DNA of 64,000 nucleotides, from assembly GCA_015295835.1 (NCBI GenBank), contig DVEG01000033.1, positions 1-64,000 on the forward strand, given 5' to 3'. The translations under genes were made by a program, and so were the position numbers. Positions 1 through 64,000 of the stretch are shown here, piece after piece. Source of the DNA: Oscillatoriaceae cyanobacterium M7585_C2015_266 (GTDB lineage: Bacteria > Cyanobacteriota > Cyanobacteriia > Cyanobacteriales > Oscillatoriaceae). Within the stretch, counting starts at the first letter, position 1, and each line of letters opens with the position of its first letter. The notes below the pieces were generated by a model, which was not told the DNA's origin, made no database searches, and was given only the letters and a program-made list of their open reading frames with translations.

Positions 1-180
1 GGAGTTGGGGTGGGTTCTGGTGTGGGTGTGGGTGTGGGAGTTGGGGTGGGTGTGGGAGTTGGGGTGGGTTCTGGTATGGGTGTGGGAGTAGGGGTGGGTG
101 CTGGTGTGGGAGTTGGTGTAGGAGTTGGTGTGGGAGTAGGGGTGGGTGTGGGAGTAGGGGTGGGTGCTGGTGTGGGCTTT
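1..180 (-). repeat. Pro-Thr codon repeat (low-complexity tract)
   Basis: Imperfect 6-bp tandem repeat reading gtgggt/gttggg on the plus strand. In the kinase frame it codes alternating Pro and Thr with occasional Ala-Pro or Glu-Pro. Read forward it gives a spurious Gly-Val open frame. It runs off the left edge, so its true length is unknown. A shorter, interrupted version of the same kind lies at about 490-575 in the same gene. Confidence 0.95.
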
Positions 181-1661
181 TGCAAGATGAGTTCTAACTG
201 ATATTGGCTACGGGGAATGCCTGGGATGGGTTTTACTTGCAGGGTGTAATCGCCACTCTCGGGTAAGATACCTTCCCAGAAAGATACGGAACGCGATCGC
301 TCGTCCACGGTTCTGCCATTTGGCCCAAACACGGTCATCAGTGCGCCGTCGCTAGTGATATAAGCGATAAGTTTTTCTCCCCGTTCCCCTTTGAGCAAAT
401 AGTTGATGATTTGGTAAGAGTTAATAGTGCCGCTGACTTTTTTCCGCATGCCAACAGATACGCGTAGACGTTGGGCAGTTACCTGCGGCGTGGGTGAGGG
501 AGTTGGAATAGGAGAAGGGGTAGGCGTCGGGGAAGGATAAGGGCTAGCGACAGGAGTTGGAGTAGGCGTTGGCGACGGTTCCACTTGGGGGCGGTTGAGA
601 GCGGTAATTAGTGCCCACGAGCCAAGCCCGGCGGTGATTGCTAAGCCTGCTGCCAATGTAGCGATCGCCAGCGGGCTATCCCAGATAGAAGTCTGACTGC
701 TTATAGTTTGGGGAGCTGGCTGGCTGCTTCTGGCAGCTGGTGGATTTGCCCTGCCCACAGCCATAGTTTCTATTTCTGAGAGGTTGACGGTGGCGGGTTG
801 AGGTGAAATGCTAGCAGGAGAAGAGAAAAACGGTTCTAGTGCTTGCAGTACTTCCCGTGCCGAGAGATAGCGAGCGCTTGGTTTGTGACTTAACATCCGA
901 TTGAGTACTGCTGCCAAACCCGGACTTACCTTTGACCATTGTTGCCAATTCCAACTAAATTGAGTTTCATCAAAAAGTTCTTGGGGTTCGCGAGCTGTCA
1001 GCAGCACTATACAAGTCACGGCAAGGGCGTACAAATCGCTGCTTGGGTAAGCGCGACCACTTTGAAGTTGTTCGCTGGGAGAATAACCCAATTTGCCAAC
1101 AGTGGTGACAGTTTCTGGCGCATCTGGTTCGAGGATGCGGGTAGCTATTTCCTTGACTACGCCGAAGTCTATTAGTACGGGTAAGCCATCGGAGGCTCGC
1201 TGAATAATATTTTCTGGGGAAATATCGCGGTGGATAATACCTTTAGCATGGATAGCGTCCAATACTGGCAATAGGTTACGGAGCAGTTGCAATATTTCTG
1301 CTTCCGAAAATGCTCTCCCTTGCGCTTTACGTTCGTTCAGTAGGGTCCGGTATGTTTGGCCCTCTATATATTCTTCGACAATAAATAGGCGTCCGTTTTC
1401 TTCAAAGGTTGCCCGAAATTGAGGAATTTGGGGATGCTGAATTTGATAAAGTATTTGCGCTTCCCGCTGGAACAGTTCCTGAGACTTAGCAATTGTCGAG
1501 CCACCCGTCTGAACTGGAATAAATTCTTTGATGGCGCAGCGTTCGTTAAAGCGCCCCTGGTCTTCCGCCAGGTAGGTGCGGCCAAATCCCCCCTGACCTA
1601 AAATTCCGATCAGACGGTAGCGATTTTGCAGGATTGTTCCTAGGGCTAGCGGTGGTTGCAT
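1..1661 (-). CDS. Serine/threonine protein kinase with PPC-like domain and Pro-Thr repeat tail (3' end outside window)
   Basis: Hanks-type kinase, read from ATG at 1661 down to the left edge with no stop. The glycine loop GQGGFGRTY, lysine motif AIKEF, catalytic HRDISPEN and DFG (LIDFGVV) are all present, so it should be active. After the kinase domain (about residues 10-275) come a linker, one membrane helix (about 324-353), a short Pro-Thr segment, a beta-rich region resembling a pre-peptidase C-terminal (PPC) domain (about 395-490), then a long (Pro-Thr)n tract from about residue 494 to the window edge. Known of the family: cyanobacterial Pkn kinases with extracytoplasmic sensor regions. 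Inference: cytoplasmic kinase, periplasmic sensor, possibly wall-spanning PT tail. The C-terminus cannot be described because the window cuts it. Confidence 0.93.
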
Positions 1662-1803
1662 AGATGGTAGTTTGTTACCAAGAAGCGACACGGCTTACAG
1701 AATAACATATGAATTTCAATCTATTAGTGAGCGATCGCCCTTTCTCTTTTCCATTGTTACAGGGCAAAAGCCTTTTTTTCCCGCGCGCTTAAACTATTCG
1801 TCT

Positions 1804-2262
1804 TCACGAGTTTAATTTAGCCTTAACTATTTCTTGTACTTTCTTACCATCTGCCTTGCCCTTTAGCTGCTGCATTGCTGGCCCCATCACCTTGCCCATG
1901 TCTTTCGCCGAAGTTGCTCCTACTTGAGCAATAATCTCATCAATAATCGCACTTATTTCCTCTTCTGATAGTTGCTTTGGCAAATACTCCTCGATAATCG
2001 CCAACTCTTGCGCTTCTTTTGCCGCTAGCTCCTCTCTTCCTGCTTTTCGGTACTGTTCTATAGACTCCCGCCGCTGTTTGGCTAACTGCACCAATACTTC
2101 TATTTCCTGTTCTGGTGTCAATGTTTCAGCGCCACTGGCTCTTACGCTCACCTCTTTTTCTAATATCACCTTTTTGATACTGCGAACCGTTTCCAGACGT
2201 ACTTTATCTTTAGACTTCATGGCCGCCTTGATTTCTTCGTCAATCCTAGCCTTCAAACTCAT
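1804..2262 (-). CDS. yqeY: GatB/YqeY domain-containing protein
   Basis: 152-residue protein matching the stand-alone YqeY family in length and in motifs: an N-terminal helical part with KDKVRLETVRSI, a central EYLPKQLSEEE, and a C-terminal GKVMGPAMQQLKGKADGK tail. The fold is shared with the tail of the GatB amidotransferase subunit, which contacts tRNA in the Asn/Gln transamidation complex; the role of free YqeY is not settled. It is transcribed towards the kinase gene, with about 140 bp between them, so it may share a promoter region but is not tightly coupled. Confidence 0.9.
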   Translation of the reverse strand: MSLKARIDEEIKAAMKSKDKVRLETVRSIKKVILEKEVSVRASGAETLTPEQEIEVLVQLAKQRRESIEQYRKAGREELAAKEAQELAIIEEYLPKQLSEEEISAIIDEIIAQVGATSAKDMGKVMGPAMQQLKGKADGKKVQEIVKAKLNS

Positions 2263-2539
2263 AACGAATTACCTTCACTGACTGATTGAGAAAATACATG
2301 TTTTCGGCGTCTCTGTAATATTTTTTTTCATTTTATTTTTATTTTTTCTCCTTAGTGTCAGCTATGCGTCATTGGGTTTACCTTAGAGCCGTTTACATCG
2401 GTTAAATACCATCTGATAATCTCGCTTAAGTGATTTTACTTACAGGGTAGAGCAGCCATTAACTGTCCAGGCTCGCTAAACAAATTTTTTATAAAATTAA
2501 GAAAGTGAATCTCCTAAAGAATAGCTCTGTACTGCTATT

Positions 2540-2792
2540 TTTAAAAGAGAATAATGCGCTTACCGTAGGTAGCGGTAGGGGAAATTGCGGCTTGAAAACT
2601 GTCGCTTGAATGGGTAAAATTGTCATGACTACTTCAATAACAGTTGCGGTCACACGCAGCAACGAAGTAGTTACGCCGGAGAGCATACGGTGTCTGCCTG
2701 TGGAGGCTTAGAGATGTCTCAGCCTGTGAAACAGGAAGCTCGTTCCGCAAAGGCGAGAAGCCCGCACTATACCCGTTAGAGTTAGTGTGGGA
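2540..2792 (+). mobile_element. Remnant of an IS200/IS605-type element (tnpB 3' tail and right-end hairpins)
   Basis: No transposase is intact, but the stretch looks like the 3' end of such an element. A frame running to a stop at about 2708-2710 (ending IRCLPVEA) is followed by a chain of hairpins: GAGA-tg-TCTC (2711-2720), CCTGT-gaa-ACAGG (2723-2735), CTCG...CGAG (2739-2757), and a terminal stem CCCGCACTA / TAGTGTGGG (2761-2769 with 2783-2791). Terminal subterminal hairpins and a structured RNA (omegaRNA) overlapping the tnpB 3' end are known traits of IS605 elements. The family assignment is from memory of similar cyanobacterial ends and is moderate. It ends only a few bases before the first possible prs start. 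Confidence 0.5.
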
Positions 2793-2827
2793 TTATGTCA
2801 CAAAAAAACGTGCTGCGAGAGGCTGCT

Positions 2828-3820
2828 GTGATCCGTTCTGCTACTTTAAATCTTCAAACTGCTCTACCATCCGTATCTGATCATAACCGCTTGCGGCTTT
2901 TCTCTGGCTCGGCCAATATTCCCCTGGCCCAAGAAGTAGCTCGCTACCTGGGGATCGAGCTGGGACCGATGGTAAGAAAACGGTTTGCAGATGGAGAGCT
3001 ATATATTCAAATTCAGGAATCGATTCGTGGGTGTGACGTCTATCTAATCCAGCCGGCAAGTCACCCCGTGAACGATAATATTATGGAATTATTAATTATG
3101 ATTGATGCCTGTCGGCGTGCATCAGCACGGCAAATTACGGCAGTCATCCCCTACTATGGCTATGCTCGGGCAGATCGCAAAACGGCAGGAAGGGAGTCGA
3201 TTACAGCGAAGCTGGTAGCTAATTTAATCACGCAAGCAGGAGCCACGCGCATTCTGGCGATGGATTTGCACTCAGCCCAGATTCAAGGTTATTTCGATAT
3301 TCCTTTCGATCACGTGTACGGTTCGCCTGTAATCTTGGATTACCTACAAAGCAAGCAATTGTCAGATATAGTAGTGGTTTCGCCAGATGTGGGAGGAGTG
3401 GCAAGAGCACGAGCGTTTGCTAAAAAATTAAATGATGCACCGCTAGCAATTATTGATAAACGTCGCCAGTCTCACAATGTGGCTGAAGTACTCAATTTGA
3501 TTGGCGATGTCAAGGGGAAAACGGCTGTGCTGGTGGATGATATGATCGATACGGCTGGGACAATGACTGAAGGTGCCCGGTTGTTGCGTCAAGAAGGTGC
3601 CCGTCAGGTGTATGCCTGTGCTACTCATGCGGTTTTCTCACCGCCGGCTGTTGAACGTCTCTCTAGTGGTTTGTTTGAGGAAGTTATCGTTACTAATACA
3701 ATACCTTTCCGAGAAGAAAAAATGTTCAAACAGTTAACGGTGCTGTCGGTAGCAAATTTGCTTGGGGAAACAATCTGGCGTGTTCACGAAGATAGTTCGG
3801 TTAGCAGTATGTTCCGCTAA
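2828..3820 (+). CDS. prs: Ribose-phosphate pyrophosphokinase (PRPP synthetase)
   Basis: Makes PRPP from ribose 5-phosphate and ATP for nucleotide, His and Trp synthesis. The class I signatures are present: N-terminal LFSGSANIPLAQEVARYLG, metal/ribose motif MDLHSAQIQGYF, the basic catalytic segment ARADRKTAGRESI, and the PRPP loop AVLVDDMIDTAGTM. I prefer the GTG at 2828 (VIRSATLN...), which gives about 330 residues like other cyanobacterial enzymes and has GAGAGG five bases upstream. An in-frame ATG at 2795 would add 11 residues but lies directly after the IS-like hairpin with no ribosome site. Monocistronic by context. Confidence 0.95.
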   Translation: MIRSATLNLQTALPSVSDHNRLRLFSGSANIPLAQEVARYLGIELGPMVRKRFADGELYIQIQESIRGCDVYLIQPASHPVNDNIMELLIMIDACRRASARQITAVIPYYGYARADRKTAGRESITAKLVANLITQAGATRILAMDLHSAQIQGYFDIPFDHVYGSPVILDYLQSKQLSDIVVVSPDVGGVARARAFAKKLNDAPLAIIDKRRQSHNVAEVLNLIGDVKGKTAVLVDDMIDTAGTMTEGARLLRQEGARQVYACATHAVFSPPAVERLSSGLFEEVIVTNTIPFREEKMFKQLTVLSVANLLGETIWRVHEDSSVSSMFR

Positions 3821-3858
3821 CTAGAACAGTAATGTAGGCTTTTATAGGTGTTTTAGCT

Positions 3859-3883
3859 GCGATCGCAATCTTGGGGCGATCGC
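3859..3883. terminator. Hairpin made of two HIP1 octamers after prs
   Basis: Two copies of GCGATCGC (3859-3866 and 3876-3883) are 9 bases apart. Because the octamer is self-complementary they can pair as an 8-bp stem between the convergent prs and the next gene. No U-run follows closely, so a termination role is a guess. Confidence 0.35.
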
Positions 3884-3911
3884 GTTCACATTTTCTTCAG
3901 TAAAAAGCTTT

Positions 3912-5093
3912 TTATACGCTTTTATGATCACTTTCACCTTCCGCTTGAGCTTGAGATAGTCTAGCAATTTGCTTTAGCCCTTCCCGGAAATGAGTTGCAC
4001 TGGTGAAGGCAGCAACTAAAAAGTAAAAAGTTCGGATAGCCCATCCAGAAATTGTAAATAAGATAGTTACGTTTTGTGGAGTTATACCAGTAACCGTTGC
4101 AAATTTTGAAGTAATTTTTTCTTCCTGCACAGCTACATCTTGCATCTGAGCTTTTCTAGTAGGCAAAACCGGAAATTCTGCAGTATGTAAATAAAAACCC
4201 AAAAATCCCTGCTGCCCAACTCGATTTTTTAAAAATGAATTCGTGATTTGCTGAGCCTCACTGTAAGAAATTTTTTCGCGCTCGCTAATTTCACGCAGCC
4301 AGTTATCATATCTATATAAATCAGTAGTGCAACAAATAAGAGGAATTAAAATAATCAAAAAAATTGCGCTAATTTGCCTACCAATATTCCGAGGCAAAAG
4401 AGCAGTTATAACTCCAAATCCCATACCTACTATGGCAAAAACAAGAACATTTAAAAGTTCGATAATTTCTACGGCTCTAAAAATTTCTCCTACGATTTGA
4501 ATGTTATAAAAATACTGTTCTGCCTGCCAAATAGCAACCAACTTCATGCTGACAGCGATCGCAGCCAAACTGACGGCACATATTACATAAAGTAAACTAG
4601 CTAAAACAAATCTTAAAAAAACTAAAAAAACCTTTATATATTTTGGTATAGTTATAAAAATTTTCCGTCTTTTTCTGCCATTTTTTCTAGTCTCTGATGA
4701 GTTGAGAGGGGGGATTTCTTCGGCTTGGAGAATGGTTTCCGCATTGAAAATACTAGGTTCGGAGTTTCTAGGTTTTACCACTGCCACCTTAGTATTCAAA
4801 TCAAATCCGGCGCGCCAAGCAGGATAAGTACTCCCCATACTACGCCCTTGTATAACAACCCGCTTTACCGATTGAGGGTTCAAATTCGCCAGCTTTTTGC
4901 GGATAAAATTAATCATAAATGATTGCTCCGGAGGCTGAGAGGCTTCAGCAATCACCACCAGACATTCGTCTTTTAAAGAAACTCGTATATTAATACCTTT
5001 CGGCTTGAGAGAGCGATTCATTAAAGTTTTGATAGCGTGGGGGTTGCCTTGTTTAGCGAAATCAAGAATACTTGCTTGAGTTTTCATCTCCAC
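3912..5093 (-). CDS. Uncharacterised membrane protein with N-terminal cyanobacterial repeat-type domain
   Basis: 393 residues, function unknown. Residues about 8-105 form a soluble alpha/beta domain (FAKQGNPHAIKTLMNRSL, then KGINIRVSLKDECLVV, ending VVIQGRSMGSTYPAWRAGF). The same pattern recurs four times in the DUF1574 protein at 52926-56192. Residues about 150-290 hold several hydrophobic helices (e.g. FVLASLLYVICAVSLAAIAV), followed by a soluble segment and another helix near 350. The N-terminal domain would face the cytoplasm. The gene is convergent with prs and has no operon partner. Read from ATG at 5093, with GGTGGAG shortly upstream as ribosome site. I infer only a membrane-tethered domain of unknown activity. 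Confidence 0.8.
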   Translation of the reverse strand: MEMKTQASILDFAKQGNPHAIKTLMNRSLKPKGINIRVSLKDECLVVIAEASQPPEQSFMINFIRKKLANLNPQSVKRVVIQGRSMGSTYPAWRAGFDLNTKVAVVKPRNSEPSIFNAETILQAEEIPPLNSSETRKNGRKRRKIFITIPKYIKVFLVFLRFVLASLLYVICAVSLAAIAVSMKLVAIWQAEQYFYNIQIVGEIFRAVEIIELLNVLVFAIVGMGFGVITALLPRNIGRQISAIFLIILIPLICCTTDLYRYDNWLREISEREKISYSEAQQITNSFLKNRVGQQGFLGFYLHTAEFPVLPTRKAQMQDVAVQEEKITSKFATVTGITPQNVTILFTISGWAIRTFYFLVAAFTSATHFREGLKQIARLSQAQAEGESDHKSV

Positions 5094-5457
5094 CTCTAAA
5101 AACTGTGAACTATAGTCTAATCAAAGGCGGTAGTAGTAGGTATAAATAGAGGATATCGCGGGTTTCGTAGCAGCCGCTACAGAATGGTGCTGTCTCTTCT
5201 GATAACCCCCACGAGAGTGAGAGGTACTCATTACTACTATTTGCCCATCTACCGCGTAATTAATAGGCATATATTTGAATTTATTGTGTAACTTTCTTTG
5301 CTTTGAAAAAAGGATAAGCAAGAAATGGGAAAGTGTTCGATAGTTGCTCTCGCTCCCATTATTAATAAGTTTTGGTTATAGTCAACCTCCTCTCCAGATC
5401 GTCTGATTTGTGAAGAATGGTTTATGATATGTAACAAAACTTATTATTTTTTTGACG
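5094..5457. other. Intergenic, divergent promoter region
   Basis: 364 bp between two divergently transcribed genes. Open frames here are short, overlap each other on both strands and lack protein character. It must hold both promoters, but I see no convincing operator or RNA. Confidence 0.5.
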
Positions 5458-6348
5458 ATGCAGACAACACTTACAGCAACAAACGTTCTTGGAGCATACT
5501 GGAAGTGGCGAGCGCACTCTATATATTATGTACGAGCTGGCAATCGACACCCACAACGTCCACCCTTACTGTTAGTTCACGGTTTTGGCGCATCTACCGA
5601 GCACTGGCGCAAAAATATCGCCGATTTACAGCAAGATTTTGAGGTTTGGGCGATTGACTTATTAGGTTTCGGGCGAGCCGCCAAACCCGACATTGTCTAC
5701 AGTAGTGAGCTGTGGCGGGATCAGTTGCACGATTTCATCACCGAGGTAATTGGCGCGCCGGTAGTCTTGGCAGGTAACTCCCTCGGAGGTTACGTATGCT
5801 TGTGCGTGGCAGCCCAGCGCCCCAAATCAGCAGCAGGGTTAATACTACTTAATAGCGCTGGTTCATTTACTTCGACTCAAACTGTCCCCAAACAGCCCCT
5901 GGTGCGAAGATTACTAAATAAAACCATAAAATGGTTGTTGTTACAAGATTGGGTGAGTTTTTTACTCTTCCAGTGGACACGCCGCCGTTCAGTGATCCGC
6001 AAAACTCTTTATAAAATTTATCTCGATAAAAATGCGGTGACAGATGAGCTGGTAGAAAACATTTACCGCCCTTCATGCGATCGCGGTGCCGCGAAAGTCT
6101 TTGCTTCAGTATTTAAAAGCCCGCAAGGGGAAAAAGTTGATATTTTGCTTACACAACTACAGTGTCCCTTATTAATGCTTTGGGGTGAAAGTGATCCGTG
6201 GATGAATGCTAGAGAACGGGGCGCTAAGTTTCGCCAATATTACCCTCAACTGACGGAATACTACCTTAAAGCGGGTCATTGTCCCCATGACGAAGTACCG
6301 GAACAAGTAAATGAACTTATCCGTTCTTGGATTTTAGCTTTTCGTTAA
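5458..6348 (+). CDS. Alpha/beta fold hydrolase
   Basis: Cytoplasmic alpha/beta hydrolase of about 296 residues. The oxyanion segment LLLVHGFGAST is at about residue 37, the nucleophile elbow GNSLGG at about 105, the acid in LWGESDPWM (about 243) and the histidine in AGHCPHDEVP (about 272), so the triad is complete. Similar proteins in cyanobacteria and plants are often named pheophytinase- or lipase-like; the substrate cannot be read here. A TTG at 5452 is possible, but ATG at 5458 is the better start. The next gene is about 480 bp away across a repeat region, so it appears monocistronic. Confidence 0.88.
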   Translation: MQTTLTATNVLGAYWKWRAHSIYYVRAGNRHPQRPPLLLVHGFGASTEHWRKNIADLQQDFEVWAIDLLGFGRAAKPDIVYSSELWRDQLHDFITEVIGAPVVLAGNSLGGYVCLCVAAQRPKSAAGLILLNSAGSFTSTQTVPKQPLVRRLLNKTIKWLLLQDWVSFLLFQWTRRRSVIRKTLYKIYLDKNAVTDELVENIYRPSCDRGAAKVFASVFKSPQGEKVDILLTQLQCPLLMLWGESDPWMNARERGAKFRQYYPQLTEYYLKAGHCPHDEVPEQVNELIRSWILAFR

Positions 6349-6390
6349 GCCACTCTAGTAGGAAAGCTGCTATAGAGAGAAGGAAGGGGG

Positions 6391-6753
6391 TTGACAAAAT
6401 CGGGCTATATTTGGTAGTCTAATTTTACAATGGAAATCTGTGCCGACTTTTTTTTATCACAATATCCCCATTGTAAGTATTGTATACCTAATGTAAGCAA
6501 AAGTCAAGCTCAAAATTCCTTCTCTTTTACAGCTCCTTTGCCTTCTTGTCAAAAAAACAAGAAATGGTGACTTTTTTATATTCCTAATCCAAATAAAAGT
6601 CAAGCTGAAAAGTTAAAAAAAGATAAAGAGGCTTGACAGGAGGGTGGAGGGATGGTAGTTTTATTTTATAATGGGGTTGTGACAATTTTTTGTTGTGCGC
6701 AAATATTCCCATTATAAAAATTATGATATTGCTAGTAAAAATAAAAGTCAAGC
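6391..6753. repeat. Two copies of a ~120-bp MITE-like palindromic unit
   Basis: Unit A (6391-6509) and unit B (6631-6753) share layout and sequence. Each opens with (gc)TTGAC, then has GGTAGT...TTTTA(C/T)AATGG, an inner inverted partner CCCATT(G/A)TAA, and closes with AAAAGTCAAGC, which inverts the opening. A further GTCAAGC lies at about 6598-6605 between them. The span carries no gene. Terminal inverted repeats around a non-coding core suggest a miniature inverted-repeat element or a nested palindromic repeat. I saw no transposase here with matching ends. Confidence 0.65.
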
Positions 6754-6830
6754 CAGAATTCCTTTTTTTTTTATATTCTTTTCTTTTTTTATTTATTTAT
6801 AGCAAGGGCCTTTTAATTTAAACTTTTAAT

Positions 6831-7148
6831 CTAAAAATAAAAGCGGGGATGAATTCTGGGGTGGAGCTTAGCTTCAACCGGCTGCCCCCCAATAAGATGC
6901 TGTTTAACAATGAGAGAAACATCGTGAGGTTTGATGCGGCAATACCAAATCTCGTCAGGGATGACGCGGACAGTAGGACCTGAACTGCACTGTCCCATAC
7001 AGCCGCTGCCTTCAATAATAACATTGGGAACAGGATAATCTCGAAAAGCTTGTAAAACTTCCGCTGAACCATTTCGCAGACAGGATGAGTGCTGACAAAC
7101 AATGACGCAGCGATATTGAGGTTGTTGTTGCTGTTGGTTGCTGTCCAT
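6831..7148 (-). CDS. Thioredoxin-like [2Fe-2S] ferredoxin domain protein
   Basis: 105 residues. The pattern C-x4-C (CQHSSC) followed about 35 residues later by C-x3-C (GCMGQCSSGP) matches the thioredoxin-fold [2Fe-2S] ferredoxins, also seen in NuoE and HoxE. A glutamine-rich N-terminus (NQQQQQPQ) precedes the fold. Expected to be a small cytoplasmic electron carrier or redox sensor; the partner is unknown. The gene is divergent from the CBS-domain gene, about 180 bp away. The cluster-ligand cysteines are complete. Confidence 0.85.
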   Translation of the reverse strand: MDSNQQQQQPQYRCVIVCQHSSCLRNGSAEVLQAFRDYPVPNVIIEGSGCMGQCSSGPTVRVIPDEIWYCRIKPHDVSLIVKQHLIGGQPVEAKLHPRIHPRFYF

Positions 7149-7330
7149 TTTTGCGAGCGCGGCAAAATATATAAACTTTCTCTAAGTGAACCGCTAATCG
7201 GGAATCAGTAGAATAAATACTTATAGGCTTTATCCAAGATAACAGCTCCAGTATGAGAGCTGGATGAATAAGAATGAAGCATCACAGAGTATTATGGTAG
7301 CGTGTGATTTTGTATGAAAGCGGATATAAG

Positions 7331-7795
7331 ATGCCCAAGACAGTTGCCGACGTGATGAGCCGAGATCCGATCACAGTAAAGCCAGAAACCCCCCTACAAG
7401 AGGCAATAAAAATTCTTGCAGAACGACGCATTGGGGGGCTTCCCGTAGTAAACGATTCAGGTAAATTAGTGGGCATCATTTCTGAAAGCGATCTAATGTG
7501 GCGAGAGACAGGACCTACACCACCGCCGTATATCATGCTGCTAGATAGCGTGATATTCTTGGAAAATCCAGCCCGTTACGAAAAAGAACTACATAAAGCC
7601 CTCGGACAAACAGTAGGGGAAGTAATGAGTGAAAATCCAATTACAACAACACCGGAAAAGCCTCTGCGCGATGCAGCAAGGTTAATGCATGAGCGAAAAA
7701 TTAACCGCTTGCCAGTACTCGATGACTCTGGAAAAGTAATAGGTATACTAACGCGCGGAGATATAGTGCGGGCAATGGCAGCTTCCGGAGAATAG
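7331..7795 (+). CDS. CBS-pair domain protein
   Basis: About 154 residues made of two CBS motifs: TVADVMSRDPITVKPETPL...IGGLPVVNDSGKLVGIISESDL, and VGEVMSENPITTTPEKPL...INRLPVLDDSGKVIGILTRGDI. They are joined by a linker with ETGPTPPPYIMLLDS, seen in many cyanobacterial and chloroplast single CBS-pair proteins. CBS pairs bind adenosine nucleotides and can regulate partner enzymes; CBSX-type proteins act on thioredoxins in plants. ATG at 7331 is preferred over a GTG at 7304. It is co-directional with nblB, 61 bp apart. Confidence 0.92.
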   Translation: MPKTVADVMSRDPITVKPETPLQEAIKILAERRIGGLPVVNDSGKLVGIISESDLMWRETGPTPPPYIMLLDSVIFLENPARYEKELHKALGQTVGEVMSENPITTTPEKPLRDAARLMHERKINRLPVLDDSGKVIGILTRGDIVRAMAASGE

Positions 7796-7856
7796 GAATG
7801 GACGAATTGTGACAAGCTCGGTGGCTGTAAGTAAAAGTTATTGAATTAGTAGAAAA

Positions 7857-8522
7857 ATGAGCATTACTCCTGAGTCAGTTAAGGATTTGTTAAGTTCGCA
7901 AGATTTGGGCGAGCGCTTGCGCGGAATAAACCAACTGCGCCTTATCTCTCCAGCGAGCGCCTTCGAGCTAGTTCAAAAAGTAATTACCGATAGTAATGCC
8001 CGAGTTCGTTATGCAGCAGTATCCTCGCTGGCATATTTAGGGCGTGAAAATTTAGCAGTTGCGACAACATTACTACGCGATCGCTTACTCAATGATTCTG
8101 AGCCCGATGTGCAAGCGGCAGCGGCTGACTCGATTGGCGGCTTACAGATAACCGAAGCCTTTGAAGATTTACAATTCCTCTACCGTAACTCCAGCGAATG
8201 GCTCGTTAAATTCAGTATTATTGCCGCCCTGGGAGAACTTGGTGATCAAAGAGGATTTGACTTATTGCAAGAAGCTCTCAACTCTAACGAAGAACTAATA
8301 AAAATGGCTGCAATTAGTTCTCTCGGAGAATTGGGAGATAAAAGGGCTCTACCTCTGTTGCTGCCTTATGCTGAGGATGGGGATTGGCAAATCCGTTATA
8401 GAGTGGCACAAGCTTTAAGACGTATCGGTGGCTCAGAAGCTAAAGCAGTTTTAGAAAAGCTGGCAAGGGATAAAGTTGAACAAGTATCTGAAGAAGCAAA
8501 ACTGGGATTGTCAGCATCTTAG
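7857..8522 (+). CDS. nblB: HEAT-repeat phycobilisome degradation protein NblB
   Basis: 221 residues composed of about six HEAT/PBS-lyase repeats (e.g. DSNARVRYAAVSSLAYLG, DSEPDVQAAAADSIGGL, SLGELGDKRALPLLLPYAEDGDWQIRYRVAQALRRIG). Length and the opening ITPESVKDLLSSQDLGERLRG fit cyanobacterial NblB, a relative of the CpcE/F-type bilin lyases that is needed to dismantle phycobilisomes during nutrient starvation. It would act on phycobiliprotein chromophores at the thylakoid surface. It follows the CBS-pair gene on the same strand, so co-transcription is possible. No NblA gene is seen nearby. Confidence 0.85.
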   Translation: MSITPESVKDLLSSQDLGERLRGINQLRLISPASAFELVQKVITDSNARVRYAAVSSLAYLGRENLAVATTLLRDRLLNDSEPDVQAAAADSIGGLQITEAFEDLQFLYRNSSEWLVKFSIIAALGELGDQRGFDLLQEALNSNEELIKMAAISSLGELGDKRALPLLLPYAEDGDWQIRYRVAQALRRIGGSEAKAVLEKLARDKVEQVSEEAKLGLSAS

Positions 8523-8642
8523 GAAATTAGTTAGGAATCTTCGCGCTCGCTTTTACAAAGAGGAGAGCGCTCGCTAGAAAATATAACTTCAAGCTATTCA
8601 GTAATTGTATGATGGGCGCCGGCAGTCTTATTATGCGATATG

Positions 8643-9410
8643 TTAAAAAACTCCACGACCGAGTTCTTCCGGAGCTAAATGGGAGTGGATGACACGCCCA
8701 TCACGGAACCAAATTACTCGGCGAGTGCGGCGAGCAACATCTGGTTCATGAGTTACCATTATAATAGTAATGCCGCAAGCATTAAGTTGAGAAAAAATAT
8801 CAATAATTTCTTGTGTAGTTTTAGAATCGAGCGCCCCCGTAGGTTCATCTGCTAATAATAAAACAGGGCGATTAACAATTGCCCGTGCGATCGCAACTCG
8901 TTGTTGCTGCCCACCAGATAGTTGATTTGGTTTATTATAAAGCCGTTGTTCTAACCCTACTCGAATTAAAGCTTCCATCGCTCTTTCCCGTCTTTCCTTC
9001 TTGGGAACCCCGGCATAAACCATAGGCAACATAACATTATCAAGTGCTGTCAATTGCGGCAGTAGATGAAATTGTTGAAAGACGAAACCGAGTTTGAGAT
9101 TGCGAATCCGAGCTAAATCTGCATCTTCAAGTTCTGCCACATCCACTCCATCAAGATAATATTTTCCTGAGGAAGGGCGTTCGAGACAACCGATAATATT
9201 CATAGCAGTAGACTTACCGGAACCCGAAGCGCCCATAATTGAACAATATTCTCCTTTTTCAATAGTTAAATTTACATCATTAAGAGCATGTACTTCCGTA
9301 TTACCAACACCATAAACTTTAGAAACATTTTCTAATTGAACGATTATAGATTTTTTATTTGCTGAGGAATTATTTTCCAGAGCGGTTGCAGAATGACTGT
9401 TGACGAGCAT
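8643..9410 (-). CDS. MacB-type ABC transporter ATP-binding protein
   Basis: 255-residue ATPase of the LolD/MacB class. Walker [10 protein letters not shown] lies at about residue 60, the Q-loop region [18 protein letters not shown], the signature [14 protein letters not shown], Walker [14 protein letters not shown] and a switch histidine (MVTHEPD) are all present. It should power the permease encoded just upstream (30 bp gap), together with the adaptor. It is the last gene of the minus-strand export operon. In this system the ATPase and permease are separate polypeptides, unlike E. coli MacB, where they are fused. Confidence 0.93.
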
Positions 9411-9440
9411 ATTTGCTGATTAGCTGATTAAAGTTATTTA

Positions 9441-10658
9441 TTAGACACTGCGGAGAGCGACAATCGGATCAAGTTTTGCTGCTTGACGGGCGGGAAAAAC
9501 GCCGAAAAACAAACCAATGCCTCCAGAAACGCCTACTGCTAGAGCGATCGCAACTAGAGAAACACCTGCTTTTAAAGGTGTCAGCGCGCCTATAAGCAGC
9601 ACACCACCAATTCCCAAAGCAGTTCCCAATAAACCACCTGTAGCAGATAAAATAACTGATTCAATGATAAACTGTATTAAAATATCCTGCTCAGATGCGC
9701 CGACTGCTTTTCGCAAACCAATTTCTTGAGTACGCTCCGTCACCGAAACAAGCATAATATTCATAATTCCAATGCCTCCTACTATAAGAGAAATAGCCGC
9801 CGTTGCCGCCAGTAGTAAAGTTAGAGCTCCAGTAATACTACCCAGAATATTCATTAAATCTTTTTGATTGCGGACGGTAAAATCATCTTCGTCAGTTATT
9901 TTGTGACGTAGTCGTAGGAGATTTTCTATCTGATATTGCGCTCTTTTCATGCTTTCTTCATTTTTGACGGAAACCGATATAAAAGTTACTTGAATACCGT
10001 AGGGAGAAGTGCGCCCGACAATCCGATTTGCCATTGTTGTCAGAGGCACAAAAACATTCATATCTTGATTATCGCCGAATGTTGAGCCTTTCGGTGCCAT
10101 TACGCCAATGACGCGCAGAGACTTATTTTTCAGTCGGATTTGTTCACCGATAGGATTGCGCTCGCCAAAAAGTTGCTGAGCGATTTCCGAGCCGAGGGCT
10201 GCCACTTGTTCATTTTTCTTCAAATCTAATTCGCTCAAAAACCGCCCCTTAGCAACAGAAAAACTACGCACAGAGAGAAAATCTGGCGTTGTTCCTACAA
10301 TAGAAGCAGAAGCATTTTTATTGCGGAAAGAAACCAACTCGCTACTATTGAGAGTAGGGGCAACTGCTTTGACATCACGAATTTGAGAAGCGATCGCTTC
10401 TGCATCTGCCAATACCAAAGTTTGTGGAGGATAAACGGGGCGTCTTTGTGCATCCGGGCTTCCCGGAATGATAAATAGCAAATTTGGTCCTAGAGAATTA
10501 ATCTGTTCGCTGACAAATTTCTGGGCCCCTTCGCCAATACCAACCATTGCAATAACTGAGGCATTGCCGATGATAATACCGAGCATTGTCAGACTGCTGC
10601 GGAGTTTATTTGCGACTAGGGTTTTCCCTGCCATTGTGATGCTTTCAAAGATGTCCAT
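9441..10658 (-). CDS. MacB-like ABC transporter permease (FtsX/MacB_PCD)
   Basis: 405 residues. An N-terminal helix (about 16-45, with SLTMLGIIIGNASVIAMVGIGEGA) is followed by a periplasmic core (about 60-265), then three C-terminal helices beginning LTLLLAATAAISLIVGGIGIMNIML and including the FtsX-type SVTERTQEIGLRKAVGA. This is the mechanotransmission permease layout of MacB. It sits between adaptor and ATPase genes with gaps of 28 and 30 bp. Substrates of relatives include macrolides, peptides and glycolipids (DevC in heterocyst formers); the cargo here is not deducible. Confidence 0.92.
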   Translation of the reverse strand: MDIFESITMAGKTLVANKLRSSLTMLGIIIGNASVIAMVGIGEGAQKFVSEQINSLGPNLLFIIPGSPDAQRRPVYPPQTLVLADAEAIASQIRDVKAVAPTLNSSELVSFRNKNASASIVGTTPDFLSVRSFSVAKGRFLSELDLKKNEQVAALGSEIAQQLFGERNPIGEQIRLKNKSLRVIGVMAPKGSTFGDNQDMNVFVPLTTMANRIVGRTSPYGIQVTFISVSVKNEESMKRAQYQIENLLRLRHKITDEDDFTVRNQKDLMNILGSITGALTLLLAATAAISLIVGGIGIMNIMLVSVTERTQEIGLRKAVGASEQDILIQFIIESVILSATGGLLGTALGIGGVLLIGALTPLKAGVSLVAIALAVGVSGGIGLFFGVFPARQAAKLDPIVALRSV

Positions 10659-10686
10659 TTTTTATATTCTTATGAAGTTATTTAAA

Positions 10687-12372
10687 TTATTTACATTTAG
10701 GGAGAATGTCTTCTATATTTTGTCCTTCTGGTAGTTCTGCAAAAACGCGATCGCCTGGTTTCAGCCCTTCCAGAATTTGAATTTGATTATCAATTATAGA
10801 CCCAATAGTAACTGGTTTAAACTTAATTTTATTTTCCTCATAAATTAAAACCCCTTTTTGTCCGCGATTACACTTATCAGTTACAATTACTCCTGGAGGA
10901 ACAACTAAAGCATTATTTAACTGCGCTCCCAAAAATTTTAAATCGACATTCATACCAGACTGGAGTTCATCTTTGCCAGTATTAATTTCTACCCGGACTT
11001 GGAATAAAGTAACATCTCGTTCTTTTATTGCTTCTGGTGCAATCAAGCGCACACGACCTTTAAAAATTTTATCAGGATAAGCATCAGCAATAATTTCAAC
11101 TTCTTGAGAAACTTTAATTTGAGAAATATCAGCTTCTGGTACTTTGGCGAGTACTTCTAAATCTCTAGCCAGAGCAACAATTGAAGTAGAAGTAGCCGAA
11201 GAAGCATCAGAGGCAGATGTTGCTGGCGTCACAAAAGCTCCTTCAGTAGCATATCGCTGAGTAATAATTCCGGAAAAGGGAGCGCGAATTTTTGTATCTT
11301 CGAGTAGCACCTCATAGTAGCGCACTTGAGCTTCTGCCTCTGCCACTTCTGCAGTAGCTTGAGCGATATCTTCTGGGCGAGTGCCGTTTTGTAATAGTTT
11401 TAAATTGCTTTGTGCTTCTGCGACTTCGGCTTCACTTCTTCTTAGCTCTTCTGGGCGGGTGCCGTTTTCCAGTTGCAGCAAAGCTTGTTGTTCGATTTCT
11501 AGAGCTGCTCGTCGGCGAGCGATTTCTACTCGTTGATTTTCTTTAGCGCGAGCGAGACGTTTTTGTGCTTCTTGTAAGGAAGCGAGGGCAGAGCGTTCTT
11601 CTTTTTTATATTCTTCGAAAGTGTACTCAGCGATCGCACCTTGTTGTCTCAATTCCTGATATCGCCGCACGCGAGAACTCATTAGTTCAGCTAAAGCTTT
11701 AGCCGACTCTACTTGTGCTTGTGCTTGTGCAATTTCATTTAAAAGAGTTCCTGATTCTGCATCTGCTAAATTAGTGCGAGCTTGTTCGACGCGGGCTTGT
11801 GCCTGAGCAATTTCTTCGACTCTGCTGCCTGCGCGCAATTGTGCTAAACGTGCTTCTGCTTGAGACAGACGCGCTCGTGCTTGAGCAATTTCTTCAGCAC
11901 GGTTGCCGGCTTGCAGTTTTGCTAGACGGGCTTTGGCAGACAAAAGACGTGCCTGTGCTTGCATCAGTTGTGCTTCTATTTCTGAACTTTCCATGCGGGC
12001 AATTAGTTGCCCTTTTTGAACGCGCTCACCTTGTTCGACGTATAATTCAGCTAAGCGCCCTTGAGTCTTTGGTGAAAGATTTACAGTTTGTACGGGGCGT
12101 ACCATGCCACTAGCTACGATTTGTACTGTTAGGTTTTTGGATTCTACGGGTACGGTTAGTTTGGGAATATCTATTTTAGGGGCTGCTTTGCGCATGGCAA
12201 TTGAGATCAAGGTAGCGCTGCCCAAGACTGTTGCTATAACTGCTACCATCAGCCAATGCTTTTTTTGCCGTTTCCGTTTGGATTGTAGGAAGGGTTCGCG
12301 CTCTGTTTGCGGGGGTTGGTACCCGTTTTTTTCTGGGGTTAGTTCTTTATCGCTGACTGGCTGCGGTTGCAT
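10687..12372 (-). CDS. MacA/HlyD-family periplasmic adaptor with extended coiled-coil hairpin
   Basis: 561 residues, longer than typical MacA (about 370). Cytoplasmic tail, membrane helix at about 38-60, lipoyl-type half motif (GRLAELYVEQGERVQKGQLIARM), a very long alpha-helical hairpin (about 130-345), the second lipoyl half (IRAPFSGIITQRYATEGAFVTP), then beta-barrel and membrane-proximal parts. The hairpin contains five copies of a motif like AGSRVEEIAQA, one about every 30-60 residues. It should bridge the inner-membrane MacB-like pump to an outer-membrane duct; no TolC gene is in the window. First structural gene after the regulator, 16 bp downstream of it. Confidence 0.92.
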   Translation of the reverse strand: MQPQPVSDKELTPEKNGYQPPQTEREPFLQSKRKRQKKHWLMVAVIATVLGSATLISIAMRKAAPKIDIPKLTVPVESKNLTVQIVASGMVRPVQTVNLSPKTQGRLAELYVEQGERVQKGQLIARMESSEIEAQLMQAQARLLSAKARLAKLQAGNRAEEIAQARARLSQAEARLAQLRAGSRVEEIAQAQARVEQARTNLADAESGTLLNEIAQAQAQVESAKALAELMSSRVRRYQELRQQGAIAEYTFEEYKKEERSALASLQEAQKRLARAKENQRVEIARRRAALEIEQQALLQLENGTRPEELRRSEAEVAEAQSNLKLLQNGTRPEDIAQATAEVAEAEAQVRYYEVLLEDTKIRAPFSGIITQRYATEGAFVTPATSASDASSATSTSIVALARDLEVLAKVPEADISQIKVSQEVEIIADAYPDKIFKGRVRLIAPEAIKERDVTLFQVRVEINTGKDELQSGMNVDLKFLGAQLNNALVVPPGVIVTDKCNRGQKGVLIYEENKIKFKPVTIGSIIDNQIQILEGLKPGDRVFAELPEGQNIEDILPKCK

Positions 12373-12388
12373 TGGGGTGTTCCTGAAA

Positions 12389-12928
12389 TTAATCAGTTTT
12401 GTGATTATTTTTTGATCCGGGATTGGGGGATTTGGGGAGAAGATCTGCTGCCGATTGAAATTGGTTTAAGTGTTCTTGTTGCCAGCGTTCGACAAGAGCG
12501 GGCATTTCCCGTTCAAAGAAGGCGTGAAAGTCTCGCATTTCTTGTAGTCGCGCTCGCGCTTCTTTATCTTTGACTATTTCTAAGCCTCTTTCGGCAAGCT
12601 GTCGAATCGCTGTAATTTGGGCCAATCTCTGTTCTATCATCGCTGACCACGCGCCCAGTTTTATGCAGAAATAATCCCGGCGCTCGCCTGGCATACTTAT
12701 GCGCTCTACCAGCCCTCCTTGAATCAGCAACCTCGTCATAGTGCTGATTGACCCTTTGCTAGCTTGCAGTACTTCTGCTAAATCGCTTGTCGACTGGTGC
12801 GGTGGGTTGCAAATTAGCAACCACCCTAAAATTCTACCCGCCATGCGGGGCAAGCCTGTTAACTCGAACAACACCCCGACTTCTTCTATAAAACGTTTCA
12901 CTTCAAATTGCCGCCGATCTTTGTCCAC
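12389..12928 (-). CDS. GbsR/MarR-family transcriptional regulator
   Basis: 179 residues, winged-helix fold: FELTGLPRMAGRILGWLLIC, then STSDLAEVLQASKGSISTMTRLLIQGGLVERISMPGERRDYF (recognition helix and wing), followed by a charged helical tail. Regulators of this class often sit first in the operon of the efflux pump they control, as here with a 16-bp gap to the adaptor gene. The start is GTG at 12928. A perfect inverted repeat about 67 bp upstream is a candidate binding site. Confidence 0.88.
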   Translation of the reverse strand: MDKDRRQFEVKRFIEEVGVLFELTGLPRMAGRILGWLLICNPPHQSTSDLAEVLQASKGSISTMTRLLIQGGLVERISMPGERRDYFCIKLGAWSAMIEQRLAQITAIRQLAERGLEIVKDKEARARLQEMRDFHAFFEREMPALVERWQQEHLNQFQSAADLLPKSPNPGSKNNHKTD

Positions 12929-13471
12929 GCTTGCTCGATTTTAATTTTTCTGCTTACTTACTTACTTATCTTATATATTAGCTTGTTTAGAATATTCAGT
13001 AAAAACTGAACAATTGCACTGGCAGTAATTTCTATTCTGGTATTCACAGCATCTTCACAAATTGTAAAAAAAGTATCATTTTTATCATATTTGTGTCAAG
13101 CAAGCAATACCTTATTTTTCATAATTTTACAGATAATCTATACAATGCTCTCTTAGAGAATTTTATTAAAAATTATAAATTTACGTGACAAATAGTGCCA
13201 CAAGTGAGATAATTTCTCAGGATTAGAGAAGAGAGGGAGAATGGGGGAGATGCCAGGAGTATTTGCTATTTATATTAAAGATTTTAAATAAAGCATCTGC
13301 AAGTAAAAAGGCTGATTTATGGATTGAAATAACTGCAAACTTATAATAAAGTAGAGAAAGGAAAAGTATAAGAGTACACCAAACTGCTTGGAGAAAGCGA
13401 GCGCATTTGGAGTAGTGGCAAAAAATCATAAGCAGTTGCGGGAGCGTATGCCTTAAAAAGGAGACGCGAAA
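12929..13471. other. AT-rich divergent intergenic region
   Basis: 543 bp between the export-operon regulator and the metallohydrolase gene. It holds a short TTAC tandem tract (about 12952-12968), the TTCAGT dyad, and a purine-rich tract near 13225-13245. Its short open frames lack protein character, and I recognise no RNA gene. A strong ribosome site, AAGGAG at about 13456-13461, serves the downstream gene. Confidence 0.5.
12995..13010. promoter_or_regulatory. Candidate operator palindrome for the GbsR/MarR regulator
   Basis: TTCAGT-aaaa-ACTGAA is a perfect 6+6 inverted repeat 67 bp upstream of the regulator start, in AT-rich DNA. MarR-type dimers usually bind such 16-20 bp dyads over their own promoter. 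The assignment is by position only. Confidence 0.45.
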
Positions 13472-15124
13472 GTGATAGAGTTAGAATGTCTAACCTATGG
13501 AGTAGGCCATGCGGATGAAGGAGTGTGTTTGCTGGTAAGGATGGGTCCCTACCGCGTACTACTCGATTGCGGGCTCAGAGATATTTCGCCCCTGCAAGCC
13601 GAATCAGAGGGGGGACTGCCGGCTGATTTAGTACTGTGTTCTCATGCACATGCGGATCATGCCAGAGGTTTGTTAGCGCTTCACTGGGCATTTCCGCAAT
13701 TGCCGATTTACGCAAGTGAAGTAACAACCCAACTGTTGCCGCTTAACTGGCAAGATATCGAGAGTAGACAAATACCCAGATTTTGCCAAGCATTGCCGTG
13801 GCGAAAAGCAGTAGAATTCCGAGCAGGGCTAGTGGCGCAGCTATTTCCTGCGGGTCACCTGCCGGGGGCAGCAGCGATTTTGCTGAGCTATACAGATCAA
13901 GAAAGAACTTATACATTACTGTACACAGGTGACTTTTTTTTATCAAATTCGCGCCTAGTAGAAGGGTTAGCCCTGGAAGAATTGCGGGGATTAAGACCTG
14001 ACGTACTGATATTGGAAGGCAGTTACGGCACAGCCCGCTATCCTCATCGGCGCAATCAAGAAAATCAGCTAGCGGAGCGAATAAATGCGGCTCTACGAGG
14101 GGGACGCTCAGTGCTGCTGCCAACACCAGCCCTAGGGTTGGGGCAGGAATTACTGATGTTGCTGCGCTCGCACCATCATTTCACAGGTCGGGATATAGAT
14201 ATCTGGGTAGATGGAGGCGTAGCAGCCGGGTGTGATGCCTACTTAGAAATCCTACCACATTTGCCGACAGCGGTACAGAATTTTGCCCGCCATCAGGCAT
14301 TATTTTGGGACGAACGGGTGCGCCCGCGAGTGCGGAGATTAACACCAGAACAACACACAGGGCTTGGGCGCTCTCCTTGCATAATTCTCACAGACGAAAC
14401 TACATCTTGGAGCGAATACTGTCACTCAGACACCGGCCCTTGGCTGATTTTACTACCAGAAAGACCAGGATATCAACTAGCGCCGTTGCCGAAACTACCG
14501 CCAGAAGTTGCCAGAGAGGTAGTCGTAGAAACCTATTTGCTAGCTCAACACTGTGATGGTCCAGGCACGACACAGACGATCCACAACTTGCGCCCGCAGC
14601 ATGTTATCTTTATCCACGGAGCACCGAACTATTTGAGTGATCTAACGAATTTGCCAGAGTTGAGTACGCGCTATCATTTGCATTGTCCGGCTGTGGGTAC
14701 GGTGGTGGAACTGCCGTTAGGAGAGATTTTCCCGCAACCAGAAGTTGTGGAGGCGTACTATGAAGGGGAACTTACTGAACAGGATACGGTGGTGACAATT
14801 ACGTTGCCGGAGGAAATTGTTGCCGATCCGCGTTGGCAAAGTTTTGCCGATACGGGGCTGGTGGAGGCGCGCTGGCAAGGGGAGGAATTAGTTTTGCGGG
14901 GCTTGACGCAGCGGGAACTGCTGTCGCAGGGAAGCGAGCGCCCCGTTCCCGCCGAGCTTGATTGCTGCGGTAATTGTCGTTACTACCGGGGGCTACGTTG
15001 TAGGAACCCTGCCTCACCGCTATTTGAATTTAAGGTAACATCTGACGGTTACTGCCCCGCCTTTGAATCAGTGCATTTCCCCAAAACTGCCACGGAGTTT
15101 GAGGAGGCAGACGAAGAAGAATGA
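13472..15124 (+). CDS. Beta-CASP/MBL-fold metallohydrolase with C-terminal Cys cluster
   Basis: 550 residues. Metallo-beta-lactamase motifs: SHAHADHARG (about 57-66), FPAGHLPGAAA (about 125), YTGDF (about 152). A beta-CASP insertion follows, with LILEGSYGTARYPHR, and the last histidine motif VIFIHGAP is at about 380. This is the layout of CPSF/RNase J-like nucleases, so RNA is a likely substrate. Uncommon is the C-terminal extension with four or five cysteines (CCGNCRYY...LRC...GYCPAF, about 498-530), which may bind a metal. Start GTG 13472 behind AAGGAG. Monocistronic. Confidence 0.85.
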   Translation: MIELECLTYGVGHADEGVCLLVRMGPYRVLLDCGLRDISPLQAESEGGLPADLVLCSHAHADHARGLLALHWAFPQLPIYASEVTTQLLPLNWQDIESRQIPRFCQALPWRKAVEFRAGLVAQLFPAGHLPGAAAILLSYTDQERTYTLLYTGDFFLSNSRLVEGLALEELRGLRPDVLILEGSYGTARYPHRRNQENQLAERINAALRGGRSVLLPTPALGLGQELLMLLRSHHHFTGRDIDIWVDGGVAAGCDAYLEILPHLPTAVQNFARHQALFWDERVRPRVRRLTPEQHTGLGRSPCIILTDETTSWSEYCHSDTGPWLILLPERPGYQLAPLPKLPPEVAREVVVETYLLAQHCDGPGTTQTIHNLRPQHVIFIHGAPNYLSDLTNLPELSTRYHLHCPAVGTVVELPLGEIFPQPEVVEAYYEGELTEQDTVVTITLPEEIVADPRWQSFADTGLVEARWQGEELVLRGLTQRELLSQGSERPVPAELDCCGNCRYYRGLRCRNPASPLFEFKVTSDGYCPAFESVHFPKTATEFEEADEEE

Positions 15125-15214
15125 CTTGTCTAATCAAAACATTTTTTTATTAATCTCTCTCAAACTCTGGGTTTTAGCCGCAACATCGACACTCATCACT
15201 TCTTACTCTATTTT

Positions 15215-15520
15215 TTATTCAGAGTCTTGAGAAGAATTACGAATTTGTTCGACTTCGGGGCACTCGTCAGCAACCAAAGGTTCGACGTTGCCACGCGGCA
15301 CGGAAGCCAGTTTTTGAGTAATGGCACCAATACTTTCTAGGCGAACCATTTCTTCCCAGGAACAGATTTCATCTTCTGTTTCTTCTTCATAGCGCAGCGT
15401 CACCAAGTCTCCCTCTATGTCAAGAATGCGAGCGCGCTCGATCCAGCGTTGCTGGTCCCGCAAGAAAATAGAAACTTCACGACCTTCGCAACATAACTGA
15501 TATATCTTGCGGTTTAGCAT
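15215..15520 (-). CDS. Conserved cyanobacterial small protein (DUF6679-like)
   Basis: 101 residues, highly charged, with REVSIFLRDQQRWIERARILDIEGD and CSWEEMVRLESIGAI. I recognise it as a very conserved short cyanobacterial protein (assigned DUF6679 from memory). The RARILDIEGDLVTLRYE segment looks like a small beta-barrel (SH3/Sm-like). No enzymatic motif; function unknown. Convergent with the metallohydrolase gene. Upstream TCCAAGAGGAGAAG supplies a strong ribosome site for ATG at 15520. Confidence 0.85.
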   Translation of the reverse strand: MLNRKIYQLCCEGREVSIFLRDQQRWIERARILDIEGDLVTLRYEEETEDEICSWEEMVRLESIGAITQKLASVPRGNVEPLVADECPEVEQIRNSSQDSE

Positions 15521-15629
15521 AGTGGCTTCTCCTCTTGGAGGTAACTTTTCAAATTTAAAAAAAATGAATTATCTAAGATACTAAAACTGGGTTTGACGAG
15601 AGTCTATTTTCCCAGTCAAAGGTTACTAC

Positions 15630-16238
15630 TTATCGAGTCTCGCGAAAGGAATTCGGAGAAATTAAGCAAACGGTAGGCTTTTGATTCAATTGTGTTGGCC
15701 TCCAAAAAATATTTATTTTTTTATCTTGTTCCGACAGTTTAGATCGAAAAGCGGGAAATTTCCTACTTGGCTGCCCCGCTTGCTGCGGCAAATATTTGCT
15801 GGTGTTTGACGCGGGCGCCTTGGCTTGGGAGATTCTGGGAATCATTTTTGCTTGCGCTCGCCTCCCTTTTCTAATTTTGCTGAACCAAGCAATCCAGTCA
15901 AAGCGCTGCCACAGGGCTTGGCGCGAGGACAGTACTTTCTCTGGCCATTTTTTTGTTTTTCCTCCTTGCCAGTTTTCCCAACTTTGGCGAAGTACTTCGC
16001 CAAGCTGGAATACTATAGGAGGCGACTTGCTTTTTTTTCTCGCCCCTAAACAGCGCGGTTGACGCTGTTTGGTATTTTTCGAGAATTTAGCTGTCAGTCG
16101 CCTCGCACCTTTGCGCTCGCTTGTTATTAACCGCTTCTCGAACGAGGCTGCTAACAGCACCTCGCTCTTCTCTTGGCCATTCACAATCAATTTCAAGTTT
16201 CCCACAAAATTGCTTGCGCTTGGTTCGCAACGCTTCAC
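15630..16238 (-). CDS. Doubtful basic ORF
   Basis: A 202-codon frame from GTG 16238 coding a Lys/Arg/Ser-rich, low-complexity product with no recognised domain. There is no ribosome site. It runs through a region of long inverted repeats (15984-16164), so the frame may be accidental or part of a decayed element. I list it only because it is the longest frame in a gene-poor 1.3-kb stretch. Confidence 0.2.
   Translation of the reverse strand: MKRCEPSASNFVGNLKLIVNGQEKSEVLLAASFEKRLITSERKGARRLTAKFSKNTKQRQPRCLGARKKSKSPPIVFQLGEVLRQSWENWQGGKTKKWPEKVLSSRQALWQRFDWIAWFSKIRKGRRAQAKMIPRISQAKAPASNTSKYLPQQAGQPSRKFPAFRSKLSEQDKKINIFWRPTQLNQKPTVCLISPNSFRETR
15984..16164. repeat. Cluster of long and nested inverted repeats
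   Basis: Three structures in a row. (1) A perfect 20-bp palindrome TTGGCGAAGT/ACTTCGCCAA at 15984-16003. (2) A three-level nested stem: GAGGCGACT (16019-16027) with AGTCGCCTC (16096-16104), TTCTCG (16037-16042) with CGAGAA (16080-16085), and AAACAGCG (16048-16055) with CGCTGTTT (16063-16070). (3) CGAGG-c-TGCT-aac-AGCA-CCTCG at 16143-16164. Such nesting is not expected in a normal coding gene. It may be a structured RNA or a palindromic repeat element. Confidence 0.6.
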
Positions 16239-16856
16239 GATTTTATAGTTGAGTAGAAACCGAGTTTTTTTTCACAATCTATTTATTTGTATTGTACCAC
16301 TTCCAGAAAGTCAGTTTTTCTATAAATTCCAGGCAACTACTCATCATTTATCTCAAAAGTCACTTTTCTCGCATATATTAGCATTATACCCCATGCTGAA
16401 GGCATGCTCTCATTAAATCTTTAAATATTGTTTCCCCGGAGGCAATCCCATCTGCTTTACTTTGTCGGCTGCGTTCAACTACAAAGCAGACACTGCTCTT
16501 CCTCGCCCCATAGCCCCATTTTGCTGTACCATCTTCTCCTACCGCTTAAGATTTCGGTAATCATCGAGAGTCAACCCTTACCTGTTGGCTCTGGCGCTAT
16601 TTAATCGAACCCTTGTTTTTAGAGCGCGAGGGCATTGCTAGTCTGTCCATTGGCCAAAAATTAGCTGGCTTTTTCTGGTTTGTACATCAGGAAATTCGAT
16701 TATCGCTGGCATGTGCGCTTTATTTTTTTTTGATGAATGAAAATCTAATACCAGACGCAAATAGGGATAAAATCCGCTAAATCTATCAACATAAATCGGA
16801 GCGGAGATTGAGAGGGGGTATCAAGCCCCCTATTAGGAAATACTACCAAAAAAAAT
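16239..16856. other. Gene-poor intergenic stretch
   Basis: 618 bp without a credible gene. It contains an 8-bp stem TCTGCTTT/AAAGCAGA (16451-16458 with 16493-16500), a CATGC/GCATG hairpin near 16392-16408, and AGGGGG-tatcaag-CCCCCT (16813-16831), about 25 bp past the fructosamine kinase stop, which might act as its terminator. Short protein-like pieces appear but I could not tie them to a family. Confidence 0.45.
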
Positions 16857-17723
16857 TTAATTCAAAATTTCCTGAATCATGCGATTGGCTTGCGACGCAT
16901 AACCGCCGCCAAACAGATTAAAGTGATTAAGAATATGATAGAGATTATAAAGTGTTTTTCGCTTCTGGTAGCCAGAATCGAGGGGCCACACTTCATTATA
17001 GCCGCGATAAAAAGCGGGGGAAAAACCGCCAAATAACTCTGTCATAGCGATGTCAACTTCGCGATCGCCCCAATAAGTAGCCGGATCAAAAATCACAGGT
17101 TCGCCCGTCACCGTCACAGCAGCATTTCCGCCCCACAAATCGCCGTGAACGAGAGAGGGTTGTGGTTGGTGATTAGCGAGGATTTGGGGAATTGCTTGCA
17201 ACAAGCGAGCGCAATTGCTGAATTGCCCTCCTCGTCGCTTAGCCAATTTTAACTGATAACCGATACGATATTCTGCCCAAAACTCTGCCCAATTTTTCGT
17301 CCAAGTATTAATCTGAGGCGTCGAGCCAATTGTATTATTCATATCCCAACCAAACTGATTTTTTCCGGAAAAGCGGTGCAGGGCGGCAAGCTGTCTTCCC
17401 ATTTCATACCAAGAGTGTTCGTTTCCTCGCCCTCCTAAATCAAGCCATTCCAACACCAAATAAGCTGAAGAACCTGCAGTGCCCCAGCAAATCGGTTTGG
17501 GAACGCGAATAGTGCGAGTTTCCCATATTTGCTGTAATCCTAGGGCTTCTGCCTCAAACATGGCAATATCTACAGCGCGATTGATTTTAACAAAATAGGT
17601 AAGGGATGCTGAGGCGAGGGCATAACCTTGATTAATACAACCGCCGCCAACTGCTCGGCGCTCAGTAATTTGAAATTTCTCTCCTGTGACTTTAGAGATA
17701 TGTGCAGCAATAGTATCCCACAT
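16857..17723 (-). CDS. Fructosamine kinase family protein
   Basis: 288 residues of the fructosamine-3-kinase/ketosamine kinase family (aminoglycoside phosphotransferase-like fold). Seen: the N-terminal RRAVGGGCINQGYAL loop, lysine in YFVKINR, LVLEWLDLGG hinge, catalytic SLVHGDLWGGNAA, and metal motif VIFDPATYWGDREVDIAM with MTELFGGF. The family phosphorylates protein-bound ketoamines (deglycation). Length matches the family. It is co-directional with leuB, 76 bp downstream, so read-through is possible but no functional link is evident. Confidence 0.92.
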   Translation of the reverse strand: MWDTIAAHISKVTGEKFQITERRAVGGGCINQGYALASASLTYFVKINRAVDIAMFEAEALGLQQIWETRTIRVPKPICWGTAGSSAYLVLEWLDLGGRGNEHSWYEMGRQLAALHRFSGKNQFGWDMNNTIGSTPQINTWTKNWAEFWAEYRIGYQLKLAKRRGGQFSNCARLLQAIPQILANHQPQPSLVHGDLWGGNAAVTVTGEPVIFDPATYWGDREVDIAMTELFGGFSPAFYRGYNEVWPLDSGYQKRKTLYNLYHILNHFNLFGGGYASQANRMIQEILN

Positions 17724-17799
17724 ATAAAAGTAGATAGAAAAGTGAAAAGTGCCAACAGTACTTTAGAAAAAGTAATAATTACTCACTTAATATAAATGG

Positions 17800-18882
17800 C
17801 TATTGCAAAGCCTCAAGCAAAGCCTCACCCATTGCACGACAGCCGACGAGTTTCATCCCTTCAGACATAATATCAGCGGTGCGATAGCCGGCATCTAAAA
17901 CTTTCAGCACTGCTTGTTCGATTTTGTCAGCGGCAGCGGGCTGATTCAAACCGTAACGTAACATCATCGCAGCGCTGAGAACTTGCGCGAGGGGATTAGC
18001 TTTATCTTGGTTGGCGATATCGGGAGCGGAACCGTGAACAGGCTCGAAAACACCAGGTGCTGATGCCCCCAAACTTGCAGAGGGCAACATACCAATACTG
18101 CCGGTGAGCATGGCAGCAATGTCAGAGAGAATATCGCCAAATAGATTGCCGGTGACGATGGTATCAAATTGTTTAGGCCAGCGAACCAGCTGCATAGCGG
18201 CATTGTCTACATATAAATGAGATAGTTCAACATCTGGGTATTCTTTGGAAAGAAGGGTAATGCGCTCGCGCCACAGTTGTGATACTTCTAGCACATTCGC
18301 CTTATCTACCGAACAGAGTTTCTTACGGCGCTTACGAGCGGTTTCAAAAGCAACACGCCCGATGCGATCTATTTCCGATTCCGAATAAACCATCGTATTG
18401 ACACCGCGCTTTTCGCCACTTTCTGTTTCAAAAATCCCCTTGGGTTTGCCGAAGTAAATACCGCCGGTAAGTTCGCGAATCACCATAATATCAACGCCTT
18501 CTACGACTTCCCGTTTCAGGCTAGATGCGTCAACTAATTGTGGCAAAACTTGCGCAGGGCGAAGGTTAGCAAACAGCCCCAAACCGGCGCGGAGTGCTAA
18601 CAATCCCGTTTCTGGGCGTTGGTGGCGGGGCAGGGGATCCCACTTGTAACCGCCGATTGCTGCTAGCAATACTGCATCGCTTTTGCGGCACATTTCTAAT
18701 GTTTCTTCTGGGAGGGGATTGCCGGTGGCATCGCTCGCTGCTCCCCCTATGAGAGCTTCTTGAAATTCTAAGTACAAGTCGAGTTGTCGAGCAACGAGTT
18801 TTAGGACATCTACCGCCACTGCCATAATTTCTGGTCCAATGCCATCGCCGGGGAGTAGCGTAATGCGGTAGTGCTGAGTCAT
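17800..18882 (-). CDS. leuB: 3-isopropylmalate dehydrogenase
   Basis: 360 residues. NAD-dependent oxidative decarboxylation of 3-isopropylmalate in leucine synthesis. Motifs: [28 protein letters not shown] (substrate arginines), [35 protein letters not shown] (catalytic Lys), [23 protein letters not shown] (metal Asp) and GSAPDIAN (NAD site). Complete and of normal length. leuC/leuD/leuA are not nearby, which is usual in cyanobacteria. Confidence 0.97.
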
Positions 18883-19090
18883 AGTTGGGGTTTGCTTTTG
18901 GGAATAAGTTTTGTAGGAGTTTAGTTTAACTGTAGGCTGACAATCTTATCACGCGATCGCTTTTACTGGTGCGCACTTAAATTAATTTTCCTTCTTTATA
19001 CAAAATATATTTATTGCTTATGCCAGCGTGCTATACAGCCGAAAATGGTAAACTATACAATAATAAATTCAAAAGTTCAAAAGTGAGTTT

Positions 19091-19402
19091 ATGACTGATG
19101 AAGAGCTCAAGCAGTTAGTTGCTGCCAATGCCATAGCAATAGGCGAGATGCGAGACTCGATAAGTGAGATGCGAGGCTCAATTAGTGAATTGCGAGACTC
19201 GATAAGTGAGATGCGAGGTTCAATTGGTGAATTGCGAGACTCGATAAGTGAGATGCGAGGAGCCATAGGTGATCTGAGAGCCTCTATTAGCGATCTACGG
19301 GATATAGTAGTCGGTCATGAACGGCGCATTCTTAGATTAGAGGGTAAAGAAATTGATATTTGGGGAGACTACCTCAATTTGCTAGATCGCGTCAGGAAGT
19401 AA
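19091..19402 (+). CDS. Small coiled-coil protein built from a tandem repeat
   Basis: 103 residues, predicted to be one long coiled coil. After a short N-terminus, the segment about 18-75 repeats a 7-residue unit of the type (R/G)(D/G)SISE(M/L) with alternating variants. At DNA level this is a 42-bp direct repeat starting at 19151, 19193 and 19235. The tail (GHERRILRLEGKEIDIWGDYLNLLDRVRK) is not repetitive. Similar short coiled-coil ORFs are common in cyanobacteria and of unknown function. Copy number could vary between strains. Confidence 0.7.
   Translation: MTDEELKQLVAANAIAIGEMRDSISEMRGSISELRDSISEMRGSIGELRDSISEMRGAIGDLRASISDLRDIVVGHERRILRLEGKEIDIWGDYLNLLDRVRK
19151..19276 (+). repeat. 42-bp tandem repeat, three units
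   Basis: Direct repeats beginning CGAGACTCGATAAGTGAGAT at 19151, 19193 and 19235, the third diverging towards its end. 42 bp equals two coiled-coil heptads, so units can be gained or lost without breaking frame. Confidence 0.85.
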
Positions 19403-19474
19403 GAGGAATGGAAACGCAAAATGGAGGGAGAAACAGAGTAATTGGTAATTGAGATTTAGATACTTTTTTAACCA

Positions 19475-19783
19475 TTACCTTTTGTTTAGAATACTGCAAA
19501 TCAGCTCGCCGGCACCATTAGGCTGAAAGCGAACAACGGTTCCATCTGATTGTATTCGAATGCGATTGCGACAGTTGTAGATTTCTACTTTCCTTTTCAC
19601 CCCATCGATACTGACTTGAGCTCGATATTCCCAGTAATTTTTGGCACTGCGCTTAATATTCTCGATACAAATAACGCGCTCGCTATCTTTGACTTTGACG
19701 TGGCGGCAGAAAGATGCCTGAGCTGGAAGAGCGATCGCCAACGACAGAGCTAGTACCGTCAGGATAATAAAAGATTTCACCAC
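19475..19783 (-). CDS. Small secreted Cys-containing protein, unknown function
   Basis: 102 residues with a clear Sec signal (KSFIILTVLALSLAIALPAQA, cleavage after AQA near residue 23). The mature part is about 79 residues, basic, with four cysteines (FCRHV, VICIEN, IYNCRN, LICSIL) that may form two disulfides, and a beta-rich pattern. I do not recognise the family. Its co-directional neighbour is the Mo-nitrogenase-like small gene about 50 bp upstream, so the two could be co-transcribed. Confidence 0.75.
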   Translation of the reverse strand: MVKSFIILTVLALSLAIALPAQASFCRHVKVKDSERVICIENIKRSAKNYWEYRAQVSIDGVKRKVEIYNCRNRIRIQSDGTVVRFQPNGAGELICSILNKR

Positions 19784-19833
19784 ACCTCAAATCCCTTGCT
19801 CTGTCAAAATGCTACCGCGAACGCTCCTTTAGT

Positions 19834-20148
19834 TTACACCAAAAACTGGGAGATATCTTCCCCACACTCCTCAGCGAGAAAGCACAGCGCCCGAAACCGC
19901 AATCCGACAAATTCCTCGTAAAACGGGTTCAACTTGCACAGCGGCGGAATGCGCAAAATACGACGCCCAAATAGATAAAATTCTCGCTCAAACGGACACT
20001 GCGCGGGGATTAATTTACAGATGAGTCGAGCCTCTTCTGGCGTTGAAATTTTCAGCCCTTCTAACCAATTCTTGGCTTGCTGCATCCATAGTGGTTGACT
20101 TTTGTGAAGTTTGCAAGCTTGCATGTGTTTTGTCTCCGTTTTACTCAA
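19834..20148 (-). CDS. Mo-dependent nitrogenase C-terminal-like small protein
   Basis: 104 residues. The block LICKLIPAQCPFEREFYLFGRRILRIPPLCKLNPFYEEFVGLRFRALCFLAEECGED is the conserved core of the cyanobacterial family named Mo-dependent nitrogenase C-terminal (Mo-nitro_C). Despite the name, its members also occur in non-fixing strains, so this is not evidence of nitrogen fixation. Three conserved cysteines (LICK, QCPF, PLCK) and later CFLAEEC suggest metal or redox chemistry. Function unknown. Confidence 0.85.
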   Translation of the reverse strand: MSKTETKHMQACKLHKSQPLWMQQAKNWLEGLKISTPEEARLICKLIPAQCPFEREFYLFGRRILRIPPLCKLNPFYEEFVGLRFRALCFLAEECGEDISQFLV

Positions 20149-20311
20149 GCAGAAACTTTCTGTATTTCAATCTACCCCAGCAAACTTTCAATTTTCAACT
20201 TTTTTTAATATAAAAACTTAATTACTATTATAAAAACTTATATATTTCAGGCCATTGTAAAGCTACTGGCGGTTGCTGTAACCAAAGCAACTATGGCCAA
20301 AGAACTGGCAA

Positions 20312-20503
20312 TATGAATTAATTGGCCCAAAAGGTGCAGGTAAAACAACCCCGAGCCGCATGTAAGCCAGTATCGAGGAGCCGACGACAGGAGAAATCTA
20401 TATAAAAGGCGATCTCTTGTTGCGAGAGCAAAACAACCCCAACCTCAAGCGCTTCACAAAACAGCTCCACATCTTTGGGGAGTCAGCTCAAAGTGCTATC
20501 TGA
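20312..20503 (+). pseudogene. Fragment of an ABC-transporter ATPase gene
   Basis: A 64-codon frame shows an ABC ATPase start: YELIGPKGAGKTT (Walker A, one base change from GPNGAGKTT), then PSRM, an in-frame stop, and ASIEEPTTGEIYIKGDLLL, exactly the spacing found after Walker A in ABC ATPases. It ends in another stop at 20501-20503. The Q-loop, signature and Walker B are absent. Inference: a decayed copy, probably of a polysaccharide- or branched-amino-acid-type exporter ATPase. The rest of 20149-20556 holds nothing else I recognise. Confidence 0.75.
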
Positions 20504-20556
20504 AAAGATATAACCTGACGGATACCGGAAAAACCTCTTCACCCCTACATAATTAA

Positions 20557-21465
20557 TTATTTCTTTTTATGTGCTGATTTTTTAAGTATCTTTTTCACGA
20601 GTTCAGGGATTTCTGAAGGGCGCTCGGCTACAGGTATTTTCGCTTCTCTGAAGGCGGCTATTTTGCTTTCGGCTGTGCCAACGTCTGCCCCTAAATCGGC
20701 TACTTGAGAAGATATAATCGCTCCAGCGTGCCCCAAGGTTTTGCCTTTAGGGGCGTGATAACCTGCAATATAGGCAATGACGGGTTTGTCTATTGCTTCT
20801 GCTATGTAACGGGCGGCTGCTTCTTCGCAGGCTCCGCCAATTTCTCCGACTAAAACAATAACTTCGGTTTTGTCGTCTTCATCCAATATTTGCAGCCATT
20901 GGGGAAAAGATGACCCCATAATTGCATCTGAGCCTAATCCGACGCCGAGAGATTGTCCCAAGCCTGCTTGGGTGAGTTCGCGGGCGATTTCATAAGTTAG
21001 GGTACTGCTGCGGCTGATTAATCCGACGGAGCCGGGAGTGTAAAATTCGGCGGGGTGGGTGCCTAGTAAGATTTTTCCGGGTATAATAATGCCGGGACAA
21101 TTGGGTCCGAGGAGAAGTGTGTCGGTTGTTTCTGCGCTTCTGACTAGGCGCACCATATCCAAGGGCGGTATTCCCTCGGTGATAATTGCAATCTGTCGGA
21201 TGCCGGCGGCGATCGCTTCTAGAGCTGCATCTAACACTAAATAGGGCGGTTCAAAAATTACACTTGCGTCTACAGCCCCAACGTGCCACAGCGCTTGCTC
21301 TACTAAATCGAATACAGGTATTTCGTGTAGCGTTTGTCCGCCACTACCGGGGCTGACTCCTGCTACTATATTAGTTCCATAAGCTTTCATCAGTGCCGCG
21401 TGGGTTGTTCCTAGCGGCTGCATGATGCCCTGTATCAAAACCTTACTGTCTGCCTTTAAATTCAT
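20557..21465 (-). CDS. sucD: Succinyl-CoA synthetase alpha-type subunit
   Basis: 302 residues with the CoA-binding fold of SucD: TKVLIQG-type opening (SKVLIQGIMQPLGTTHAALMKAYGTNIVAGVSPG), LLGPNCPGIIIPGK, SRSSTLTYEIARELTQAGLGQS and the phospho-histidine motif GKTLGHAGAIIS. It would form ADP/ATP-dependent succinyl-CoA synthetase with the beta subunit encoded 65 bp upstream. The sequence departs from the enterobacterial consensus (GTGFTGS replaced by QGIMQPLG), typical of the cyanobacterial branch, so a different acyl-CoA substrate is possible. Confidence 0.88.
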   Translation of the reverse strand: MNLKADSKVLIQGIMQPLGTTHAALMKAYGTNIVAGVSPGSGGQTLHEIPVFDLVEQALWHVGAVDASVIFEPPYLVLDAALEAIAAGIRQIAIITEGIPPLDMVRLVRSAETTDTLLLGPNCPGIIIPGKILLGTHPAEFYTPGSVGLISRSSTLTYEIARELTQAGLGQSLGVGLGSDAIMGSSFPQWLQILDEDDKTEVIVLVGEIGGACEEAAARYIAEAIDKPVIAYIAGYHAPKGKTLGHAGAIISSQVADLGADVGTAESKIAAFREAKIPVAERPSEIPELVKKILKKSAHKKK

Positions 21466-21530
21466 GCACCAATCCTTAAATAGGCAACAGGTGCCGGTTA
21501 TTGTATCATAGTTAAATTCTATATACTCGA

Positions 21531-22667
21531 TTACGCTTTTTTCGCTAGTTCGACAGCTCGATTGACGGCTTGTTCTAAATCTTGGAACAAAGGAATTCTC
21601 AGCGCCGATAAGTGTTCTTTTGCCAAGTCGAATTCTCTGCCGACGAGACGGGCAACAAAATGCAGTTGTCTTTGCTGTAAGCTTTCTTCTCGCTGTTTGA
21701 AAAAATGCTCGATCGCACTGGCTGCCAAATTACAGGAGATGGTGCTGCATAGAAAATTTACTAGCACTACGTTTACTTTTTTATCGCGGGTTATTAGTTC
21801 CAAACCTTTTTCAATGCGCTCGCATATAGTTGCCGGCGTCACGTCATGACACAATTCCCCACCCAGATTCAGGAAATTTGCTACTTTTCCTTGGGCAAAT
21901 CGCACTAAATCCAGGGTTGCCATTGTCAAACCCATACCATTACAAGCGAGCGCGATATTTCCGTCGTCGAGCTGTACGAAATTCATATAAGGTGGCAGGG
22001 TATTGCTCATTTTAGACGCCAGCTCTGCCAGTTCGGGATGACGCCCTAAAGCTTCGTCGTTAACAATCACTTTGCCGTCAAGTGCCATTACTTCTCCTTT
22101 GGCACTAATTCCCAAGGGATTAATTTCTACCAAATCCAAGTCTTTTTCAGAAAATAACTTAAACATAGCTTCGATAATGGCGCTTACAGACTGAATCAGT
22201 TTATCTTTCAAGCCCATTTTCACTGTCAGACGCCTAGCGTAGAACGGAGAAAACTCGCTATCAACCACTACTTGCTGGATGTGTTCTAGGGTTGCTTCAG
22301 CATCGATGCCTCCCCGGATAGAACCGAGTAGCACGGGTTTGCGAATTGTGCGATCAAGTACGACAGCCAGATAAAATTCTTGCTGGGAGGCGTACTTTGC
22401 CTCGGCGAGCAGCACTTGCGGATATTCTCCCATGATTGGTAGGTGAAAGATTGTCTGCGCTGCGGCGACGGCATCAATGGTGTTTTCTACAAACCTTACC
22501 CCGCCTGCTTTGCCCCGCCCACCTACCCTGACTTGAGATTTGAGGACAATTGGATAGGGGATTTTTAGCCCTTTGAGATCGCTGGGATGATCGATGCGTT
22601 GCGAGGGCAGAACGGGGATGCCCATTTGGCGGAATAGTTCTTTAGCTTGGTATTCTAGCAAGTCCAT
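21531..22667 (-). CDS. sucC: Succinyl-CoA synthetase beta-type subunit (ATP-grasp)
   Basis: 378 residues. The ATP-grasp N-terminus is clear (MDLLEYQAKELFRQMGIPVLPS, KSQVRVGGRGKAGGVR), as are the metal site LDLVEINPLGI, LDGKVIVND, and the phosphate loop ACNGMGLTMATLD followed by ANFLNLGGE. It is the first gene of a two-gene sucC-sucD operon. In cyanobacteria this pair closes an unusual TCA cycle. Divergent by cyanobacterial standards but all active-site blocks are present. Confidence 0.88.
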   Translation of the reverse strand: MDLLEYQAKELFRQMGIPVLPSQRIDHPSDLKGLKIPYPIVLKSQVRVGGRGKAGGVRFVENTIDAVAAAQTIFHLPIMGEYPQVLLAEAKYASQQEFYLAVVLDRTIRKPVLLGSIRGGIDAEATLEHIQQVVVDSEFSPFYARRLTVKMGLKDKLIQSVSAIIEAMFKLFSEKDLDLVEINPLGISAKGEVMALDGKVIVNDEALGRHPELAELASKMSNTLPPYMNFVQLDDGNIALACNGMGLTMATLDLVRFAQGKVANFLNLGGELCHDVTPATICERIEKGLELITRDKKVNVVLVNFLCSTISCNLAASAIEHFFKQREESLQQRQLHFVARLVGREFDLAKEHLSALRIPLFQDLEQAVNRAVELAKKA

Positions 22668-22824
22668 AATGCAGTGTCGAGCGCAACTATTGTTTCAGCC
22701 AGTTGCTCGCCTAGGAAGGGTTATTGTTTTAACTAATGAGTTTGCAATCCCCAGTATAGTGCCATTTCTGCCAATCATTGTTTTTTATTATCTTAAAAAA
22801 ATAACTGTTTGCCTGGATTGCACA

Positions 22825-25212
22825 TCACTGCCCTAGATGTCCCCAATGCTCTAAAGCATCTAAAGCCTCGCCCAACTGTTCGATTGCGTCTGCTCCTCCT
22901 TGGGCATTTCTGATTTTTTGCTTAATTTCTAATAATTGTAGATAGTAATCAAGTGCTCTTTCGTGTTGCTGTTGGGAAAGGTAAACTAACCAAAGTTGTT
23001 CGAGTGCTTGAGCAATTCCTGGCAAATCACCGATTTCCTGTTTAATTTCCAAAAGTCGCTGATAACATTCAACAGAGCGTTCGCCTTCTCCTTGCGCGTG
23101 ATAAACTTTAGCGAGATTTTTCAAACAAATTGCTTCTCCTATGCGATCCCCTATTGTTTGTTTTATTTCCAGTGCCTGTTTTATGCGGGTGATTGCCTGT
23201 TGATATTGCCCCAACGAATAATAAACTTCTCCTAAGCGACTTAGAGACAGGGATTCACAGATGCGATCGCCTTTTTCTCGCTCCACAACCAGTGCTTGTT
23301 GATAATATTCTACTGCCAATTCATATTGCCCTAAAGCCTGGTATACTTTCCCCAAACCATTGCGAGCCGAAGCTTCTAAGTAAGCCAAATCTGTTGCAAT
23401 TGCTACTTCCCGCCCTTGCTCATAAAACTTGATTGCTTGTTCGTATTTTCTCATACTACTGCAAGCGTCGCCGAGAGAAACGAGAGTTGCTGCTTCCCGC
23501 GCCCGCTCTCCCGTTTCACGAAAAATTTGCATGGCAATGCTGAAACATTCTAGCGCTTTTTGGTACTGTCTTTGCTGATAGTGAGCTTTTCCCATCCAGT
23601 AATTAGCGTTAGCTTCTGCTTTGGCGTCACCTACTGCCTTTGCTACTTTTAAAGCCTGTTGGCAGTATTCTATTGCTTGTGGAGCTTCTCCCAATTCAAT
23701 GCTTAAGCGAGCTAAACTGCTTAGTATCTCCGCATAAAATCCCTTTTTTTCTTTATTTTTTTCACATAAATTAACTAATAAATATTCGTACAGTTTAGAT
23801 AGCAGTTGCTGGCATCCTTGCTCTGTTAAAAATTCTTCACAATCTTTTAGTATTTGCAGTGCTTTTATATATTGTTTTTCGTGACAAAGATGGTAGAATA
23901 TTTCTATATAAATAGCGATTTCTTCCAGAGTTTTACACTTGGAGACATTTGTGGCTAGTGACTGAAAGACTGCGCTTGCCTTTTTCCGTAGCAGGGGGGA
24001 AGCGAGCGCTTTTATTTCTAGCCAGTGCCGCACGAAGGGGTGAAATTCAAAAGTTTCCGATTCGGATAATATTTCTAGCAGGGAGCGACTAGCCAATTCA
24101 TGCAAAACTTTATCAGTTTCGGAGTAATCTAAAAACAGAGCAGCCAAAGAGCGATCAAGCGCTCGCCTGAAAATACTAAAATTACATAAAAACCCTTGTA
24201 ACTCTGGAGTTAATTCTTGCCAGTGCTTTTCCAAAAGCCAGACAAGTTGCACTTTTTCGCTCTGAAAATTGGCGAGGTTAATTTGAGAATTAAAAATTAG
24301 TGTTTCAGCATGGCGAGCTTGGGGTGTTCCTGTTTTTTTCAGCCAACAAGCGACAGAGCCAAGCAGTTGCGGATGATTATTTAAACGACTGGCTAATTCT
24401 TGTAATTCGACATCTGAACCTTGAATACCGAAGTTTTTGAGGAAGACGATACTTTCTGTAGGTTCTAGCCCTTTCAAAGTAAGCCACTGACACTGAGAAC
24501 ATAAAATTTTCGGTTGAATTGTAGCAGTCAGCAAGAGTGTGCTAGTAGCTCCACGTTCATTCCACTGTTGAAAAAAATCTTGATAGTCTTGTGCACAGGG
24601 TTGGCTGTCATCGAGCCATGTTTCCAAATTATCAATTACTAACAGACAACACCGCTGTTTAAGACATTTAAGCAACTCCTCAATTAACTGGCTCTTTTGG
24701 CGCAGAAACGCCAAATCTTGCAGCGATTTGCCGGATAAATTAGCGAGCGCTCTTTTAGCAAATACCGTGAAATCAGGCTTTTTGCTGACATCTGCCCAGA
24801 ATTTCGCCTCAAATTCCTTCTCTTTACCGTTGTAGGGGCGCTGCTCAAGACATAACCCCGATGGCGGTGAATGACGATACACATACGCTGCCAGTGTTGA
24901 CTTTCCGATACCGCTGACACCAACAATGCCGAGAGTTTTCACCTGTGGATTTGCCAGCCATTCCTGTAATTGACGAATTTCCCGCTCTCGCCCATAGATA
25001 GGAGCAGCAGGCGGTATTGTTGTCAGGTGAGCCGAAATCGGAAGCGAGAGCCAGTGCTTTTCTACAGCCTCTACAATCGCCAGAATCCGTTCTGCATCTG
25101 CTTTTTTTTCGTCAATTTCAGGGATAAAGTCACCCATAGCAGCCCTACAACAGCTTTTTACGCCCAGCAAAAAGAAACGCGATATCCACTCAGAGGCGCG
25201 CCTTCTTTGCAT
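22825..25212 (-). CDS. NB-ARC/STAND NTPase with TPR repeats
   Basis: 795 residues (720-770 if translation starts at the internal ATG at 25137, MGDFIPEIDEKK, which I find about equally likely). A short N-terminal helical part is followed by an NB-ARC type P-loop module: IYGREREIRQLQEWL, Walker A GVSGIGKST, Walker B CLLVIDNLETW, sensor LLLTATIQPK, then winged helix (LLEKHWQELTPELQGFL). From about residue 440 to 790 there are eight or more TPRs (e.g. GEVYYSLGQYQQAITRIKQALEIKQTIGD). STAND proteins are signal-triggered switches, several acting in phage defence or cell death. No effector domain is obvious at the N-terminus. Confidence 0.85.
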   Translation of the reverse strand: MQRRRASEWISRFFLLGVKSCCRAAMGDFIPEIDEKKADAERILAIVEAVEKHWLSLPISAHLTTIPPAAPIYGREREIRQLQEWLANPQVKTLGIVGVSGIGKSTLAAYVYRHSPPSGLCLEQRPYNGKEKEFEAKFWADVSKKPDFTVFAKRALANLSGKSLQDLAFLRQKSQLIEELLKCLKQRCCLLVIDNLETWLDDSQPCAQDYQDFFQQWNERGATSTLLLTATIQPKILCSQCQWLTLKGLEPTESIVFLKNFGIQGSDVELQELASRLNNHPQLLGSVACWLKKTGTPQARHAETLIFNSQINLANFQSEKVQLVWLLEKHWQELTPELQGFLCNFSIFRRALDRSLAALFLDYSETDKVLHELASRSLLEILSESETFEFHPFVRHWLEIKALASPLLRKKASAVFQSLATNVSKCKTLEEIAIYIEIFYHLCHEKQYIKALQILKDCEEFLTEQGCQQLLSKLYEYLLVNLCEKNKEKKGFYAEILSSLARLSIELGEAPQAIEYCQQALKVAKAVGDAKAEANANYWMGKAHYQQRQYQKALECFSIAMQIFRETGERAREAATLVSLGDACSSMRKYEQAIKFYEQGREVAIATDLAYLEASARNGLGKVYQALGQYELAVEYYQQALVVEREKGDRICESLSLSRLGEVYYSLGQYQQAITRIKQALEIKQTIGDRIGEAICLKNLAKVYHAQGEGERSVECYQRLLEIKQEIGDLPGIAQALEQLWLVYLSQQQHERALDYYLQLLEIKQKIRNAQGGADAIEQLGEALDALEHWGHLGQ

Positions 25213-25591
25213 GACAAGCGCTTACTTACTTATAACAATTTAACTCACCTTTATGCCCTTGCTTTTCCCAATCCCCAAATCCCGGCAAACTTATCAGGGA
25301 GCAGGCTGAAAGCTCCGTACTTAGGTACAGGGATGAAAGTCTATTCAAAGACTAAAGTCGCAGTTGTGGTATGATTCTATGCACAGGAGGGAAGCTACCC
25401 TCTATAAAAACCCAGCTTCTAGTGAAGCACCAGAAAAAGGAAAAAGATTGTTTCCTTGTTTAGTGATGAGTATTCCAGAACGACTTCTGCTTTTCTCTCT
25501 GAGAGGATAGCAAGTAAGTCGGCTGGATGAACCAAGAATCCCCCGTCTAGGGCAAAGAGTTAAAAATTGAGTTCAAGAGGCAAATAAAAGC
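25213..25591. other. Intergenic region carrying a hairpin series
   Basis: 379 bp between the divergent STAND gene and the ABC1-kinase gene. Most of it is taken by six consecutive small hairpins (25298-25455, listed separately). After them a weak CAGAA/TTCTG stem and the kinase's ribosome site (AAGAGG at 25574-25579) are visible. Confidence 0.5.
25298..25455 (+). ncRNA. Candidate structured RNA: six successive hairpins
   Basis: Reading forward: GGAGC/GCTCC (25298-25302 with 25312-25316), GTAC/GTAC (25317-25328), AGTCT/AGACT (25338-25353), GAGGG/CCCTC (25387-25402), GCTTC/GAAGC (25415-25428) and GGAAA/TTTCC (25439-25455). The loops are small and the helices are almost back to back. It may be a 5' leader of the ABC1-kinase mRNA, or a relic of a tnpB-associated RNA; the text reminds me of sequences near cyanobacterial tnpB elements, but I cannot verify that. 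No Rfam family was recognised. Confidence 0.4.
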
Positions 25592-27310
25592 GTGAGTCAG
25601 CATATAATCACTCAGCTGAGGCGCTACGAGCCGGAAGCGATCGCCAAATACTATCGCTCCCGCCCTTGGCTAGTCATAGGGCGTGCCCTCAAAATTATCT
25701 GGTACTTTGCTGGTTTTATCTTAGGTTTACTTTGGGACTCTTGGTGGCACCAAGAAACCCAGCACAAATCGCAACGCGCCGAACAGTTACGACAAATCCT
25801 CACCACATTAGGTCCGACTTTTATCAAAGTAGGCCAAGCCCTTTCCACCCGCCCGGATCTAATTCGCAAAGATTTCTTGGAAGAACTGGTTAAACTGCAA
25901 GATCAGTTACCCCCTTTTGCAAACGATCTCGCCTTTAAAATCATTGAAACTGAGCTAGAACGCCCAGTTGAAGAAATCTACAGTTATATATCCCCAGAAC
26001 CAGTAGCTGCAGCCAGTCTCGGTCAAGTGTATAGGGCGCGCTTACACAGTGGCGAAGAAGTGGCAGTAAAAGTACAGCGCCCCAATCTTAAACCCATCCT
26101 CACCCTAGATCTTTATTTAATGCGGTGGGCTGCCGGTTGGATGGCTCCTTGGCTTCCTTTGAATCTCGGTCACGACCTCACATCAATAGTAGATGAATTT
26201 GGCAGTAAGCTATTTGAAGAAATAGATTACTTCAATGAAGGGCGCAACGCCGAACAATTTGCCAGCAATTTTGCCGACAATCCCAATATCAAAGTGCCGA
26301 TAATTTACTGGCGCTATAGTAGTCACCGAGTTTTGACTCTTGAGTGGATAAATGGCTTCAAGCTGACGGATATCGAGCAAATCAAGGCTGCGGGTATAGA
26401 CAAAGATGCTCTTATCCGCATAGGAGTAGAATCCGGGCTGCAACAATTACTAGAATTTGGGTTTTTCCATGCCGATCCGCACCCAGGAAATTTATTTGCT
26501 ATGCCCGATGGCCGCATGGCCTACATCGACTTCGGCATGATGGATCAGCTGGAGCAAGAAACGAAAGAAACCCTCGTGGATTCTGTCGTACATTTGATCG
26601 ACAAAAACTATATTGCACTTGCCGAGGATTTTGTCAAGCTTGGCTTTCTGACGCCAGAAACGGATATCGAGCCAATTATTCCTGCTCTAGAGGCGGTTTT
26701 GGGAGATATCATTGGTGAAAGTGTCGGTAATTTCAATTTTAAGACGATTACTGATCGCTTCAGTGAGTTGATGTATGAGTATCCTTTCCGAGTGCCGGCG
26801 AAGTTTGCTTTGATTATTCGCTCTCTGGTGACTCAGGAGGGTTTGGCTCTGACTCTCAATCCTGATTTTAAGATTGTAGCGCTCGCCTATCCTTACGTCT
26901 CAAGGCGTCTGCTCACTGGCGAAACTCCCCAATTGCGTTGCCGCTTGCTCGAAATACTCTTCAAAGATGGTAAATTCCAATGGCAGAGGCTGGAAAACTT
27001 GCTCTTAATCGCGCGAGCAGATAGCAAATTCGACCTTTTGCCCACCGCTCAACTCGCCGCTCAATACCTTTTCTCCGAAGAGGGCAAATTCCTCCGTCGC
27101 CAGATTCTATTAGCCCTGACGGAAGACGAGCGCCTCCACACCGAAGAAGTGCGTCGCATCTGGAATCTCGTCAAAGAAGATCTTCAGCCCAATCGCCTCT
27201 TCAGTGCCGCGCTCGAAGCCATAGCAGAATTCTCCGCTGAAGGAGCCGCTGCTATTTTACCCGCAGTCGCCCTCAGTTCCGCTTTTAAGAGCGTGCGAGA
27301 AAAACTCTAA
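25592..27310 (+). CDS. ABC1/UbiB (AarF) family atypical kinase
   Basis: 572 residues. ABC1K signatures: KxGQ motif in PTFIKVGQALSTRPDL (about 75), the alanine-rich loop PVAAASLGQVYRA (about 136), VAVKVQRPNL, catalytic FHADPHPGNLF (about 291) and metal motif YIDFGMMDQL (about 311). The family acts in quinone/prenyl-lipid metabolism (UbiB/COQ8; plastoquinone and tocopherol regulation in plastids). N-terminal helix near LKIIWYFAGFILGLLW may anchor it to membrane. GTG start at 25592 with AAGAGG upstream. The next small membrane-protein gene follows 53 bp on. Confidence 0.93.
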   Translation: MSQHIITQLRRYEPEAIAKYYRSRPWLVIGRALKIIWYFAGFILGLLWDSWWHQETQHKSQRAEQLRQILTTLGPTFIKVGQALSTRPDLIRKDFLEELVKLQDQLPPFANDLAFKIIETELERPVEEIYSYISPEPVAAASLGQVYRARLHSGEEVAVKVQRPNLKPILTLDLYLMRWAAGWMAPWLPLNLGHDLTSIVDEFGSKLFEEIDYFNEGRNAEQFASNFADNPNIKVPIIYWRYSSHRVLTLEWINGFKLTDIEQIKAAGIDKDALIRIGVESGLQQLLEFGFFHADPHPGNLFAMPDGRMAYIDFGMMDQLEQETKETLVDSVVHLIDKNYIALAEDFVKLGFLTPETDIEPIIPALEAVLGDIIGESVGNFNFKTITDRFSELMYEYPFRVPAKFALIIRSLVTQEGLALTLNPDFKIVALAYPYVSRRLLTGETPQLRCRLLEILFKDGKFQWQRLENLLLIARADSKFDLLPTAQLAAQYLFSEEGKFLRRQILLALTEDERLHTEEVRRIWNLVKEDLQPNRLFSAALEAIAEFSAEGAAAILPAVALSSAFKSVREKL

Positions 27311-27363
27311 TCCCCCAGCCCTCTTCCTACAACAGAAGAAAAAACGTTTCTATAAGACAAGCC

Positions 27364-27738
27364 GTGTACTACTTCCCCATCGATCCCCCATATTTTTTAT
27401 TACTGGCTGGTTTGCTCGCCGGCGTCACTTCCGGCATAGCTTTTGAAGCCACTCTCAAGCAATTCATTAAAAATTGCTCGCAAAACCGCTCGACTCTGAA
27501 CCTAGCCAAAACCCAAAACACGCAACTTTTGATCCCTTTTCTGGGAATTTCCGCAGGCGTTTGTATATTTCTTTCCTCCGGATTGCAAATATTTGGCTTC
27601 CCCCCTTTCCTTGCTTATACCATCTCCCTACCACTCACAGTTTTGATTGGGTGGCTAATTTGGTATCAGCTCGGTGTTTTGTTTGCCCAGCTTGAGCGTG
27701 GCGGTTCGAGGGCACTCGATTTAGATTCTTTTAGTTAG
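27364..27738 (+). CDS. Small membrane protein, unknown
   Basis: 124 residues with three probable transmembrane helices (FLLLAGLLAGVTSGIAF; LIPFLGISAGVCIFLSSGL; FLAYTISLPLTVLIGWLIW) and a short acidic C-terminus. Start GTG 27364. It lies 53 bp behind the ABC1 kinase on the same strand and its last 18 bp overlap the convergent glycosyltransferase gene. Position suggests co-transcription with the kinase. I do not recognise a family. Confidence 0.65.
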   Translation: MYYFPIDPPYFLLLAGLLAGVTSGIAFEATLKQFIKNCSQNRSTLNLAKTQNTQLLIPFLGISAGVCIFLSSGLQIFGFPPFLAYTISLPLTVLIGWLIWYQLGVLFAQLERGGSRALDLDSFS

Positions 27739-28638
27739 CTGTTTTAACCGGTTGAGAATTCTCTCACCGAAACTTCGACGCCTCTGAATCTGAGGATAGC
27801 GGGCGGGCTTGGGTGTATTTAAATAACGGTAGTGTTCCCAAACATCCCAATATGAACATCCAGGCTCGATCCGAATCCCTGCCCAGTGAAGATATTGTAA
27901 AGGTTTGTTTGTAATCGAGTCGTACAAGCGCCCACCTTCAAACTTGAAGTGCTTACTGCCCGCCCAACTTCCAGGAACATTATCAGCTCTTCTGACAAGG
28001 TTGAAATGGCGCGGAATCCGCTTTAAAACCAGATAGTTGAGAAGACTTTGATCTAAATATGACCAGTAAAAATATTCCGGCATGGAGGCACATTCACTAA
28101 TTACTTCAAATAGTTCTTCTAAAGAAAATAAATTTTTTTTTGATCCCCAAAATCCAGCATTAAAAATATCCTGCAATTCTTGTTCAGTAAAAATTTTATC
28201 TTCTAAAACTTTGTCTGTAAAAACGTGCTGAATTCCTGTATTAGCTTGATAGTCGCAACAGATAAAATCCCAGTCTGATAAATAATTTAAAGTGTCGATT
28301 ATTTTTTCAAATACGATAATATCTGTGTCGAGATACAAAAATTCATCAAAGCATCCAAACCAGCAAGCAAACTTTCGCAGCAGTTGGAAGCCTTGCGTCG
28401 GGTTTCTATATTTCCACAATTGACGCGCTCGCTCGATTATCGATTCTACCAAGTGTAAATTTTCGTAAATTTTAACCCCGTAAGCGGTAGTAACAACTTT
28501 AGCAATTGTTGTATAATTATTATCATAAGGAATCATTACAACTGGAGTTTCGGAATCATACAAGCGAATACTCTCTAACAAAGCGATCGCATTATCTATA
28601 ACCTTATCATTAGCGAGAATGTAAATTCCCCGACTCAT
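27721..28638 (-). CDS. GT8-like glycosyltransferase (Npun_R2821/R2822-type)
   Basis: 305 residues. N-terminal GIYILANDKVIDNAIALLESIRLYDSETPVVMIPYD, a DxD-type metal motif in FLYLDTDIIVFE, then FNAGFWGSKKN and a C-terminal YLHWAGIRIEPG. This is the layout of small cyanobacterial glycosyltransferases I recall as Npun_R2821/R2822 family, related in fold to GT8/GT-A enzymes. The gene at 29742-30740 is a divergent paralogue. It belongs to a sugar-transfer cluster. Donor and acceptor unknown. Confidence 0.78.
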   Translation of the reverse strand: MSRGIYILANDKVIDNAIALLESIRLYDSETPVVMIPYDNNYTTIAKVVTTAYGVKIYENLHLVESIIERARQLWKYRNPTQGFQLLRKFACWFGCFDEFLYLDTDIIVFEKIIDTLNYLSDWDFICCDYQANTGIQHVFTDKVLEDKIFTEQELQDIFNAGFWGSKKNLFSLEELFEVISECASMPEYFYWSYLDQSLLNYLVLKRIPRHFNLVRRADNVPGSWAGSKHFKFEGGRLYDSITNKPLQYLHWAGIRIEPGCSYWDVWEHYRYLNTPKPARYPQIQRRRSFGERILNRLKQLTKRI

Positions 28639-28726
28639 CGAAACTTTCCTTTTTGAGTAAAATAATTAATAATTATATAATATAATATAAAATTTATATA
28701 TTAATAGCGACAGGGAATCATAAGCA

Positions 28727-29713
28727 ATGGGGCGAAAAATTATCGGCATGATTAGCAGCTACACAGACATGACTACTGGAAAATTACTTTCCCAGAGCCA
28801 GAGTGACTGGCTGTGGCATCAAACTCCCCACCCCTTCGGAGTGTGGGGCAATATTCAAATGATGGCAAATGCTCCAAAACCGGATTTCCTGCTTCTCTAT
28901 CAATTTAATTTTCCAAACACCTCTGGGAAAAAATCTTTAAAATCACGAGTAACTGAATGGTTGCGCAAACCACCACCAACACCAGACATACAAACATTAT
29001 TTCGTGGTGTTTCCAAAGAGCGCAGAATATTTCTTATGCGCGAACCCCCCTTGCCAGAAGTAGTAGAAGCTAATAAAGCAAATTACGAACAAGCAAAACT
29101 ATATTGCGGCTATATTTCTGGTCCAGATGATTTGGCGCCCACACCAAATTACATGCCAGCAATTTGGTACCTTGCTAATTCATTTCGCGAATTAAAAGAG
29201 TTAGGAGTGCCAGAAAAAGAAAAAGCTTGCTCCTGGATAACATCGGGAATTGCTCGCTCTGTTAACCACCGCAAAAGATTAGAGTTTATGCGACTACTAC
29301 AAGAGCGGGGGGTAAATTTTGACTTATACGGGCGCAACTTGCCGAATTGGGTATTCAGTTATGGAGCCGTGAATCAGAAGTGGCACGCCCTTGCTCCCTA
29401 TTACTATAATCTTGCGATCGAAAATTACGCTGAAAATAGCTGGTATGTTAGTGAAAAACTGTGGGATGCTTTGTTAGCTTGGTGCTTGCCGATTTATTAC
29501 GGAGGGGAGGCGGCGGATAAATTACTGCCTCCAGGTAGTTTTCTGAGATTGCCTAGCTTAGATGAAAAAGGAATAGCCTATATTCAAGAGGTTATTTCTT
29601 CACCGGATTGCTGGCAGGAAGCAAAAAGTGCGATCGCAGAAGCTAGACAGATTATACTTTATAAACTCAATCTTCTCAACTGGCTATCTGAATTCGTCGC
29701 CGAATATTCCTAA
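28727..29713 (+). CDS. GT10-family (fucosyltransferase-like) glycosyltransferase
   Basis: 328 residues. The C-terminal half has the alpha-1,3-fucosyltransferase signature: YYYNLAIENYAENSWYVSEKLWDALLAWCLPIYYGG (positions about 29398-29510), preceded by the SWITSGIARSVNHRKRLEFM nucleotide-sugar region and VNFDLYGRNLP. The N-terminal acceptor half is less conserved. Predicted soluble GT-B enzyme using a GDP-sugar, probably GDP-fucose. Divergent from the first GT8-like gene (88 bp AT-rich gap) and 28 bp ahead of the second. Confidence 0.85.
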   Translation: MGRKIIGMISSYTDMTTGKLLSQSQSDWLWHQTPHPFGVWGNIQMMANAPKPDFLLLYQFNFPNTSGKKSLKSRVTEWLRKPPPTPDIQTLFRGVSKERRIFLMREPPLPEVVEANKANYEQAKLYCGYISGPDDLAPTPNYMPAIWYLANSFRELKELGVPEKEKACSWITSGIARSVNHRKRLEFMRLLQERGVNFDLYGRNLPNWVFSYGAVNQKWHALAPYYYNLAIENYAENSWYVSEKLWDALLAWCLPIYYGGEAADKLLPPGSFLRLPSLDEKGIAYIQEVISSPDCWQEAKSAIAEARQIILYKLNLLNWLSEFVAEYS

Positions 29714-29741
29714 ACTAAATTTTCCTAAATATTTCTAAAAT

Positions 29742-30740
29742 ATGGATGGAATCTGCACCCTTGCCAATGACGCAGTTTATGATCAACTCATCGCTTTATT
29801 GAATAGCATCGAAGTGATTCAAGGGCAAAATATGCCCGTCTGCGTATATCCCTACGACGACAATATAGAAAAAATTGCGGCTGAAATTGCCAAGCGCCCG
29901 AATGTGCAACTTTACGCGGATAAAGAATCGATACAGCGGTGGGATGATTTTGTTCGCAGCGCCTGGGATGCACATCCTACTGCATTACAAGAGTGGCGAA
30001 AAATCGGCAAAGAAACCTATTATCGTTTAGGCTGTCATCGACGCTTTTGTGCTTTTGATGCACCGTTTGAGCGCTTCATTTATATGGATGCAGACACTTT
30101 GCTAATGAAGCCAGTTGATAACATTTTTTCTCTTCTCGATAGCAACGACTGGGTGGTGTATGACTTTCAACATAAAGAGCCAATGTATGTTTACAATATT
30201 GCCTCTCCAAAACTTTTAGAAATATTTCCTTTAGAAAAAATACAAACCCAAATTTTTTGCTCTGGTTTATATGCCTCGAAAAAAAATATTTTCAGTCAGG
30301 AAACGAAGGAATGGCTGTTAGCACGGCTGCGAGCGGGGGAGGCAGAAATACTCTATCCGATGGCTCCTGATCAAAGTCTTCTCAACTATATGATGATGAG
30401 AGCGGGCATTTTGTGTTATAATTTAGCTTTAAAGTTGCCGCCGGATGAAATAACCGGTTGTTGTGTAACTTCTCCTCATTTTGAGGAGCGGGAAAATATA
30501 CTTTATGACAAGAATCAGCGTTTGACATATATTCATTATATTGGTATACCAGCAAAAGTTTTTACGCGTCTTTGCGCTGGAGAGAATCTTGATTTTCGCT
30601 ACCGGGATGTTTTTTTGTACTATCGCTATCTGCACGAACCGGAAAAGAAACCGAAGTTTAAAAATAAGCCAAAACCTTATGATGCCCCGCCGAGTTTTAT
30701 TGAGCGAGTTTTAAGAAAACTGGGATTTTTTCATGGTTGA
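29742..30740 (+). CDS. GT8-like glycosyltransferase, paralogue of the one at 27721-28638
   Basis: 332 residues. GICTLANDAVYDQLIALLNSIEV and VCVYPYDDN at the start, the metal motif FIYMDADTLLMKP at about 113, FCSGLYASKKNIFS, a conserved PDQSLLNYMMMRAG and a C-terminal YIHYIGIPAKVF. The same framework occurs in the gene at 27721 (FWGSKKNLFS, DQSLLNYLVLKR, YLHWAGIRI). It starts 28 bp after the GT10 gene, so both are likely co-transcribed. The product may modify a surface glycan. Confidence 0.78.
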   Translation: MDGICTLANDAVYDQLIALLNSIEVIQGQNMPVCVYPYDDNIEKIAAEIAKRPNVQLYADKESIQRWDDFVRSAWDAHPTALQEWRKIGKETYYRLGCHRRFCAFDAPFERFIYMDADTLLMKPVDNIFSLLDSNDWVVYDFQHKEPMYVYNIASPKLLEIFPLEKIQTQIFCSGLYASKKNIFSQETKEWLLARLRAGEAEILYPMAPDQSLLNYMMMRAGILCYNLALKLPPDEITGCCVTSPHFEERENILYDKNQRLTYIHYIGIPAKVFTRLCAGENLDFRYRDVFLYYRYLHEPEKKPKFKNKPKPYDAPPSFIERVLRKLGFFHG

Positions 30741-30758
30741 GTAGGTGAGGAGATTTGT

Positions 30759-31676
30759 TTAAGAAAATGGGTTTATAGTATTCAGGGTGCCTTGAGCTGC
30801 ATCCAATTCAGCGATTACGCCCACAGGCAGAGCGGCATTTTCTCCATTATGCCCGAATGGCAAATCGGAAACAATTGGAATTTGCAAATCAAAGAGGCGA
30901 TCGCGCAGTACTTCTGCTACAGTAAGACTGGGAATATTTTGAGGGGGTTCGCACTGACTAAAACGCCCAAGTGCAATTCCTCGCACACCTTTGAAGGCGC
31001 CGAGCATTCGCCACTGTGTTAACATGCGATCAATGCGATATGGTGCTTCGCCGACATCTTCTAATGCTAGAATTATATTGTCTAAGGGTGGTTGTGCTGG
31101 TGTGCAGAGTAAGTGCGTCGCGACAGTAAGATTAGCGGGTAGTAGAAATCCAGATACTTTTCCGCCGCCCCAGCCCTTGCCTTGCAGAGGTTGTAGCGAG
31201 CGCCCTTCTACGCAATCAAATAATCGCTGTTTTGACCATTCTGGCTCAGATGCTATTGTTGTCAGCAGGGGGGCGTGAACTCCTGCAATGCCAACAGTAC
31301 TGAGACTCCATAGTAAACTGGTGATATCCGAAAAGCCGATTAGCCATTTCGGCGCGAAATGGGTTGGCCACTTCCAATTTTCTAGTATTCTTGCTCCGCC
31401 GTATCCGCCTCTAGCACAGAGAATGCCCCGACATTCGGGATCTTTCCAAGCGTCAGCGAGTTGCTGGCGACGGTTGTCATCTTTTCCTGCCAAATAGCCC
31501 CATTGCTGATCATAACCGGGGCTAAGTTCGACACGATAGCCGCGCGCTCGCCAGATTTCTATGCCTTGATTAAAAGTCTCGTATTCTCGCAGGCACCCGC
31601 TTGGTGCAATCACGCGCAGCAAATCACCAGGTTTTAGGGGTGGGGGCAGTAGGCACGGCTGGAAACGTGAATTCAT
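30759..31676 (-). CDS. ldcA: LD-carboxypeptidase (peptidase family S66)
   Basis: 305 residues. S66 motifs are clear: PGDLLRVIAPSG at the N-terminus, ILCARGGYGGARIL, nucleophile serine in WLIGFSDITSLLW, acid in LALEDVGEAPYRIDRML and histidine in LPFGHNGENAALPVG. The enzyme trims the terminal D-Ala from tetrapeptides in peptidoglycan recycling; a related branch (MccF) cleaves microcin C. The position inside a glycosyltransferase cluster favours a cell-envelope role. It lies 29 bp downstream of the GT4 gene on the same strand. Confidence 0.92.
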   Translation of the reverse strand: MNSRFQPCLLPPPLKPGDLLRVIAPSGCLREYETFNQGIEIWRARGYRVELSPGYDQQWGYLAGKDDNRRQQLADAWKDPECRGILCARGGYGGARILENWKWPTHFAPKWLIGFSDITSLLWSLSTVGIAGVHAPLLTTIASEPEWSKQRLFDCVEGRSLQPLQGKGWGGGKVSGFLLPANLTVATHLLCTPAQPPLDNIILALEDVGEAPYRIDRMLTQWRMLGAFKGVRGIALGRFSQCEPPQNIPSLTVAEVLRDRLFDLQIPIVSDLPFGHNGENAALPVGVIAELDAAQGTLNTINPFS

Positions 31677-31705
31677 AGAACTAATCTGATATTGTTAAGA
31701 ATTAA

Positions 31706-32821
31706 TTAATCGCAGGCGGGAGATGAAGAGGGCTTGAGAATATTTCTGAACCATTTTTCTATCCGATTACCCCAGATTTCCATAGAATATTCCTCTTCGG
31801 CTTGACGACGACAGCGAGAGCGATCAATAGTATGCAAGCGTGCGATCGCTTGTACCAATCCATCGACACTATCTGGTTTTACCAGAAACCCGGTTTCTCC
31901 ATCGCGAACAATTTCAGAAGGTCCTCCACGTTGGTAGGCGATTACCGGCACCCCGCACGCCAGCGCTTCAATCGCTACATTGCCAAATGCTTCTACCCAG
32001 CGCGGAGTCATCAGTATTGCCCGACACTGGCGTAATTGTTTTTGTAATTCTACAGTAGGAAAAAATCCCCGATATTCTATAGGCGCATTTGGATAGTGCT
32101 GACAAATTTGCTGCCAATAGTTTTCATCCTGCATTTTACCAAAAATTTTCAGGGGAATTCCTGTAATTTCAGCCGCTGCTACTGCATCTTCTAGTCCTTT
32201 TTCTGGAGCAATTCGACCTACCCAAGCCAGTTGGTTTTCTGGGTGAGGGCAGAAATCGTAAAGTGACAAATCGATGCCACTACCCATTCCCAAACATATA
32301 CAGTGACGGGCAAAGGGAAAAGTTTCAGCTTGCGCTCGCGTGCAGACAGCAATTGAGCCGGGAAACTTAATTGCCACTGATTCCATAATTTTATCCATTG
32401 CATCAGACAGGGAAGCCATACTCACAAAATGAGCTATGGGAGTCTGAAAAAATGGAGTTAAATAAAATGGCAACCAATCGTAAGCAAAATTAACAATTAT
32501 GTCGAAATCTGCTTGCACTTGGCGAGCATATTCCCACATATTCGCCAGTACAGAATTAGCCGGTATCAAAATCGGATCGGAGCGATTTTGGGTTTGGGCT
32601 GGTATTTGTAGCGTTCCGGGAATTTCGACAATTGGCAATTTACTCAGAGATGAGTCTGACTCCTGCAAAGCCGCTACGCGAGCGCTAACAGGAGCGACAA
32701 TTTTTAAAGTATGCCCTCGCCGGAGCAACTCTTGGGCGATGTTGCTTAAAGTCAGCTCTACTCCACCGCCCAATCCAGAGCCGAGTGGGCCAACAGGTGT
32801 TGAGAGCAAAAGAAGTTTCAT
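31706..32821 (-). CDS. Glycosyltransferase family 4
   Basis: 371 residues, GT-B fold. N-terminal LLSTPVGPLGSGLGGGVELTLSNIAQELLRRGH (glycine-rich acceptor loop) and C-terminal LAWVGRIAPEKGLEDAVAAAE, MTPRWVEAFGNVAIEALACGVPVIAYQRGGPSEIV (EX7E-type motif) and GETGFLVKPD, all typical of GT4. Retaining, nucleotide-sugar dependent, cytoplasmic or membrane-peripheral. Transcribed just ahead of ldcA. Sugar unknown. Confidence 0.92.
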   Translation of the reverse strand: MKLLLLSTPVGPLGSGLGGGVELTLSNIAQELLRRGHTLKIVAPVSARVAALQESDSSLSKLPIVEIPGTLQIPAQTQNRSDPILIPANSVLANMWEYARQVQADFDIIVNFAYDWLPFYLTPFFQTPIAHFVSMASLSDAMDKIMESVAIKFPGSIAVCTRAQAETFPFARHCICLGMGSGIDLSLYDFCPHPENQLAWVGRIAPEKGLEDAVAAAEITGIPLKIFGKMQDENYWQQICQHYPNAPIEYRGFFPTVELQKQLRQCRAILMTPRWVEAFGNVAIEALACGVPVIAYQRGGPSEIVRDGETGFLVKPDSVDGLVQAIARLHTIDRSRCRRQAEEEYSMEIWGNRIEKWFRNILKPSSSPACD

Positions 32822-32897
32822 TGTTAGTTTTAGTAATTTTATTTAATAATTAACATGAGGAGCGATATCGCGTAGCGACTCCTACGGAGTATCGCAG

Positions 32898-33950
32898 TTA
32901 TTCATCTTGTGGTAAGTTTTGGTTTGTACTTTCCGACATCGATAAATTACGGATTGCCCCAATGCGCTCCAAAGCCCAGCGAGCCGTTTCCTGCACTTCC
33001 GGATCAGGATCATCGACAGCGTAACGCAGCAAATAGCTCATTTGCACAACCAGCTCATAAATGCGCGTCAAATCGCGAATCGCATTTTTGCGCACCTCAG
33101 GGTTTTCATCTTGTAGAGAAACACTCAAAGCTCGATTTATCGGCGTCAGGGTACGGTTGCCAATTTCCGACAGTGCCGCCAAAATTAGGCTTCGCTGTTT
33201 AGAATCAGAATCAACCATAAGATTTACCAAAGGTTGCACCGCTCGCGAATCGCCTCTTTGCCCCAATTCCCAAATTGCCCTGCGTCGTTTTGCCGGCTCA
33301 GTTGTTTGCAACTCTCTGATTAAGTCTTCAACGATATCGAGTTTAGCTAGGAGCCGAGGCTCTCCCATACTGTTATAGTTTTGCTGATGTGTAGAGTTTG
33401 AATTATCAGAGTCAGCAACCGCAGCCTGCAAATGACAATTCTCTTGTTTGTCTTCTTGGCTTTCACTCCCTCGCATCAGCAAGTAAAACAATCCGCCGAA
33501 AACGGCAATCAAGGAGAATACTCCCAATCCCAGAAGAAATGCCACTCTCGGAAAGCCTTTGAGAAAACCGGGCTTTAGAGACTGAGCGGGCTGCGGGGTT
33601 GTAGGTGGTTTTTGTTCCTCGCTGTTTCGAGTTGAAAGCAAGTGTTCCCAAGTCGTCACTTCTTTATCTGCTGACAAGCCGACAGATTCTTGAAGTTTAG
33701 TGATATGGTGCTTTTGTAGCTGCTTAAATTCTGACCCTCGAAGCCTTGGACTTAGGGGCGAGTGCGGAGCGACTCTGTAGGGGTATTGCTCTCTCTGGTT
33801 GTTAGCAAGGGCTGCCGTCACCTGTATCGGTGTCATCCAACCTATCTTTATTCGGGGGGTTGACGCGGTATGTGTTTTAGCTGAAATAGGTGAAACACTT
33901 AGGCAACTAGCGCAGGTTAGGATCAGTACAGTGGAGCGGTAAAGCACCAT
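32898..33950 (-). CDS. HEAT-repeat membrane protein
   Basis: 350 residues. N-terminal signal-like segment (VLILTCASCLSVSPISA), a Pro/Gln-rich linker, one transmembrane helix (VAFLLGLGVFSLIAVFGGLFYLLM, about 136-160), then a HEAT array (about 205-335: RRAIWELGQRGDSRAVQPLVNLMVDSD, LAALSEIGNRTLTPINRAL, RNAIRDLTRIYEL, ETARWALERIGAI). If both hydrophobic segments span the membrane, the repeats face the cytoplasm. HEAT arrays bind protein partners. The partner is unknown. Confidence 0.75.
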   Translation of the reverse strand: MVLYRSTVLILTCASCLSVSPISAKTHTASTPRIKIGWMTPIQVTAALANNQREQYPYRVAPHSPLSPRLRGSEFKQLQKHHITKLQESVGLSADKEVTTWEHLLSTRNSEEQKPPTTPQPAQSLKPGFLKGFPRVAFLLGLGVFSLIAVFGGLFYLLMRGSESQEDKQENCHLQAAVADSDNSNSTHQQNYNSMGEPRLLAKLDIVEDLIRELQTTEPAKRRRAIWELGQRGDSRAVQPLVNLMVDSDSKQRSLILAALSEIGNRTLTPINRALSVSLQDENPEVRKNAIRDLTRIYELVVQMSYLLRYAVDDPDPEVQETARWALERIGAIRNLSMSESTNQNLPQDE

Positions 33951-34544
33951 ATTCTTGCGCGGTGGGTGGTTAGAGTGTGGTGAGCGATTCGGTTGCGATT
34001 AAAAATGGGGAGAAATTTCACCGATAAAGCCCTTCTTGTCGTTTTGAGTTTAGTTAGAGATTGAGATTGTAGATTGCTTGCTCTATTTGCTAAAACTATA
34101 TCCAACCGAGCGCTACCACTGTTTTTGCCTTGCCTCTTAGCTTAGCAATATTTTTTTGACAAAAAGTGATCTGTGAGCAGTGGGGTTTATATTTTTTTTA
34201 AAGTTAACATCTAGAGGTCACCCAAAAGCCGCCAAATTTTAGAATTCAGGAACTTCTGAGATTCTGAATTTAGGTACTGAAAGCTAGTTGGCAGGTGATG
34301 CGACGTCGGACAGCCTTTGCTCTTCATTTTCTTGTTTCTGTCTAATTTTTCTGCTTTATTGTAGTCTTTTTTTTGTCGAAATCGATTTTTGTCGAAATCG
34401 ATACTATTCGCGTTTTGTTTTCTGTGAAGTGAGAAGTAAAAAGTTTTTTGAAAGTTACTACTTTTTTACTACTCACTTTTTTACTTTACTTTTTTCTATT
34501 TTCCCAGTTCGATTTTGGCGCGTGCGGATTACACCCGCGAGAGA
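33951..34544. other. Intergenic region with short repeats
   Basis: 594 bp. A 16-bp direct repeat TTTTTGTCGAAATCGA occurs twice in tandem (34370-34385, 34386-34401). About 25 bp later an inverted repeat AAGTGAGAAGTAAAAAGT / ACTTTTTTACTACTCACTT (about 34427-34444 with 34459-34477) could form a long imperfect hairpin. No gene is recognised; forward frames here are Phe/Ser-rich chance readings. Confidence 0.5.
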
Positions 34545-35600
34545 TTAAATTTCAGGCTCGGATTCTGCAACTCGCACAGGGATGGGGATTTCTAGAGAAC
34601 TATCTAAGTCAGCCGATTCGTCAGTTGTGCCGTAGTTTTTGCCACGATTGAGTTTTAGCGCGGCGAGGGCATCCCGTTGATTGATAATATAGATGCTTGC
34701 CAAAGTGAGACAGACACCTGTCAATTGTATTTTGCTGAGTACTTCTCCGAGCAGGAGATTGCCAAACAGCAGAGCAAATACGGGAGTAAGAAAAGTGAGA
34801 GCGCTTAGACTTGTGAGATTGCCATTGGAGGCAAAATAGAAAAATAAACCGTAGGCGAGCGCGCTACCAAACACAGTCGAGTATGCCAGAGCCATCCACC
34901 CTGAGCAATCGATATTAATCCATTGCTGTGATTCCCAAACAGCAGACATTGCCAACAAGGGCAATCCTCCCAGAATCATATGCCAGCCCGTAGCTATCAC
35001 AGGATCGGCATAGCGGCAAACTCCCCGAATCGTTACCGTGCCGACTGCCATAGATAGGGCTGCCAACAGCATTAACCACTGCCCATTTTGAAATAAATTC
35101 CCAATGTCTGCCTGTATTGAAAGTTCGCCGCCCTGTAGCAGCCTCAAAATCCACTCGTCTGGCAGCCCAATTAAACTGATGCCCAAAACCCCTGCGCCTA
35201 ATCCCAGCCAGCCCCACAGCCCAATTCGTTCTTTAAATAGCCAAAGAGAGAGTACTGCCACGGCTAAGGGTTGAGAGTCAATCATCACCGAGCCTAAACC
35301 GGCGCTTGTTTTTACCAATCCTTCTGCTAGAAAGCCTTGAAACATCGTCCCATCTACCAGGGCAAAAAAGATGATCCACAGCCAAGCCTTCCAGGTTTTT
35401 GGTTGGGATCTGCCCATTGCTATTGCCGCTAGCAATACCAGGGCGCCAGCAGGCAGTAAGCGTACCCCTGCCATGAATAGCGGTGTTGTGTGCGGGATGA
35501 CGCTCTTCATTGCCACCATTGCCGTGCCCCAGAGAAAAAAGGGCGCAATCAGCAGCAGGGAAGGAAAGGGAAGTTTTGATTCAGTTAGTTTTAACTGCAT
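34545..35600 (-). CDS. EamA/DMT-family membrane transporter
   Basis: 351 residues with about ten transmembrane helices in two EamA halves (first: LLLIAPFFLWGTAMVAMK...GVRLLPAGALVLLAAIAMG; second: LMLLAALSMAVGTVTIRGVCR...SALTFLTPVFALLFGNLLLGE). Known relatives export amino acids, metabolites or nucleotide sugars. A hydrophilic tail of about 40 residues ends the protein. No neighbour indicates the substrate. ATG at 35600. Confidence 0.92.
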   Translation of the reverse strand: MQLKLTESKLPFPSLLLIAPFFLWGTAMVAMKSVIPHTTPLFMAGVRLLPAGALVLLAAIAMGRSQPKTWKAWLWIIFFALVDGTMFQGFLAEGLVKTSAGLGSVMIDSQPLAVAVLSLWLFKERIGLWGWLGLGAGVLGISLIGLPDEWILRLLQGGELSIQADIGNLFQNGQWLMLLAALSMAVGTVTIRGVCRYADPVIATGWHMILGGLPLLAMSAVWESQQWINIDCSGWMALAYSTVFGSALAYGLFFYFASNGNLTSLSALTFLTPVFALLFGNLLLGEVLSKIQLTGVCLTLASIYIINQRDALAALKLNRGKNYGTTDESADLDSSLEIPIPVRVAESEPEI

Positions 35601-35909
35601 GGGATAGCTCCGCTCAACTAAGCACGGGTGTGGGATTGTTTGTTCCAGCTTCTGCCTCTATTTTTACAGTTTGTTAAGACTAATAGAGGTATTTATTCTT
35701 ACGATTGTGGTTATATTGTATCATTTTGTTAAGAAAAAATAATAAAAATATAGTAAATGGGTTAAAGGGGAGTAGGCGAGCGCCCGTATTCCTCTAAGAA
35801 CTCCTTAAGCGATGCAGCAAGGCACGGCTGAGAATAGTTAATGATGGCTAGTTCCCATTTCCAAATCCCAAGTACCCATTCCCAATAGACGATTGTTTCT
35901 GGAAAGTCC
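35601..35909. other. Intergenic, nothing recognised
   Basis: 309 bp between the divergent transporter and sppA genes, AT-rich in its middle. No repeat, RNA or credible small gene seen. Confidence 0.4.
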
Positions 35910-36752
35910 ATGATTTGGCCATTTAAACCGAAGTTTCGCAAGCAAATAGCTCGGATTGAAATTACAGGGGCGATCGCTGCCCCTACGCGCAAGCGAGTAC
36001 TTGCAGCCCTGAAAACAGTTGAAGAAAAACGCTTTCCTGCCTTGCTGCTGAGGATTGACAGCCCTGGTGGCACTGTTGGCGATTCCCAGGAAATCTATAG
36101 TGCACTCAAGCGCCTACGCGAAAAAATCAAAATCGTCGCCAGTTTTGGCAATATCTCGGCATCTGGCGGCGTCTACATCGGCATGGGTGCCGAATACATC
36201 ATGGCCAACCCAGGCACAATTACTGGCAGCATTGGCGTCATCCTGCGCGGCAACAACCTCGAACGCCTGCTAGACAAAATTGGCATTTCTTTCAAGGTGA
36301 TTAAATCTGGCCCTTATAAAGACATTTTGGCCTTTGACCGAGAACTCACCGAGCCAGAAAAAGACATCCTCCAGCAGTTAATCGACACTAGCTACGAACA
36401 GTTCGTGCAAACCGTGGCTGAGGGCCGCAATCTGCCCGTGGAAAAAGTGAAAACATTTGCAGACGGGCGGATTTTTACTGGTGAGCAAGCCTTAGAGCTG
36501 GGTATTGTCGATCGCCTCGGCACCGAGGAAGATGCCCGCCGCTGGGCAGCCGAGCTGGTAGGGCTTGATCCTGAGAAAACCGAGTGCTATACGATAGAAG
36601 AACCCAAGCCTTTTATAAACCGGGTATTCGGTCGCAGCCCAGTCAGTTCGGACATATCTGTGAGCTTGCCTACAGGCATGGCAGCCGCTATTGATTGGCT
36701 TGAGTTTGAACTCTCAACTAACGGACAACCTTTGTGGATGTATCGACCGTGA
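35910..36752 (+). CDS. sppA: Signal peptide peptidase SppA, short form
   Basis: 280 residues, the short (protease IV-like) S49 type. Seen: ALLLRIDSPGGTVGDSQEIYSAL, nucleophile serine in GNISASGGVYIGMGAEYIMANPGTITGSIGVI, and the lysine segment VIKSGPYKDI; then FTGEQALELGIVDRLG. Family members degrade cleaved signal peptides; cyanobacterial SppA has been linked to antenna protein acclimation. No clear N-terminal membrane helix in this reading, as in several cyanobacterial short forms. Start ATG 35910. Confidence 0.92.
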   Translation: MIWPFKPKFRKQIARIEITGAIAAPTRKRVLAALKTVEEKRFPALLLRIDSPGGTVGDSQEIYSALKRLREKIKIVASFGNISASGGVYIGMGAEYIMANPGTITGSIGVILRGNNLERLLDKIGISFKVIKSGPYKDILAFDRELTEPEKDILQQLIDTSYEQFVQTVAEGRNLPVEKVKTFADGRIFTGEQALELGIVDRLGTEEDARRWAAELVGLDPEKTECYTIEEPKPFINRVFGRSPVSSDISVSLPTGMAAAIDWLEFELSTNGQPLWMYRP

Positions 36753-36797
36753 AACGCTTGTATCATTTAGTTTACATGTAATTAATTTGCACATAAA

Positions 36798-36821
36798 CTC
36801 CTCTGTCTTCTGACAGAGGGG
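36798..36821. terminator. Hairpin downstream of sppA
   Basis: CTCCTCTGTC-ttct-GACAGAGGGG, a 10-bp stem (one G-U pair) with a 4-base loop, 46 bp past the sppA stop. No T-run follows, so it may be an RNA-stabilising hairpin rather than an intrinsic terminator. The rest of 36753-37110 shows nothing else apart from AAGGAGG for the next gene. Confidence 0.5.
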
Positions 36822-37110
36822 GGAAATGAAAAAATAGAAAAATAAAAAAATTAAATGTATGAAAACCGATAATTTTGTCTAAAGAAGAGGAGCAGCAGGC
36901 GCGTAGGTTTTTGTTAAAAAAGTTTTCAGACAGAGTAACAAAAAAGTATGAGAAGGTGGTATAATAAGTAGGTCTTAGGGGCTTTTATTATTAAAGAATC
37001 CAGATTGCTAAAGTACTTGGCAAGTTTGAGATTTTTCAGCCACGATCGAGATAGCTAGTCGCAGGGACTTTAGCTAAATCACATGGCTGTAAGAAAAGGA
37101 GGCTCTGAGC

Positions 37111-37518
37111 GTGGAGTGGAGAGTAAGGGCAATTCGCGGAGCGACAACCGTTGAAGAAAATACTGTTGAAGCGATGACAGAAGCAGTGCAAGAACTGCTA
37201 GACGAACTGGAAAAGTTGAATCAGATCGATCCAGAACAGATCATCAGTGCAACGTTTTCAGTAACCCGCGACTTAGATGCGATTTTTCCAGCAGCGATCG
37301 CGCGCCAGCGTCCCCACTGGGAAAACGTTCCCCTATTAGACGTACAGCAGATGTATGTCGAGGGTTCCTTAGAGCGCTGCATCCGGTTTTTAATCCACAT
37401 CAATCTCCCCGCCTCTCAAACAAAAATTTACCACCCCTATCTGCGAGGCGCCAAAAATCTTAGACCCGATTTGGGTTGCGCCCCAGCCACTCCTGCCGCG
37501 TCAGGAGTGATAATTTAA
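37111..37518 (+). CDS. aroH: Chorismate mutase, AroH type
   Basis: 135 residues, the monofunctional AroH fold. Chorismate to prephenate for Phe/Tyr. Active-site residues can be followed: WRVRAIRGATTVEENT (Arg7 region), SATFSVTRDLDAIFPA, MYVEGSLERCIRFLIH (Glu and Arg of the site) and YLRGAKNLRPDL at the C-terminus. GTG start at 37111 with a full AAGGAGG ribosome site. Stands alone; a terminator-like hairpin follows at 37552. Confidence 0.95.
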   Translation: MEWRVRAIRGATTVEENTVEAMTEAVQELLDELEKLNQIDPEQIISATFSVTRDLDAIFPAAIARQRPHWENVPLLDVQQMYVEGSLERCIRFLIHINLPASQTKIYHPYLRGAKNLRPDLGCAPATPAASGVII

Positions 37519-37551
37519 ATTGATCAATAGTGAATAATTGAAAGTTTGTAG

Positions 37552-37570
37552 GGGCGAGAAAACCTCGCCC
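37552..37570 (+). terminator. Terminator-like hairpin after aroH
   Basis: GGGCGAG-aaaac-CTCGCCC followed by TTATTTG, 33 bp past the aroH stop. It lies between convergent aroH and crtR and could serve both. The U-tract is broken by one A. Confidence 0.65.
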
Positions 37571-37614
37571 TTATTTGTGGCTAGAAAAACTATCTATAAT
37601 TAAGCCTTTTCCAG

Positions 37615-38505
37615 TTAGGTTTCAGACGGTTTTTCGCGGTGGAAGCGAATTCCCAGAAAAAGGTCATAAACAAAACTCCAAAAACTTTTGCCCTGTAGCA
37701 GTCCGAGGGTTTGCTCACAGCCTTTGGCGTCTAAGAGGGGCTTAGTCGCCTCGTAAGCTGGTTTGTAATAATACCAGGGAATAGAAGGCCATAAATGGTG
37801 GATGAGATGGTAATTTTGTCCCAAAATCAAAATATTTAGTACTGCACTCGGATAAACGCGACTATTTTTCCAGCGATCGCGCTCCTGAAAAGGGCGGTGC
37901 GGTAAATAGTCAAAAAACAATCCCAGTGCTAACCCCACCACCAATGCCGGCGAAAACCAGAAATTTAAAACATAGCCCAAACAGTCGTGCTGGCAGGCTA
38001 CATAAACAACCCCTACCACAAACAACCGACTCAAAAACCATTCCAGAAGTTCGTATTTACGCCACAGACGCCGCTTAAAGAAAAATACTTCGTGATAGAA
38101 AAAGCGCGCGGCAATCAGCCAGAGTGGCCCGCCTGTGGAAACGAAATGATCCGGGTCATTTTTGGGATCATTGACGTGAGCGTGATGCTGGAGGTGAACG
38201 CGGGTAAATACCGGAAAAGCAAAGCCCAGCATTAGGGCGCTTACGTGCCCCATGAGGGCATTCACCAGCGGTTCGCGGTGGGCGACATTGTGGGAGGCAT
38301 CATGTATCACCGTTCCCGCCATGTGCAGGGCGACGACGTTGGCGCAAAAGCAGCACCAATCCGGCCAGTTCCAGCGCCAGTAACCGAGATGGGAAAGTCC
38401 CGCCAGTGCGACTGCCGCTAGAAACATCAGTAGCGTAGGATTAAAGTCGCCCGGAGGACCGAGGAATTCTTTAGGAACTGTCAGCGGCTGCCGGGACTCC
38501 GACAT
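37615..38505 (-). CDS. crtR: Beta-carotene hydroxylase, CrtR type
   Basis: 296 residues, fatty-acid-desaturase fold with three histidine boxes: HDASHNVAHR, HLQHHAHVNDPKNDPDH and YHLIHHLWPSIPWYYY. The opening PLTVPKEFLGPPGDFNPT is typical of cyanobacterial CrtR, which makes zeaxanthin (and hydroxylated myxoxanthophyll) from beta-carotene in the membrane. Length is normal. AGGAG lies just upstream of ATG 38505. Not in an operon. Confidence 0.93.
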   Translation of the reverse strand: MSESRQPLTVPKEFLGPPGDFNPTLLMFLAAVALAGLSHLGYWRWNWPDWCCFCANVVALHMAGTVIHDASHNVAHREPLVNALMGHVSALMLGFAFPVFTRVHLQHHAHVNDPKNDPDHFVSTGGPLWLIAARFFYHEVFFFKRRLWRKYELLEWFLSRLFVVGVVYVACQHDCLGYVLNFWFSPALVVGLALGLFFDYLPHRPFQERDRWKNSRVYPSAVLNILILGQNYHLIHHLWPSIPWYYYKPAYEATKPLLDAKGCEQTLGLLQGKSFWSFVYDLFLGIRFHREKPSET

Positions 38506-39137
38506 TTTTGTCTTTACTCCTTTTTATGGGATCTTGCGTAGTGTATGATACAACCCCCATAATAATGAAGACTTATTACTATATCTCACGCAACTCAGGC
38601 AATTCTGCAAAAAAGGTTAAATGTTAAGGGCTAGTTGTTGGCCATTACCCACATCTCTCAGTGGCCAGATGCTCCGTCTTTCCACTACGAAAAATTACTC
38701 CGGCAAATAAAAACAATTTATAAAATCTTAAAAATAATTGATTATACTAAGTTTTTGTTGTTAAAGACTATCTCTATTTTTGTGATTGTCAGTAACTCTT
38801 AAGAATCTCTTCTTGTTACCAAAAATTACAAATTTTTTATCATGGGAAACCGCATCTGCTACCTTCTTTCGAATCAATTTGTTACTAGCGAACATTTTTT
38901 AGATTCCAAATATTGTATGAATTCAAAAGTAGGTTGAGTGTTACTCAGACTAAAACAAAGAAAGAAGCATCTGCCACCTGTAAGAGAGGTTTTGAAAAGT
39001 TAAATTCGATTAAGCATTGGTCAAGATTTATATCGAAAAATCTTACCCAAAACCTCACCTTCAGGTAGATCAGTAAGCGGCCAGTTAGCGGGTGTGGCCA
39101 GGATTAAAAAGATTGTTTCGAGAAGTAAAGTTATCTT
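38506..39137. other. Long AT-rich divergent intergenic region
   Basis: 632 bp between crtR and the GAF histidine kinase. I see no credible small gene, tRNA or strong palindrome. It must contain both promoters. Confidence 0.45.
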
Positions 39138-41342
39138 ATGGCTATTACTCACTCTTTGTTGAATAAATTATTCTCTAAGTTGATTGTCCCGGAGCAGGCT
39201 GAACTGAGCTGGATTCGGGATCCGCAAAAACAAAGCGCTTTACTGCGAAAAATCATTGATCGCATCCGCAACTCCCTAGAATTGAAAGTGGTCTTGCAAA
39301 CAGCGGTAGATGAAGTCGCTACCCTAATACAGGCAGAGCGCTGCTGTTTTTTGTGGTACTACAGCGACACACGGCGAGTACAAGTAGTCTGTGAAAAAAC
39401 TCACGGAAATCACAAACCGTCTTTAGGCTATTACCCCCTAGAAAACTTTGGAGCAGCGGCGAACGCGCTCGCCCAAGCATCATTGTTCGTTAATTACGGT
39501 TTGGAGGCTTGTCAAGAACGCAAAGGCGTGCTCCACCGCCTACTATCTTGCTTGCAAACAACCAAAACGCCTCAGAAATTACAGCAAACAAATTCCGGGC
39601 ATCAAACGCAGAGCGTACTCGGAGCGCAAGCCAGCCTGCTCGTGCCCGTCAAAAGCCAGTCAGGCAGGATCGGATTTATAGCCTGCCTGTGCGAGCGCCC
39701 TCGAAAGTGGAGCGTCGGCGAAATCGAGTTCCTACAATCTCTCGCCCAACAGCTCGAAATCGCCATCCGGCAAGCCCAACTCTACGAGCAAACTGAAAAA
39801 CAAGCCCAGCAAGAGCGACTGATAAACCAAATTACAACCCAAACCCGTCAGAGCTTAAACTTAGAAACCATCCTCACGGAAGCAATCAGCCAACTAATGC
39901 AAGCCTTAGCAGCCGATCGCTGCCTAGTTCATCTCGTCGAAGAACCCTGCCAAGAGCCGCACAGCCAGTCGCAGCCAGAAGAACTCCCAGAAATACCAGA
40001 CAGAGAAAAAACTTACCGCCGCAAACACCTATTTGAAGTTTGCCAAAACAATTGCCCTCCTTCTATTGAAGACTTTGACACCCACGGACCAATCACGGAA
40101 TGGGTGATAGAGCATCGGGAACTCGTAGTCATTCCCGACATAACCCAAGACCCGCGCATCGGGCCAAACAACCCCGAATATCAGCGGGCGAATATCAAAT
40201 CCTCTCTGGTTGTGCCGGTACAGGCAAACGGGCGACTTTACGCTATTCTATATATAAATCAATGTTCATATATACGCTACTGGTCTAAAAACGATCAAAA
40301 ATTAGCCCAAGCCGTAGCCGATCAGCTGGCAATTTCTATCCACCAAGCCCACCTCTATGCTCAAGCTCGCGCTGCCGCCGCCAAAGCAACCGCGCAAGCG
40401 CAGCAGCTCAGCCAACTGCTTCACGACTTACAGCAAAGTCAGGCACAATTAATCCAAACTGAAAAAATGTCTTCCCTAGGGCAATTGGTGGCAGGCATTG
40501 CCCACGAAATTAATAATCCGGTAAATTTTATCTACGGCAACCTCACTTACGCCCACAACTACATTCAGGAATTACTGGAGCTAGTACGACTCTATCAAAA
40601 ATTTTATCCTAACCCCGCCCCGGAAATAACTGCACATTGCAAAGAAATTGATTTTGAATTTTTATGCGACGATTTGCCAAAATTGCTGAAATCAATGAAA
40701 ATGGGTGCCGAGCGGATTCGCGAAATCGTCCTCAGTTTGCGAAATTTCTCTAGAATCGATCAAGCCGATATGAAGCTGGTTGATTTGCACGAGGGAATTG
40801 AAAATACTCTGTTAATTCTACACAACCGCATTAAAGGAAAGGCGGGAAATCACAGAATTAAAGTCGTGAAAGAATACGGAAACCTGCCTTTAGTTGAGTG
40901 CTATCCGGGGCAGTTGAATCAAGTGTTTATGAATATTATTAGCAATAGTATTGATGCGATCGAAAGCTACAATGAGCAGCGCTCTCCTGAAGAAATTCGC
41001 AACAATCCCAGCCAAATTACCATCCGCACGGAACTAGAGGAGCCAGACTGGGTGATAGTACGAATATCGGATAACGGTCCTGGTATGTCAGAATCAGTCC
41101 GGGCGCGACTGTTCGATCCTTTCTTTACTACAAAACCAGTTGGCAAAGGTACGGGGCTGGGATTGTCTATCAGTTATCAAATAGTCGTTCAAAAGCATGG
41201 CGGAATGATTAGCTGTCACTCGGAACTGGGCAAAGGAACGGAATTTTGTGTAAAAATTCCACTGCGCCAAGCTAAGGGAAAATGTGTCGCTCATCTGCCA
41301 GCAGTTTCAGAAAAATCAACCTCAAATGTTGTTGCAGTTTGA
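39138..41342 (+). CDS. GAF-domain sensor histidine kinase
   Basis: 734 residues, soluble. GAF1 at about 45-215 (LKVVLQTAVDEVATLIQAERCCFLW), GAF2 at about 230-415 (LETILTEAISQLMQALAADRCLVHL ... ADQLAISIHQAHLYAQ), a coiled linker, then the dimerisation/phospho-acceptor helix with histidine in GIAHEINNPVNFIYGNL (about 453) and a HATPase: MNIISNSIDAI (N box), [37 protein letters not shown] (G1, F, G2). GAF1 lacks the bilin cysteine context I would expect for a phytochrome, so the ligand is unknown. No response regulator adjoins it; it converges on the hybrid cyclase gene, 89 bp apart. Confidence 0.93.
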   Translation: MAITHSLLNKLFSKLIVPEQAELSWIRDPQKQSALLRKIIDRIRNSLELKVVLQTAVDEVATLIQAERCCFLWYYSDTRRVQVVCEKTHGNHKPSLGYYPLENFGAAANALAQASLFVNYGLEACQERKGVLHRLLSCLQTTKTPQKLQQTNSGHQTQSVLGAQASLLVPVKSQSGRIGFIACLCERPRKWSVGEIEFLQSLAQQLEIAIRQAQLYEQTEKQAQQERLINQITTQTRQSLNLETILTEAISQLMQALAADRCLVHLVEEPCQEPHSQSQPEELPEIPDREKTYRRKHLFEVCQNNCPPSIEDFDTHGPITEWVIEHRELVVIPDITQDPRIGPNNPEYQRANIKSSLVVPVQANGRLYAILYINQCSYIRYWSKNDQKLAQAVADQLAISIHQAHLYAQARAAAAKATAQAQQLSQLLHDLQQSQAQLIQTEKMSSLGQLVAGIAHEINNPVNFIYGNLTYAHNYIQELLELVRLYQKFYPNPAPEITAHCKEIDFEFLCDDLPKLLKSMKMGAERIREIVLSLRNFSRIDQADMKLVDLHEGIENTLLILHNRIKGKAGNHRIKVVKEYGNLPLVECYPGQLNQVFMNIISNSIDAIESYNEQRSPEEIRNNPSQITIRTELEEPDWVIVRISDNGPGMSESVRARLFDPFFTTKPVGKGTGLGLSISYQIVVQKHGGMISCHSELGKGTEFCVKIPLRQAKGKCVAHLPAVSEKSTSNVVAV

Positions 41343-41431
41343 AAAAAGAATAATCCCGATTTTTTTGAAAATGAAAATTACAATATATGCCGCCTGTCGG
41401 GATTGGGGGATTAGGGGAAGGGCAGCTGGAT

Positions 41432-44400
41432 TTATTTTTCAGTAAATCGCCAAATCCCATCCCAGCCATCGGGTAAGCCATGAGTTATTAACTGCTGAAT
41501 GCGATCTAAATAAAGAAGAGCGGCTTTGTCTTGGGGATTGATATATAAAACTTTTTGGAAATAATCTTTGGCTGGCAGTAAGTTTCCTCGCGCGTAATTT
41601 TCTATACCGGCTTCAAAAGCTGATTGAGTTTGCAATTTTAATTTTTTCACTGTTTCGATTTCGCCGTCTAATACTTCATAAATGGCTATGGGTTCGTTTT
41701 TACCTTTGACAATGACGTTATCTAAAAACCTGAAATGATAGCGATCGCGTTGAGTCAGCTTTTCTAAAACTTGTCCTGAAATTAATAAAGATGCTCCATA
41801 GAATTTAGTTAATCCTTCTAAACGAGCAGTTAAATTAATCGTATCAGATAGGGCGTCGATTTGCATTCTGCTGTTTACGCCAATAATTCCTACCATGATA
41901 TTACCAATGTGGATGCCAATTCCTATTTGTATGGGTTGGTAATTTTCTTTTTGTCGGTGTTTATTGTATTCTTGAATTTGATTGAGATTAGCCAGTGCTG
42001 CCGCCACCGCATCATCTGCACCTTTAGGGAAAACTGCCATCAAACCGTCGCCCAAGTATTTGACAATCAAGCCATTGTGCTTTTCAATTTCTGGCGATAC
42101 GCGCCGCAAATAGGCATTTACAAAGTCAAATATTTCGCAAGTAGTCATGCTTTCACTCAGGGTTGTGAAAGAACGAATATCACTAAAAAATATCCCCATC
42201 TCTTTACTGACGTGCTCGCCTAATTTAACATCAATAATGCTCTCTCTACTGAGTAATTCTAAATATTCGTGGGGCACGAACCGTTCATAAGCTTTCGTTA
42301 TTTTAGACAAACTCAGGTGAGTTTTTATCCTCACTAATAGTTCGTCTTTAGCAAAAGGTTTTGTGATATAATCATTAGCTCCATATTCAAAAGCTAAAAC
42401 CAAGTCAGAAACTTGATTTTTGGCAGTTAACATAACGATAGGCAGCTGTTGAGCCGGATGGTTTTCCCTGACTTTCGCACAAACTTCATAGCCGGATAAA
42501 TTAGGCATCATTACGTCTAGCAAAATCAAATCTACTGGCGGATTGCTACTGTTTAATATGGCAAGGGCTTCATTTCCATTCAAAGCTTTGGAAACTATAT
42601 ATTTATTGACAGAAAGGTGATTGCTGAGAACTTGCAGGTTGATTGGTTCGTCATCTACAATCAAAATATGGAAGTTACCATTGGTTTTAGCGCCGTTGTC
42701 GGCAGGCAAAACTGTCTTAGTGTTTATGGTAGCGGGGGATAAAATTTCTAAGTCGGCACGGGTTCTTCGGCTGGTTGTCACGGTAGCAGAAATGGGGGTA
42801 TTTTCCGCGGGAGCGTCGGCAACTGGAAGCGTAAAACTGAAGTGCGAACCCTTACCCACTTCTGACTCAACCCAAATTTTGCCGCCGTGTAATTCGACTA
42901 GCTTTTTCGTAATAGACAGCCCTAACCCTGTACCTCCATATTTGCGATCCGTAGAGCCATCTCCTTGTTGGAAAGATTCAAAAATACGATCAAATTGCTC
43001 AGGCGGGATGCCAATACCAGTATCGGAAACGGTAATGATAAGGGAATTGCCATTTGCTAGTTCTGCTGAAATTTTAACAGTTCCTGATTCGGTAAATTTA
43101 ATCGCATTGCCGATGAGGTTGTAGAGAATTTGCTGTAAACGATCTTCGTCGGCACAAACGGCAGGCAAGTCTGGTGGGATGGCGTTGATTAATTGTAAAT
43201 TTTTATTCTTAATTAGGGGTTTGCTGAGATTCACTACCACTTCTGTTAAAGTGCGGATATCAACAGGTTTGAGTCTTAATTCTAAATTTTCGTATCGCAG
43301 TTTGGCAAAATCTAGGATATCATTGATTAGGTTAGAAAGACGGTGTCCACTTTGGGAAATCATCAACAGGTTTTGTGCCTGCACTTCTGTAATTTTTCCG
43401 GTTGCGCCGTCTAGCATGGATTCGGCAATGCCAATGATGCCATTGAGGGGGGTGCGCAGCTCGTGAGAAGTATTGGCAAGAAATTCGTCTTTGAGTTGAT
43501 CGAGGCGTTGTAGTTCTTTATTTTTACTTTCTAAGGTGTGAGCATATTCTTCTAGTTGCTGGTAGGAAATTATCAGTTGTCTCCAAAGGGCGGAACTGAT
43601 GCTTATGATTGCAGAAATTGCGACGGCAAGCACGGGGGTAAAGACGGGAATCTGCCAGCCGTATAAAAAGGCAATATAGCTGCTGCTGATAATGATTATT
43701 ATGGCTAGAATAATGCCGCTGAGTGATGCTCGTCGCTTTTGGATGTACAGGGAACCGCAAGTGGCACTTGCTACAGATGCGAGCGCAATTATTAACCAAT
43801 TGAGTGGTTTTGGGGATGCGTATAACATCACTCGCCCATCCAGGGCTGCACTGATAATTTGACTGGTGAGGTTGGCGTGAATGACGACGCCGGGGGTTAG
43901 TTTTCTAGCCGCTGTCAGCCCACTGGTGTAAGGAGTTTGATAGTTATCATTTAGACTTGGAGCGATCGCTCCTATAAAAACTAAGCGAGCGCGCATCAAA
44001 TCTGCCGGAATGCGATTTTCTAAAACCTCACTCAGTGAAATATGGAGAAATTTTTTCAGCTCTCCGCGATAATTTAATAATATTTGGTAGCCGCCCGTAT
44101 CCTCCTTATTATATTCCCCTTCATTTCCTGTCAAGGGAATAAATACTGCTTTTCCTAACCCGTAAATTTTTTTCTCTTTATCGATTACTCTGAGTGATAC
44201 TCCTTCTTCTTTTAGATATATCAAAGCCATTTTTACGCCTAGGCTTTGTTGGATAGTGCCGTCAGATTTGCCGAGAATGACAAAACCTCTACGAATTTTG
44301 CCATCCCCATCTAAGATCATGTCGTTGGCAGCCACTTGCTCTAACTTTGCTAATACAGGAGGCGGAGCAATGGAAACTTCTGCTACTTTTTCGATGCCGA

Positions 44401-44788
44401 TTAAATTGGGAGTAGATTTAAAAATATTGACTAACTCTTCATGCCCTGGTTCAACAGGCAAGTCGCGATAAATGTCTATGGCAAGAGCTCTAGGTTGCTG
44501 AGCCATAATATTGCGTATGGCTTGTGCCATGACACGATCAGACATTGGCCAGTGTTTGAGGTTTTTAATGTCCGCTTCGTCGACGGTGACGATAACAATA
44601 CGTTTCTCGATTGGTTCAGGAGGGCGGAGCTGAAAAAAGCGATCGCGCACCGCCCATTCTAACAGGTTAAAAACCCCAATTTGAGAACCAGCTATAACTG
44701 CTCCGGCAATGCTAAAAGCAATTATTAGAGTTCCTTTCCATTGATTAAAGAACTGTTGCGGTTCTTGATTTATTGATTTTTTCCACAT
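41432..44788 (-). CDS. CHASE2 sensor - histidine kinase - receiver - adenylate/guanylate cyclase hybrid
   Basis: 1118 residues. Order: one helix (18-40), extracytoplasmic CHASE2 (about 40-330), three helices (about 335-410), coiled linker, HisKA with [16 protein letters not shown] (about 443), HATPase ([38 protein letters not shown]), receiver ([13 protein letters not shown], phospho-Asp in [15 protein letters not shown], Lys in MLTAKNQ), then class III cyclase (about 875-1045) with both metal aspartates ([11 protein letters not shown] and [12 protein letters not shown]). A TPR-like tail ends it. It would turn a periplasmic signal and phosphorelay into cAMP or cGMP. Last gene of the minus-strand block, 80 bp after the DUF928 gene. 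Confidence 0.93.
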
Positions 44789-44868
44789 CTGCGTTTAGAC
44801 TGTTATAGTTTCCGCAGTTAGGAACTTTTAAAATTTACTAGCACACCTCCTAAAAAATTATAAACCAT

Positions 44869-45714
44869 TTACAAATTTTCGACGAGCGGTTGGGTGGCGA
44901 GCGCTGCCAATCCCACTTGTTCTAATAGCTCTTTCCACTCTTTAACAAAAGCTGTATTATCTAGTTCTTGTTGCATGGCTGTTGCTAAAATCTTTAAGGT
45001 ATCGTACCAAATTCCTGCTTTGGCTAGGGCAGCAGCTGCTTCAATGGGAGAAGAATATTGCTCCTTGCTGCCTATTTTATTTTCAATGCGCCTCACCCAT
45101 CCTGTTACCACATAATTGTCGGGGCGGAGAATCCCGTCTGCTTCTTGCAGGGGAGCGAAAAACCATAAATAGTTTTTCCCTATTTCTAATTCTGGTGCTT
45201 CTTTTGGAAGTGTGACGCTAACAATACCGCCCTTGCCTGACACTTTTAATCTGGTTTGATAGTGTGATTCTCCTTGTTCGTCTTGCAAGCTGAAAAATAT
45301 TTCTTTTGAATTTGTCTGTGGCAAGTATACGAAAAATGTCGGATGTGCTGAAACAGTGCGCCCATATTTTGAAGGGGGAAGTAAAGCGATCGCTTCTGAG
45401 GCTCTGTCACTGCGAACTCCTCCACTAACACTATTATTGGGAGTAGCATCGCCGGGAGTTTCAAATTCAACTTCACCCCGCACGCCTCCTCCGACACTAT
45501 TTTTGGGTGCTGATTCTCCAGGGGCGGCAAATTCTACCTTTCCGCGAACTCCTCCTCCCACGCTTGTTTTAGGTACGACATCTCCGGGAGCATCAAATTG
45601 TACCCTTGCCAATAGGCTATTATTTTTTTCAAAAGGGGCAAGCGCCACTAGCAATCCTGACGCAATTGTTGCTGATAATATTCTTTGCCAAAGAGAGAAT
45701 TTGATTGTATTCAT
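44869..45714 (-). CDS. DUF928 domain protein, exported, with triplicated linker
   Basis: 281 residues. N-terminal hydrophobic segment (LSATIASGLLVALAPF) as signal or anchor. Residues about 38-110 repeat a roughly 27-residue unit three times (FDAPGDVVPKTSVGGGVRGKVE / FAAPGESAPKNSVGGGVRGEVE / FETPGDATPNNSVSGGVRSD). Then comes the DUF928 domain: LLPPSKYGRTVSAHPTFFVYLP, KNYLWFFAPL, VTGWVRRIE, GIWYDTLKILA. Function unknown; the family is known mainly from cyanobacteria and often lies beside CHAT-TPR and CHASE2 genes. 34 bp after the CHAT gene. Confidence 0.88.
   Translation of the reverse strand: MNTIKFSLWQRILSATIASGLLVALAPFEKNNSLLARVQFDAPGDVVPKTSVGGGVRGKVEFAAPGESAPKNSVGGGVRGEVEFETPGDATPNNSVSGGVRSDRASEAIALLPPSKYGRTVSAHPTFFVYLPQTNSKEIFFSLQDEQGESHYQTRLKVSGKGGIVSVTLPKEAPELEIGKNYLWFFAPLQEADGILRPDNYVVTGWVRRIENKIGSKEQYSSPIEAAAALAKAGIWYDTLKILATAMQQELDNTAFVKEWKELLEQVGLAALATQPLVENL
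45498..45617 (-). repeat. Three ~75-81 bp direct repeats inside the DUF928 gene
   Basis: Tandem copies coding the VGGGVRG(K/E)VEF units; the gene segment 'actcctcc(t)cc(g)ac' recurs with the same spacing near 45417, 45480 and 45548 on the plus strand. Protein copies keep GDxxPxxSVxGGVR. Boundaries are approximate. Confidence 0.7.
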
Positions 45715-45748
45715 TTTAACACCTCTCTAATTGAAAGAAAACATTTGA

Positions 45749-48310
45749 CTATAGCCAATTTCCCACTAAAACAAATGATGCCCAGAAATAGGGATGCTTG
45801 TGTAAAGGATTTTGCAATACAGATAGTTGAGCTTGGCGCAAAGCTTCTGCTTTATTTATTTTACTATCTAGCCTTGTTAGCTGTCGATAAAATTCTGCCA
45901 TTAAATTAGCCGTAGCTTCGTCATTTACCGACCACAAACTGGCTAGCGTACTGCGCGCACCTGAGCGCAGAGCAAATCCTGCCAATCCTAGTGTTGCCCG
46001 TTTGTCACCGATTGCTGTTTGACAGGCGCTCATCACCAATAATTCTACTGGCTTACCAATTCCCAATCGACTTTTTTTAAATAATAGATCTAAATCTTTT
46101 ATGCTGATGCGTTCATCCCAAGTAAGAAGAAAAGTTTCTTCTGGATGGGAGCTAAATTGCCCGTGAGTTGCCAAGTGAATGACTGAATAAGCATTTGTTT
46201 CCAAAGCTCTAGCAAAGCGTTGACGAGTAAATTGATGATTTAGTAAAATTTTTGATTTGAATTGGGTACTAATTTCTTTAATTTCTTCCTGTACTGCTGG
46301 CAGGGCTGAAAATCCCTGTCGGGCTTCTGTTAAGGCAGCTGCTAAAACGTTTAATTCTCTCGATTCCAGTTTTTCGGGAAACAATTGCAACCCTGGGCTG
46401 ATGGCAATGCTATATTTTTCGATAAGATATTTTTCCCCGTCATAAAGAGCAGCCATTGGCAAATTTCGTAAGGCTCCGTCGGGGACGAAAACCAAAGTTT
46501 TGATATTGCTACTGGCTAAATCGATTTCAGCTGGTTTGACAAGCCAGTTATAAATCTGTTGGGAGATTTGCAAGCGTTCTTTTCTAGAAAATCCGGGAAA
46601 TAGTGCCGAGTAAAATTTTTCGAGAATAGTTTCGACTTGTTGATTGCTCAGTCGGGTGGTATAATGACGTAGTGGTTGCCCAGGCAGTGATATAATTACT
46701 TCCAGGCGATCGCTTAAAATAATCGGATAAATAACTGCTGCTTGATTATCTATTTCGTCTATATTTGTAGGTTTTACATTTAAACATGCATCACCAAAAA
46801 AATTATCTAACTCAGCCAATTGCAAGGCTTCAATTACTTCTCGCGCTTTTCTTAAATTTGCTTGACTTACTTGCGCACCCGTAAGTAGTGTACTGACAAA
46901 TTCACGATAAATTGGTTCTACACTTTCCTTAAATTCAAACTGAAACTCGTGATTGATTGCTACTAAGTCATTGCGCAAAGCTTGCAGGCTTTTAAAAGCT
47001 CTTTCGTAAGCTGCGATCGCTTTTTCAATCTTCCCCTCTTGTTTAAAAATTTGCCCTAGTTGCCACGAAGCCCGTGCTACAATTTCGTCAGCATCTAATC
47101 CCTCCAGAGTTTGCAGCGCTTCCTCCGTCACTTTTCGAGCATCGTCGATTTGCTGCGTTTGTTTGTAAAGTTTTCCAACTTGCGTAAGAGCCAGCGCTTC
47201 CCCCAGTGGATCTCCTAATTCTCGCGCATCCTGCACAGCAGTCGCTAGTATTTTACCGATTTCTAGCGGCGATATTTTTTCTTCACTACCTGATAGCTTT
47301 ATCAGACTTTCAGCCAAGTTTACTCTTGCATAAATAGAAGCTCTGCTAGCAGGTAACTTAACAATATCTGGGAAAACATGATCAATAATTTGCCGCGCCT
47401 CTGACTGCTGCCCAATAGTAATCAAAAGACTGACTTGATTGAGTTTTGCCTGCACTCTCATTAAATCACTTCCCGCCAGTTTAGCTGCTTCTTGATAATA
47501 CGATAGGGCGACAGTCGGCTGCTGTAAATTTCTAGCAAGATTACCGAGGGTAAAAAGGGTGGCACTCGTATCGACAGGAGAATTCAAGCGCTCGCTAATT
47601 GCCCAACTTTGCTCTAAAATTTTCTTAGCTCTGGTGAAATCGCCAATAGCTTGTAGCCCAATACCCAAACCCCTCAAACTGTCAGCTTTTAGCAAGGTAT
47701 CCGGCTGCCCTTGCAGGTGAATATTTATTTGTTCTAAAATATCCACAGAACGGCGATACTGCCCTAATACTTGCAGGGCAAGCGCTTGATTAAGACGACT
47801 GCCCCATTTTCCGCTTTGAATTCCTGCGCGCTCATAAGCAATTTCTGCTTGTCGCCATGTTTCCAAAGCCGATAAAGTCTCTCCTTTCGCTAATTCTAAA
47901 CTCCCCCGTGTATTCAAAGCTTGTGCTAAAATTGCCGTCCCACGGGGATCTAATTGTTTTAATTTTTGCAAGATTTTAATACTTTCAGCGATCGCTGTTT
48001 GTGCCAGCACCCACTCGCCTAATTGTTGGTAGGCAAGAGATAAAAGATTGAGCGCTTGAGCTTGATTGAGACTTGCCCCTTCCGCTTGGTATGCCGCCGC
48101 CGCTTGTTCTAAAAAATTTACTGCCGCGCGAAACTTTCCTGCTTTGTAGTTTTGTCTTCCTTTTTGTAAAAGATTTGACGCCGCAGGAAATTGTTGAATA
48201 GGAAACTCTGGCTCAGAAAAAGTCAATGAGGAAGCCTTGGCCCAGACTCTGTTTCCCGAACCTGTTACCAAAAGCACAGCTAACAGAAAGTAAACTAGAA
48301 AACCACTCAT
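45749..48310 (-). CDS. Exported CHAT-domain (caspase-like) TPR protein
   Basis: 853 residues. Signal peptide (FLVYFLLAVLLVTGSGNRVWA), TPR superhelix (about 45-465, e.g. RQNYKAGKFRAAVNFLEQAAAAYQAEG), then a CHAT domain (about 560-850) with both catalytic motifs: histidine in VIHLATHGQFSSHP (about 715) and cysteine in LLVMSACQTAIGDK (about 760). The end GNW(L) is typical. CHAT proteases relate to separases and caspases; one, TPR-CHAT, works with Cas7-11 (gRAMP). Here the protein is exported and lies between a TpsA adhesin and DUF928. Targets unknown. Confidence 0.92.
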   Translation of the reverse strand: MSGFLVYFLLAVLLVTGSGNRVWAKASSLTFSEPEFPIQQFPAASNLLQKGRQNYKAGKFRAAVNFLEQAAAAYQAEGASLNQAQALNLLSLAYQQLGEWVLAQTAIAESIKILQKLKQLDPRGTAILAQALNTRGSLELAKGETLSALETWRQAEIAYERAGIQSGKWGSRLNQALALQVLGQYRRSVDILEQINIHLQGQPDTLLKADSLRGLGIGLQAIGDFTRAKKILEQSWAISERLNSPVDTSATLFTLGNLARNLQQPTVALSYYQEAAKLAGSDLMRVQAKLNQVSLLITIGQQSEARQIIDHVFPDIVKLPASRASIYARVNLAESLIKLSGSEEKISPLEIGKILATAVQDARELGDPLGEALALTQVGKLYKQTQQIDDARKVTEEALQTLEGLDADEIVARASWQLGQIFKQEGKIEKAIAAYERAFKSLQALRNDLVAINHEFQFEFKESVEPIYREFVSTLLTGAQVSQANLRKAREVIEALQLAELDNFFGDACLNVKPTNIDEIDNQAAVIYPIILSDRLEVIISLPGQPLRHYTTRLSNQQVETILEKFYSALFPGFSRKERLQISQQIYNWLVKPAEIDLASSNIKTLVFVPDGALRNLPMAALYDGEKYLIEKYSIAISPGLQLFPEKLESRELNVLAAALTEARQGFSALPAVQEEIKEISTQFKSKILLNHQFTRQRFARALETNAYSVIHLATHGQFSSHPEETFLLTWDERISIKDLDLLFKKSRLGIGKPVELLVMSACQTAIGDKRATLGLAGFALRSGARSTLASLWSVNDEATANLMAEFYRQLTRLDSKINKAEALRQAQLSVLQNPLHKHPYFWASFVLVGNWL

Positions 48311-48577
48311 TTTATCCTGGCCATAAATATTTCTTATCCTATCCGCTCGTTTTTCATCCCTCCATAAAATTTTTATTGAGAAAATAATTACAAAAGCTGG
48401 TTTTATGTAATTATACCAAAAGATAGCAAGACTGTAATCAACAAGTCCGTAGATTCTACTATATTTAATCTTTCTTTACCTTTACATCCCCCTGGTGGCA
48501 GCGCCGAAGACTACAATATAACTTCTACTACTGATGCGAGAGAGTATCCGGTTGAATTTTAGACAAATCGCAACAAT

Positions 48578-51500
48578 TTAACGGCAGAGGGGCAAAATTC
48601 TTAGAAGCCCCCGGCGAGACACCAACTCGATTTTTCCTTTGGCATTGATTGAAAAGCCCGTTGCTTCCACAAAAGCGCGTTTGGCTACGTTGTCGTTTTC
48701 TAAAGGTAATTCTACTGTATTTGCACCACCCCCAGCAGCTGCGGATGAGTTGGAAAAATCTTCAAAATCTTGCCAAACAGCAGGCTCACTCATCAAGGTG
48801 ATAATGCTAGTGGGAGATTCCGGTAAGCCGCCGCGCCCGGTTACAGTAAAAGAATTCCCTGCTGCCGCTGCACATCCTATGATTATTTTATCGCTGGGAT
48901 TGGCAACTTCTTCTGGCAATTTTACTAATCCTGAAGTGGGATTTACGGTGGGTTTGCTGATAGTAACATTTCCAGAAATGCCGAATTGAGAACTAGCGGT
49001 AATATCACTTAGTGGGGTTAGGCGATCGCGAAATTCCAGCCCTAAAATCCCCTCTGCACTTAATTGAATATTTCCACCCCGCCCTTCAAATGCATTTGCT
49101 GTCAAGTCATTATTTTCGATAGGAATACCCACAATCAGTGGTGCATTAATCTCAATATTGCCGCCATCTCCGCCCTTTCCTAATATTCCTGCTGTTGCCG
49201 TAATTTGGCTATGGCGGCGCATCAGTAATAGCTTATTCATTTGCATACGAATATTTCCCCCGCGCCCGGAAGCAGTTTCTGCAGTAATCAGACTTTGATT
49301 ATTTAAAATTAAGGAGCCAGTATCAATTTGAATACTGCCACCGGCTCCAATTCCTTGGGGATTCACTTTTGTAGAAATTTGGCTGTTATCTAGAGACAGT
49401 AATTCTCTTGCCCGGATAAAAATTTGCCCTGCATCTCCTTGCCCAGAAGTGCTAGCGATGATTTTTGCACCATTGCTGAGGGAAAGTCTTTCGGTATTGA
49501 GATTGAGGGTGCCGCCATTGCCAATAGCAGTAGACTCGACACTACTAGAAATGGTACTATTATTGAGAGAAATTTCATTGGCATTAATATTTACTATTCC
49601 CGCATTACCTTTGCCTTCTGTGCGGTTGAATAGTTGTGTGCCATTGCTCATGGAAAAGAAGCGTGTATTGATGTTAATATTGCCAGCGTTTCCAACGCCT
49701 CTACCTCTGACGCGACTGAGTAAACTTGAACCCAAACCTGTACTTGAGCGCCCGTCTAAAATTACGCTTTCCCTGGCATTAATTTCAATATTGCCTGCAT
49801 TTCCTTTTCCGTAAGTATTAGTATTTAGTGCTGCCCCATTTGTCACTGAAAGCGAGCCTGTATTAATTTCTATACCGCCCGCATTGCCAACTGATGACGC
49901 TCCAGCTACAATATTAAATATCCGTGAACCTTCCGCTTCCAATTCTCCGTCTAACCTGACTGTTTCTTCCGCATTAATTACTACTCTGCCCGTGTTTCCT
50001 CGGTTGTAAGTTCCCAATATAATTTTTCCCCCCTCTAAGAAATTTATATTTCGGGTATTAATCCTGACATCTCCTGTATTTCCATCACCAAAATTACTCA
50101 AATTTAACCCGCTGCCATTGGTAATATTTATAGTGTCGGCATTCATAAAAATACTCCCTGAATTGCCGCTGCCACGAGTTATATTTGCTATTCTTGCATT
50201 ATTAATATCTACTGTCAATCCTTTCAAGAAAATATTTTGAGCCATGCCGTCTGCAAAAGTTGTTGCAATAATTTCTCCTCCAGATTGGAGCTGTAAATGG
50301 GCGGCATTTATATTTAAATTGCCTGTATTTCCTAGGGCGCGAGTCAGAGAGAATAAACCGCTCCTATATCCATAATTTGGGTTGAAGTTTTTTGGATTGA
50401 AAGAATTTGTTGTTAAAGGGCTGCTTTTTCCTCTATTTTGCACTGAAAGATTGAGTGTGTAAGTATCGCCTGGATCAATGCGATCGCCTTCTAACAATTG
50501 CACGCTATCTGGAATAGTATCAAATTCTCCGACGCCAATTACATAATTTCCCGGTGGTAGCGTCGTAGAGATATAAGAATCTTGAACAACACGACTTCCA
50601 CCTGCACCTTTTTGAATATTAGCATCATCGTTAATAGCGAGCGCTTCTCCATTCGCTCTATTAAACAAAGTTATTTTGGTATCTAAACTTCCCGGAATTG
50701 CCTCGTAACCATCACCACCGTCAATATCAATAATTACCCTACTAGGAGCAGATACTGTAAACGAATAGTAATCAAATTGCTGATTTGCCGTTCCCAAAAT
50801 TGTATTTCCTGCAATAATTTTTTCAGGTGTGCGCTGAATAGAAATGTAGGGAATTCCATCAGCTCCCGAAGCTTCGACATTTGGATTTAAATCTGTACTG
50901 TAGGGCAAGTCATCGAGATTGTAGACAGTTACATCAAGAAAAGGGGAATTGATAAAATCCGTACTGCCTCCCGCAATACTCATCTTGCCAGTAGCATTGA
51001 CAGTTATTTCGCCTGCTTTCCCCCTATTTTCTGTGAGGGTAATAATTTGCCCGCCACTTTCTATATTTAGATTGTTGACATTTATTTCAATAGAGCCACT
51101 ATTGTTGATACTTTTGGTAACAGTAGCAAGAAATCCACGATTTGCTAAGCGGAGATTTCCATGTGGGCGCTCGCTCTGATTTATGGTAATATTACCTGTA
51201 GCGCCGCTGTCATTATTTTCCGAATAACTGAGAATGCCGCTAAAAATTCCATCATCTGAAAAACCAGATATATCGATACTATTAGCATTTAGTTGGATAT
51301 TACCGGCAAAACCATGCGAGCGCGTTATTGTAGAAATTCGAGAACCCGATGTTAGCACTAGAGCATCACTTGTAACAACAATATTACCACCATTACCTGC
51401 TGCTTTTGATTCAACAGTATTGGCGATCGCACTTTTCTCTGCAATAATTATTTTCCCATTCGCATTTATTGAAATATCTCCTGCCGCCGAAACTTGCTGA

Positions 51501-52390
51501 TTGTTAGCCGCAATTCCCCCTAAAACTTGAGAGCCGCCAGAAAGTTCCAAATTATTTGCCAAAATAGAAATACTCCCGCCGCCATTTCCCATAACATCAA
51601 GAATCGCCCCATTCCTGATAAAAATATTACCCCGTATTCCTTCAGGAAAAGAAGGCACCAATCCTGATATTCCTAACTCTCCTCCTGCCACCAATCCCCC
51701 TAACACAACTTGCCCACTGGCAGCCGATAAAATTCCCCCATTTATATTGACATTTCCGCCAAAAATAGCTAGAGTATTATTAGGAGATACCTGCAAGCGA
51801 GACTGCTGCACAGTGATATCAACCGGATTATTTTCATATTTTAAACCAATCGGCAAATTAACCGTTAGTAAAGGGGGAGATTGTGGATTTGTAGCACTGA
51901 AAATACTGCCATCAGCGAAGCGAATACCACTAGCAGTAGAGGCAAAAAATGAGCCTCCCAGATGCAAAGAAGCGCGAGGGCCAAAAATTATTCCACTGGG
52001 ATTAATTAAAAATAAATTAGCAGTGCCGTTAGCGCGGATTAAACCGTCAATATTCGAGACTTTACCACCTGTAACGCGAGAAATAATATTAACAACATCT
52101 GCTGAATTGTTAAAAAAAACTTCGCTGCCATTATTGACAGAGAATTCGCGGAAACTATGAAAGAGATTGCCGCCTACAAGCGTTCCTCCCTGAATCACTG
52201 AAATATTACCATTAGGGGTAACAGTAGTCAGATTCGGCAGAGTAGAATCTGGGATGATTTGAGCAGAGACGCTGCTGAGGAAGCCTATTTTAGAAAGCGC
52301 CACAACTAGACAGACAAAATTTAAAAGTTGAAAGCCTGAATTGCTAAACTGATTAGTGGCTATAAATTTAATAATCGGAGGGGTGTTCAT
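48578..52390 (-). CDS. Two-partner-secretion adhesin (TpsA, filamentous haemagglutinin N-terminal domain)
   Basis: 1270 residues. Signal segment (LLNFVCLVVALSKIGFLSSVSAQ), TPS secretion domain (about 42-200) with GNLFHSFREFSVNNGSEVFF, IDGLIRANGTANLFLINPSGIIFGPRA. Then a right-handed beta-helix of many repeats of the type GNGGxLxLNTERLSLSNGAKI. An inserted PPC-type domain (about 520-650, FDYYSFTVSAPSRVIIDIDGGDG...NYVIGVGEF) interrupts the helix, which is unusual. The TpsB pore gene is not in the window. The product should be exported to the cell surface. First gene of the minus-strand block; a 267-bp gap precedes the CHAT gene. Confidence 0.92.
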   Translation of the reverse strand: MNTPPIIKFIATNQFSNSGFQLLNFVCLVVALSKIGFLSSVSAQIIPDSTLPNLTTVTPNGNISVIQGGTLVGGNLFHSFREFSVNNGSEVFFNNSADVVNIISRVTGGKVSNIDGLIRANGTANLFLINPSGIIFGPRASLHLGGSFFASTASGIRFADGSIFSATNPQSPPLLTVNLPIGLKYENNPVDITVQQSRLQVSPNNTLAIFGGNVNINGGILSAASGQVVLGGLVAGGELGISGLVPSFPEGIRGNIFIRNGAILDVMGNGGGSISILANNLELSGGSQVLGGIAANNQQVSAAGDISINANGKIIIAEKSAIANTVESKAAGNGGNIVVTSDALVLTSGSRISTITRSHGFAGNIQLNANSIDISGFSDDGIFSGILSYSENNDSGATGNITINQSERPHGNLRLANRGFLATVTKSINNSGSIEINVNNLNIESGGQIITLTENRGKAGEITVNATGKMSIAGGSTDFINSPFLDVTVYNLDDLPYSTDLNPNVEASGADGIPYISIQRTPEKIIAGNTILGTANQQFDYYSFTVSAPSRVIIDIDGGDGYEAIPGSLDTKITLFNRANGEALAINDDANIQKGAGGSRVVQDSYISTTLPPGNYVIGVGEFDTIPDSVQLLEGDRIDPGDTYTLNLSVQNRGKSSPLTTNSFNPKNFNPNYGYRSGLFSLTRALGNTGNLNINAAHLQLQSGGEIIATTFADGMAQNIFLKGLTVDINNARIANITRGSGNSGSIFMNADTINITNGSGLNLSNFGDGNTGDVRINTRNINFLEGGKIILGTYNRGNTGRVVINAEETVRLDGELEAEGSRIFNIVAGASSVGNAGGIEINTGSLSVTNGAALNTNTYGKGNAGNIEINARESVILDGRSSTGLGSSLLSRVRGRGVGNAGNININTRFFSMSNGTQLFNRTEGKGNAGIVNINANEISLNNSTISSSVESTAIGNGGTLNLNTERLSLSNGAKIIASTSGQGDAGQIFIRARELLSLDNSQISTKVNPQGIGAGGSIQIDTGSLILNNQSLITAETASGRGGNIRMQMNKLLLMRRHSQITATAGILGKGGDGGNIEINAPLIVGIPIENNDLTANAFEGRGGNIQLSAEGILGLEFRDRLTPLSDITASSQFGISGNVTISKPTVNPTSGLVKLPEEVANPSDKIIIGCAAAAGNSFTVTGRGGLPESPTSIITLMSEPAVWQDFEDFSNSSAAAGGGANTVELPLENDNVAKRAFVEATGFSINAKGKIELVSRRGLLRILPLCR

Positions 52391-52531
52391 TTGGTATACT
52401 TAAGTTTATTATGTATATCAGGCAAGTGCCAACACAGAAGAGACAATAATTGTAAGCGGAGGTGCAAATTTTTCCGCCGCCTCAATCCAGGTAACCCCAA
52501 TTAAAATCTAGAAACTAGGATATGAGCAGGA

Positions 52532-52828
52532 TTAGTCGGTTTGGGAATTTGGCGTGGGCTCTGACTCTGGATTACTAGCGGGAGTTGCGCAAGAGGGGAA
52601 ATTGAGGATGGGAAGGCGCTCGCCTCGAAAAATCTCCTCGCTAGCCTCGCCAACTTCCTGCAAGAATTTGGCCAAATTTTGACCAGCGCCCAAGCCCAGT
52701 AAAACAGGAGCAGTTGCTAAACTTAAGAGAATATTAGAAGGGATAAAATTGAAACGGGGGGAGCTTTTCTGGGTATTCCAGTAAGCAGGAGAATTGGATT
52801 GAGATAAAGTGTGGTAGAAGAAAAGCAT
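52532..52828 (-). CDS. Small conserved cyanobacterial membrane-associated protein
   Basis: 98 residues. One hydrophobic segment (ILLSLATAPVLLGLGAGQ) followed by FLQEVGEASEEIFRGERLPILNFP, a motif I remember from short cyanobacterial hypothetical proteins, and a Pro/Ser-rich tail. Function unknown. Divergent from the DUF1574 gene, 97 bp apart. ATG at 52828 is preceded by AAGG. Confidence 0.6.
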   Translation of the reverse strand: MLFFYHTLSQSNSPAYWNTQKSSPRFNFIPSNILLSLATAPVLLGLGAGQNLAKFLQEVGEASEEIFRGERLPILNFPSCATPASNPESEPTPNSQTD

Positions 52829-52925
52829 GAGAACCTTGCAAAAACAGCTGTATCCTCAAATATGCCAGAATGCAGGGCGGGTGTGTTATTTCTATGCAAG
52901 ATAATGAGCAGGTAGAAAAACGCTG

Positions 52926-55900
52926 ATGTTAAAAGTAGATGAGCGTGTCAAAGTAGGCAGCCAGCCAAACCTAGGAGAATGGGCAACCGAAGTCTTAGGG
53001 CTAGAAAAAGTGCGGGTGCAAGCAAGGCTGCGGGGCAATAACCTCTACCTTTTGTGTGAAGGAGAGCCGTGCCCGGATGTGGCTATTGCTGTGCCTAGAT
53101 TCGCCCAAGCATTGGCAACGCAATCTCTAGAAATCCTCAACCCGCCTAATCAACCAAAAATTTATCAGATATTTCTATCTGGGAGAGAAACCGGGCGCAA
53201 TCGTCCAGACTGGACAGTACGTCTTGATCCCAATCACTTAGATAGGTATCTCAAAAAATCAGAGCCGCCTACAGCCGAAAAACTAGAATCATCCTCTACA
53301 CCAGAGCAATCTACCGTCAGCAGCGCTCTTACTGTAGCTCATTCGGCTGAGGGGGATAAGGATGCGCCTATAAAACCAAAAGCGGCAGAGAAAGAAGAGC
53401 TATCCCCGCCCAACGAGGAAAGCCTGGTGATTCAGCGCCAAGCAAGGAGGGGGAATGCGGAAGCGCTCGCTCGCTACTTAAGCGAAATTCTAAGCAACTT
53501 AGGAGTAGCCGTGCGCGTGCGGATAACAGACTTGCAGAATTCCCGCCCCCCTGACAAAGAAATAACAGAATCCTGGAAAAATAACAACAAACGCCTCTGG
53601 GTTCTATGCGAAGCAGCCTACAGCCCCGATCCCTCTTTATTAGCAGAACCGCTAGCGTCTAGACTGCGTAACTTACTAGAAAAGCTCCAGGGAGAATCTC
53701 TGCAGGGGTTTCGAGATGCTGTCATTCTAGGGCAAGTCAGCGGAGAAATAAAACCAGAGTGGATACTGCGCGTCGAGCTCACTCCACCGGAAAAAATGCT
53801 GTCGGCATGGGCGCGCTGGGGCGATGTAGAAGCGCTCGCCCTATTAGTCGAGCGCGCCTTAGCAGAAAACGAGATTGCCGCTCGCGCCATACTTCAAGAA
53901 ACAACATTACACCTATTCCTTAACCGCAAGCCCTCCACTACTGCTACTACTGCAAGAGAAAATACACCTATACACAAAGCCCCCGACAAACATCTCTGTG
54001 TCAGCACTATCGCTACTCTTTTCAATGAACTCGCCCCTCAAGGCATTCAAGCTGTCACAGTTTACGGCATCGACAGCAGCACCGAAACCCGTATCGACGA
54101 ATCACAAGAAACCCCCGTTTGGATTGAATGGCTAAACATCAGCTGCAAAAGAGATCCGGAAATCCAAACTATCCCTACCCAAGAATTAGCAAAACAAGGG
54201 GATCTTAACGCTCTCACTTATTTACTAGATCGCGTCATTAACCCCGATTTGAATATTAAATTAGCTACCGGCGGCATTCGCATCAAACTCCTCCGCAAAG
54301 CCAATGTCTTGCACGTCTTAACCGAAGCTCCTGTCTGCCCAGTGCAAAGTGAAGTGGGGCCACGTATTGTTAAATTCCTGCGCCAATTACAAGTCTCAGA
54401 CATCCAAGGATTGCGAGTTTATGGGCGACGCTATGGCTCTAAACATTTCGCTTGGCGCTATGGCGATGTTATTAATCTACCCCAGCAACTACCGCCGATA
54501 ACTCCGCCAGAATTGACTATCGCAGCGCGGGAAGAAAGAGATAACCTCCCCCAACCAGGGGATTTGGTTATACGTCCAGATTTAAAATCAGAGGATTCCC
54601 CAGACGCACTCACCAAAATATTCGCAGCCGTCGGAACAATTGTGCAAGAAATTCTGCTGCGATCGCAATTATTTGCACCCAACGACTCCCTCACTCACTC
54701 CAGTCGGGAAGCAGCCTTGATTGCCGCCATCTGGGGCACTTTGGGAATCCTACTCACCTTACAAGCAGACTGGCTACTGGGGCAATATCTACGACAAGTG
54801 CAAATGCCTGTAAGCGGCGAGACGGAATTGTCTTTAGACTCTTCCTTGGCTAGCAATAATACCGCTTCACCAGTTACCGTTTCTCTGCCTTTGCCGCAAC
54901 TATCTCTACAGCGTTCAAAAACCGATGACAGCTCTGTGTTTAACCTTTCTGGATTTACTCAATCCGAAGGCAAACGCACAATTACTGCACAATGTTCGGC
55001 TTCAGACAGTGAAGTCGCTCCCGAACGCTGTAGCGTGCAAATTTATAACTACCCCTCCTTTAATAGCCGACAACTCGATGAGCAATTGCAAATCTATCAG
55101 CGTTACCTCCTAGAAGTGGGTACCCCAGATATCTTGATCATAGGCAGTTCCCGCGCACTACGAGGCATCGATCCCCTAGCCCTAGAAAAAGCTCTCGCAG
55201 AACAAGGATATGCGGGATTAAAGGTGTTTAATTTTGGAATAAACGGCGCTACCGCACAAGTCGCCGATATACTTATCCGCGAAATTTTACAGCCAGAGCA
55301 ATTACCTAGAATGATTTTGTGGGCAGATGGAGCACGAGCTTTAAATGGAGGGCGTCGCGATATCACTTATAATGCGATCGCCGCTTCTCCAGGGTATAAA
55401 CAGCTTGCTGCCGGCAAATACCCCATAGTCACTCCCAACCCAGAAAAATCCAATTCGTCTTCTGATTCGCCAGAAAAATCTGCTGCCCCCCCACTGACGG
55501 CTGATAAAATATGGGCGTCTAATTATCAAGAAGTCGCTCTCCTACTCAATCAAAAGCTCGCAGAACTCTCGGCAAGCTACCCATACCGCGAGCGCCTCAA
55601 AACTTTATTGCAGCAGCAGTTTTCCGCAACTTTTGACAAACAGCTTTTGTTTCCTAACCCGGAAACAACTAAAGAAACAACCAATACTCAACCCTCACCC
55701 CCTTCCCCAGACACTCAGAAAGATCCTTCCGTTTCCGTTGATAGTAACGGTTTCCTGCCTTTACCTATTCGCTTCAATCCTTCTGTTTACTATCAGCGAC
55801 ATCCCAGAGTTCCAGGTACTTATGATGCAGACTACGAATCATTTGAATTAGCAGGGCGCCAAACTACAGCTCTGAAAAATTTAATGGCTTTTACCCGAGA

Positions 55901-56192
55901 ACGCGGCATTACAGTCGTTTTTGTCAACTTGCCCCTTACCGATGATTATTTAGATATCGCCCGCAAAAATTTCGAGCAGCAATTCCGTCAGCATATGCAA
56001 AGTCTGGCGCAGGAAGAAGGATTTATCTTTCGCGACTTATCAGAAATTTGGCTCACTGAAAATCAATTCTTTTCTGATCCTAGTCACCTCAACCGCTATG
56101 GTGCCTACGAAATGTCTCTACGCCTCGCTGCTGATCCGATGATTCCTTGGCCTCCTGCTAAAAAAGAAGTTGATAGTCAGGATATAAAGTGA
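52926..56192 (+). CDS. DUF1574 / SGNH-hydrolase-like protein with four N-terminal repeat domains
   Basis: 1088 residues. Residues about 12-105, 165-290, 290-410 and 415-525 are four copies of a roughly 100-residue alpha/beta unit with (A/R)xxGxxxAL at the start and V.xxGRxxG...W..R at the end. One transmembrane helix follows near 595-620 (EAALIAAIWGTLGILLTL). The C-terminal extracytoplasmic part is an SGNH/DUF1574 fold: ILIIGSSRALRGIDP (Ser block), FNFGINGATAQVADI (Gly/Asn block) and FSDPSHLNRYGAYEMS (Asp/His block). It lies 8 bp ahead of an MBOAT gene; such SGNH-MBOAT pairs O-acetylate polysaccharides (compare AlgJ/X with AlgI). Confidence 0.87.
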   Translation: MLKVDERVKVGSQPNLGEWATEVLGLEKVRVQARLRGNNLYLLCEGEPCPDVAIAVPRFAQALATQSLEILNPPNQPKIYQIFLSGRETGRNRPDWTVRLDPNHLDRYLKKSEPPTAEKLESSSTPEQSTVSSALTVAHSAEGDKDAPIKPKAAEKEELSPPNEESLVIQRQARRGNAEALARYLSEILSNLGVAVRVRITDLQNSRPPDKEITESWKNNNKRLWVLCEAAYSPDPSLLAEPLASRLRNLLEKLQGESLQGFRDAVILGQVSGEIKPEWILRVELTPPEKMLSAWARWGDVEALALLVERALAENEIAARAILQETTLHLFLNRKPSTTATTARENTPIHKAPDKHLCVSTIATLFNELAPQGIQAVTVYGIDSSTETRIDESQETPVWIEWLNISCKRDPEIQTIPTQELAKQGDLNALTYLLDRVINPDLNIKLATGGIRIKLLRKANVLHVLTEAPVCPVQSEVGPRIVKFLRQLQVSDIQGLRVYGRRYGSKHFAWRYGDVINLPQQLPPITPPELTIAAREERDNLPQPGDLVIRPDLKSEDSPDALTKIFAAVGTIVQEILLRSQLFAPNDSLTHSSREAALIAAIWGTLGILLTLQADWLLGQYLRQVQMPVSGETELSLDSSLASNNTASPVTVSLPLPQLSLQRSKTDDSSVFNLSGFTQSEGKRTITAQCSASDSEVAPERCSVQIYNYPSFNSRQLDEQLQIYQRYLLEVGTPDILIIGSSRALRGIDPLALEKALAEQGYAGLKVFNFGINGATAQVADILIREILQPEQLPRMILWADGARALNGGRRDITYNAIAASPGYKQLAAGKYPIVTPNPEKSNSSSDSPEKSAAPPLTADKIWASNYQEVALLLNQKLAELSASYPYRERLKTLLQQQFSATFDKQLLFPNPETTKETTNTQPSPPSPDTQKDPSVSVDSNGFLPLPIRFNPSVYYQRHPRVPGTYDADYESFELAGRQTTALKNLMAFTRERGITVVFVNLPLTDDYLDIARKNFEQQFRQHMQSLAQEEGFIFRDLSEIWLTENQFFSDPSHLNRYGAYEMSLRLAADPMIPWPPAKKEVDSQDIK

Positions 56193-56200
56193 GAAGTTAG

Positions 56201-57724
56201 ATGGAATTCCTGTCACTTTCTTACGCTCTATTTTTTCTCAGTGTCCTCGGTATTTATTGGACTGTGTCCAATAGGCGATCGCAACTGTGGATACTGTTAA
56301 TTGCTAGTATTGTTTTCTACGCTTCTTTACAATTTCAATATATACCTCTATTAATCGTCAGCATTTTTATTAACTACAAATTGGGGCGAGAACTGAATAT
56401 TTGTCAAACTCAACAGCCCGAAAACGAAAAAAACGAAGAAGGGAAAGAAGAATCTAGAAATACGAATTTAAACATCGATTGGAGTCCCCGCCGTTTTATT
56501 ATATTGTGGCTGGGCATTTTTTTAAATGTAAGTGTGCTGTTTACTTTTAAATATGTTCCTTTTGTTTTAGAATCGATAGGGGATTTAGCAAATTGGCAAA
56601 AAGCTAATGCGCTCGCTACTTTTTTTCGAGAAAATATCCTCCCTCCTTTAGGATTGAGCTTTTTTACTTTCGAGTGCATTGCTTACCTAGTTGATGTATA
56701 TCGGGGCGCTCCCGCAAGTCAGCAATTTATCGAATTTGCCGCTTATAAATTTTTCTTTCCTAAACTAATATCAGGACCAATTACACGCTATCATACTCTG
56801 AAAAAGCAACTGCGATCGCTGCAATTTCCCAGAGCTGAAAAAATTACTGAAGGGCTATGGCTGATTGCCTGCGGAGCCGTCAAAAAAGGCTTACTTGCCG
56901 ATAATTTAGCGCAATTTGTCAATCTTAGCTTCGACAATTTACAACGCGCTGGTAGCATCGATTTATGGCTAGCAATTTTTGCTTACGGATTACAACTATA
57001 TTTCGATTTTAGCGGCTATGTCGATATTGCTCGCGGTAGTGCTACACTCATGGGATTTAATTTGCCAGAAAATTTTGACTATCCCTACATGAGTACAAGT
57101 ATAGCTGATTTCTGGCGCAGATGGCATATCACTTTGGGAGACTGGTTGCGCAATTATCTTTATTTTCCCCTAGGCGGTTCCCGCAAAGGTTTAGTGAAAA
57201 CTTGTTTAAATTTATTAATTATTATGTTCATATCCGGAATTTGGCATGGTGCTGCCTGGGGATTTATAGTCTGGGGTTTAATACATGGTGTAGCGCTAGT
57301 GATTCACCGCCTCACAGAAGCTATATCTAATAAATTTGTATTTCTAAAATACTGGTGGCGAAGCATTCCTGGTACTATATTCGCATGGGCGCTAACACAA
57401 ATAATGGTATTTATGTCATGGATTTGGTTTCGACTACCTAATTTAAAAGATTCAACTTGGGCGTTTGAAAATCTTTGGGGAAATGCCGGTGATCCGCAGT
57501 TTGTTCAAAAGGTATATTTAGAAAGTATCGGATTAGAGCGATTGCAATTGAGTGTGCTGCTTGCGTCTTTAATGATAGCGATTGCTATCTCTTATACTAT
57601 TCATCGCCTACTCAAATTAGATTTAAATTGGCCATTTAAAATTATGTTAGTGCCAATATGTTTTTTTGCCGTTTGGCTCCTTGCTCCCGAAGGGCAACCG
57701 CAATTTATTTATTTTGACTTTTAA
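56201..57724 (+). CDS. MBOAT-family O-acyltransferase (AlgI-like)
   Basis: 507 residues, about ten to twelve helices. AlgI/DltB features: LGLSFFTFECIAYLVDVYRG, FPKLISGPITRYH, GLQLYFDFSGYVDIARG, FWRRWHITLGDWLRNYLYFPLGGS, and catalytic histidine in FISGIWHGAAWGFIVWGLIHG. It should move acyl groups from the cytoplasm across the membrane to the SGNH partner, for O-acetylation of an exported polysaccharide. It starts 8 bp after the DUF1574 gene, clearly one operon. Its stop overlaps that of the convergent sulfurtransferase gene by 4 bp. Confidence 0.93.
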   Translation: MEFLSLSYALFFLSVLGIYWTVSNRRSQLWILLIASIVFYASLQFQYIPLLIVSIFINYKLGRELNICQTQQPENEKNEEGKEESRNTNLNIDWSPRRFIILWLGIFLNVSVLFTFKYVPFVLESIGDLANWQKANALATFFRENILPPLGLSFFTFECIAYLVDVYRGAPASQQFIEFAAYKFFFPKLISGPITRYHTLKKQLRSLQFPRAEKITEGLWLIACGAVKKGLLADNLAQFVNLSFDNLQRAGSIDLWLAIFAYGLQLYFDFSGYVDIARGSATLMGFNLPENFDYPYMSTSIADFWRRWHITLGDWLRNYLYFPLGGSRKGLVKTCLNLLIIMFISGIWHGAAWGFIVWGLIHGVALVIHRLTEAISNKFVFLKYWWRSIPGTIFAWALTQIMVFMSWIWFRLPNLKDSTWAFENLWGNAGDPQFVQKVYLESIGLERLQLSVLLASLMIAIAISYTIHRLLKLDLNWPFKIMLVPICFFAVWLLAPEGQPQFIYFDF

Positions 57725-58545
57725 GTTAAATAAGAACACCAATCGCTCCAACTTCCAGCATAGAGTTTAGCATTATGAATACCGGCAATTTCTAAAGATA
57801 GCAAATTGACACAGGCAGTCACACCAGAACCGCAGTAAACTATAATTTCTTCTGCTTGTTTTATATTAGCCCAACGCTGACACTGTTCTTGAGGCGAGCG
57901 CAATTTAGATTTTTCATCTGTTACTTCTTGCCAAGGGAAATTAACAGCCCCAGGGATGTGACCCGCAATTGGATCGAGCGGTTCTCGTTCCCCACGATAG
58001 CGATCGCTTTCTCTAGAATCCACTAGCACTACTCCCGGCATATCTTTTCTTTTCCGTACATATTCAATATCCACCACTTTTTCCGGGTGAAGTTGGGGGA
58101 TAAACTTACCTGGTTTCGCTACTGAAACCTCATTTGTCACCGGATATCCATTTGCTTGCCATCCACTAAAACCGCCATCCAAAACAGAGACTTTCTCATG
58201 CCCCAAATAGCGTAGCAGCCACCACAAACGAGATGCAAAAGCAAACCGAGAATCATCATAGGCAACCACTAGACTTTCTCCAGAATTTACCCCGATTGCT
58301 GCTAATTTTTCAGCCAACTTTTCCGGATCAGGTAGAGGGTGACGCCCCCCATGACGGCCAACTTGACCAGAAAGATCGCGGTTTAAATCTAAATAAAAAG
58401 CTCCGGGAATATGACTAAAGCGATATTGATTTTGTCCCAATTCAGGAGCAGCAAGGGAAAAACGACAATCCACGATTACTATTTCAGGATTGTGCAAATT
58501 TTCCGCTAGCCATTCAGCTGATACGACTATATTATTTTCATTCAT
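57721..58545 (-). CDS. Sulfurtransferase (thiosulfate/3-mercaptopyruvate type)
   Basis: About 274 residues, two rhodanese domains. N-terminal inactive half (VIVDCRFSLAAPELGQNQYRFSHIPGAFYLDLNRDLSG), then VLVDSRESDRYRGEREPLDPIAGHIPGAVNFPW and the active loop VYCGSGVTACVN with its cysteine. The CGSGVTA form is closer to 3-mercaptopyruvate sulfurtransferase (SseA) than to classical rhodanese. ATG at 58545 is preferred over a TTG at 58554. Monocistronic. Confidence 0.92.
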   Translation of the reverse strand: MNENNIVVSAEWLAENLHNPEIVIVDCRFSLAAPELGQNQYRFSHIPGAFYLDLNRDLSGQVGRHGGRHPLPDPEKLAEKLAAIGVNSGESLVVAYDDSRFAFASRLWWLLRYLGHEKVSVLDGGFSGWQANGYPVTNEVSVAKPGKFIPQLHPEKVVDIEYVRKRKDMPGVVLVDSRESDRYRGEREPLDPIAGHIPGAVNFPWQEVTDEKSKLRSPQEQCQRWANIKQAEEIIVYCGSGVTACVNLLSLEIAGIHNAKLYAGSWSDWCSYLT

Positions 58546-58660
58546 AGCAAGCAAATAAAATATATTATAAACTAATGATAAATTCTACTCTATCATAATA
58601 TACAAATCCAGCCATTCCCCCAATCCACCAATACCCAAAATCCGGCATTCCTATAAAAAC

Positions 58661-59938
58661 GTGAACCCAGACACCCTACTCAAACCTTACGAACGCTTTG
58701 GCGTACATCTTGGCTTAGAGAGGATTCAGCACTTACTTGCCAATTTAGGCAATCCCCAGCACCAAGTTCCCACCATTCATATTGCAGGCAGCAACGGTAA
58801 AGGCTCAGTTTGTGCATATTTATCATCAATTCTGACACATGCTGGCTATCGCGTGGGCAGGTATATTTCTCCGCATTTAATAGATTGGAGAGAGCGGATA
58901 TGCCTAAATGAACAGCAAATTTCAGAGCAGGAGTTACAAAAGCTGTTAGAAGAAGTGCTGGCAGCGATTCAGCCTGGAGGAGAATTGCCAACGCAATTTG
59001 AGGTGATTACTGCTGCAGCTTGGTTGTATTTTGCTAAACAGAAAGTAGATGTAGCAGTGGTGGAGGTGGGATTGGGGGGGCGCTTAGATGCGACGAATGT
59101 TTGCGCTCGCCCTTTAGTCAGTATTATTACTTCCATTAGTTGGGAACACTGGCAAGTACTTGGACCTACTTTAGCCCACATAGCCGCCGAAAAAGCCGGT
59201 ATACTCAAATCGGGATGCCCCGCCGTTATAGGGCCACTGCCACCAGAAGCAAAGGCAGTAGTAGACAAACGTATAGCCGAGGTAGGCTGTCCAGCTATAT
59301 GGCCAGAACCGGCAAAAATAATTCAGACAGAGAGAGAAAAAATAGAAAAATTCCCCCCTGCTTGCAGCTGGGCATCATATCAAGGGATTGTTTATCCACT
59401 GCCTTTAGCCGGGGAAGCACAGTTAGTGAATTCAGCGCTAGCGCTAGCCACTGTAGAGATTTTGCGCCAACGCGGCTGGAAAATATCTGACAAAGCGATC
59501 GCCGAAGGTATGGCCCAAACTAAATGGCCAGGACGTATACAGTGGATTAAATGGCGCGATCATCTTTTACTGATTGACGGTGCCCATAATAGCGCCTCTG
59601 CAACTGTTTTACGTCAGTATGTGGATAGCTTAAATATTGAAAATGTGACGTGGGTAGTTGGTATACTTGCTTCAAAAGATCGGGAAGGGATTTTGAAGGC
59701 TTTGTTGCGCTCAGGCGAGCGCTTATACCTAGTGCCCGTGCCTGATCATAAATCAGCAATTCCAGAAGAACTCGCCGAGCTAGCTTTACAGATATGTCCA
59801 CTACTAGCTGAGTGTCAGTGTTTTACAGAACTACTGCCCGCCCTTGAAAAAGCCATTAGAAATGAAAAAATAACAGTTTTGTGCGGTTCTCTTTATTTGA
59901 TTGGCCATTTTTTAGCTAGCACAAGACAGTTTCTTTAA
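58661..59938 (+). CDS. folC: Bifunctional folylpolyglutamate synthase/dihydrofolate synthase
   Basis: 425 residues, Mur-ligase fold. ATP loop IHIAGSNGKGSVCAYLSSIL, RVGRYISPHLIDWRERI (omega-loop), VAVVEVGLGGRLDATN, SWEHWQVLGPTLAHIAAEKAGILK and the C-terminal LLIDGAHNSASA. Adds glutamate to dihydropteroate and folates. Normal length, GTG start. Its last 4 bp overlap the end of the convergent lipoprotein gene. Confidence 0.95.
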   Translation: MNPDTLLKPYERFGVHLGLERIQHLLANLGNPQHQVPTIHIAGSNGKGSVCAYLSSILTHAGYRVGRYISPHLIDWRERICLNEQQISEQELQKLLEEVLAAIQPGGELPTQFEVITAAAWLYFAKQKVDVAVVEVGLGGRLDATNVCARPLVSIITSISWEHWQVLGPTLAHIAAEKAGILKSGCPAVIGPLPPEAKAVVDKRIAEVGCPAIWPEPAKIIQTEREKIEKFPPACSWASYQGIVYPLPLAGEAQLVNSALALATVEILRQRGWKISDKAIAEGMAQTKWPGRIQWIKWRDHLLLIDGAHNSASATVLRQYVDSLNIENVTWVVGILASKDREGILKALLRSGERLYLVPVPDHKSAIPEELAELALQICPLLAECQCFTELLPALEKAIRNEKITVLCGSLYLIGHFLASTRQFL

Positions 59939-61239
59939 GAAACCTGGTTTCTAAGTTGATTCCAAGCTTTTGCCGCATCAGCAACAGCTTGCTCTACCGT
60001 TTTTTGACCCAGCATCGCTGCTTGCAAATTTTCGTAAATAAACTTTTGTAGTTGATTAATATCCTTCATTGCTGGAACTAACACTTCCGCATCTTGCAAT
60101 TGAGCTGCACTGATAATCCGCGCCTGATCTACAGGAGTCGCATCTGCAGGCAAAGACTGGAAATAAGGATCTTGCAGCGCTTCTTTGATAGATGGTAGTA
60201 CATTAGCTTGTTTAGCAAACACCAATTGATTATCTTTGTTAGTAACAAACAGAGCAAATTTCAGCGCTAAATCAGGTTGATCAGTATCTTGGGGAATCAC
60301 TAGATTCATCACCGCTACATTTTTTTTGCCTGTTTTGCCTGTTATTTCAAAAGCAGCAGCCGATACCCTGGCAATATCCGGTGCATTCTGGGCGATCGTC
60401 TTGAAAAACTGAGGGCCAGAATTTAGAAAAGCAATTTTACCTGCTTGATAAAGCTCTATAGCGCGGCGGTGACCTTCAGTGAGAACTTCTCGGGGGAGCA
60501 GCCCTTGCTTATATAAATCTACCCAATATTGAAACGCTGCTTTACCAGCCGGAGTATTGAAAGCTGCTTTGCCCTGGGTATCTACCAATTCAACCCCCAT
60601 TTGTACCAAAGATTGGAGAACCTCAGCTGCATCTTCTGGTACAAAAGAGACAAAAAAAGCGTATTTACCGGTTTTTTCTTTTATCTGCTTAGCGGCAGCA
60701 GCTAATTCTGCATAGGTAGTAGGTGGTTTACTGATGCCAGCTTGTTCCAGGATTTGGCGATTGTAAATTGTTATCCGAGTCGTGAGATACCAGGGAATAC
60801 CAAAACTTTTCCCCTCGAATGTGCAAGCTTTCCAAATATTCTGTAAATACTGCTGACGGACTTGAGCAGGTATTTTAGAATCGAGATATAACCAGGCATT
60901 GCGTCCCGCCAGTAGGGAAGCAAAATTGGGGTTGAGGTTGACTACGTCCGGTGCTGTTTTTGCAGAAACTGCCGCCAGGATCTTCTGTTCCATCGCCGCC
61001 CAGGGTACGTCTACCCAACGTACCTTGACCCCTGGGTTTTCGGTTTCAAATCTGGCTATCAGGTGGTTGAAATAATCTGTAAACTGCGGTTTGAGCTGCA
61101 TTGTCCAGAACTCGACTTCCTGACGTGCCGCTGGTGGCTGTCCTGAATTAGGCCCAATGCCGCAACTCACTACCCAGCTCAGCACTAATCCCAAAAGCGC
61201 AAAAATACTTAATTTTTTCCAGGTTTTAATCCTGTTCAT
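59935..61239 (-). CDS. Sugar ABC transporter substrate-binding lipoprotein, orphan
   Basis: 434 residues. Lipoprotein signal with lipobox VVSC at about residue 26, then a family-1 extracellular solute-binding fold (EFWTMQLKPQFTDYFNHLIARFETENPGVKVRWVDVPW ... FGIPWYLTTRITIYNRQILEQAGI ... NSGPQFFKTI). This is the maltose/glycerol-3-phosphate (MalE/UgpB) class. No permease or ATPase gene lies next to it, so it must share a distant importer. ATG at 61239. Substrate not deducible. Confidence 0.92.
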   Translation of the reverse strand: MNRIKTWKKLSIFALLGLVLSWVVSCGIGPNSGQPPAARQEVEFWTMQLKPQFTDYFNHLIARFETENPGVKVRWVDVPWAAMEQKILAAVSAKTAPDVVNLNPNFASLLAGRNAWLYLDSKIPAQVRQQYLQNIWKACTFEGKSFGIPWYLTTRITIYNRQILEQAGISKPPTTYAELAAAAKQIKEKTGKYAFFVSFVPEDAAEVLQSLVQMGVELVDTQGKAAFNTPAGKAAFQYWVDLYKQGLLPREVLTEGHRRAIELYQAGKIAFLNSGPQFFKTIAQNAPDIARVSAAAFEITGKTGKKNVAVMNLVIPQDTDQPDLALKFALFVTNKDNQLVFAKQANVLPSIKEALQDPYFQSLPADATPVDQARIISAAQLQDAEVLVPAMKDINQLQKFIYENLQAAMLGQKTVEQAVADAAKAWNQLRNQVS

Positions 61240-61382
61240 AAAACGGAGATAACGCAGTGCCTGGGGAAAGATTAGTGGGAACTTCGTGCATTTAGATTAA
61301 GTAGGGTATTATACTATAAATTGCGATCGCACACAAGTGACTGCTGTTACTTTCCTGTATAACTAATTTAGACAAATCCGAA

Positions 61383-62495
61383 ATGGTTAACCTTTTAAAA
61401 AACTTATTTGCTAAAAAAAAGCAAGGCCTGGGAATAGAATTATCCCCTGATCGCATTAACATTGTACAATTGTGCAAGCAAGGTCAGGGCTACAAACTGG
61501 AAAATTTTGTTACGGTAGAGGTTCCCGAAAACGTTTTTCAAGAAGGTCAAATTGCTGATGCTCCGCAAATTGCAGAGCTAATAAGACAAGCCTTAGCCGA
61601 CAACAAAATTAAAATTAGAAACGTGGCTACGGCAATCCCCGGACGAGAAGTAGTGAGCCGTTTAATTCCAGTGCCAGCAGAACTTAATGATCAAGAACTA
61701 CGAGATTACATGAATCAGGAAGCGGGGCTGTATTTACCGTTTCCAAGAGAAGAGGCAGATGTAGATTTCCAAAAATTAGGATTGTTTGTAGATGAAGACG
61801 GGATCGAAAAAGTACAAGTGTTGCTGGTGGCCACACGCAAGGAGATTATAGATACTTATATCAATATATTCAAGGAGGCAGAATTAGCGATCGATGTAAT
61901 AGAAGTAACTAGCTTCGCCTTGCTGCGGACAATTCGAGAACAACTACAGCAGTTTACCCCCCAAGAAGCAGCAGTACTAGCAGATATTGAATTTGACAGT
62001 ACAGAGCTGGCGATCGTTGTCGATGGCATCCCGCAGTTTTCTCGTACAATTCCCATTGGCACTTTCCACATTCAAAGTGCTCTAGCAAAAGCAATGAATT
62101 TGCCCCCGTCACGGAATACCGACTTGCTAGCCGGAATGACTATTCCTGTTACACCAGTGGATACCTCAGGAGGATTGGGAGCAACTTCCTTGGGGAATGA
62201 GAACCCAGGTGCCGCTGCTATGCTGAAAGTGCTCGGAGAATTAGCTGATGAAATTCGGCGCTCCCTCGATTTCTACCTCAATCAAAGCGAAAATCTAGAA
62301 GTAGCGCAAATGCTGCTAGCAGGACCTGGTGCTGCTCTCGGACAAATTGACGAATTTTTTATGCAACGCTTGAGTCTACCAACCTCTGGGATTGATCCCA
62401 TAGAAAGTCTTTCTTTAGAAGTTAATGAGGAAATTTCTCCAGTGCAGCGCACAGGATTAGGGGTTGTACTGGGTTTAGCACTGCGTGAGGTGTAA
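61383..62495 (+). CDS. pilM: Type IV pilus assembly protein PilM
   Basis: 370 residues, FtsA/actin-like ATPase. N-terminal AKKKQGLGIELSPDRINIVQL (phosphate-1 type), NVATAIPGREVVSRLIPVPAEL, VLADIEFDSTELAIVVDGIPQFSRTIPIG (phosphate-2), and the adenosine motif MLLAGPGAALGQID. PilM sits under the inner membrane and binds the PilN N-terminus. First gene of pilM-pilN-pilO; its end and the pilN start are only a few bases apart. Supports twitching motility and DNA uptake. Confidence 0.95.
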   Translation: MVNLLKNLFAKKKQGLGIELSPDRINIVQLCKQGQGYKLENFVTVEVPENVFQEGQIADAPQIAELIRQALADNKIKIRNVATAIPGREVVSRLIPVPAELNDQELRDYMNQEAGLYLPFPREEADVDFQKLGLFVDEDGIEKVQVLLVATRKEIIDTYINIFKEAELAIDVIEVTSFALLRTIREQLQQFTPQEAAVLADIEFDSTELAIVVDGIPQFSRTIPIGTFHIQSALAKAMNLPPSRNTDLLAGMTIPVTPVDTSGGLGATSLGNENPGAAAMLKVLGELADEIRRSLDFYLNQSENLEVAQMLLAGPGAALGQIDEFFMQRLSLPTSGIDPIESLSLEVNEEISPVQRTGLGVVLGLALREV

Positions 62496-62499
62496 TGGT

Positions 62500-63429
62500 A
62501 TGTATAGTATAGATATTAATTTTCTCAGAGATCGCCCAGAATATCAACCCCCAATACCAAGTAAGGCTGGCGGTGTAGCTATATCGGTTAATGAACGTAC
62601 AGCTCTTATCGCTGGAATAGTAGTCGGGGTTGTTCCTATAGCAGTGGTGGGGGGATTGTGGTTTTTGGCACAATCGGAAAACACGAGTTTGGCAGAGCAG
62701 CTAGCCAAATTAGAGCAAAACGCAAGTGTGCTTTCTTCCCAAGATCAACAAGTTAAGGCTATACAAGCAGAAGCTGCTCAGATTAAGGCGCAAAGAGACG
62801 GAATCGCAAGTATTTTCAATACTTCTATAAAGCCAATTGTAGCGATTTTGCAAGATATCCGCGATCGCGTGCCAGCAGGTGTACAAATTAGCCAGATTAG
62901 TCAAGCGCTCACAGTCGATCAAGAAAAAATAAAAGCCGCCACCGCCCCAGCTCAAACTCCAGCACAAACACCGCCTCCAGCCCCACAAGCAACACCCCCT
63001 GGAAATCAGCCTGCAACAGCACAGGCTGCACAAACACCGCCTCCAGTTGCCCCCCCTGTGCCCTGGGAAGCCTTTACCCAGACACTGAAAATAGTGGGCA
63101 CAGCTAGATCTTTCGATGACGTAAATGATTTTATACTCAGCCTCAAACAATCTGAATTATTTAATAGTAACGCCATTAAGCTAAATAAATCAGAGTTAAA
63201 AGAAAATCCCCTCCAACAAAATGTGGCGCTGGCTGCCGAATTCAAAAATACAGGACAAAATATAGTAGTTCCAAAGGTTCTACTACCAGATGTCGTTGAA
63301 TACGAGATAGAAGTAAAAGTCAACCAAAAACTAGCCTCTGAAATCACTCAAATACTCCGAAGTAAAGGGGCGTTCGGACTAGCCACTCGTATCGAAACAT
63401 TAAAACAGAAGGGGGTCATTCAACCATGA
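62500..63429 (+). CDS. pilN: Type IV pilus assembly protein PilN
   Basis: About 309 residues. N-terminal MYSIDINFLRDRPEYQP is the PilM-binding INLLP-like motif, then one membrane helix (LIAGIVVGVVPIAVVGGLWFLA), a coiled coil and a periplasmic ferredoxin-like region. A Pro/Ala/Gln-rich insert (about 150-185, PAQTPAQTPPPAPQATPP) separates parts of the periplasmic domain and is longer than in proteobacteria. I choose ATG 62500 over a GTG at 62485 that overlaps pilM. Ends in ATGA overlap with pilO. Confidence 0.93.
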   Translation: MYSIDINFLRDRPEYQPPIPSKAGGVAISVNERTALIAGIVVGVVPIAVVGGLWFLAQSENTSLAEQLAKLEQNASVLSSQDQQVKAIQAEAAQIKAQRDGIASIFNTSIKPIVAILQDIRDRVPAGVQISQISQALTVDQEKIKAATAPAQTPAQTPPPAPQATPPGNQPATAQAAQTPPPVAPPVPWEAFTQTLKIVGTARSFDDVNDFILSLKQSELFNSNAIKLNKSELKENPLQQNVALAAEFKNTGQNIVVPKVLLPDVVEYEIEVKVNQKLASEITQILRSKGAFGLATRIETLKQKGVIQP

Positions 63430-64000
63430 CAGTCAGCGAAGAATTCATTCCCGACGTAGGCGAAGAAGGAGGCGGTAGTAGTGGTATATTCGGACTGCAA
63501 ATAACTCCAAAAGTCATAGGCATCTTGATTGCCATATTAGGATTGGGTGCCTCTGTGGGTTTGTTCATATACTTGCTCCAGCCAGAATGGGCTAAGCGAG
63601 AAGAAATAAAAGGCAATATTCAAACTAAGAAAGACGAAATTGCCAAGTTAAAACTCGGCATTTCCCAAAAGCAAGAAGCTGAGAGAGAACTAGAGCGTCA
63701 AAAACGACTGCAAGCAGAAGTTAATATTTTATTCGGCAAAGAAAAAACTACAGATACCCTGCTGCTTGATATCAACAAGTTGGTAAGAAAAGAAGGAGCG
63801 AGAATCAGAGAGTTCAATCTGACAGAGCAAGATGAAATTGCGCAGGCGCTGTTTGTCGAAGATCCTAAAACAAAACAAAAAAAAGGTATAGGAAGTCTGG
63901 AAAAATTTAACGTACTAAGCAGAGCGCTGAATTTAGAAGGTACTTTTGCTCAAATTCAGTCCGTTCTCAGCAAAATAGAACGGTTAGAACCTCTAATTAT
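63426..64000 (+). CDS. pilO: Type IV pilus assembly protein PilO (3' end outside window)
   Basis: Starts at ATG 63426, overlapping the pilN stop as ATGA, and stays open to the window edge (191 codons seen). An acidic/glycine N-terminus (EEFIPDVGEEGGGSSG), a membrane helix (KVIGILIAILGLGASVGLFIYLL), a coiled coil (KGNIQTKKDEIAKLKLGISQKQEAERELE) and the beginning of a periplasmic domain with LNLEGTFAQIQSVLSKIERLEPLI, typical of PilO. It forms the inner-membrane alignment complex with PilN and PilM. Confidence 0.93.
   Translation, partial: MTVSEEFIPDVGEEGGGSSGIFGLQITPKVIGILIAILGLGASVGLFIYLLQPEWAKREEIKGNIQTKKDEIAKLKLGISQKQEAERELERQKRLQAEVNILFGKEKTTDTLLLDINKLVRKEGARIREFNLTEQDEIAQALFVEDPKTKQKKGIGSLEKFNVLSRALNLEGTFAQIQSVLSKIERLEPLI

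Follow-up and report, generated by a model that had tools for sequence, protein, structure and literature searches.

Envelope signalling systems in which a CHASE2 receptor is encoded with an exported FecR or TPR partner have been described for a Burkholderia biofilm operon (PMC5192318), a cAMP cluster of Campylobacterota (PMC9239204) and the CyaD1 locus of S. meliloti, where the FecR protein encoded near the CHASE2 cyclase is dispensable for signal perception (PMC5498481). In Magnetospirillum, mtxA is followed by a gene for a CHASE2 adenylate cyclase (PMC4439547; PDB 4z29). A different surface system is formed by LapG, which cleaves the TPS adhesin CdrA C-terminally in the periplasm under the control of c-di-GMP (PMC5422565). 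The sole published mention of DUF928 beside CHASE2 that we found is a DUF928-CHASE2-WD40 cluster in Nostoc punctiforme, reported for that species only among seven (PMC5587647), in which CHAT, TPS and the generality of the arrangement were not recognised. No description of CHAT together with TPS, CHASE2 and DUF928 was found in the open-licence literature.

The locus analysed here lies in a stretch of 64,000 nucleotides from Oscillatoriaceae cyanobacterium M7585_C2015_266 (the window). Like the CHASE2/FecR clusters, it comprises a CHASE2 sensor with a variable cytoplasmic half, an exported partner and a TPR protein, the latter being present in some of those clusters. It differs from them in that DUF928 replaces FecR, the TPR protein bears a CHAT domain and TpsA, in some related loci together with TpsB, is attached; in Proteobacteria, the place of DUF928 is taken by a gene for an exported FecR protein, with which the CHASE2 gene overlaps. 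As in Magnetospirillum, a gene for a predicted exported protein lies beside a CHASE2 cyclase gene, and DUF928 may have the Ig-like and TPR-like fold of MtxA, its best structural match, but neither CHAT nor TPS is reported there and deletion of mtxA was without phenotype. The combination of a TPS adhesin, an exported cysteine protease and an inner-membrane regulator recalls LapG/LapD-CdrA. However, CHAT is not of the LapG type, the CHASE2 receptor is predicted to face outwards and has exchangeable outputs, and Pfam detected neither a LapG-type protease nor a LapD-type c-di-GMP receptor in the four window proteins. Finally, HetF of cyanobacteria (compared by description only) and Csx29 of the type III-E Craspase likewise combine TPR and CHAT with a His/Cys dyad, whereas the protein studied here is predicted to be exported, is linked to TPS, DUF928 and CHASE2 and has no CRISPR effector.

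Open reading frames and Pfam matches agree with the four minus-strand genes named in the earlier note (Table 1), and the CHAT-DUF928 gap of 34 bp and the intact dyad of the CHAT protein (HLATHG...SACQT) were found as it had given them. DUF928 and CHASE2 are separated by 80 bp, and TPS and CHAT by 267 bp. The latter gap holds a promoter-like site (48438-48410), which is weak evidence as the region contains 38 such sites compared to 25.6 +/- 5.7 in shuffled sequences, a modest excess over chance. Signal-peptide-like N-termini are visible in the TpsA, CHAT and DUF928 sequences, and the cyclase shows the expected metal-binding Asp, Lys and Asn/Arg.

Table 1 Features of the four-gene block in the window. 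The table indicates the feature, its position, the strand and the evidence.
Feature	Position	Strand	Evidence
TpsA-like exoprotein gene (1270 aa; beta-helix repeats)	48578..52390	-	ORF; Pfam TPS 181 bits, PPC 33.5 bits; NCBIfam adhes_NPXG
TPS secretion domain	51662..52264	-	Pfam
TpsA C-terminal region (Cys pair + TGRGGLP; candidate anchor/processing region)	48578..48874	-	Sequence comparison of TpsA ends
Promoter-like site 5' of CHAT gene (weak evidence)	48410..48438	-	10/12 matches, TG before second hexamer
Exported (predicted) TPR-CHAT gene (853 aa)	45749..48310	-	ORF; Pfam; N-terminal hydrophobic segment; dyad; TPR superhelix model
CHAT peptidase domain; His716 (46163-46165), Cys763 (46022-46024)	45758..46567	-	Pfam 215 bits
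DUF928 gene (281 aa), exported (predicted)	44869..45714	-	ORF; Pfam 166 bits
DUF928 N-terminal tail, three 22-aa repeats	45412..45603	-	Ends GGVR (Arg57, Arg79, Arg101); predicted disordered; candidate CHAT site
DUF928 domain, predicted Ig-like beta-sandwich + TPR-like helices	44884..45414	-	Pfam; structure model
CHASE2-HisKA-HATPase-receiver-cyclase gene (1118 aa)	41432..44788	-	ORF; Pfam
CHASE2 sensor domain	43766..44701	-	Pfam 194 bits
Histidine kinase, HisKA + HATPase_c	42818..43492	-	Pfam 66 and 125 bits
Receiver domain	42326..42667	-	Pfam 102 bits
Class III nucleotide cyclase domain	41690..42205	-	Pfam 72 bits

A search for related loci with a single DUF928 protein returned six loci only, and a wider genome search was used for the survey. 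This covered 80 DUF928 loci from 17 families and 26 genera, taken as the top-scoring matches and with genes called mechanically, and 20 control regions in which the same neighbour classes were counted. CHASE2 was encoded no more than four genes from DUF928 in 58 of the 80 loci and directly adjacent in 52; CHAT and TPS occurred within four genes in 47 and 41 loci, respectively, and all three together in 30. At least one of CHASE2, CHAT, TPS or TpsB was near DUF928 in 72/80 loci. The controls contained no CHASE2, one CHAT and one TPS (Fisher p about 1e-9, 6e-6 and 4e-5). The DUF928, CHAT and CHASE2 combination was present in 15 of the 17 families, and complete cassettes are carried by named cyanobacterial plasmids, one of them conjugative. 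The neighbourhood is strongly conserved and partly fused; the lack of conservation that would have counted against the earlier note's reading was not observed.

It could be argued that TPS, CHAT and CHASE2 genes, being numerous in large genomes and clustering in variable regions, are neighbours without joint action, as the families are multi-copy and their counts grow with genome size. Among 60 genomes, 55 of which contained DUF928, the copy number of DUF928 correlated with that of CHASE2 (rho 0.93) and TPS (rho 0.90), and these correlations survived control for genome size (0.86 and 0.77). Together with the almost empty control regions, the fusions, co-divergence and output-matched neighbour genes described below and the compact runs on plasmids, this makes chance a very improbable explanation. 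The gene grouping is real and the module is well supported as a conserved unit. In 15 loci, DUF928 and CHASE2 have neither CHAT nor TPS in their vicinity, so CHAT is not always encoded alongside.

While the outer set of surface protein, CHAT and DUF928 is constant, the cytoplasmic half of the receptor varies between loci and comprises cyclase, kinase, GGDEF/EAL, SpoIIE phosphatase, CHAT-like, Ser/Thr kinase or TIR domains. The cytoplasmic neighbour genes match the output type: DUF1822 accompanied 13/15 versus 1/43 receptors, sigma-like genes 10/15 versus 0/43, and separate HK/REC genes 7/10 versus 0/48. The proposal of a surface system reported on by CHASE2 is well supported by this strongly conserved neighbourhood. 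A cyclic nucleotide as the specific report line is not, because at least seven output types are exchanged and the cyclase is only the choice of this copy. In one case, a DUF928 gene and a TIR-CHASE2 gene face each other.

The predicted exported partner adjacent to the CHASE2 receptor is DUF928. Pfam detected only DUF928 and no FecR domain in the window protein, and profile comparison gave no similarity to a FecR partner of Paraburkholderia, no detectable similarity to MtxA and only chance-level matches among PDB sequences. The structure model aligned with the C-terminal domain of MtxA at Z 8.7, where noise usually reaches 7-8 (rmsd 3.9, 145 aligned residues; next match 6.5). This would make MtxA the nearest match of a predicted Ig-like plus TPR-like fold. 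A role of DUF928 as partner or adaptor of CHASE2 is moderately supported. No DUF928 matches were found in phages. The N-terminal tail is disordered in the prediction, and its Arg motif, searched with a strict pattern, occurred in 79 of 103 proteins compared to 6.5 expected. The motif was also kept in 31 of 43 proteins without CHAT within four genes.

The second exported protein contains a CHAT peptidase domain of clan CD (PF12770, 215 bits) with both His and Cys, and the dyad was retained in all 61 CHATs compared (61/61). It may thus be a caspase-like protease acting outside the cytoplasm. AlphaFold modelled the TPR superhelix with confidence and the CHAT domain poorly (pLDDT about 30-45), so that the specificity pocket is unreadable. 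CHAT domains act in Craspase and other defence systems. A caspase-like CHAT could accordingly serve regulated cell death or anti-phage defence, for which the TIR-CHASE2 arrangement might speak. Yet the CHAT protein is predicted to be exported, it scored only 17.6 bits with the Csx29 model (cut-off 300), and PADLOC returned generic cyclase and TPR matches plus weak BovA matches, but no convincing score to a known defence protein and no complete system. Defence is thus highly unlikely and was dropped after the PADLOC result.

The largest protein is a predicted substrate of two-partner secretion: its TPS domain (PF05860) scored 181 bits against a cut-off of 33.5, and it matched the NPXG family. 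No TpsB is encoded in the four-gene block; among the loci of the same genome, one was found, at C3 beside another DUF928 gene. ShlB adjoins TpsA in L045, L074, L077 and the plasmid copies. The window protein has Cys residues 98 and 2 residues from the C-terminal end and a TGRGGLP motif. Such a Cys pair, mostly with the motif, is found in non-fused TpsA proteins and is absent from TPS-CHAT fusions: in nine loci a single polypeptide holds both TPS and CHAT, with CHAT standing where the Cys-pair region would otherwise be. The GGxR motif is enriched in TpsA as well; as these proteins are rich in Gly, Ser and Thr, the enrichment was given no weight.

The exchange of the C-terminus for CHAT in the fusions may indicate that CHAT matures or releases TpsA by cutting near TGR-GGLP, with DUF928 and CHASE2 setting the timing. 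TpsA, TpsB and CHAT genes overlap or abut in several loci, cleavage of CdrA by LapG provides a precedent, and some of the surveyed CHASE2 sensors carry GGDEF/EAL. On the other hand, a TpsA of L021, where the retrieved region has no CHAT, carries both the Cys pair and TGRGG(L/V)P, and several modules contain CHAT and CHASE2 but no TPS. Furthermore, distances within genomes co-varied between DUF928 and CHASE2 (0.63), DUF928 and CHAT (0.62) and CHAT and CHASE2 (0.60), whereas TPS distances did not co-vary with those of other members (0.04-0.20; TPS-CHAT 0.04). We regard adhesin release as unlikely overall. Given the fusions and their loss of the TGRGGLP/Cys-pair end, CHAT may process or guard the adhesin; DUF928 is an equally good candidate substrate or a better one, and co-divergence ties CHAT to DUF928 and CHASE2 and not to TPS.

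The best reading is a cyanobacterial version of CHASE2/partner envelope signalling. In it, TpsA would be placed on the surface through a TpsB pore, and TPR-CHAT would be a periplasmic protease of the caspase-like kind or, when fused, ride on the TpsA C-terminus. DUF928 would be a periplasmic adaptor that binds the CHASE2 receptor, with its disordered Arg tail as the likely site of CHAT cleavage or docking. A change in TpsA or the envelope state may alter CHAT activity, CHAT may then alter either TpsA or the conserved Arg tail of DUF928, and the resulting change in the contact between DUF928 and CHASE2 would switch the cytoplasmic half of the receptor. The output would here be the kinase, receiver and adenylate-type cyclase, and other enzymes in other loci. 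Taken as a whole, this outside-in scheme, with DUF928 as partner and CHAT as protease, appears slightly favoured over its negation. More tentatively, the module may represent a new type of proteolytic transmembrane signalling, in which exported CHAT cuts the Arg tail of DUF928 and thereby gates CHASE2 with its interchangeable output, the fused forms carrying the protease on the surface protein.

It may also be speculated that CHAT frees peptides of 22-25 aa from the GGxR-G repeats of DUF928, to be sensed by CHASE2 or a neighbour cell. In the clade of the window protein, the tail, which is predicted to be disordered, comprises 3 to 10 nearly identical repeats, and multi-copy tails were commoner with CHAT nearby (13/60 versus 2/43, p 0.02). 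In most DUF928 proteins, however, the motif occurs just once, and conservation of the Ig/TPR domain goes far beyond the needs of a mere carrier, so that we consider a peptide signal improbable.

The signals of CHASE2 receptors are stated to be unknown (PMC5192318). The constant set of TpsA/TpsB, CHAT and DUF928 on varied inner enzymes provides a testable candidate for the input of CHASE2 in cyanobacteria. It also offers a first proposed role for DUF928, a family so far without an assigned function, and a proposed extracytoplasmic place for caspase-like proteases. The cyanobacterial module looks like an undescribed route by which the cell surface would signal to the cell interior.

Reading of the open reading frames bore out the run of four minus-strand genes that the earlier note had described at these positions, together with its 34-bp gap between CHAT and DUF928; the TPS-CHAT and DUF928-CHASE2 gaps are 267 bp and 80 bp. 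The window is part of contig C32; the genome, 3.98 Mb in size, has five DUF928 and six TPS copies, and the module was seen again in it at two other loci, ordered TPS-CHAT-DUF928-CHASE2/cyclase-DUF928-TPS (L018) and TPS-CHAT-DUF928-CHASE2/kinase (L020). The last DUF928 copy (L019) adjoins a TpsB gene, and at L022 TPS and CHAT are joined in a single 801-aa protein.

Coordinates of features in the window and in fetched genome regions (L numbers); Pfam domains are given for the four minus-strand genes
Location	Strand	Feature
Window 48578-52390	-	TpsA-like: TPS, PPC
Window 45749-48310	-	TPR, CHAT
Window 44869-45714	-	DUF928
Window 41432-44788	-	CHASE2, HisKA, HATPase_c, Response_reg, Guanylate_cyc
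Window 39138-41342	+	GAF-GAF-histidine kinase gene, convergent with CHASE2 gene
Window 52926-56192	+	1088-aa product, C-terminus weakly similar to DltD/DUF1574; divergent from TpsA gene
L016:1-10990		Two back-to-back modules, outputs kinase-receiver-cyclase and SpoIIE-type phosphatase
L095:10941-12617		Transglutaminase-core protein, ~560 aa; such a protein near DUF928 in eight loci
L019:7348-9027 (window's genome)		Protein resembling the transglutaminase-core protein, beside DUF928
L021 (window's genome, G000:C29:1-12000)		TpsA whose C-terminus carries the Cys pair and TGRGGVP
L129:4552-8597 (Kovacikia minuta plasmid pB)		TIR-CHASE2 gene head to head with DUF928
L074:5261-7006; L103:12740-14388; L130:3609-5326		Weakly sigma-70-like protein (~218 aa) and DUF1822, alongside CHAT-like-CHASE2 sensors

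The neighbourhood survey proposed in the earlier note covered 80 DUF928 regions of about 20 kb (shorter at contig ends) from order-level relatives, the best-scoring among the matches listed; these genomes also supplied 20 controls. Open reading frames were called and labelled by profiles seeded with the domains found in the window. It grouped DUF928 with CHASE2, CHAT and TPS. Among these best-scoring loci, CHASE2 directly adjoined DUF928 in 52 and CHAT in 32, and within four genes lay CHASE2 in 58, CHAT in 47, TPS in 41 and all three in 30; with TpsB counted, 72 of the 80 had at least one partner, and the controls were nearly empty (CHAT 1, TPS 1, CHASE2 0). Of the families and genera sampled among the matches listed, 15 of 17 and 20 of 26, respectively, had DUF928, CHAT and CHASE2 together. 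Orientation varied (same strand, convergent, divergent), so that the genes stay linked but do not form a fixed operon. In a set of 60 genomes, DUF928, CHASE2 and TPS copy numbers rose together, also after allowing for genome size. Independently of the survey, the set was found on annotated public plasmids of Nostoc sp. UHCC 0302 (conjugative; DUF1822-CHASE2-DUF928-TpsA-ShlB-CHAT-FHA), Pseudanabaena ABRG5-3 (ShlB-CHASE2-FHA-CHAT-DUF928) and Gloeothece citriformis (CHAT/DUF928-CHASE2). Across 72,556 plasmid records DUF928 was solely cyanobacterial, and a phage search found none.

Tree distances of DUF928, CHAT and CHASE2 correlated pairwise at 0.46-0.64, and at 0.60-0.63 among modules of one genome, a comparison from which species history drops out. 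The corresponding within-genome values for TPS against the other parts were 0.04-0.20, which argues for a tight CHAT-DUF928-CHASE2 core with TpsA exchanged more freely. In nine loci TPS (N-terminal) and CHAT (C-terminal) form a single polypeptide, confirmed by Pfam in two. Complete non-fused TpsA almost always carry a C-terminal Cys pair spaced roughly 80-115 residues, the first Cys usually being closely followed by TGRGGLP; the fusions lack this end. In HxuA and other known TpsA, a C-terminal disulfide loop locks the protein within the TpsB pore (PMC5422565), and by analogy the cyanobacterial pair may do the same. This C-terminus is not module-specific, since the L021 TpsA has it and no CHAT, DUF928 or CHASE2 lies in the 12 kb fetched there.

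Directly N-terminal of the domain, nearly all DUF928 proteins bear a tail motif that reads F.PP...GAPG.R.GG[GA][TS]R[GS]; when the end of the motif was searched with a strict pattern, 79 of 103 proteins matched, whereas shuffled sequences predicted 6.5. The window protein has three copies of the motif as a repeated 22-aa unit (Arg57/79/101), Cylindrospermum NIES-4074 about ten. Structure prediction gave a disordered tail; the remainder was modelled as an Ig-like sandwich followed in the description by helices, with pLDDT mostly 70-89 across residues 111-270. The top structural match, spanning both elements, was the C-terminal domain of Magnetospirillum MtxA (PDB 4z29; Z 8.7, rmsd 3.9, 145 aligned; next-best Z 6.5), a score that by itself would not be enough to relate the two. 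MtxA is exported, Ig-like plus TPR-like, with a CHASE2-adenylate cyclase gene next downstream (PMC4439547); this shared CHASE2 neighbour is independent support because gene context played no part in model building or search.

Comparable systems pair CHASE2 with FecR: an RR-LysM/FecR-CHASE2 kinase operon affecting biofilm in Burkholderia (PMC5192318), a CHASE2 cyclase, phosphodiesterase, FecR and TPR cluster in Campylobacterota (PMC9239204), and the S. meliloti CHASE2 cyclase CyaD1, whose pathway includes FecR and TPR proteins (PMC5498481). Furthermore, an exported FecR gene overlaps a CHASE2 gene on one Paraburkholderia and one Rhodobacteraceae plasmid. The cyanobacterial module appears to operate like these systems, with DUF928 in the FecR position and a CHAT protease domain on the TPR protein. 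Judged by the presence of FecR, the module is not a member of this group.

Both catalytic residues are present in 61 of 61 CHATs; 57 match HxA(T/A)HG and SAC, the other four having HLATHA with SAC, and 57 begin with a strongly hydrophobic segment. Linkage, fusion, conservation and output exchange were observed. The module is most likely a surface-state sensor. TpsA/TpsB would lie outside the cell and CHAT and DUF928 in the periplasm, and CHASE2 would report inward through presumed contacts. The DUF928 Arg tail is our preferred candidate CHAT substrate, cleavage after Arg being a property of several clan CD proteases, although a docking role is equally possible because the motif also occurs without adjacent CHAT.

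Sensors adjacent to DUF928 differ in output: cyclase, histidine kinase with or without receiver, AAA_35, protein kinase, GGDEF (10, up to 7 with EAL), SpoIIE (5) or, as an additional type, TIR; the window sensor combines cyclase, histidine kinase and receiver. Thirteen have a CHAT-like N-terminal domain, which retains Cys in NSCDGLGLA and lacks HxATHG. Genes for the cytoplasmic side track output type: DUF1822 (13/15 vs 1/43 for other classes) and a weakly sigma-70-like gene (10/15 vs 0/43) accompany the CHAT-like-N-terminal class, and separate kinase/receiver genes accompany kinase outputs (7/10 vs 0/48). A variable inside with a constant outside is the pattern that a transmembrane relay would show.
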